A DNA stretch of 32,019 nucleotides, taken from contig PCUD01000166.1 in the NCBI GenBank assembly GCA_002786785.1, positions 82,570 through 114,588 on the forward strand, read 5' to 3'. Below the pieces are notes generated by a model that searched no databases, had not been told where the DNA came from, and saw nothing but the letters and a program-made list of their open reading frames with translations. Numbering within the stretch: the stretch's first letter is position 1; every line of letters starts with the position of its first letter. Made by a program: the position numbers and the translations under genes. The stretch is from Ignavibacteriales bacterium CG18_big_fil_WC_8_21_14_2_50_31_20 (GTDB lineage Bacteria; Bacteroidota; Ignavibacteria; Ignavibacteriales; Melioribacteraceae). Positions 1 through 32,019 of the stretch are shown one piece after another.

Positions 1-865
1 TTCCCGAATTATCTTTTTTCTGTTTGCAAATTACCTTTGTCCCAAATATTCCTCTAAGTTTTTCTTCAAGACTTGCATTAGAAATATAATCAATTGATCG
101 TGTTTTATCATCTTCCTTTTCATGTGGTGGTTTTGTTTTAATTATTCCGTCTTTAACTAATTGCTCAACATTACGTACGGACAATTTTTCTTTTAGAATT
201 TTTTCAAAGATTTCTAATTGGGATTTTTCGTCGGATAAACCCAAGATTGCTCGAGCATGCCCAGCACTTATTTTGTTATCTATTAATGCTTGTTGAATTA
301 CATTTGGAAGTTTTAACAATCTCATTGAATTTGTTATAGTAGACCGTTCTTTTCCAACTTTATTTGCAATTTCTTCTTGCGAAAGATTGCATTCAATCAT
401 CAATTTTCGGTACGTTTTTGCAATTTCAATAGCATTTAAGTCTTCACGTTGCACATTTTCAATTAATGCCAAAGCCAGCATTGCTTCTTTTGTATCAACT
501 TTAATTATGTATGCAGGAATATCTTTTAAACCAATTTCCTTTGAAGCACGTAATCTTCTTTCACCAGATACTAACTCAAAATGCTTATCCACCCTTCTAA
601 CAGTAATTGGTTGAATTAATCCATTTTCAATAATAGATTTTTTTAATTCATCCAAAGCACCAGGTTCAAAATTTGTACGTGGTTGATAAGGATTAGGAAG
701 AATATTATTTGTTGGTATTTTTGACAAAATATCAACAGAGGCACCATCATCTCGGATAATTTCAGATTCCGAAATTGTAATTTTTTCGTCCAAACTTTCC
801 TTATTGAAATTTGGATTAATTAATGCTCCAAGTCCGCGACCTAAACCAGTTTTCATTTTACTCAT
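1..865 (-). CDS. parB: ParB-type chromosome partitioning protein (partial, runs off left edge)
   Basis: ParB binds centromere-like parS sites, spreads as a CTP-dependent clamp and works with ParA to segregate the chromosome. Reading the minus strand from the ATG at 865-863 gives 288 open codons with no stop before the window edge. Visible in order: an N-terminal [10 protein letters not shown] segment, the NPYQPR box, the GERRLRA motif of the ParB/Srx nuclease-like domain, a helix-turn-helix around [18 protein letters not shown], a GHARAIL motif, and the start of the C-terminal domain near the edge. The start overlaps the end of parA by 8 bp, so translation is probably coupled. A second ATG lies three codons in. 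Only the last part of the C-terminal dimerisation domain is missing. No parS-like palindrome was seen in the window. Confidence 0.93.
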
Positions 866-1631
866 CTATTTTCTTTATTTTTGTTCGTTCAATCAATTCA
901 GCAGCTAACTGCATATAGTTTTTTGCACCAGTTGAAATAGAATCGTATAGCAGAACTGGTTTTGCATGACTTGGAGCTTCAGAAATTCTAACATTTCTAT
1001 GAATTACAGCTTCAAATACTTTTTCACCAAAATATTTATTTACTTCTTCTCTAACTTGGTTAGAAAGTTTTAACCTCTGATCAAACATGGTTAAAAGTAC
1101 GCCTTCAATTGAAAGATTAGGATTTAAATTTTTTCGAACAAGATTAATTGTATTTAAAAGTTGTCCTAATCCTTCAAGTGCAAAATATTCGCATTGAACT
1201 GGAATTATAACAGAATCGGAAGCAGTTAACGAATTTAAAGTCAACAAGCCCAACGAAGGTGGACAGTCAATAAATATGAAATCGTACTTGCTCCTCAAAT
1301 TTGACAAAGGTTCTGTTAATTGATGTTCTCTATTCTCTACCGAAACAAGTTCAATTTCTGCTCCAACCAAATCAATAGTTGAAGGAAGAATATCTAAAAA
1401 TGGCATGTAAGTAGATTGAATTGCATTTTCAGCATTTTCCAAACCCATTAAAACATCATACACTGAAGGATTATTTATTTCAACTCCTAATCCAGAAGAA
1501 GAATTAGCTTGAGGATCAATATCAACTAATAAAGTCCTATATTCAGCGGCAGCTATCGATGCAGATAAATTTATAGCAGTTGATGTTTTTCCAACACCAC
1601 CTTTTTGATTTGCAATTGAAATTATTGGCAT
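858..1631 (-). CDS. parA: ParA/Soj-type chromosome partitioning ATPase
   Basis: This is a MinD/ParA-family ATPase that binds DNA non-specifically in its ATP-bound dimer form and moves ParB-parS complexes. The 257-residue protein begins almost directly with the deviant Walker A motif [10 protein letters not shown] (residues about 10-19), followed by the DIDPQAN switch motif and the [10 protein letters not shown] Walker B region. Length and motif order are those of chromosomal Soj proteins (about 250-260 residues) rather than plasmid ParA proteins with an N-terminal operator-binding domain. It is immediately upstream of parB with an 8-bp overlap, the usual chromosomal order. A long-loop inverted repeat lies upstream at 1657-1699. 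Confidence 0.96.
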
Positions 1632-1656
1632 ATTTCCTATCTATCAATTTTATTAG

Positions 1657-1699
1657 CCCAACTTCGTTAATAATTATATTTAATACAAAAAAAGTTGGG
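1657..1699 (-). terminator. Inverted repeat between the UPF0173 gene and parA; weak terminator or regulatory hairpin
   Basis: The arms cccaactt (1657-1664) and aagttggg (1692-1699) are perfect 8-bp complements separated by 27 AT-rich bases. A G-U pair extends the stem by one. It lies in the 96-bp gap after the UPF0173 gene and before parA. No clean U-tract follows on the minus strand, and the loop is long for an intrinsic terminator, so a role as operator or mRNA structure upstream of parA is equally possible. Confidence 0.35.
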
Positions 1700-1727
1700 T
1701 TTCATTTGTAATTATTATTTTCAATTT

Positions 1728-2405
1728 TTATAATTCTATTTCTTGACCGTATTCTAATACAATCGCTTTTTTGCCTATTGATTCTACTTTTAACTTAAAT
1801 TCTTTTGGATTTACTTCAATAACTGGAAATGTATTATAATGAATAGGAATTGAAACATCAGCTTTTAAAAATTCGGTTGCTTTTACTGCATCATTTATTC
1901 CCATTGTAAAATTATCACCAATTGGAAGCAAAGCATAATCAATTTTATTCATTTCACCTATTAATTGCATATCCAAAAATATTCCCGTATCACCTGCATG
2001 ATATATGGTTTTATTATCTATTGTAATAATAATTCCAGCAGGTTCACCACCAAAATGATTGTCAGGAGTAAGTGACCCGTGATGAGCAATTGTAAATTTT
2101 ACCCGCCCAAATTCAAACTGGTGACTTCCACCTATGTGCATATTATGAGCTTTCAAACCATTTTCGATACAATAATTAGCAAGCTCGTTTACTGCAATTA
2201 CTGTTGAATTATGTTTTTTGGCAATTTTAAATGTATCACCAAGATGATCACCATGAGCGTGTGTGAGCAAAATATAATCAGCTTTTACTTCATCCGATTT
2301 AACTGGAGAAGTAGGATTTCCATCTAAAAACGGGTCAATCAAAATGACTTTTCCGCCATCAGTCGTAATTTGAAAAGCAGAATGTGAAAAATATTTAAGT
2401 TTCAT
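1728..2405 (-). CDS. UPF0173 family metal-dependent hydrolase (metallo-beta-lactamase fold)
   Basis: A 225-residue cytosolic protein of the metallo-beta-lactamase superfamily, YtkL/UPF0173 group. The dinuclear metal-binding motif THAHGDHLGD is present (His49, His51, Asp53, His54). Further His/Asp ligands are visible in the AHHGS and HAGDTGIF segments and in IPIHYNTFP near the C-terminus. Length matches the family (about 225-230 residues). The physiological substrate of this family is not established, so no reaction is assigned. The ATG start is preceded by a ggag Shine-Dalgarno element. It follows the glycosyltransferase gene by 65 bp on the same strand and may be the last gene of the folP-cdaA transcription unit. 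Confidence 0.88.
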   Translation of the reverse strand: MKLKYFSHSAFQITTDGGKVILIDPFLDGNPTSPVKSDEVKADYILLTHAHGDHLGDTFKIAKKHNSTVIAVNELANYCIENGLKAHNMHIGGSHQFEFGRVKFTIAHHGSLTPDNHFGGEPAGIIITIDNKTIYHAGDTGIFLDMQLIGEMNKIDYALLPIGDNFTMGINDAVKATEFLKADVSIPIHYNTFPVIEVNPKEFKLKVESIGKKAIVLEYGQEIEL

Positions 2406-2470
2406 GATTTACTCCATTTTGATAAATCTAATTCCACTAATTTCAGTTCTTTAATTTAATATTTTAATTA

Positions 2471-3163
2471 TTATAATTCAGAATTGTTTTTTGTGCTTTT
2501 CAAAAGAACTCTTAAAAAGCCAATAATTGCCTGAAAAGGACGCATTTTGCTTTTATTGTCATTGTAAATTATTGGGATATTAACATACCCAATTGATTTA
2601 TTGTTTAATGAAGCATTTATTAGCATTTCTGTTTCGGCTTCAAAACCTGTTTCAAATGGTAAAATTGATTTAATAATATCTTTTTTAAATGCACGATAGC
2701 CACTTTGACTGTCTAAAATTCTAATTCCAATTCTTTTTGAAAGTAACCAACTTGTTAGTTTATTACTAATAATTCTGTGAAAAGGCATTCCTTTTAGTGA
2801 ACTTAATCTATTGCCAACTACAACATCAAAATCACTAATAGCTTCAGCAAATTCTGGAATTTGTTCAGGCAAATGTTGTAAATCGGCGTCAATTGTAATA
2901 ATTATATCGCAATTATATTCAAGAGCTTTCATAAGTCCAACTTTTAACGAAAATCCTTTTCCTCTATTTTTGCCGTTTGAAAGCAAAATTATTTTATCAT
3001 TTGGCTCAAGTAATTCTTTACTTCCATCTATAGAGCCATCATCTACACAAATAATTGTGGAAGAATATGGATAAACCCTTTGTAAAAGTTCATCTAGAAA
3101 ATCAATTTCATTATAAATTGGAATTACAACGCAGATATTATTTTGATTTGTTGAAAAGCTCAA
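2471..3163 (-). CDS. Family 2 glycosyltransferase (polyprenyl-phosphate glycosyltransferase-like)
   Basis: A GT-A fold glycosyltransferase of 230 residues, resembling the dolichyl/undecaprenyl-phosphate mannose or glucose synthase group. Motifs seen: IPIYNE at the N-terminus, VDDGSIDGSK (nucleotide-binding Asp), TIDADLQHLPEQ (the DAD/DxD-type metal site) and SQSGYRAF later in the domain. It lacks the C-terminal membrane helices of the longer DPM/GtrB-type enzymes, so it is probably soluble or peripherally membrane-associated. The donor and acceptor cannot be read from the sequence. The start is a TTG at 3163-3161 preceded by an aagg element. It overlaps the 3' end of cdaA by 26 bp, and no ATG precedes the first conserved strand, so re-initiation or coupling to cdaA translation is likely. 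Confidence 0.85.
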   Translation of the reverse strand: MSFSTNQNNICVVIPIYNEIDFLDELLQRVYPYSSTIICVDDGSIDGSKELLEPNDKIILLSNGKNRGKGFSLKVGLMKALEYNCDIIITIDADLQHLPEQIPEFAEAISDFDVVVGNRLSSLKGMPFHRIISNKLTSWLLSKRIGIRILDSQSGYRAFKKDIIKSILPFETGFEAETEMLINASLNNKSIGYVNIPIIYNDNKSKMRPFQAIIGFLRVLLKSTKNNSEL

Positions 3164-3962
3164 AAATGCCTTTTAATCCTTTATGTTGTTTTGATTCAAT
3201 ACGTCTTGTTAAATATTTACGGACAGAATCGCGTGATAAGCCTCTGTATAATTTACCATCTTCTGCAATTGAAATAGAACCAGTTTCCTCTGAAACAATT
3301 AAACATATTACATCTGCCTGCTCTGTCATTCCAAGTCCTGCTCTATGCCTCATACCAAGTGGTAATTTATCAAATTTTGTTGAATTTGAAAGTGGAAGAG
3401 TACAACGTGCAGCAAGAATTATATTGTTTTTCATAATTACGGCACCATCATGCAAAGGTGAACGAGGGAAAAATATTGACCTAAGTAAATTAACACTTAC
3501 TTCTGAATTTATTCTTTCACCAGTGTCAATAAAACTTTTTATTCCAATTGTCCGCTCTAAAACTATAAGTGCTCCATGTTGGTGTTGCGACATTTCAAAA
3601 GCCGCTGTAGTTAAAATATCGGCTACTTCATCTTCAGTTTCATCGCGTTTAAAAAATTTTGACCCAAAAGGCTGCTTTCCAAGAAGCAACAAAAATCTTC
3701 TAATTTCAGGCTGAAATAAAATAATAAAAGCAATTACCCAAATATCGGTTAATAATTTTAATAACCATCCAAGTGCTTTTAAGTTACCAGCTTGAGCAAT
3801 AAATGAAAAGAAAAGGACAACAATTAGTCCAAGAAAAATTTGTGCAGCAATTGTCCCCTTAATAATTGAATGAATTTTATAGATTATAAATGATACCATC
3901 GCAATATCAAGTAAATCCAAAAAAGTAAAGGACATAAATCCTATTTTAAATATCTCAAACAT
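3138..3962 (-). CDS. cdaA: Membrane diadenylate cyclase CdaA (c-di-AMP synthase)
   Basis: CdaA condenses two ATP molecules into cyclic di-AMP, a second messenger tied to potassium, osmotic and cell-wall homeostasis. The 274-residue protein has three predicted membrane helices in the first ~90 residues, then a DisA_N (DAC) domain. Both catalytic signatures are intact: LHDGAVI (DGA motif) and GMRHRAGLGM (RHR motif). Length is typical (about 270 residues). The gene starts 6 bp after folP and its end overlaps the glycosyltransferase. The partner CdaR (YbbR) and glmM, which sit next to cdaA in Firmicutes, are absent here. I recall folP-cdaA adjacency from Bacteroidota genomes, so it may be a lineage habit. 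Confidence 0.95.
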   Translation of the reverse strand: MFEIFKIGFMSFTFLDLLDIAMVSFIIYKIHSIIKGTIAAQIFLGLIVVLFFSFIAQAGNLKALGWLLKLLTDIWVIAFIILFQPEIRRFLLLLGKQPFGSKFFKRDETEDEVADILTTAAFEMSQHQHGALIVLERTIGIKSFIDTGERINSEVSVNLLRSIFFPRSPLHDGAVIMKNNIILAARCTLPLSNSTKFDKLPLGMRHRAGLGMTEQADVICLIVSEETGSISIAEDGKLYRGLSRDSVRKYLTRRIESKQHKGLKGIFELFNKSK

Positions 3963-3968
3963 TTATTA

Positions 3969-4802
3969 TCAATTTGTTAGTAATTTGTTTATTTTTTTTA
4001 ATTGCACAGCGTTTTTAACATTATGTGTGCGAACTATTTTTGCGCCTTTATTAACTGCATCTGTTTCAAGAATAATAGTTGCTATATCTCTGTTTTCAAT
4101 TTCCAAATTTAACGATTTTCCAATTAAAGATTTTCGAGAAACACCAATTAATAAAGGACTTTCTAATTGTTGAAATTTAGCTAAATTTCTTAGTAATTCA
4201 TAATTATGATTTACCCTCTTCCCAAATCCAATGCCCGGGTCAACAATAATTGATGAAACTCCTTTAGCTTTTGTTGAATTAATTTTGTTCATTAAATACT
4301 CATACACTTCTTCAAAAACATTTTCGTATTTTGGATTTTCTTGCATTGTTCTCGGTTTGCCTTGCATGTGCATAATTACAATTGAAGCATTATATTTTTT
4401 TACTACTTCCAGCATATTTTCATCTGCCAAACCAGAAATATCATTTATAATTTTGGCACCTTTTTCTAATGCAGCTTGGGCAACTAACCATTTTGTTGTA
4501 TCAATTGAAATAATTGCATTGGGTTTGTGTTTAAGTATGTTTTCTATTGTTGGAATTGTTCTGTTAATTTCTTCTTCAACTGAAACTTCTTCGGCACCAG
4601 GTCTCGAAGATTCTCCTCCAATATCAATAATATCTGCACCATCTTCAATCATTTGAAAGGCATGCTCAGTTGCCAAATTTAAGTTAAAATATTTCCCTCC
4701 ATCAGAAAATGAATCTGGAGTGACATTTAATATGCCCATTACATAAATTTGATTATCTGAAATGAGTTTTTGATAGAAATTGTTTGACAAAGGATTATCC
4801 AA
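3969..4802 (-). CDS. folP: Dihydropteroate synthase
   Basis: It joins 6-hydroxymethyl-7,8-dihydropterin pyrophosphate with p-aminobenzoate to make dihydropteroate in folate synthesis, and is the sulfonamide target. The TIM-barrel signatures are clear: MGILNVTPDSFSDGG, then IDIGGESSRPGA, SIDTTK, INDISG, MHMQG and DPGIGFGK, ending with IVRTHNV. Length (277 residues) is normal. The start at 4802 is a TTG. The next Met (residue 22) would begin exactly at the first catalytic strand, whereas family members usually carry about 15-25 residues before it, so TTG is preferred. The gene follows the methyltransferase by 10 bp and precedes cdaA by 6 bp. Confidence 0.96.
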   Translation of the reverse strand: MDNPLSNNFYQKLISDNQIYVMGILNVTPDSFSDGGKYFNLNLATEHAFQMIEDGADIIDIGGESSRPGAEEVSVEEEINRTIPTIENILKHKPNAIISIDTTKWLVAQAALEKGAKIINDISGLADENMLEVVKKYNASIVIMHMQGKPRTMQENPKYENVFEEVYEYLMNKINSTKAKGVSSIIVDPGIGFGKRVNHNYELLRNLAKFQQLESPLLIGVSRKSLIGKSLNLEIENRDIATIILETDAVNKGAKIVRTHNVKNAVQLKKINKLLTN

Positions 4803-4812
4803 TATTATTTTG

Positions 4813-5733
4813 CTATTCGAACTTTAACATATTTTCTAAAAGAGCTGTTCTATTTTCTACAATATTTATATATTCTTGATTAATTTCAAAACCTATAAAA
4901 TTTCTGTTGCTTTTTAATGATGCAACTGCTGTTGTACCACTACCGATAAATGGATCAAGAATAACATCTGATGTAAATGAATATAATTGGATTAATCTAT
5001 AAGGTAAATCAACAGGAAAAGGAGCTGGATGACCAATTCGCTTTGCAGACTCTGCATTAAAAGTCCATATAGATTTTGTCCATTCCATAAATTCTTCACG
5101 CGAAATGGTGTCCTTCTTAATTCCCATTTCAACTTTGCTTCTTTCTCTTTTGTAATCACCTTTCGAAAATACTAGAATATATTCGTGAATATCTCTTAAA
5201 ATAGGATTTGAAGCTGACATCCAACTTCCCCAAGCAGTTGAAGGGCTGGCACTAGAAGCTTTATTCCAAATTATTTCACCACGCATATTAAATCCAATAT
5301 CGAGCATAATTTTTGAAATATAGTCGGATAAAGGAATATATGGTTTTCTACCTAGATTTGCTAAATTGATACATGCTCGACCTCCATTTACTAAAACTCG
5401 ATAGGTTTCTGCAAAAACGTTTCTTAACATTTCCAAATATTCATTTAAGGAAAGATCTTCATCATAATCCTTTGAAACATTATAAGGTGGTGATGTAATC
5501 ATTAAATGCACTGAGTTATTAGGTATCATCGACATATCAACAGCGGAACCCAAAATTGTACTATTCAAAAGTTGTTTTGGAAATATATTACTTTCTTTTT
5601 GAACTTCCTTTGTTTGACCAAGCTCATTATACAACTTGGAATTATAAAATTTACTAGAATCATGGTTGCTTCTTCCATTTGTCCCAAATGAACTCGAGAC
5701 GGTTCCTTTTATATTACTATTCTTTTTAATCAT
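4813..5733 (-). CDS. Site-specific DNA methyltransferase of a type II R-M system (probably N4-cytosine)
   Basis: A 306-residue amino-methyltransferase. The catalytic motif TSPPYNV (Ser81-Tyr84) comes first and the AdoMet-binding motif DPFIGSGTTAV near residue 265 comes last, giving the beta-class motif order. SPPY rather than (D/N)PPY favours N4-cytosine methylation, although this does not prove the product. The first ~50 residues are Ser/Asn-rich and precede the catalytic fold; they may be flexible or take part in target recognition. No separate specificity subunit is present. It starts 3 bp after the probable endonuclease gene and ends 10 bp before folP, so all appear to share a transcript. 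The recognition sequence cannot be predicted by reading alone. Confidence 0.9.
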   Translation of the reverse strand: MIKKNSNIKGTVSSSFGTNGRSNHDSSKFYNSKLYNELGQTKEVQKESNIFPKQLLNSTILGSAVDMSMIPNNSVHLMITSPPYNVSKDYDEDLSLNEYLEMLRNVFAETYRVLVNGGRACINLANLGRKPYIPLSDYISKIMLDIGFNMRGEIIWNKASSASPSTAWGSWMSASNPILRDIHEYILVFSKGDYKRERSKVEMGIKKDTISREEFMEWTKSIWTFNAESAKRIGHPAPFPVDLPYRLIQLYSFTSDVILDPFIGSGTTAVASLKSNRNFIGFEINQEYINIVENRTALLENMLKFE

Positions 5734-5736
5734 AAA

Positions 5737-6591
5737 TCACTTATTTATTAGGTTAAGAAATTTCTCTGCTCTTGCAATATCATTTTCTTGGTTAGCAGCA
5801 ATTAATATTATTTCTCCTAACCATCTTTTTGGTAGCATTGAAGAAAAGAAATTCATGTCTGAATTTACAATATCTATAATGTAATTACTCAGCTGATTAT
5901 ATTCACTAAAAGTTTGAAAACCATTTCCAGTTGAGTTTGTAATGTATTCACTAGATGGATTTGGATATACAGAAATAAATCCTTGTATAATTCCAGATTT
6001 CTTTAAATAATCGACTTTATTTAAGTATGACTTTGTTATAGGACTGTTTCCAATTACGATTATTGGAATTTTTGTTGACTCACTTCCAGAGACTCTAATA
6101 TTTATTGATTTACCAATGGCTTTTAACATTGAATCAGAGCGTAAAATTGATGGATTTCCTTTATGAGTTTTATAATCACCTATAAAATTTATATTATTAT
6201 CTTCATAAATATAATTATTCACAATACTCATTTTGATTTCTATAAGAAGTTTAATGTTATCTGCTTTTTGGTGGGTCTCATTTGAATTACAAAATGCCAA
6301 ATCAGCATTACTTTGAGTTGATAATCCCAATTCATTGCAAACTACACCATTAACTGCATAATATCCTAACTCTGCAGCAATTGGTTGAAAAAATTCTTTT
6401 GCCCATTTCTCTGTAAATTGTCCAATTAGGGAATTTCTACTATTTAATAATTGCCCTTCTGCTTGTTCTCCCTTAGGAAAATATGCAAAATATTTACCTC
6501 TCAATTTATAAAATAGTTGCTCAGCTGTTGCGAAATTCTTCAAAGCGGCAGTAAAAAATTCTTTCTCAATGTCTTCATTCCAAAAACTCAT
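5737..6591 (-). CDS. Probable type II restriction endonuclease paired with the adjacent methyltransferase
   Basis: A 284-residue protein that I do not recognise as a named enzyme. A PD-(D/E)xK-like nuclease core is visible: Asp97 in SNADLAF, then about 20 residues later LLIEIKM with Glu118 and Lys120. Glu61 upstream could be a further acidic residue. Size and a position 3 bp upstream of an orphan-type methyltransferase fit a type II restriction enzyme. The start ATG has a gaggg Shine-Dalgarno sequence. No C-protein gene or obvious private promoter separates it from rpe (29 bp upstream). The role is inferred from neighbour and motif; an alternative is another methylation-linked defence nuclease. 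Confidence 0.72.
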   Translation of the reverse strand: MSFWNEDIEKEFFTAALKNFATAEQLFYKLRGKYFAYFPKGEQAEGQLLNSRNSLIGQFTEKWAKEFFQPIAAELGYYAVNGVVCNELGLSTQSNADLAFCNSNETHQKADNIKLLIEIKMSIVNNYIYEDNNINFIGDYKTHKGNPSILRSDSMLKAIGKSINIRVSGSESTKIPIIVIGNSPITKSYLNKVDYLKKSGIIQGFISVYPNPSSEYITNSTGNGFQTFSEYNQLSNYIIDIVNSDMNFFSSMLPKRWLGEIILIAANQENDIARAEKFLNLINK

Positions 6592-6620
6592 AATCCCTCG
6601 AAATTATTTAATATAACATA

Positions 6621-7277
6621 TTATAAAGAAATCAAATTTTTCAACTCAGTTGCTGCAGCAGAGATATTATCTTGTCCAAAGATTGATGAACCAGCAACAA
6701 AAATATCACAACCAGCATTTGCAACTTTATTAATATTTTGAGCCGAAATTCCTCCATCAATTTCTATTTCAAAATTGAGTTTCTTTTCTTCTCTTATTTT
6801 TGCTAATTCAGATATTTTGTTTAAGGTTGATTCAATAAATTTTTGTCCACCAAAACCTGGATTTACGGACATAATTAGTACAAAATCAACAAACTCTAAA
6901 ATTTCACTTAATGTATTTACTGGTGTCGAAGGATTTAATACAACTCCAGCTTTTGCACCTAATTCTTTAATTTTTGCAATAGTTCTGTTTAAATGCACAA
7001 CTTCTTCTTGATGTACTGAAATATAATTTGCACCAGCGTTTATAAAATCCTCAATAAAATTATCGGGGTCTTTTATCATCAAATGAACATCAATTGGCAA
7101 TTTTGTGACTTTACGAACAGCTTTTACAACAACTGGTCCAAAAGTGATATTTGGAACAAACTTTCCATCCATAATATCACAATGAATTATATCGGCTCCT
7201 GCAATTTCTACATAACGTATTTGCTGTGCAAGATTTGAAAAATCGGCAGAAAGAATTGAAGGAGCAATTTTTTTCAT
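6621..7277 (-). CDS. rpe: Ribulose-phosphate 3-epimerase
   Basis: It interconverts D-ribulose 5-phosphate and D-xylulose 5-phosphate in the pentose phosphate pathway. The 218-residue TIM barrel shows the usual signatures: APSILSADF at the N-terminus, HCDIMDGKFVPNITFGP (metal ligands and catalytic Asp), DVHLMI, the phosphate-binding loop SVNPGFGGQKF, and EIDGGI followed by AGSSIF. Length is normal for the family. It begins 4 bp after the PASTA gene, so the two are probably co-transcribed and translationally coupled. Confidence 0.97.
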   Translation of the reverse strand: MKKIAPSILSADFSNLAQQIRYVEIAGADIIHCDIMDGKFVPNITFGPVVVKAVRKVTKLPIDVHLMIKDPDNFIEDFINAGANYISVHQEEVVHLNRTIAKIKELGAKAGVVLNPSTPVNTLSEILEFVDFVLIMSVNPGFGGQKFIESTLNKISELAKIREEKKLNFEIEIDGGISAQNINKVANAGCDIFVAGSSIFGQDNISAAATELKNLISL

Positions 7278-7281
7278 TTAG

Positions 7282-8031
7282 TTACCTATTACTTTTTGAA
7301 ATAACTACGTTTACACTATCACCAATATTTAATAGATTATCTTGAGATGGAACTTGACTAATAATTGTATTTGGCAATAATGTAGGTGATGAAATATATG
7401 ATTTACTGCCAAGTTTAAGACTAAATCTGTGCAAAATTTTAATTGCTTCTTTTTCAGATTTAGCAATTAAATTAGGAACACGCACCATACCTATTCGTGG
7501 TCCAACACTAATTTTTAATCTAATAGAATCCCCTTTTTCTACCTGCGTTTCAAAAGGAAATTCTTGTTCAACAACTGTTCCCATTGGTAATTCAGAACGT
7601 ACTTCGTCAATGCTTTTTACAAATAGTCCAATTCTTTCTAAATTTACACTTGCATCACGGTATGTTTTCCCAACAAGTTGAGGCATTTCAATAATTGGCT
7701 CACCACCACTAATATGCAAATAAACTCTTCGATTTTCTTTTACATTAGTGCCAGCATAAGGTTTTTGAAATATCACTTCATTTTCCTTAAATCTTGCATC
7801 ATACCTTGGGCCAACAACAATTGGGGTTAATTTTAAGTCTTCAATTGTTTTAATTGCAATATCTTTATTTAATCCAACAACATTTGGAAGTAGTAATTCA
7901 TTAGCCTGCACAATTGAAGGCATTAAATAATTATTTATTCCAAAAAATACTCCAACAACAATAATTACTAAAATTATTGCAAGTACTATTAACAGTCTAA
8001 CAAGTTTTTTTATTTTAATTGTATTAATCAT
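7282..8031 (-). CDS. PASTA-domain membrane protein without a kinase domain
   Basis: A 249-residue protein with a short basic cytoplasmic tail, one transmembrane helix (residues about 12-32) and three consecutive PASTA repeats filling the rest (roughly 43-110, 113-180 and 183-247). Each starts with a P-x-hydrophobic-V/L-G or similar strand and ends in a V-x-L-x-I-S-type strand. PASTA domains elsewhere bind peptidoglycan fragments or help in cell-wall enzyme localisation, usually as part of PknB-type kinases or penicillin-binding proteins. No Ser/Thr kinase or transpeptidase domain is present here. Orientation predicts the PASTA repeats on the outer face of the inner membrane. It lies 4 bp upstream of rpe; function beyond wall sensing or anchoring is unknown. 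Confidence 0.85.
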   Translation of the reverse strand: MINTIKIKKLVRLLIVLAIILVIIVVGVFFGINNYLMPSIVQANELLLPNVVGLNKDIAIKTIEDLKLTPIVVGPRYDARFKENEVIFQKPYAGTNVKENRRVYLHISGGEPIIEMPQLVGKTYRDASVNLERIGLFVKSIDEVRSELPMGTVVEQEFPFETQVEKGDSIRLKISVGPRIGMVRVPNLIAKSEKEAIKILHRFSLKLGSKSYISSPTLLPNTIISQVPSQDNLLNIGDSVNVVISKSNR

Positions 8032-8184
8032 TTAATGTCGTATAAAATTTAGTTTTCATTTATGTGGTAGTTTTAATTTTTAAATATATTAAATGAAGTT
8101 TTGTTAGACAAACAATTACTTTTTTTTTGAACCCAAATAGTTTTATATATTCTTTAAATTTTCTTTTATCTATTTTTTATGCAA

Positions 8185-8778
8185 TTATTTTATCATAGTT
8201 TGAAAAATAGATAAAAACATTTTTGTTTTCATTTCTAAATCTAGTAGTGTGGAATTATTTTTAATTGTGAAATCTGCCAGATTTTCTTTTTCATTTTCGG
8301 GTATTTGGAATTGCATTCTTTTTCTTATTTCTATCTCGGATAAATTGTCACGTTTTTTTATTCGCTCAATTCTTGAATTTTCATTGGATGTGACCAAAAG
8401 AACATAATCTAAAATTCCATCCACTTCTGCTTCATAAATTAATGCAGCTTCTACAAATACAATTTTGCTCTTTTTAAATTCTATATTCATTAATTCATTA
8501 ATTTTTTCAACCATTGGGGGATGAACAATTGAGTTTAATATGTTAATACTTTGAACAGAAGAAAAAGCTTTTGAAGCAATATAAATAGTATTTAATTTAT
8601 CATCACAATAGGATTTTTCACCAAATTCTGAAATAATTAATTCTTTAACTGACTCATCTTCAAACATAATTTGTTTTGCAATATTATCAGCATTCAAAAC
8701 AACATAACCATTTTTCTCAATAATTTTGGAAACATGTGACTTCCCAGTACCAATTCCACCAGTAATTCCAATTTTCAC
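8185..8778 (-). CDS. coaE: Dephospho-CoA kinase
   Basis: It performs the last step of coenzyme A synthesis, phosphorylating the 3'-hydroxyl of dephospho-CoA with ATP. The 197-residue protein starts with the P-loop GITGGIGTGKS. It then shows LNADNIAKQ, with the expected Asp, and the LVTSNENSRIERIKKRDNL lid-type segment. Length is usual for the family. The start codon is GTG (8778-8776), which places the P-loop at residues about 4-12 as in homologues. It lies 34 bp after the M48 protease gene on the same strand, and a 153-bp AT-rich gap separates it from the PASTA gene. Confidence 0.95.
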   Translation of the reverse strand: MKIGITGGIGTGKSHVSKIIEKNGYVVLNADNIAKQIMFEDESVKELIISEFGEKSYCDDKLNTIYIASKAFSSVQSINILNSIVHPPMVEKINELMNIEFKKSKIVFVEAALIYEAEVDGILDYVLLVTSNENSRIERIKKRDNLSEIEIRKRMQFQIPENEKENLADFTIKNNSTLLDLEMKTKMFLSIFQTMIK

Positions 8779-8812
8779 AGATTAATTCCTCAAATAGTAG
8801 AAATATATTTAA

Positions 8813-9616
8813 TTATTTTTTGTAATATTTTAATGCATCTGGTAAAAGTTCACGTAAATTTTCAATTCTTGTTTCATCAGATGGATGTGTACTTAAAAAT
8901 TCAGGCGGTGCTGAACCAGATTTTTTTGTAGCCATTCTTTTCCAGAAATCAATTGCACCTTGTGGATTATATCCAGCAATGGCCATAAATATTAATCCTA
9001 AATGGTCAGCTTCATTTTCATGTAATCTACTAAAAGGTAACATAACACCTAATTGAGTTCCAACACCAAAAGCTGTCATCCAAAGCTGTTGCGTCTCTTG
9101 TGGTTTATCTTTTAGTGCAATAGATAATCCCATTCCTCCTAACTGAGCAACTAAACCTTGACTCATTCTTTCGGCACCATGTTCTGCAATTGCATGAGCA
9201 ATTTCGTGTCCCATAACTACAGCAACACCTAAGTCATTTTCACAAACTGGTAATATTCCAGAGTAGAATACAACTTTTCCTCCTGGCATACACCAAGCAT
9301 TTATTTCATTATTTTCTATTAAATTAAATTCCCATTGATAGCCATCCAACTGGTTAGATAATTTTTGTTGGGCAAAATATTGTTCAACTGCTTTTTGGAT
9401 TCTTGATCCAACATTTTTAATCATAAATGAATTTTGTTTATCATTGCTTAGTTTGTTTTCTTTTAAAAATTGATCATATTGCTGATAACTTGCAGACATA
9501 ATTTCTGAAGCTGGGATTATACTTAATTGTGATCTACCAGTAATTGGAACAATACTGCATGAAATTGAAAATATAGAAAGAAATATTATACAAATTGTTT
9601 TAACATACGTTTTCAT
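8813..9616 (-). CDS. M48 family zinc metalloprotease, probable lipoprotein
   Basis: A 267-residue periplasmic protease of the BepA/LoiP (YggG) type. The N-terminus is a signal peptide ending in a Cys at residue 20 (FSISC), consistent with lipoprotein processing although the -3 residue is not the classic Leu. The zinc site is complete: HEIAH at 137-141 and Glu200 in SRLHENEADHLG as the third ligand. A family-typical HPSDETRIENL segment is near the C-terminus. Relatives degrade misfolded outer-membrane proteins. There is no TPR extension, so it resembles LoiP more than BepA. It is the first gene of the long minus-strand run; upstream is a 287-bp AT-rich divergent spacer. Confidence 0.92.
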   Translation of the reverse strand: MKTYVKTICIIFLSIFSISCSIVPITGRSQLSIIPASEIMSASYQQYDQFLKENKLSNDKQNSFMIKNVGSRIQKAVEQYFAQQKLSNQLDGYQWEFNLIENNEINAWCMPGGKVVFYSGILPVCENDLGVAVVMGHEIAHAIAEHGAERMSQGLVAQLGGMGLSIALKDKPQETQQLWMTAFGVGTQLGVMLPFSRLHENEADHLGLIFMAIAGYNPQGAIDFWKRMATKKSGSAPPEFLSTHPSDETRIENLRELLPDALKYYKK

Positions 9617-9872
9617 TTTTTCCTCTAAATTATGTGAGAATATTTTTTAATATGAAAAAAATATCATAAGTAAAAATAGCTAATTATATTTAGTTTAATT
9701 GCACTATTTTTTATTTAAGTATTTCTTTTACAAGTATTTGCAATTAAAAAATGACTTAGTATTTTAAGCATTTAAATATGTTTAAAAAGTTATGTTAATT
9801 ATAAATCCACACTAATTTAATAGTTTTATTGGTCCTAAATAATTTAAAACTCGTTTTAATTATGAGTTTTCT

Positions 9873-9897
9873 TATTTTTGTTGTAAATAATTTGGAG
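9873..9897 (+). promoter_or_regulatory. Candidate -7 box and Shine-Dalgarno upstream of the HIT gene
   Basis: TATTTTTG at 9873-9880 fits the Bacteroidota -7 consensus TAnnTTTG, and ggag at 9894-9897 sits 6 nt before the ATG. No convincing TTG -33 element was found at the expected distance, and T-rich sequence makes chance matches common. The remainder of the 9617-9903 spacer is plain AT-rich DNA. Confidence 0.3.
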
Positions 9898-9903
9898 TAA
9901 ATA

Positions 9904-10251
9904 ATGGCTGATACAATATTTAAGAAAATTATCAACAAAGAAATACCCGCTGATATAGTTTTTGAATCTGAGACTGTTTTAGCATTCAGAGATATAAATC
10001 CTAAAGCGCCAACTCATATTTTGATAATTCCAAAACTAGAAATACCTACAGTTCGAGAACTAAATGGAAAAGAGCATGGCCCATTATTAGGTGAAATGAT
10101 TGATGCTGCAAATTTAATTGCTAAAAATGAAGAAATTTCTGCTGATGGATTTCGTTTAGTCTTTAATTGCGGCAACAATGGCGGACAAGAAGTATATCAT
10201 TTGCACATGCATTTGCTTGGTGGAAGACAAATGACTTGGCCAGCTGGGTAA
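9904..10251 (+). CDS. hinT: HIT-family (HINT-like) purine nucleotide hydrolase
   Basis: A 115-residue histidine-triad protein. The catalytic triad motif HLHMHLLGG is near the C-terminus, and the N-terminus (TIFKKIINKEIPADIVFE) is the standard HINT opening. Homologues hydrolyse adenosine phosphoramidates and aminoacyl-adenylates. The protein is cytosolic and its length is typical. It is a single plus-strand gene between two minus-strand blocks, has a ggag ribosome-binding site 6 nt upstream, and converges on gltD with only 30 bp between stop codons. Confidence 0.93.
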   Translation: MADTIFKKIINKEIPADIVFESETVLAFRDINPKAPTHILIIPKLEIPTVRELNGKEHGPLLGEMIDAANLIAKNEEISADGFRLVFNCGNNGGQEVYHLHMHLLGGRQMTWPAG

Positions 10252-10281
10252 ATTTATTCTTGAAATAATCTTGTAATAATT

Positions 10282-11706
10282 TTATTTATTCAAATATTCG
10301 TTTACATTTTTAGCTACTGTTCGTCCTTCATTAATTGCCCAAACTACAAGCGATTGCCCGCGACGCATATCACCAGAGGCAAATATTCCATCAATATTTG
10401 TCATATATTTATCGTCTGTTTCTACGTTATTTCTGTCATTTGTTTTAATATTCAATTCAGTTAAAAGATTATTTTTAGATGTTCCTTCAAAGCCCATTGC
10501 GAGAAGCACCAAATCCGCTTCAACTTCAAACTCAGAATCTGGAATTTCCACCATCTTTTTTCGTCCAGTATTTGGATCAGGGTTTTCAAATTTAACTCGT
10601 GCAATTTTTATTTTTTTTACATTACTACCATCACCAATAAATTCCTTTGACAAAACTGAAAATTCCCTTTTGCAGCCTTCTTCGTGTGATGAAGAAATTC
10701 TATCAATAATATCCCATTCTGGCCATGGATTATTAATGCTTCTCATTTTGGGGGCTTGAGGAAAAAGTTCTAAATTTAATACTGATTTTGCACCTTGTCT
10801 TATTGCTGTGCCAATACAATCCGAGCCTGTATCACCACCACCAATAATAATAACGTTTTTCTGTTTTGCAGATATTTCATCATCAGTAAAAATTCTCTTT
10901 CCGTTTCTTCTATTTTGTTGTTTTAGAAAATCCATTGCAAAATGAATTCCTTTAAATTCTCTTCCCTTTATTGGCAAATCGCGTGGTTGTTCTGCACCAC
11001 CGCAAAGAATAATTACATCAAATTCACTTTTTAATTCTGATAAAGTTATATCAACTCCAATTTCAATCTTAGTTTTAAATTCTACTTTTTCTGTTTTCAT
11101 AATTTCAATTCTTCTTTCGATAATATTTTTTTCTAATTTGAAATCTGGTATTCCCAAAGCCAACAATCCACCAATAACTTCATTTTTTTCAAAAACAGTT
11201 ACCAAATGCCCAAACTTGTTTAATTGGTCGGCAGCTGCAAGTCCCGAAGGACCAGAGCCAACAATCGCAATTTTTTTTCCACTTCTAATTTTAGGTAATG
11301 TTGGGGTAACTAAACCATTTTGAAATGCGTTTTCAATAATTGCTTTTTCAATATTTTTAATATTTACCGCTGGAGTATTGATTGCAAGAACACATGAACT
11401 TTCGCATGGTGCTGGACAAACTCTTCCGGTAAATTCTGGAAAATTATTTGTGCTTAATAATCTTTTTGCTGCGTCATTCCATTTATTTTTATATATCAAA
11501 TCATTCCATTCTGGAATTAAATTATCAACAGGGCATCCTGATTGGCAAAATGGAGTTCCACAATCCATACATCTAGCACCTTGTAATTTAATTTCTTTGT
11601 CGGCAAGTTCAATTGTAAATTCATTAAAATGATTGATCCTTGAATTAACATTTTCCTTTTTCACTTCCAATCTTTTATATTTTAAGTAACCTTTAACTTC
11701 ACCCAT
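10282..11706 (-). CDS. gltD: Glutamate synthase (NADPH) small subunit
   Basis: It supplies electrons from NAD(P)H through FAD and iron-sulfur clusters to the large subunit. The 474-residue protein begins with the cysteine-rich cluster domain (CMDCGTPFCQSGCPVDN and GRVCPAPCESSCVL). It then shows the FAD-binding GSGPSGLAAADQL near residue 150, the NAD(P)-binding GGGDTGSDC near residue 290, and the C-terminal FAD motif GIFASGDMRRG. Length matches bacterial GltD. It is downstream of gltB on the same strand across a 213-bp gap holding a decayed repeat. The same fold occurs in other iron-sulfur oxidoreductases, but the gltB neighbour settles the assignment. Confidence 0.95.
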   Translation of the reverse strand: MGEVKGYLKYKRLEVKKENVNSRINHFNEFTIELADKEIKLQGARCMDCGTPFCQSGCPVDNLIPEWNDLIYKNKWNDAAKRLLSTNNFPEFTGRVCPAPCESSCVLAINTPAVNIKNIEKAIIENAFQNGLVTPTLPKIRSGKKIAIVGSGPSGLAAADQLNKFGHLVTVFEKNEVIGGLLALGIPDFKLEKNIIERRIEIMKTEKVEFKTKIEIGVDITLSELKSEFDVIILCGGAEQPRDLPIKGREFKGIHFAMDFLKQQNRRNGKRIFTDDEISAKQKNVIIIGGGDTGSDCIGTAIRQGAKSVLNLELFPQAPKMRSINNPWPEWDIIDRISSSHEEGCKREFSVLSKEFIGDGSNVKKIKIARVKFENPDPNTGRKKMVEIPDSEFEVEADLVLLAMGFEGTSKNNLLTELNIKTNDRNNVETDDKYMTNIDGIFASGDMRRGQSLVVWAINEGRTVAKNVNEYLNK

Positions 11707-11768
11707 AATTTATTCCAATATATTTTTTTCTTATTAGTTAATAATTAAAATCTTAATAAATATTTTTC

Positions 11769-11817
11769 TGTCATTCCTACATGTTTTTAGCGGGAATCTT
11801 TCACTTACTGAGATTCC
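11769..11817. repeat. Decayed interspersed hairpin repeat between gltB and gltD
   Basis: Two overlapping inverted repeats share one strand. The segment attcctac (11773-11780) pairs imperfectly with gcgggaat (11790-11797), with one G-U pair and one mismatch. The segment ggaatct (11793-11799) pairs perfectly with agattcc (11811-11817). The gtcattcc...gcgggaatct...gagattcc layout resembles short dispersed palindromic elements I associate with low-GC Ignavibacteria-type genomes. Only one copy is visible here, and its outer arm seems lost, so it looks like a remnant. It could act as a transcript stabiliser or partial terminator. Confidence 0.45.
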
Positions 11818-11919
11818 AAAAGGAGCATTAAGAAATAACACATTCTCTACAAATATCTTTCTTACCCGCTTTCTAACAAATTAAAATAAGTCTTAAGTGT
11901 TTTTAATGAGTTCTCAACT

Positions 11920-14900
11920 TTAGCTCACATATAACTTTATACTTTCAACTTTTTTTTCATTTACTCTTCTATAGTCTTTTGGATAAACTTTTATAAATTG
12001 TGGTAAATATTTTTCCCAATTCAAAAGTATTTTTTCGGCAACTGTACTTTTTGTATAAGCCTTATGTTTTTGAATTAATGATTTCAATTCATAAACGTCT
12101 GCTTCTGCATCAACATTAAATAATTCAACCATTTCAGAATTATAAAGTTTATTAAAATTACCCGATTTATTCCAAACATAAGCTATTCCCCCACTCATTC
12201 CTGCGGCAAAGTTTTTACCAACATCACCAAGCACAACAACTGTTCCGCCAGTCATATATTCACAACCGTGGTCACCAATTCCTTCAACAACAGCTTTTGC
12301 CCCGCTATTACGAACTGCAAATCTTTCTCCAGCTTTTCCACGCAAATACATTTCACCAGTAATTGCACCATATAAAACTACGTTTCCAACAATTATATTT
12401 TCCTCTGCAATAAATGTAGAATCTTCTTGTGGAACAACAATAATTTTTCCACCTGATAAACCTTTTCCTACATAATCATTTGTATCGCCTTCAAGCCGGA
12501 AAGTAATTCCATTAGCTAAAAATGCACCAAAACTTTGTCCAGCAGTTCCTAAAAAATCTATTTCAATTGTATCTTCTGGAAGTCCAGCCATTTCATATTT
12601 TTTTACAATATACGAACTTAGCATAGTTCCTACAGATCTATTTGTGTTGTTAATATCAACACTAAATCTAACTGGAGCTTTTGTTTGAATTGATTTTCTA
12701 CAAGCAGAAATTAATTTATTATCCAAAGCAAATTCTAGCTCGTGGTCTTGCTTAAGTGCATTGCGCACAAGTGTACCATGAGGAACATCGGTGCGATGCA
12801 AAACATTTGTAATATCAATGTTTTTCAACTTCCAATGATTTGTTATTTCTGCCATTTCAAGTAAATCGACTCGTCCAATCAATTGATTTACTGTATTAAA
12901 TCCAAACTCAGCCATTATTTCACGAACTTCCTCTGCAATAAATCTAAAAAAGTTAATTATATGTTCTGGCTTTCCTTGAAACTTTTTTCTTAATTCTGGG
13001 TCTTGAGTTGCAATACCTACTGAACAAGTATTTAAGTGACAGTTGCGTTGCAAAACACAGCCAAGCGTGACAAGTGCAGAAGTTGCAAACCCAAATTCAT
13101 CAGCGCCAAGAAGTGCTGCAATTGTCACATCTCTACCAGTTTTTAATTGACCATCTGCTTGAATTCTTACACGCTCTCTCAAATTATTCATTATTAAAAC
13201 TTGTTGTGTTTCAGCAAGTCCAAGTTCAAGTGGCAATCCAGAATGCTTTATTGAAGTTTGGGGCGAAGCACCAGTTCCACCATCAAAGCCACTAATTAAA
13301 ATATGATCAGCTTTACCCTTTGCAACGCCAGCAGCTATTGTACCAACTCCAACTTCGGAAACAAGTTTTACGCTAATATCGGCTTCTGGATTTGCGTTTT
13401 TTAGGTCATGAATTAATTGTTTCAAATCCTCAATTGAATAAATATCATGATGAGGTGGAGGAGAAATTAGTCCAACTCCAGCAGTAGTGCCTCGGGTTTT
13501 AGCAATTTCTTCTGAAACTTTATGACCCGGAAGCTGCCCTCCCTCTCCAGGTTTTGCTCCTTGAGCCATTTTAATTTGAATTTGATCAGCATTTACGAGA
13601 TATTCAATTGAAACTCCAAACCTACCTTGTGCAACTTGCTTAATTCTGCTTCTTTTTAAATCTCCATTTGCATCTTTAACAAATCGTGATTTATCCTCAC
13701 CGCCTTCACCAGTATTTGAAAACCCTCCAATTCTGTTCATAGCAATTGCAATAGTTTCATGAGCTTCTCGTGAAATTGAACCATAGCTCATCGCTCCAGT
13801 CGCAAATCTTTTCATAATTTCTTCAACTGCTTCAACTTCTGAAATATCAATCGGTCTTCTTTTTCTAAATTGCAAAAGACTTCTAATGGTTGATAAATTT
13901 TTGTCGCGATTATTTACAAGTTCGGAATATTTTTTAAACATTGAATAATCATTTAATCTAACAGCTTGTTGCAACAATGTTATTGTATCTGGATTCCATT
14001 GATGATATTCCCCTTTTGCACGCCATTTGTAATTTCCACTTGATTCAAGTATCTCATTTTGTTTATTATTTTTAAAAGCAATTTCATGTCGTCTTAAAGT
14101 TTCTTCCGTTATTGTTTTCATTCCAATTCCACCTATACGTGATGATGTACCAGTAAAATATTTTTTGATAAATTTTACATTTAATCCAACTGCTTCAAAA
14201 ATTTGAGCAGCGCTATATGATTGAATAGTTGAAATTCCCATTTTGGAAATTATTTTAAATAATCCTTTTCTAACTGCCTTTAAATAATTTTTCTCTGCAA
14301 TTTTATAATCAGATAATTTATAATTTCCACAATCAAATTCATTTTTTATTGTTTCAAAGGCTAAGTAAGGATTAATAGCATTAGCCCCATAACCTAGTAA
14401 AACAGCAAAATGGTGTAATTCACGTGCTTCACCAGTTTCAATAACAATGCTTGCCAATGCACGCTTTCCATCTCTGGTTAAATAATGATGTAATCCAGAA
14501 ACTGCTAGTAATGAAGGAATTGGTACATTGTTTTCATTAACTCCTTTATCCGAAAGTATAATATTTGTAAAACCATTTTCAATTGCTTTATCAGCTTCTT
14601 TAAATATTGATTTTAACTTTCTCTTTATTGCTTTTAAGCCATCTTCTTTTGAAAAAAGGATTGAAATTGTATATGATTTTAATTTATTATCACTTATCTG
14701 TTTTATTTTCTTCAATTCACTATTAGTTATTATTGGTCTTTTAAGTCTCAATCTTTTTGCGTGTTCTGGAGTTTCTTCTAACAAATTTTGTTCAGCTCCA
14801 AGAAGGACATCTTCTCCCATAATTATTTCTTCTCGGATTGAATCGATTGGTGGATTTGTTACTTGTGCAAATAATTGTTTAAAATAATTAAATAATAATT

Positions 14901-16443
14901 GTGGTTCTCTACTCAAAATTGCTAAAGGAGTGTCGTTTCCCATTGAACCAGTTGCTTCAATTCCATCATCAACCATTGTATTTAATATTGTTTTAATATC
15001 CTCAAAACTATATCCAAAAGCTTTTTGTTGAATTTTAATGCTTTCATCATCAAAGAAAAATTCATATTCTAATTCTGGAAGTGTATCAAGTTCAAGCATA
15101 TTTTCATTTAGCCATTTTCCATAAGGTTTTCTATTTGAATATTTTTCTTTGATTTCAGAATCATCAATAATTCTTCCTTCCTCAATATCAATTAAAAAAA
15201 TCTTTCCGGGTTGAAGTCGCCCTTTATTAATTATATCACAATTAGGAACATGCAAAACTCCAGCTTCTGAGGCCATTATTATTTTTTTGTCCTTAGTTTC
15301 CCAGTAACGAGCAGGTCGTAATCCATTTCTATCCAAAATTGACCCAATATATTTCCCATCAGTAAAAGCAACCGCCGAAGGTCCGTCCCAAGGTTCCATT
15401 AAAGCAGAGTGATATTTATAGAAATCTTTTTTCTCTTGATTCATATTTTTATCACCACTCCAAGCTTCTGGTATCATCATCATTAATGCATGAGGCAGTT
15501 CACGTCCACTAATAATTAATAATTCCAAAGCATTGTCAAAAGTTGCAGAATCACTTCTTCCTGGAGCAACAATTGGATAAATATTTTTCAATTTTTCACC
15601 AAAATATTTACTTTTAAATTGTTGCTCACGTGCATTAAATCTATTCACATTTCCTCTAAGCGTATTAATCTCGCCATTATGAGCAATAATTCTATATGGA
15701 TGAGCTAAAGACCAAGTTGGGAAAGTATTTGTACTATAACGAGAATGAACTAACGCAATTGCCGATTCAACATTTGGATTTTTGAAATCGATAAAATAAT
15801 CACGAAGCTGAATTGCTCTTAACTGTCCTTTATATACCAGTATTTTGCTTGAAAGCGAGCAAACATAAAAATGTTTTTTTTGCTGAACCTCAGTTTTACT
15901 TACACTTAACCAAATCTTTTTTCTTATATAAAATAATTTTTTCTCAAAATCTTCAATTTTAGTGTCTTTTCCCCTGGCAACAATAATTTGTTTCATTACT
16001 GGTTCAACCGATTTTGCAACTTCTCCAATATTTGAATTATCGCGTGGAACATCTCTCCATCCCAAAAATTTCTGTCCAGCTTGATTTACAACATGCTCAA
16101 AAAGTGTTTCTATAATATGCCTATCTTCCGAAAGTTTTGGTAGAAAAACTAATCCAGTGGCATAATCACCTTTTGGAGGTAATTCAATATCTCTATATTC
16201 ACATTCAGAACGCATAAACTTATCTGGAATTTGGATTAGAATTCCAGCACCATCGCCTGTATGTGGGTCGGAGCCAGTAGCACCTCTGTGCTCCATATTT
16301 TCAAGAATTGTAATAGCATCACAAACAGTTTTATAAGTTTGCACCCCAGTTAAATCGGCTACAAAACCTACTCCACAGCTATCATGTTCAGTACTTGGAA
16401 TGTATAATCCATTAGTTATTTCGTTATATCGATCGTTTTTCAC
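11920..16443 (-). CDS. gltB: Glutamate synthase large subunit
   Basis: The large subunit of GOGAT transfers the glutamine amide nitrogen to 2-oxoglutarate. Taking the GTG at 16443, which follows a ggaga Shine-Dalgarno, gives 1507 residues with Cys23 in HDSCGVGF as the Ntn-type catalytic nucleophile after a 22-residue propeptide. Domains in order: class II glutamine amidotransferase (about 23-420), central domain, and FMN-binding synthase barrel with GEGGEDKSRF and GQLPGHKV. The 3Fe-4S cysteines are at 1129, 1135 and 1140 (CX5CX4C). A C-terminal GXGXG beta-helix ends the protein. A TTG nine codons upstream (16470) is also open but has no good ribosome-binding site. It is first in the gltB-gltD unit. 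Confidence 0.96.
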   Translation of the reverse strand: MKNDRYNEITNGLYIPSTEHDSCGVGFVADLTGVQTYKTVCDAITILENMEHRGATGSDPHTGDGAGILIQIPDKFMRSECEYRDIELPPKGDYATGLVFLPKLSEDRHIIETLFEHVVNQAGQKFLGWRDVPRDNSNIGEVAKSVEPVMKQIIVARGKDTKIEDFEKKLFYIRKKIWLSVSKTEVQQKKHFYVCSLSSKILVYKGQLRAIQLRDYFIDFKNPNVESAIALVHSRYSTNTFPTWSLAHPYRIIAHNGEINTLRGNVNRFNAREQQFKSKYFGEKLKNIYPIVAPGRSDSATFDNALELLIISGRELPHALMMMIPEAWSGDKNMNQEKKDFYKYHSALMEPWDGPSAVAFTDGKYIGSILDRNGLRPARYWETKDKKIIMASEAGVLHVPNCDIINKGRLQPGKIFLIDIEEGRIIDDSEIKEKYSNRKPYGKWLNENMLELDTLPELEYEFFFDDESIKIQQKAFGYSFEDIKTILNTMVDDGIEATGSMGNDTPLAILSREPQLLFNYFKQLFAQVTNPPIDSIREEIIMGEDVLLGAEQNLLEETPEHAKRLRLKRPIITNSELKKIKQISDNKLKSYTISILFSKEDGLKAIKRKLKSIFKEADKAIENGFTNIILSDKGVNENNVPIPSLLAVSGLHHYLTRDGKRALASIVIETGEARELHHFAVLLGYGANAINPYLAFETIKNEFDCGNYKLSDYKIAEKNYLKAVRKGLFKIISKMGISTIQSYSAAQIFEAVGLNVKFIKKYFTGTSSRIGGIGMKTITEETLRRHEIAFKNNKQNEILESSGNYKWRAKGEYHQWNPDTITLLQQAVRLNDYSMFKKYSELVNNRDKNLSTIRSLLQFRKRRPIDISEVEAVEEIMKRFATGAMSYGSISREAHETIAIAMNRIGGFSNTGEGGEDKSRFVKDANGDLKRSRIKQVAQGRFGVSIEYLVNADQIQIKMAQGAKPGEGGQLPGHKVSEEIAKTRGTTAGVGLISPPPHHDIYSIEDLKQLIHDLKNANPEADISVKLVSEVGVGTIAAGVAKGKADHILISGFDGGTGASPQTSIKHSGLPLELGLAETQQVLIMNNLRERVRIQADGQLKTGRDVTIAALLGADEFGFATSALVTLGCVLQRNCHLNTCSVGIATQDPELRKKFQGKPEHIINFFRFIAEEVREIMAEFGFNTVNQLIGRVDLLEMAEITNHWKLKNIDITNVLHRTDVPHGTLVRNALKQDHELEFALDNKLISACRKSIQTKAPVRFSVDINNTNRSVGTMLSSYIVKKYEMAGLPEDTIEIDFLGTAGQSFGAFLANGITFRLEGDTNDYVGKGLSGGKIIVVPQEDSTFIAEENIIVGNVVLYGAITGEMYLRGKAGERFAVRNSGAKAVVEGIGDHGCEYMTGGTVVVLGDVGKNFAAGMSGGIAYVWNKSGNFNKLYNSEMVELFNVDAEADVYELKSLIQKHKAYTKSTVAEKILLNWEKYLPQFIKVYPKDYRRVNEKKVESIKLYVS

Positions 16444-16794
16444 AAATATTCTCCAAAAATATTTTTGCAAAATTTAACTAAATAAATTTCTTTATAAATT
16501 ATTATAATAATAATAATATGTCAAAATAAAATAATATCTTACTTATGCAAACATATTGTCATATTTATCTTATTTATTTAGGCTTATATATAATTTCTCA
16601 TTACATATTCTGTATATTTATACGATACAATTAAATATTTTATATATTCCTTATATATTGTCAAGTTTTTAATTTTATGATATTTGTTGTTATAAAAATA
16701 TTTTTTAAAAATTCTGTATTTTTTTTTTGCATTATCTTTTATTAAGAAATTCTTCTTTGTATCTTTGATTTTTCAAAATAAGATAATAATGTTT
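16444..16794. promoter_or_regulatory. Divergent gltB / nqrA intergenic region
   Basis: This 351-bp AT-rich spacer carries the outward promoters for gltB (minus) and nqr (plus). Visible elements: the gltB ggaga Shine-Dalgarno at its left end, runs of TA and ATA repeats around 16500-16520, the short palindrome aagaaattctt at 16744-16754, and a TAnnTTTG match (TATCTTTG) at 16760-16767. No open reading frame, RNA gene or clear riboswitch fold was recognised. Confidence 0.5.
16760..16767 (+). promoter_or_regulatory. Candidate -7 promoter box of the nqr operon
   Basis: TATCTTTG matches the Bacteroidota-type -7 consensus TAnnTTTG and lies 35 nt before the favoured nqrA ATG, leaving a short leader. 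The nearest TTG (16727-16729) is 30 bp upstream, farther than the usual 19-21 bp, so the -33 element is unsupported. A palindrome sits immediately upstream at 16744-16754. Confidence 0.33.
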
Positions 16795-18132
16795 ATGGCA
16801 AAAATGAAAATTAAAAAAGGCTTAGACCTTCCAATAAACGGCTCACCTCAACAAGAGATTTCAAGTACAATATTAACAAAAAAAGTTGCTTTACTCGGTG
16901 ACGATTATATCGGGTTAAAACCTACAATGCTTGTTTCTGTTGGAGATGAAGTGAAAAAAGGACAGCTTCTTTTTACGGATAAAAAGACTCCAGGTGTTAA
17001 ATATACTTCTCCAGCAACTGGAAAAATAGTTGAAATAAATAGAGGTGAACGGAGAGCTTTTAAATCGATTGTTATCGAAAAAAGTGGTAGTGATGAAATT
17101 ACATTTAATAGCTATTCTGCCAATGAACTTGAGAAGTTAACTTCAGAGCAGATAAAATTTAATTTAATTGAATCTGGATTATGGACATCTCTAAGAGTTC
17201 GCCCATTTTCAAAAGTTGCTGATCCAGCTACAACTCCAAATTCTATTTTTATTACTACTATGGACACAAACCCACTTGCTCCTAAAGTAGAAAAAGTTAT
17301 TGAAGGAAAAGAAAAAGCATTTGAAAATGGCTTAAAAGTGCTAAACAACTTAATTGAAGGAAATATTTTCCTTTGCAAATCACCAAGTTCAAAAATACCA
17401 ACAATTAGTTCTACAAAGTTAAAAGTTGAAGAATTTGAAGGACCTCATCCAAGTGGTTTGGTTGGTACACACATTCACTTTTTAGACCCAGTTAGTGCAT
17501 CAAAAATAGTATGGTATGTAACTGCACAAGATGTTATTGCAATTGGAAATCTTTTTATTACCGGGAAAATATTTACCGAAAGAGTTATTGCACTTGGTGG
17601 TTCCCAAGTGAAAAATCCTACATTGATTAAAACAGAAATTGGTGCATCAATTGATGAACTTGTTAAAGGTTTATTAGTTGATGATGAAAATAGAATTATT
17701 TCTGGTTCAGTGCTTAGTGGACATCATGCAACTGGTTATTTAGCTTATTTAGGAAAATTTCATCAACAAATATCAGTTATTAAAGAAGATAATCATCGTG
17801 AATTATTTGGTTGGGTAAATCCATTTGGAAATAGATTTTCAGTAAAATCTGTTGTAGCTCCGAAGAAAAGCTTAGATTTTTCAACAGCACTTCATGGTGG
17901 TCGTCGTTCAATAGTTCCAATAGGTAGTTACGAAAAAGTAATGCCTTTGGACATTCTTCCAAATTATTTACTGCGTGCATTAGCAGCAAACGATATTGAA
18001 GAAGCCGAACAACTTGGTTGTCTTGAATTAGATGAAGAAGATTTAGCATTATGCACATTTGTTTGCCCATCAAAAATAGATCATGGTGGTAATTTAAGAA
18101 GCAATTTAAATATAATAGAAAAAGAAGGTTAA
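16795..18132 (+). CDS. nqrA: Na+-translocating NADH:quinone reductase subunit A
   Basis: NqrA is the cytoplasmic peripheral subunit of the Na+-NQR complex and is linked to quinone binding. The favoured ATG at 16795 gives 445 residues starting [18 protein letters not shown], which resembles NqrA N-termini from Bacteroidota. Alternatives are ATG 16789 or 16804. The frame is open back to a TTG at 16765, but that overlaps the candidate -7 box. Other family features are the [16 protein letters not shown] segment and a central [20 protein letters not shown] lipoyl/barrel-sandwich-like stretch. It is the first gene of nqrABCDEF; nqrB follows after 4 bp. Confidence 0.95.
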
Positions 18133-18136
18133 CTAC

Positions 18137-19336
18137 GTGAAATTCCTTAGAAATTTTTTGGATAAGCAAAGTAAACATTTTGAAACAGGTGGAAAGTTTC
18201 CTAAACTATTTCCACTCTTTGAAGCTGTTGATACTCTGCTTTACTCATCTGGCAAAGTTACATCTAAAGGCTCTCATGTTCGCGATGCATTAGACCTTAA
18301 GCGAATGATGCTAACTGTAATTTATGCTTTAATTCCAGCAATAATTATGGCTTTATATAATACTGGCTACCAATCTAATATTGGAATTGCAAGTATTTCT
18401 AATTATGAACCAACCAGCTGGCAGCAACAATTTTTCCTTATGTTAGGACTCACTTTTGACTCAACATCAATTTTAAGTAATATAGTTTTAGGAGCACTTT
18501 ACTTTTTTCCTATATATTTAATAACTGTTGCAGTCGGTGGTTTTTGGGAAGTTCTTTTTGCAGTAATTAGGAAACACGAAATAAACGAAGGTTTCTTTGT
18601 GACAAGTATGCTTTTCCCTCTAATTTTACCTCCAGATATTCCTTATTGGCAAGTTGCTGTGGGAATTTCATTTGGTGTTGTTATTGGAAAAGAAGTTTTT
18701 GGTGGTGTTGGAATGAATATTCTTAACCCTGCATTAACTGGAAGAGCATTTCTGTTTTTTGCATACCCTGCACAAATTTCTGGTGATAAAGTTTGGGCAG
18801 CAGTTGATGGATTAAGTCAAGCAACTCCATTAGGTCAAATTGCAGATACTTCAATGCACTTAACATATTCATGGTGGGATTCTTTTATTGGTTTAATTCC
18901 TGGTTCAATGGGAGAAACATCAACACTTGCAATTTTAATTGGTGCTTTTATTCTAATTGCTACAAAAATTGGATCTTGGAGAATTATGGCAAGTATTCTT
19001 CTTGGGATGACACTTATGTCGCTCACCTTTAATTTAATTGGAAGTTCAACTAATCCAATGTTTGCTATTACTCCAATTTGGCATTTAGTATTAGGTGGTT
19101 TTGCTTTTGGAACGGTTTTTATGGCTACTGACCCTGTATCTGCCGCATTTACAGAAATAGGTAAATTCTATTATGGATTATTTATTGGAATTTTAGTGGT
19201 TTTGGTACGTGTTGTAAATCCTGCATTCCCAGAGGGAATGATGCTTGCAATTTTATTTATGAATGTATTTTCACCAATTATTGACCGATTTGTAATTAAA
19301 GGAAACATAAAAAGGAGGCTAGCAAGAAATGTCTAA
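18137..19336 (+). CDS. nqrB: Na+-NQR subunit B (membrane, covalent FMN)
   Basis: NqrB is the large membrane subunit of the NqrB/RnfD family and carries a phosphodiester-linked FMN and riboflavin. The 399-residue protein has many membrane helices, the [27 protein letters not shown] family signature, and the flavinylation motif DGLSQATPL in which Thr230 is the predicted FMN acceptor. The start is GTG at 18137, 4 bp after nqrA. The end overlaps nqrC by 8 bp. The flavin transferase needed for loading FMN (apbE) lies downstream at 22682. Confidence 0.97.
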
Positions 19337-20129
19337 TGATAGCACTAAAAAAACTTTATTAGTTGCTCTTGGAGTTTGCTTTGTTGCTTCAATTTTGGTT
19401 TCAACTGCAGCAGTTGAACTTAAACCAATTCAAGAACTAAATAAAGAGTTAGATTTAAGAAAAAATATTCTATCCGCTGGTGATTTATACCATGATGGAA
19501 TTGATATAAATTCAATATTTAAAGAAAAAATATCAGCACAAATAATCGATTTAGCAACTGGTGAATTTATTCCAGAGTCTGATTATGATGATGTTCTTAA
19601 TATCGAAAAATTTGATGTAGAAGAAATTGCATCTAGTGATAAATGGGGTAAAGATATTCCTACTTCTGAAGATATAGCAGGTATTAAAATTATGCCTAAA
19701 GCCATGGCAATTTATACCGTAAAAGATGATAGTAATAATGTTGAGAAATATATTCTGCCGATTTATGGAAAAGGACTTTGGTCAACACTTTATGGTTTTA
19801 TTGCTTTAGCTAAAGATATGACAACAGTTAAGGGCTTCACATTTTATCAACATGGTGAAACTCCTGGTCTTGGTGGAGAAGTTGATAATCCTAAATGGAA
19901 AAATTCTTGGGTTGGAAAGCAAATTTTCGATCAAGCTAGCAATTTGAAAATTGAAGTGATTAAAGGTGCAGTAGATAGAGGTAGTGAATCCGCTAAATAT
20001 CAAATAGATGGTCTTTCAGGTGCAACTATAACAACACGTGGAGTTAATAATTTGGTTCGGTTCTGGTTAAGTGGTAATGGTTATGGTCCTTTCTTAAGTA
20101 AATTGAAAGGAGAAAGTAATGACAAATAA
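19329..20129 (+). CDS. nqrC: Na+-NQR subunit C (covalent FMN)
   Basis: NqrC is anchored by one N-terminal membrane helix (about residues 9-28) and exposes an FMN-bearing domain on the outer face. The 266-residue protein contains [11 protein letters not shown] and the ApbE target motif [10 protein letters not shown], with Thr233 as the predicted FMN attachment residue. The ATG at 19329 follows an aggagg Shine-Dalgarno inside the end of nqrB. The end overlaps nqrD by 11 bp, giving a tightly coupled operon. Confidence 0.97.
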
Positions 20130-20742
20130 ATATAAAGAAATAGTATTTGACCCTATATTTAAAAATAACCCAATAACATTGCAAATTCTTGGAATATGTA
20201 GTGCGCTTGCAGTTACAACAAAGATGGAAACATCCGTAGTTATGTCACTTGCTGTTATTCTGGTTGTTGCATTTTCAAACCTTTTTGTAAGTTTAATAAG
20301 AAATCACGTTCCAAGTAGCATTCGTATTTTAGTTGAAATGACAATTATTGCTTCATTAGTAATAATTGCAGACCAACTAATAAAAGCTTATGCTTATGAT
20401 GTTAGTAAGCAATTATCCGTTTATGTTGGTTTAATTATTACAAACTGTATTGTTATGGGAAGAGCCGAGGGTTATGCATTAAAAAATCCTCCGATTGAAA
20501 GTTTTTTGGATGGAATTGGAAATGGAATGGGCTATGCTCTAATATTATTAGTAGTTGGCTTTATGCGTGAATTATTTGGCTCTGGCAAATTATTTGGCAT
20601 ATCAATATTACCGTTAACTACAGATGGTGGTTGGTATCAGGGTAATGGCCTAATGTTGCTTGCTCCAAGTGCATTTTTCCTTATTGCAGTATTTATTTGG
20701 ATACTTCGAACATTCTATCCAAATCAAGTAGAGGAGGAATAA
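20119..20742 (+). CDS. nqrD: Na+-NQR subunit D
   Basis: A 207-residue integral membrane subunit of the NqrD/NqrE (RnfE/RnfA) family, with about six helices. Two Cys residues sit in the conserved positions, one in the first helix ([15 protein letters not shown]) and one in [14 protein letters not shown]. Together with the NqrE cysteines they hold the intramembrane iron centre. Family motifs [13 protein letters not shown] and GSGKLFG are present. An aaaggag ribosome-binding site precedes the ATG, inside the nqrC end. Confidence 0.97.
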
Positions 20743-20744
20743 TT

Positions 20745-21356
20745 ATGTTAGAACATTATCTTGGAATATTCGTTAAATCCATTTTTATTGAGAATATGGC
20801 TCTTGCATTCTTTCTTGGAATGTGTACGTTTATGGCAGTTTCTAAAAAAGTGGATACAGCAATTGGTTTAGGAATTGCAGTTATTTTTGTACAAGCAATA
20901 ACAGTTCCTGTAAATAATTTGATTTATCAAAGTGTTCTTAAAGAAGGTGCTTTAGCATGGGCTGGTTTGGAAAATGTTGATCTTACTTTTCTTGGTCTTA
21001 TAACTTATATTGGAGTTATTGCAGCTATTGTACAAATTTTGGAAATGATTTTAGACAAATATGTTCCGTCATTATATAATTCACTTGGAATTTTTCTTCC
21101 GTTAATTACAGTTAACTGTGCTATTCTTGGTGGGTCTCTTTTTATGGTTGAACGTGATTATAATTTTGCTGAATCTGTTGTTTATGGATTTGGTTCTGGA
21201 TTTGGTTGGGCACTTGCTGTTGTTGCTTTAGCCGGAATTAGAGAAAAAATGAAATACAGTAACGTTCCTGATGGTTTAAAGGGACTTGGTATTACTTTTA
21301 TTATAGCTGGCTTGATGGCTATTGCATTTATGTTATTTTCTGGAATTCAATTATAA
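20745..21356 (+). CDS. nqrE: Na+-NQR subunit E
   Basis: A 203-residue membrane subunit paired with NqrD in a pseudo-symmetric arrangement. The conserved Cys residues are in [17 protein letters not shown] and [13 protein letters not shown], the expected iron-centre ligands. The ATG at 20745 is preceded by gaggagg and lies 2 bp after nqrD. The frame is open for 16 codons upstream, but that would overlap nqrD and lacks a ribosome-binding site, so the ATG was chosen. The N-terminus [20 protein letters not shown] matches the family start. Confidence 0.97.
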
Positions 21357-21365
21357 GGGTTTAAT

Positions 21366-22601
21366 ATGGATGGTATTAATTTAATTATATTAGGCGTAGT
21401 GATGTTTATTATCATCGTTATTGCCTTAGTATTATTAATTTTACTTGCAAAATCAAAATTGGTAGCTGCAGGAAATGCTACAATAGAAATAAATAGTGAC
21501 CCGGAGAAATCTTTAATTGTCCCAGTTGGTGAGAAACTACTTTTTGCTTTAGGAAATAAAGGTATTTTTCTTCCCTCTGCTTGTGGTGGTAAAGGAACTT
21601 GTGGTGAATGTAAATGTCAAGTTTTAGAAGGTGGTGGCGATATTCTTCCAACGGAAACTGGTAAACTTTCACGCGGACAGATTAAGGATAATTTTCGACT
21701 TTCTTGTCAAGTTCCTGTTAAGGCTAATATTAAAATTCAAGTTGCTGATGAAGTTTTTGATATTAAAAAATGGGAATGTACAGTACGTTCAAATAATAAT
21801 GTTGCTACTTTCATCAAAGAGCTAATTCTTGATCTTCCAATAGGTGAAAATGTTGATTTTCGTGCTGGTGGCTATATTCAAATAGAGGCTCCAACTCATA
21901 CTGTTAAATATTCAGACTTTATAATTGGTGATGAATATAAAGGTGATTGGGATAATTTTAATCTTTGGAAATATGTTTCTAAAGTTGAAGAGCCAGTTTT
22001 ACGTGCATATTCTATGGCAAGTTACCCCGAAGAAAAAGGTATGGTTATGCTTAATGTACGAATTGCATCACCTCCACCAAGAATGCCAGATGTTCCACCT
22101 GGACAAATGTCATCTTTTATTTTTAATTTAAAACCTGGTGATAAAGTTACTATTTCGGGTCCTTATGGTGAATTTTTTGCTAAAAAGACTGATGCAGAAA
22201 TGGTATTTATTGGCGGAGGTGCTGGAATGGCTCCTATGCGTTCACATATCTTTGACCAATTAAGAAGATTAAATAGTAAACGGAAAATTTCATTTTGGTA
22301 TGGTGCACGTAGTTTACGTGAATCTTTTTATAATGATGAGTTTGATGAACTTGCAAAAAATCATCCAAATTTTGAATGGCATTTAGCCCTTTCTGAACCA
22401 CAACCTGAAGATAATTGGACTGGTATGACAGGTTTTATTCATCAAGTGCTTTATGATAATTATCTTAAAGATCATCCAGCACCTGAAGATTGTGAGTTTT
22501 ATATGTGTGGACCGCCAATGATGAATGCTGCAGTTATTAAAATGTTAGAAGACCTTGGTGTTGAACGAGAAAATATTCTATTAGATGATTTTGGCGGTTA
22601 A
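21366..22601 (+). CDS. nqrF: Na+-NQR subunit F (NADH dehydrogenase, 2Fe-2S and FAD)
   Basis: NqrF oxidises NADH and feeds electrons into the pump. The 411-residue protein has an N-terminal membrane helix (about 6-27), then a ferredoxin domain with [12 protein letters not shown] and a distal LSCQV cysteine for the 2Fe-2S cluster. A ferredoxin reductase module follows with FAD motif RAYSMAS, NADH motif [11 protein letters not shown] and MCGPPMMN, ending LLDDFGG. Length is typical. It is the last gene before a strong hairpin terminator. Confidence 0.98.
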
Positions 22602-22615
22602 TTTTCATTTATCAT

Positions 22616-22646
22616 AAAACGGGATTAATGAATATAATCCCGTTTT
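22616..22646 (+). terminator. Intrinsic terminator after nqrF
   Basis: A perfect 12-bp stem, aaaacgggatta (22616-22627) with taatcccgtttt (22635-22646), encloses a 7-nt loop and is followed by a T-rich stretch. The arms provide a U-tract in either direction. It closes the nqrA-F transcript 14 bp after the nqrF stop and lies 36 bp before apbE, so apbE may depend on read-through or its own promoter. Confidence 0.88.
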
Positions 22647-22681
22647 CATTTCAATTTATATCATTGTAAATTAAAAAATCT

Positions 22682-23692
22682 ATGAAGAAAACACTTTTAA
22701 TTTTTGTTTTAACTTTTGCTTTCAGTTGCACAAATTCAATAGATAATGTTGTTCATTCAATAAACGGCGAAACTATGGGAACGACTTTTTCTGTTAAATT
22801 CACGACAGCAGAACAAGTTGATATTCCTAAAATTGAAACTGCAATAAATAATTTACTTCAAGATGTAAACCAGCAGATGTCAACTTATATCCCAAATTCT
22901 GAACTTTCGCTTTTTAACAAATCAACAGATACAAATTGGATTAATGTATCACAAGATCTAGCTCTTGTTTTTAATGAAGCCCTACTAATTAGTGAATTAT
23001 CGCAAGGCAAATTTGATATTACAATTGCTCCTATCGTAAATTTATGGGGATTTGGGCCACAAAATAAACCAGAAACAATTCCAACCCAAAAAGAGATTGA
23101 TGCGTTAAGAAATTTTGTTGGATATAAAAATATTAATGTTCGCCTCTCCCCTCCTTCAATTAAAAAACATCATCCAAAGGTTACTTGCGATTTATCTGCA
23201 ATTGCCAAGGGTTTTGGAGTTGATAAAGTTTCCGAATATTTAAAATCAAAAGGGATATATAATCATCTTGTTGAAATTGGTGGCGAACTTAGAGCAAGTG
23301 GCAAAAAAATGAATAATAATTGGATTGTTGGAATTGCATCTCCTTCACAATCAGGCTCAATTGAAGAAAAAATTTCCTTAAATAATCTTTCAATGGCAAC
23401 ATCGGGCGATTATTGGAATTATTTTGAGGAAAATGGTGTTAGATATTCTCATACATTAGATCCACAAACTGGAAAACCAATAACACATAATCTTGCCTCT
23501 GTTACTGTTGTTGCAGAAAATTGTATGTTAAGTGATGCTTTAGCAACTGCAATTGATGTTATGGGCCCAAAATTGGGCTATAATTTTGCAATAAAAAATG
23601 AACTTAAAGTTTATTATATTGTAAAAGAAGAAAATAAATTTAGATCTTTTCAGACAGCACAATTTGAAAATTTATTATCAAAAGGAAATTAA
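22682..23692 (+). CDS. apbE: FAD:protein FMN transferase (ApbE), lipoprotein
   Basis: ApbE transfers FMN from FAD to Thr in target motifs such as those in NqrB and NqrC. The 336-residue protein begins with a signal peptide and lipobox (AFSC, Cys16) and so is likely anchored facing the periplasm. Family features: GTTFSVKF near the start, CDLSAIAKGFGVDKV, EIGGELRASGKK, and HTLDPQTGKPITHNLASVTVV followed by SDALATAIDVMG (magnesium and flavin site). Length matches ApbE. It lies downstream of the nqr operon beyond a terminator and 2 bp upstream of the NqrM-like gene. Confidence 0.96.
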   Translation: MKKTLLIFVLTFAFSCTNSIDNVVHSINGETMGTTFSVKFTTAEQVDIPKIETAINNLLQDVNQQMSTYIPNSELSLFNKSTDTNWINVSQDLALVFNEALLISELSQGKFDITIAPIVNLWGFGPQNKPETIPTQKEIDALRNFVGYKNINVRLSPPSIKKHHPKVTCDLSAIAKGFGVDKVSEYLKSKGIYNHLVEIGGELRASGKKMNNNWIVGIASPSQSGSIEEKISLNNLSMATSGDYWNYFEENGVRYSHTLDPQTGKPITHNLASVTVVAENCMLSDALATAIDVMGPKLGYNFAIKNELKVYYIVKEENKFRSFQTAQFENLLSKGN

Positions 23693-23694
23693 GA

Positions 23695-23916
23695 ATGGCA
23701 CAATATATAGTTGTTTTCGTGTTTTTTACAATTGCATTGGTTCTAATGCTTGTATCACTAAAATTTAGTAAATATAAAGACCGTCCAGAAGGATGCTGCG
23801 GTGGTGGAAATTGCTCATCTTCTTCCCCAAATGAAAATCATGGCAAAGGTGAATGTAAAAAAACCGAGGAAATTGCAAATAAATTTTTGATTGAAGTAGA
23901 TAATCTCAAGATTTAA
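23695..23916 (+). CDS. nqrM: NqrM-like small cysteine-rich membrane protein
   Basis: A 73-residue protein with one N-terminal membrane helix (about 4-24), a basic stretch, then a Cys/Gly-rich tail with Cys34, Cys35, Cys40 and Cys54. NqrM (DUF539) is a small one-helix protein with conserved cysteines needed to mature Na+-NQR, probably by delivering iron to the NqrD/NqrE centre; the common gene order is nqrABCDEF-apbE-nqrM. Position, size, topology and a P-x-G-C-C-G-G-type motif agree here. The cysteine spacing (CCGGGNC) is not identical to the proteobacterial version I remember, so this could be a diverged NqrM or an analogue. It is 2 bp after apbE. Confidence 0.7.
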   Translation: MAQYIVVFVFFTIALVLMLVSLKFSKYKDRPEGCCGGGNCSSSSPNENHGKGECKKTEEIANKFLIEVDNLKI

Positions 23917-24064
23917 TAATTCTAATTTTTCAAGTATATATTTTTATTATCCACTTGGTTTACATCACAGAATATGAAACTCTATTTATAATTTTTAATT
24001 GTTAGATTAGTAAATCTGTTCAAAATGTGTGTATCAAAATATCATTCTTAATAAATATACTATA

Positions 24065-24089
24065 ATTAGTGTTGGCAACCTTCACTAAT
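24065..24089. terminator. Weak hairpin in the convergent nqrM / cydC gap
   Basis: attagtg (24065-24071) and cactaat (24083-24089) form a perfect 7-bp stem with an 11-nt loop, just touching the cydC stop codon. No good U-tract follows in either direction, so the call is tentative. The rest of the 172-bp convergent gap shows no gene. Confidence 0.28.
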
Positions 24090-25798
24090 CAATTTTGTAA
24101 AAAATACTTTTTGTAAAGATCTGAATTAGAAATTAATTCTTCGTGTGACCCTACAGCAACAATTTTCCCTTTTTCCATCAAATAAATTAAATCAAATTTA
24201 TCCATGTCCACCAATCTGTGAGTAATAAATATTAGGGATTTGTCTTTTGCTGCCAAATGAACTGTATTTAAAATATTCATCTCGTTTACAGAATCAAGAT
24301 CGGCGGTAATTTCATCGCAAATAAAAATAGGTGAATCCTTTAATATTGCTCTTGCAATTGCAAGTCGTCTTCTTTCACCACCGCTCAATTGTTTACCTTG
24401 GTTGCCAATCCAAGTATCCAATTTATTTGGAAGTGATTGAACAAATTTGTTCAATTCTGCTTTTTCAAGCGAGCGCCATATTTCATAATCCGTTGCATCT
24501 GGTTTTGCAATTAACAAATTATTTTTAATTGTATCGCTGAACAAAAAAACTTTTTGCGGAATTACAGAAAACTTTTCGCGTATTTTTTCTTCGGATAATT
24601 GATTGTATTCATAATTATCAATTGTAAGCGAGCCAGAATTAATATTCCAAAAATTTAACAACAAATTAGTAATTGTAGATTTTCCAGCCCCACTTCCACC
24701 AATAATTGCAATTTTCTTATTGTTGGATATTTTGATGGAAATATCATCCAAAGCCTTTTCATTACAATCATATGAAAAACTGACTTTGTCTAGCGAAATA
24801 CTCTTCCCAATTAATTGATAATCAACCGATTTCTTTTCAACCACAGCTTGTTCAGTAATTTGGAATAATCTTTCGCCAGCTTTGATGCTACTATTGAGAT
24901 ATTGCAAGGCTAATGATATTGGAAATACTGCTTCAAATGCAGCCATTGTTCCAAGAGTTAAAACAGCAATATATATTCCATCAAGTAAACCATTGGAAAC
25001 CAGTGGCGCAGTTGAGAGAAAAACAGAAACGATAGAAATGTTCATAAGCAACCCTATTAAGCTTTCATTCATGCCAGTAATTAGTTTCATTCTACGTTGT
25101 ATTTTAATAAGCTTATTATTTGTTTCATTAAACACTGCCTTGTAATCAGCAACTTTACCAAAGGAAATTAATTCATTTTTCCCTTCAATTCCATCCAATG
25201 AAAGCTGAGATAAACGTGCGCGTAAAATGATAATTTGCTCACTTATTTTTTTGCTTAGCTTATAAGTAAACCACGGAACTACAATGGCAGCAAAGGAATA
25301 TGGAATTAAAAAGACAAACGCAATTGCAATGCTAAAGTTTGCGAATAAAATGAAAACCAGAATTGCCACAAATAGCGCAATAAAAGGAGGAGAAACAACT
25401 CGTATAAAAATATGCTCCAGCGTTTCCACATCGGCAACAACTCGCGATAGCAAATCACCGCTTGTTAATTTTCCAGTTTTTGATGGAACAAGTGGCTCAA
25501 AAGCTTTGAAAAACCAAACTCTAAATTTGGCAAGCAAATTAAATGTAATATCATGTGAAATAAGTCTTTCTGCATATCGGAATAATCCACGTGTAATTCC
25601 AAAAAATCTGACTCCAACAATTCCTACTTGCAACTCCCCAATATGTGGCTGAAGAGCAGCTTTGGAAATTATATACGCTGAGGTCATTAGTAAGCCAATA
25701 CTACTGCCTATTGTAAAAAATCCTATAATTATTGAAAGAAGCATCCACCATTTATAAGGAGCAAGCAGTTTCACTATTTTTATCACTATCTTCATCAC
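24089..25798 (-). CDS. cydC: Thiol reductant ABC exporter, CydC subunit
   Basis: One half of the heterodimeric CydDC ABC exporter needed for cytochrome bd assembly; it has been linked to cysteine/glutathione export and, more recently, haem binding. The 569-residue protein has an N-terminal six-helix membrane domain (about 1-310) and a C-terminal ATPase domain with Walker A GGSGAGKST, signature LSGGERRR and Walker B IFICDEITADLD. The usual catalytic Glu after Walker B is present, followed by the H-loop FITHR. The start is a GTG overlapping the cydD stop (GTGA). It is the last gene of the cyd cluster. Confidence 0.92.
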   Translation of the reverse strand: MMKIVIKIVKLLAPYKWWMLLSIIIGFFTIGSSIGLLMTSAYIISKAALQPHIGELQVGIVGVRFFGITRGLFRYAERLISHDITFNLLAKFRVWFFKAFEPLVPSKTGKLTSGDLLSRVVADVETLEHIFIRVVSPPFIALFVAILVFILFANFSIAIAFVFLIPYSFAAIVVPWFTYKLSKKISEQIIILRARLSQLSLDGIEGKNELISFGKVADYKAVFNETNNKLIKIQRRMKLITGMNESLIGLLMNISIVSVFLSTAPLVSNGLLDGIYIAVLTLGTMAAFEAVFPISLALQYLNSSIKAGERLFQITEQAVVEKKSVDYQLIGKSISLDKVSFSYDCNEKALDDISIKISNNKKIAIIGGSGAGKSTITNLLLNFWNINSGSLTIDNYEYNQLSEEKIREKFSVIPQKVFLFSDTIKNNLLIAKPDATDYEIWRSLEKAELNKFVQSLPNKLDTWIGNQGKQLSGGERRRLAIARAILKDSPIFICDEITADLDSVNEMNILNTVHLAAKDKSLIFITHRLVDMDKFDLIYLMEKGKIVAVGSHEELISNSDLYKKYFLQN

Positions 25799-27522
25799 AT
25801 TTCCCTCTTAAAGGTGTTATAGAGATTTTGATAAATTTTATTTTCTGCCAACAAGTTTGCGTGTGTACCCTCTCCAATTATTTTCCCTTTTTCTAAAACA
25901 ATTATTTTGTCCGCACTTAGTATTGTATTTAACCTATGCGCAACAATAACAACTGTTTTATCTTTTGCTAATCTTTTAATTGAAGATAATAAATCTGACT
26001 CATAGACTGAGTCAATACTTGATGTAGGTTCATCCATTAACCAAATTGGAGCATTTTTTAAAAACGTGCGAGCCAAAGCAATTCTTTGAATTTCTCCGCC
26101 ACTTAATGTTGCTCCGTTTTCACCAACAATTGAGTTATAGCCGTCTTTTAGTTTAACTATGGATTCGTGAATAAAAGCATTTTTGGCAGCTTCAATAATT
26201 TCTTTTTCGGTTGCGTTTTTATTTGCGATAGAAACATTTTCATAAATTGATTTATGAAAAATGTGCGGATTTTGCGATACCCAACTAACACTTTTATACC
26301 ATTGCTCTTCAGAAATGTTAATTAAATTATTATGACCAACAGATATTTCACCAGAATTTGGCTCAAGAAATCGCATTAGCATATTTATTATTGATGTTTT
26401 TCCAGATCCAGATTCACCAACAATTGCAGTGGTTTTTCCCTTTTCAAGTGTAAATGAAATATCATTTAAGGCAATAGTATTTCTGTTTTCATAACTGAAT
26501 GAAACTTTGCAAAACTCAATATTTCCATTTTGAAAATCCAAATTTGATTTAACTAAAGTCTCTTTACTTTTAGCTCTTGCCAATATTTCTTGAATTGATT
26601 TAAAAGCAGCCAAGCCTTCCAAACCAGCGTGATATCTGCTCCCAAGCTGGCGTAAAGGAAGATAAAATTCAGGAGCAAGTATCAACACAAATAGCGCACT
26701 TTCAAATTGCATATTGCCATACATTAATCTTAGTCCAATTTCTACGGCAATAATTGCAATGCTTAATGTTGAAAGCAGCTCGAGGACAAATGCTGAAAGA
26801 AATGCAATTTTTAATACTTTCATTGTTGATGATTTAAAGGAATTGCTTATTTCTACAATCCTTTTAATTTCATCCTTTGCTCTGTTAAACATTTTTAGAT
26901 TGGTAATTCCTTGAAGGACATCTAAAAAATGTCCACTCATTCTGCTTAAAGATTTCCAATGTTTTCTATTTATTTCTTCGGCTGATGAGCCTATCAAATA
27001 CATTAATAGTGGAATTATTGGAGCAGTTACAAGAAATACAACTCCAGAAAGAATATCAATTGGAAAGACAAATAGTAAAATCAATAATGGAGTTAAAGCG
27101 GACAGAAATAATTGTGGTAAGTATTCACTAAAATATGAATCTAATGCTTCAACTCCTTTAATTACTGTATTGGAAATTTCGCCGCTTTTTTTGTTTGAAA
27201 TTATTTCTCCCTTATCTTCAAATAATATTTTATTAATAGCCTCTCTTAAATTCTTTTTGATGTCTCCAACAACTTTTTCAATTTTGTTTTTTTCATACCA
27301 AATAAAAAATGCTTTTAAAATTGCTGCAACAATAAAGTAGACTAAGTAATTAGATACCTCTGATAAAGTTTTATTTTCTAGAAATATTAGATTTATTGAT
27401 TTGGCTAAGTAATAAGCCAGAAGTATTGTAAATATTGATGCAACAAAACCACTTATAATGGAAGTGATAAATGATGATTTAGTTTTGGATGTTAGTCTTA
27501 ATAGATCTTTATCTATAATCAT
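25795..27522 (-). CDS. cydD: Thiol reductant ABC exporter, CydD subunit
   Basis: The partner half-transporter of CydC. The 575-residue protein has the same layout: membrane domain in the first ~320 residues, then an ATPase domain with Walker A GESGSGKTS, signature LSGGEIQR, Walker B IWLMDEPTSSID and H-loop VAHRL. Family features LGSRYHAGLEGLAAF and a MYLIGSSAEEINRKHW-type segment support CydD over a generic lipid exporter. CydD is assigned to the upstream gene by the usual order; which half is which is less certain than the pair itself. It is separated from cydB by an 82-bp gap that contains a strong hairpin. Confidence 0.92.
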   Translation of the reverse strand: MIIDKDLLRLTSKTKSSFITSIISGFVASIFTILLAYYLAKSINLIFLENKTLSEVSNYLVYFIVAAILKAFFIWYEKNKIEKVVGDIKKNLREAINKILFEDKGEIISNKKSGEISNTVIKGVEALDSYFSEYLPQLFLSALTPLLILLFVFPIDILSGVVFLVTAPIIPLLMYLIGSSAEEINRKHWKSLSRMSGHFLDVLQGITNLKMFNRAKDEIKRIVEISNSFKSSTMKVLKIAFLSAFVLELLSTLSIAIIAVEIGLRLMYGNMQFESALFVLILAPEFYLPLRQLGSRYHAGLEGLAAFKSIQEILARAKSKETLVKSNLDFQNGNIEFCKVSFSYENRNTIALNDISFTLEKGKTTAIVGESGSGKTSIINMLMRFLEPNSGEISVGHNNLINISEEQWYKSVSWVSQNPHIFHKSIYENVSIANKNATEKEIIEAAKNAFIHESIVKLKDGYNSIVGENGATLSGGEIQRIALARTFLKNAPIWLMDEPTSSIDSVYESDLLSSIKRLAKDKTVVIVAHRLNTILSADKIIVLEKGKIIGEGTHANLLAENKIYQNLYNTFKREM

Positions 27523-27565
27523 TTAGGAGATTTTCTTTCTTTTTTTTTGAATCATGAAGATACAA

Positions 27566-27598
27566 AACATTGAGACATTATTAAAATGTCTCAATGTT
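27566..27598 (-). terminator. Perfect 14-bp hairpin between cydB and cydD
   Basis: aacattgagacatt (27566-27579) is fully complementary to aatgtctcaatgtt (27585-27598) with a 5-nt loop. On the minus strand it begins 6 bp after the cydB stop and is followed by ttgtatctt. It can act as a terminator or attenuator that lowers cydDC relative to cydAB. A weak U-tract leaves transcript protection as an alternative. Confidence 0.75.
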
Positions 27599-27604
27599 GA
27601 AATA

Positions 27605-28618
27605 TTAATATTCTAATTCTGATTTTCTAGAAATCCTTTTTCTAAATACCCAATACGTCCATGACTGATAAATAAGTACGATAGGAACAAATATTAAAGC
27701 TACAATACTCATTACCCCAAGTGTATAATCAGAAGAAGATGCATTATAAATTGTTAAGCTCCATTCTGGGTTTGTACTTGAAATCATTACGCGGGGAAAT
27801 AAGCCAGAGAATATTGAAATAGTTGAAAATACAATTGTAATTCCAGTCATAACAAAAGCCCAACCTTCTTGTTTTAATTTAAGAAAATATCCAACCGAAA
27901 GAATTGCTAAAAATGCTATAACTGGAGCTGTTCCTGGATTAATTCCCAATCCAGAAAAAATATCTGTTTCAAAGTAACTATAGACAACAAATAGAATAAT
28001 AATAATTGTTGTTGGTAACCAGAGTTTTATCGCTATTGATTTTGCATTTTCAAGAATATCATCAGTAGTTTTTAATGTTAAAAATATAGCTCCGTGCAAT
28101 GTGAAAAGAGAAAGTGAAACCAATCCTCCAAGCAAAGCATAAGGATTTAACAAATTGAAAAAGCCACCTGTGTATGTCATTGTCTCATCGATAGGCACTC
28201 CCCTAATTAAATTTGCTAAAGCAACTCCCCACAACAATGCAGGAACAGCACTACCAAAAAATATTATCCAGTCCCATGTGTTTCTCCAACGTGGACTTTC
28301 ATCTTTGCTTCTAAACTCAAATGACATTGCTCTAACAATTAAAGCAACCAACATTAAAAATAGCGCAAGATAAAATCCGCTAAACATTGTTGCATACCAA
28401 TGTGGGAAAGCGGCAAAAATTGCTCCACCAGCAGTTAGCAACCAGACTTCGTTTCCATCCCAATGTGGTCCAATTGTGTTGATAATAACTCTGCGAGCTT
28501 TATCATCTTTTCCCAAAAATGGCAGTAAAATTCCAACTCCGTAATCGAATCCTTCCAAAAAGAAAAATCCAATAAAGAGTACCGTAACTAAAATAAACCA
28601 TATTATATTTAAGTCCAT
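27605..28618 (-). CDS. cydB: Cytochrome bd ubiquinol oxidase subunit II
   Basis: The membrane scaffold subunit of the bd-type quinol oxidase. The 337-residue protein shows the N-terminal FFFLEGFDYGVGILLPFLG signature and NTIGPHWDGNEVWLLTAGGAIFAAFP, with multiple membrane helices throughout. Length resembles the shorter Bacillus-type CydB rather than the 379-residue E. coli protein. An aaggag ribosome-binding site lies 7 nt before the ATG. It is 12 bp downstream of cydA. No CydX-like small subunit gene was seen after it. Confidence 0.97.
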   Translation of the reverse strand: MDLNIIWFILVTVLFIGFFFLEGFDYGVGILLPFLGKDDKARRVIINTIGPHWDGNEVWLLTAGGAIFAAFPHWYATMFSGFYLALFLMLVALIVRAMSFEFRSKDESPRWRNTWDWIIFFGSAVPALLWGVALANLIRGVPIDETMTYTGGFFNLLNPYALLGGLVSLSLFTLHGAIFLTLKTTDDILENAKSIAIKLWLPTTIIIILFVVYSYFETDIFSGLGINPGTAPVIAFLAILSVGYFLKLKQEGWAFVMTGITIVFSTISIFSGLFPRVMISSTNPEWSLTIYNASSSDYTLGVMSIVALIFVPIVLIYQSWTYWVFRKRISRKSELEY

Positions 28619-28630
28619 TTTATTCTCCTT

Positions 28631-29998
28631 TTAATTTTCTGAATGAATTGATTCGTGAACCTCTATTGCATCAACACCTTTTATGGCAAATTTGCGCCAC
28701 AAATAAATTGTTGGAATTAATAAAATTCCATAAAGTAAAGTAAAACCGATTGTTGTAAAAAGGACTTCACCGGCTGTTGTTGCTTTTGACACTGAATCTT
28801 CAATTCTGAAAACTCCAAACACAGTCCATGGTTGTCTTCCCATTTCCGTAAAAATCCAACCAGTTGCATTTGCAATAAATGGCAAAGCCAAACTGAAGAA
28901 TATAATTTTATAAAAAAGAGGTGAAAAATTGAAATCTTTTTTATAAGCCACCCACCATCCAAGTAATAAAACTAAAAACATTGCTGTGCCAGCACCAACC
29001 ATCATCCTAAAGGTCCAATAAGAAATTGCAACAGGAGGAACATAATTGCCAGGACCATATTTATCTACGTACTCTGCTTGTAAATTTTTAATTCCTTTAA
29101 CTTCACCATCAAATTTGTTATAAGCTAAAAAGCTAAGTGCACCTGGAATTTTAATAGCAAATACATCTTCTCTTTTTGTTTCATCACCAATTGTAAATAA
29201 AGACATTGCCGCAGGATTCTCTGATTCCCAAAGTGCTTCTGCAGCAGCCATTTTCATTGGTTGAACTTTAATCATATACTGAGCTTGACTATGCCCAATT
29301 AACGCAACAAATATAGTTCCTATCAATCCATAAATAATTGCAAACTTGAAAGACGTTCTAAATACTTCTTGATTTTTATTTTTATTTAGCTGATAAATGC
29401 TAACTGTAAGTATAAAAAATGCAGTTGTTGAAACACCAGCAAAGAATACGTGAGGAAATTGTACCCAAACATGACCACTGGTAAGCAAAGCAAAAAAGTC
29501 AGTCATTTCTGCTCTTCCATTTACAAGGTGATAACCTACCGGTTGCTGCATGAATGAGTTTGCAATTAAAATCCAAATAGCTGAAAGATTAGACCCAATT
29601 GCCACTAACCATATTGCTGCTAAATGCATTTTCTTTGAAAGTTTTTCCCACCCAAAAATCCAGATTCCCAAAAATGTTGATTCCAAGAAGAAAGCCAATA
29701 GAGCTTCAATTGCTAGTGGAACACCAAAAATATCCCCCACAAATCTTGAATACTCTGACCAGTTCATTCCAAATTGGAACTCTTGAACTATTCCAGTAGC
29801 AACTCCAATAGCAAAATTAACCAAGAACATCTTTCCCCAAAAAAGTACCATTTTTTTATACTTTTCATCGCCGGTTCTAACATATTGAGTTTCAATTAAA
29901 GCTAAAGCTAGCGTAAAACCCAACGTTAGAGGAACAAAAAGAAAATGATAAACAGTTGTTATGGCAAATTGCCATCTTGCAAGAGCAAGAACATCCAT
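28631..29998 (-). CDS. cydA: Cytochrome bd ubiquinol oxidase subunit I
   Basis: The catalytic subunit, carrying haems b558, b595 and d, oxidises quinol and reduces oxygen with high affinity. The 455-residue protein starts MDVLALARWQFAITTVYHFLF with the conserved N-terminal haem-ligand His18. It has GHVWVQFPH and GHSQAQYM histidine segments, ISYWTFRMMVGAG, and the EMGRQPWTVFGVFR motif. Total length implies the short Q-loop type (E. coli has about 520 residues). A ggagg Shine-Dalgarno lies 4 nt before the ATG. It follows the Rrf2-type regulator by 24 bp, so the two probably share a promoter. Confidence 0.98.
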   Translation of the reverse strand: MDVLALARWQFAITTVYHFLFVPLTLGFTLALALIETQYVRTGDEKYKKMVLFWGKMFLVNFAIGVATGIVQEFQFGMNWSEYSRFVGDIFGVPLAIEALLAFFLESTFLGIWIFGWEKLSKKMHLAAIWLVAIGSNLSAIWILIANSFMQQPVGYHLVNGRAEMTDFFALLTSGHVWVQFPHVFFAGVSTTAFFILTVSIYQLNKNKNQEVFRTSFKFAIIYGLIGTIFVALIGHSQAQYMIKVQPMKMAAAEALWESENPAAMSLFTIGDETKREDVFAIKIPGALSFLAYNKFDGEVKGIKNLQAEYVDKYGPGNYVPPVAISYWTFRMMVGAGTAMFLVLLLGWWVAYKKDFNFSPLFYKIIFFSLALPFIANATGWIFTEMGRQPWTVFGVFRIEDSVSKATTAGEVLFTTIGFTLLYGILLIPTIYLWRKFAIKGVDAIEVHESIHSEN

Positions 29999-30022
29999 AC
30001 TACCTCCAAATAATTAGTTTTG

Positions 30023-30445
30023 CTATTTAATATCTGCGTCTGTAAACGCGAATTCATTTATTGTTTTTATTTTTAATTTTTCAATTATTTGATTTTCTTG
30101 CTCAATAAAAAAGCTGTGAATATTGCAAGGTGCTGGTAAGGGACAAAAACCATCGACATTAATACATTCGCTAACCCTCATAACTAATCCCATTGCTTTA
30201 CAAATTTGAAATAGTGAGAGTTCTTCTGGTTTTATTGCTAACAATACACCACCATTTTTACCACGTATGGTTTTTAATATGTTATTCTTCTTTAATTGAT
30301 ATACAATTTTTGTAGTAAAGGGTTTTGTTATTAGTAATTTTGAAGAAAGTTGTTGAATTGAAAAGTGAGATTTTTCTCCCAAACCAGCAAGATAAGCACA
30401 AATTCTTATTGCATAATCATAATCTCTTTTAGTTAAATAATACAT
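30023..30445 (-). CDS. Rrf2/IscR-type transcriptional regulator with Fe-S ligands
   Basis: A 140-residue Rrf2-family regulator. The winged helix-turn-helix fills the first ~80 residues (SIQQLSSKLLITKPFTTKIVYQL, then the wing IRGKNGGVLLA). Three Cys residues follow at 94, 101 and 107, with His110 three residues after the last. This matches the Cys-Cys-Cys-His ligand set of the IscR [2Fe-2S] cluster, with one extra residue between the first two Cys. The sensed signal (oxygen, nitric oxide or cluster status) is not decided. It directly precedes cydA (24 bp) on the same strand and has a dyad next to its ribosome-binding site, so autoregulation and control of cydABDC are likely. Confidence 0.9.
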   Translation of the reverse strand: MYYLTKRDYDYAIRICAYLAGLGEKSHFSIQQLSSKLLITKPFTTKIVYQLKKNNILKTIRGKNGGVLLAIKPEELSLFQICKAMGLVMRVSECINVDGFCPLPAPCNIHSFFIEQENQIIEKLKIKTINEFAFTDADIK

Positions 30446-30455
30446 TTAGTCCTTT

Positions 30456-30476
30456 ACTATACTTTTTTAGTATAGT
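30456..30476 (-). promoter_or_regulatory. Candidate Rrf2-type operator dyad
   Basis: actatact (30456-30463) and agtatagt (30469-30476) form a perfect 8-bp inverted repeat around a 5-nt T tract, 21 bp overall. The dyad ends 10 bp before the regulator ATG and overlaps a TATACT that could be a -10 element. Dimeric Rrf2 proteins bind dyads of about this size near their own promoters. No second copy was seen in front of other genes in the window. The rest of the 246-bp spacer to 30691 is AT-rich without a gene. Confidence 0.6.
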
Positions 30477-30691
30477 TAAATTACAAAATTTATTTATAAT
30501 GTGAATAAATTTTATTAATATTTATTATTTTTTTTGTAGTATCCACATTAAAATACCGTAAGCAATAATATTCAATATTTTCTTCAATAAAATACAAGTC
30601 CAAAAGTAATTTAACTGACTATTTATAATTTATTGACTTTAGAATCATTTTTAATTATTTATAAATTTAGAATTATTAATTAAGAGCGTAT

Positions 30692-31141
30692 ATGTCAACA
30701 ATCAATAATTTAGTTATATATTCTTTGCTTTTAGGTTTAACATTAATTTCTGCATGCAAATCTTCAGCAGATTTAACGACACTTGCTAATGAAGTTGCAC
30801 CAAATAATTGCAGAATAAACGGCACTATAATTAGTATTGAAGACATTAATTCACAAAATCTAAATCTTGCTAAAGTTAGGATTGATAATGTAGTACAAGC
30901 TGGATTTAGCTTTAATTCACCAATTATTAAAGGTGATACAATCAAAATTAAATTTGAGTTTACTCTTTCTAAAACTTCAAACGATGTATTTCCAAATTTA
31001 AATAACCAATTACCTGGAATGTTAATTGGAGACAAATTTACCGCAGATATTGAAAAAATTGATTTAATACAATTAGACAAAAAAGTGGATAATTTTCAGT
31101 ATCGAGTTTTTACTTATGATAAAATAAATATAGGAAAATAG
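30692..31141 (+). CDS. Hypothetical lipoprotein
   Basis: I do not recognise this 149-residue protein. The N-terminus is a clear signal peptide with a lipobox (LISAC, Cys22). The rest alternates hydrophobic and charged residues as in a beta-rich domain, with CRINGTIISIEDINSQN and IIKGDTIKIKFEFTL suggesting a small OB-like or beta-sandwich fold; no catalytic motif is visible. It lies 2 bp upstream of the propeller gene, so the two are probably co-expressed and may act together at the cell surface. A longish open frame on the opposite strand over the same bases is judged spurious. Confidence 0.75.
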   Translation: MSTINNLVIYSLLLGLTLISACKSSADLTTLANEVAPNNCRINGTIISIEDINSQNLNLAKVRIDNVVQAGFSFNSPIIKGDTIKIKFEFTLSKTSNDVFPNLNNQLPGMLIGDKFTADIEKIDLIQLDKKVDNFQYRVFTYDKINIGK

Positions 31142-31143
31142 AC

Positions 31144-32019
31144 ATGAAACAACTTACGAGTCCAGTTTTATTCATTATTTCAGCAATTATTGGATTTTTA
31201 TTTTTCCAAAATCACTTTTCTGATAGAGTTGATTTGCTTACTCAAAAATCAGAATTAGGAAGCAAAGACAACCCAATTAAGCGGGCTGAATTTGAATTTA
31301 GAATGCTTAAAAATCCAACAACTGGAGAGATTCCAAAAGAAATAAGGCGGAAGGAAATAGAATTTGTTAAAAACATTTCCATAGCAAATGAAAAGAGATT
31401 AGACAAAATATCTAAAATTCAAGCGTTGAACTTTGTATCAAGAGGGCCAGTAAATCGTGGTGGACGAGTTAGAGCATTAGGAATTGATATAAGAAGTACG
31501 GCAGCAAATTCTGTAATTATTGCTGCTGGTGTTTCGGGCGGTATTTGGCGCTCAACCAATAATGGTGATTCATGGATTCAAACCTCACTCCCCTCTCAAA
31601 TAAATAGTGCAACTTGCATTGCACAAGATCGTCGTTCAGGCTTTCAAGATATTTGGTATATAGGAACTGGTGAATCTTATGGAAATTCTTCAAGTGGTGG
31701 TAATGCTTCGTATCTTGGAAATGGAATTTATAAATCAACAAATAATGGTTTAAGTTGGAATTTACTTGCATCTACTTCTTCAAATAGTCCACAAACTTTT
31801 GATAATGTTTTCGATTTTGTACATAACATTGCTGTAAATCCAACAACTGGTACTGTTTACGCAGCAGCAATAAATACAATTATGAGCAGCAAAGATGGTG
31901 GAAATACTTGGCAATCTGAATTAAGTTCGCCTGCAAACTCAACATTTTCCGATGTTATTGCAACTTCTTCGGGAGTTGTTTATGCTTCAATAAATAGCTC
32001 TGTTGCCGAATCTGGAATT
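31144..32019 (+). CDS. Exported Asp-box beta-propeller protein (sortilin/sialidase-like), partial at right edge
   Basis: The first 292 codons of a larger protein, starting 2 bp after the lipoprotein gene and open to the window end. Residues about 5-25 form a signal peptide. The segment with RMLKNPTTGEIPKEIRRKE followed by FVSRGPVNRGGRVRALGID is typical of the N-terminus of large VPS10/sortilin-like propeller proteins of Bacteroidota. Asp-box motifs S-x-x-x-G-x-x-W occur at about 137-144 (STNNGDSW), 198-205 (STNNGLSW) and 249-256 (SKDGGNTW), one per blade. Such proteins often end in a type IX secretion sorting domain, which would lie beyond the window. Enzymatic activity cannot be inferred. 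Confidence 0.85.
   Translation, partial: MKQLTSPVLFIISAIIGFLFFQNHFSDRVDLLTQKSELGSKDNPIKRAEFEFRMLKNPTTGEIPKEIRRKEIEFVKNISIANEKRLDKISKIQALNFVSRGPVNRGGRVRALGIDIRSTAANSVIIAAGVSGGIWRSTNNGDSWIQTSLPSQINSATCIAQDRRSGFQDIWYIGTGESYGNSSSGGNASYLGNGIYKSTNNGLSWNLLASTSSNSPQTFDNVFDFVHNIAVNPTTGTVYAAAINTIMSSKDGGNTWQSELSSPANSTFSDVIATSSGVVYASINSSVAESGI

What the first reader, a model, noticed from the sequence alone, without database searches (positions are those of the whole stretch)
4813..6591. Restriction-modification pair embedded in a housekeeping gene run
A probable PD-(D/E)xK endonuclease and a beta-class methyltransferase sit between rpe and folP with gaps of only 29, 3 and 10 bp. The nuclease gene comes first, and no controller gene or private promoter is apparent. 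Type II systems usually need methylation before cutting; here both would be transcribed from a metabolic promoter. The nuclease has only the generic D97...E118-x-K120 pattern and may be a new specificity. Base composition appears like the neighbours, so the insertion may be old.
Basis: partly seen in the sequence, partly recalled or inferred. Interest (0 to 1): 0.6.

Follow-up and report, generated by a model that had tools for sequence, protein, structure and literature searches.

The report
Nuclease-first restriction-modification pair in metabolic operon
It is a genuine Type II-like restriction-modification gene pair from an uncharacterised but widespread and mobile family, which in this bacterium has dropped into a run of housekeeping genes without the promoter element that half of its relatives carry; the gene order itself is ordinary.

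Summary
In detail: rpe, a nuclease-like gene (R), a beta-class DNA methyltransferase gene (M) and folP lie on one strand with gaps of 29, 3 and 10 bp. R has no match in Pfam, NCBIfam or PADLOC and only chance sequence hits in the PDB. Yet 204 relatives were found; of the 80 fetched, 77 have the same M family downstream, mostly touching R, and the other three end at a contig edge. D97, E118 and K120 are invariant, and the AlphaFold model (pLDDT 88) has the PD-(D/E)xK core order; its best solved match, AgeI, is weak. So this is a real R-M pair, and nuclease-first order is a fixed family trait with precedent in EcoRI and Eco29kI. The insertion is not old: four genus mates have rpe and folP adjacent without it, and the R tree mixes host phyla. 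New here: 40 of 79 relatives hold a Bacteroidota-type TAnnTTTG element shortly before R (about 3 expected) and the window does not, so it probably depends on read-through from the rpe operon. The same M family also pairs with an unrelated B3-HNH nuclease, including elsewhere in this genome. The recognition site could not be inferred.

The parts
5737..6591 (-). R: predicted PD-(D/E)xK restriction endonuclease, 284 aa; candidate catalytic residues E61, D97, E118, K120; invariant R151-S-D153-S at the start of a helix
   Evidence: invariant residues in 56 homologues; AlphaFold model pLDDT 88 with the alpha-beta-beta-beta-alpha-beta order; best PDB fold match AgeI (E 0.015, probability 0.98)
4813..5733 (-). 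M: beta-class amino-methyltransferase, 306 aa, motif IV TSPPY, probably N4-cytosine
   Evidence: Pfam PF01555 E 8.4e-50; PDB 2zie E 1e-29; SPPY typical of N4C enzymes (PMC8885841)
5734..5736 (-). R stop to M start junction (3 bp), probably translationally coupled
   Evidence: R-M gap is mostly between -14 and +30 bp across the family
6592..6620 (-). Left junction rpe|R; the GAGGG before the R start could be a ribosome-binding site; no TAnnTTTG element within 70 bp
4803..4812 (-). Right junction M|folP
   Evidence: homology to genus mates resumes at the folP start
6621..7277 (-). rpe, upstream host gene
   Evidence: 81-88% identical in four genus mates, next to folP there
3969..4802 (-). folP, downstream host gene
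   Evidence: 74-80% identical in genus mates

Best explanation
A mobile Type II-like restriction-modification pair that inserted between rpe and folP after this genus diverged. R is a PD-(D/E)xK endonuclease and M a beta-class, probably N4-cytosine, methyltransferase guarding the same site; the site is most likely a palindrome, because one R and one small M suffice (inference). R and M are made from one message with linked translation (inferred from the 3-bp gap). Half of the family carries a promoter element just upstream of R; this copy lacks it and is most likely read through from the rpe operon (inferred). How it became established despite nuclease-first order is not shown: either through enzyme properties, or because a related methyltransferase already sat elsewhere in the genome (contig C43); both are speculative.
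For: R-M adjacency and order: M follows R in 77 of 80 homologous loci, touching or nearly so except for the loci with an insert, and the three without M are contig ends. Invariant D97/E118/K120 and a confident nuclease-like model. Only 2 of 79 columns conserved at 95% deviate in the window R and 1 of 126 in M, so neither is decaying. rpe and folP adjacent, 112-510 bp apart, without the pair in four genus mates, one of which (G001) carries a copy on another contig. Host phylum not clustered on the R tree: 8 Ignavibacteriota rows need 8 changes. TAnnTTTG within 70 bp upstream of R in 40 of 79 relatives against 2.9 in shuffles and 3 of 77 control stretches; absent in the window. The element is also enriched before genes of a non-carrier of the window's own family, 18 vs 6.8 expected.
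Against: No activity, recognition site or transcript was measured. The fold match to AgeI is weak (E 0.015, TM-score 0.4). The other half of the relatives also lacks TAnnTTTG, and sigma-70-like matches exist near the end of rpe (about chance level), so a different private promoter is not excluded. A TATTTTTG lies inside rpe at 6705.
Confidence: 0.85

Rival explanations
1. The pair keeps a private but unrecognised promoter in the AT-rich junction or the 3' end of rpe and is an independent transcription unit (rival to the promoter-capture part only).
For: Relatives are mostly independent units with a median upstream gap of 195 bp; the junction has TATAAT, and TATTTTTG lies at 6705; promoter-like hits occur but about at chance.
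Against: No TAnnTTTG within 70 bp; only 29 bp between rpe and R; among the nearest relatives L003-L007, L009, L011, L012 and L014 have the element 29-33 bp upstream.
Confidence: 0.35
2. R is no longer an active nuclease and the unit works as a housekeeping methylation system.
For: The window R has a longer end branch than its neighbours, 0.39; decayed R with intact M exists in relatives G047 and G021.
Against: All catalytic and nearly all conserved residues are intact.
Confidence: 0.08
3. An old, vertically inherited insertion, as the first reader suggested from base composition.
For: GC equals that of the neighbours.
Against: Four genus mates lack it at this site; only 9 of 58 genomes (window's own included) carry R at all; R identity to other phyla equals that to the genus mate.
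Confidence: 0.05

Closest known systems
EcoRI and Eco29kI R-M operons (nuclease gene first; PMC3874152)
   Same: R precedes M in one operon; two separate enzymes
   Different: Those have mapped promoters for R, for M inside R, and reverse promoters; none is shown here, and R has no recognised sequence kinship to them
CCGG-family endonucleases, AgeI (PDB 5dwb)
   Same: Best solved fold match; an invariant R-S-D at the N-terminus of a helix resembles their R-(D/E)R recognition motif
   Different: Here the active site is the canonical D97...E118-x-K120, not the permuted PD...K...D/E, and the last arginine is serine
TTHA0409-like beta-class methyltransferases (PDB 2zie)
   Same: Closest solved relative of M by sequence, TSPPY motif, same motif order
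   Different: Its partner and specificity were not examined here
Restriction enzymes with a B3-like domain, such as EcoRII (from memory)
   Same: A B3-HNH nuclease is a second partner of the same M family
   Different: Found at other loci and on contig C43, not at the window locus

Membership tests
Type II restriction-modification system | Separate endonuclease and methyltransferase genes, linked | tested here: met
Type II restriction-modification system | Cuts at a defined site and is blocked by the cognate methylation | not testable with these tools
   needs enzymes; site avoidance was inconclusive
PD-(D/E)xK nucleases | Conserved D ... (D/E)-x-K residues | tested here: met
   D97, E118, K120 invariant in 56 sequences
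PD-(D/E)xK nucleases | Core fold with the residues on adjacent strands | tested here: inconclusive
   Order of elements fits: strands 96-101 and 113-120 after helix 50-74; strand pairing was not measured in coordinates and the AgeI match is weak
CCGG-family endonucleases (AgeI, NgoMIV) | Permuted active site PD...K...D/E | tested here: not met
   canonical E118-x-K120 (definition from PMC6344858)
CCGG-family endonucleases (AgeI, NgoMIV) | R-(D/E)R at the N-terminus of the recognition helix | tested here: inconclusive
   R151-S-D153-S invariant, last residue Ser
Beta-class amino-methyltransferase | Motif IV before motif I | tested here: met
   TSPPY at 80-84, DPFIGSGTT at 260-268
N4-cytosine methyltransferase | SPPY catalytic motif | tested here: met
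   invariant TSPPY; motif meaning from PMC8885841
N4-cytosine methyltransferase | Methylates N4 of cytosine | not testable with these tools
   needs a methylome or an assay
Controller-protein R-M systems | C gene upstream of or overlapping R | tested here: not met
   no ORF between rpe and R; M directly after R

The most novel reading that the evidence does not exclude
A previously undescribed endonuclease family with its own fold variant and specificity, whose methyltransferase family is shared with an unrelated B3-HNH nuclease; in this genome a promoterless copy was captured by a metabolic operon, made safe by a sister methyltransferase of the same specificity already present.
Probability: 0.2. 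Interest if true: 0.5.

Novelty: new member of a known kind. Interest (0 to 1): 0.35.

Why it matters
A nuclease family with 204 detected relatives and no curated profile in Pfam, NCBIfam or PADLOC is a source of a possibly new restriction specificity. The promoter comparison makes a question testable: how a nuclease-first R-M pair survives when it depends on a host promoter. One methyltransferase family with two unrelated nuclease partners is a natural experiment in partner exchange.

Tried and rejected
Sequence search of the PDB with R and with its profile: chance hits only. R in phages and plasmids: none; one contig of the viral collection. Site inference by under-representation in 400-kb samples of five carriers and one non-carrier: CATATG, GTATAC and GAATTC are low in several carriers, but many palindromes were screened, controls are few, and CATATG (392 in 3.81 Mb) is about as frequent in the window's genome as in the non-carrier, so no site is claimed. 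dN/dS against the window failed because of saturation. The small ORFs of the variant loci match no family. Considered and rejected: chance ORF pair, old insertion, C-protein system, CCGG-family membership.

Full report
What is there. On the minus strand the run is coaE, a PASTA-domain protein gene, rpe, R, M, folP, a diadenylate-cyclase-like gene and a glycosyltransferase gene (gene names are my reading of the sequences). Composition does not stand out.

R. The 284-aa protein has no hit in Pfam, NCBIfam or PADLOC and only chance hits by sequence in the PDB. It is nevertheless a well-populated family: 204 relatives in the species-level genome collection, 80 fetched, in Bacteroidota, Ignavibacteriota, Spirochaetota, Elusimicrobiota, Planctomycetota, Thermodesulfobacteriota and others. 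In 56 aligned members E61, D97, E118 and K120 never vary. The model (pLDDT 88, pTM 0.85) gives helix 50-74, strands 78-85, 96-101 and 113-120, then helix 152-166 and strand 177-181: the order of a PD-(D/E)xK core, with D97 at one strand and E118/K120 at the end of the next. The only credible solved match is AgeI (E 0.015, probability 0.98, TM-score 0.4). AgeI belongs to the CCGG family, defined by a permuted active site and an R-(D/E)R motif at a helix start (PMC6344858). Here the active site is canonical, so R is not filed there, although an invariant R151-S-D153-S at a helix start is a hint about how it may read DNA.

M. A beta-class methyltransferase with invariant TSPPY and DPF(I/M)GSGTT. 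SPPY is the motif of most bacterial N4-cytosine enzymes (PMC8885841), so m4C is more likely than m6A; this is inferred.

The pair. In 77 of 80 loci M lies after R, mostly with a gap between -14 and +30 bp; the three loci without M end at a contig edge. Four loci have an insert between them (below). More distant relatives (47-50% identity) also have M nearby. R-first order is therefore a family trait, not a local oddity, and EcoRI and Eco29kI have the same order, with M promoters inside R (PMC3874152). No TAnnTTTG element recurs near the end of R in the family (6 scattered cases), so an internal M promoter of that kind is not indicated.

How it got here. In four genomes of the same genus rpe and folP are neighbours, 112-510 bp apart, with no R-M pair; homology resumes just past the rpe end on one side and at the folP start on the other, and I saw no target-site duplication. 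In the wider group a gene resembling N-acetylglucosamine-6-phosphate deacetylase and a longer folP fill this spot in some genomes (my reading). G001 carries R-M on another contig. Only 9 of 58 genomes, the window's own included, have R. On the R tree host phyla are mixed and eight Ignavibacteriota rows need eight changes (titles of metagenome bins can mislead). The insertion is young at this site; composition says nothing because family members and their hosts are often as AT-rich. The window proteins are intact: 2 of 79 strongly conserved R columns and 1 of 126 M columns deviate.

Promoter. Relatives mostly stand apart from the upstream gene (median gap 195 bp in 39 same-strand cases). In 40 of 79 relatives TAnnTTTG, which I recall as the Bacteroidota -7 promoter element, lies 15-50 bp before R, against 2.9 in shuffles and 3 of 77 in control stretches. 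It is also enriched before genes in a non-carrier of the window's own family and in two carriers. The window has none within 70 bp. So loss of the private promoter on capture, with read-through from the rpe operon, is the best reading, at moderate confidence: half of the relatives lack the element too and may use other promoters.

Variants. In L030, L042, L011 and L074 a small ORF and a B3-HNH protein of about 280 aa (B3 domain E 6.5e-5, below Pfam's own cut-off; HNH by motif) sit between R and an M that lacks its first 58 or more residues. In L173 and on the window genome's own contig C43 the B3-HNH gene directly precedes such a short M without R. So one M family has two unrelated nuclease partners, which suggests, but does not show, one recognition site. 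A methyltransferase of this kind already in the genome could have protected it when R-M arrived; this is speculative.

Limits. No recognition site, activity or transcript is shown. REBASE was not available. The site-avoidance test was inconclusive.

Noticed in passing
L030 6965-8728; L042 6882-8639; L011 2584-4304; L074 1328-2615: A ~60-aa ORF plus a B3-HNH nuclease gene lie between R and an N-terminally shortened M; the truncation points differ between loci (about residues 58, 60, 78 and 216 of M).
   Followed up: partly
L171 1501-3044 (own genome, contig C43): A second, related system in the window's genome: B3-HNH gene followed by a short M about 68-72% identical to the window M, without R; part of the M sequence is masked.
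   Followed up: partly
L092 1280-1462; L182 1492-1692; L181 1501-1698: The same small-ORF family sits in the rpe-folP gap of genus mate G004, before a C5-cytosine-methyltransferase-like gene in the same gene run of G002, and after an unidentified 331-aa gene in G001. It may mark defence inserts.
   Followed up: partly
L304 4001-5738: One contig of the viral collection carries an R-M pair of this family (R 64%, M 74% identity); not checked whether the contig is truly viral.
   Followed up: no
L084; L089 and L090: R broken by an in-frame stop (G021) or split between frames (G047) next to an M that still matches over nearly its whole length.
   Followed up: no
L093, L094, L095, between rpe and folP: A shared short motif (about AAAGCCACTCAC...GGTAGAA) recurs in the rpe-folP gap of three genus mates.
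   Followed up: no
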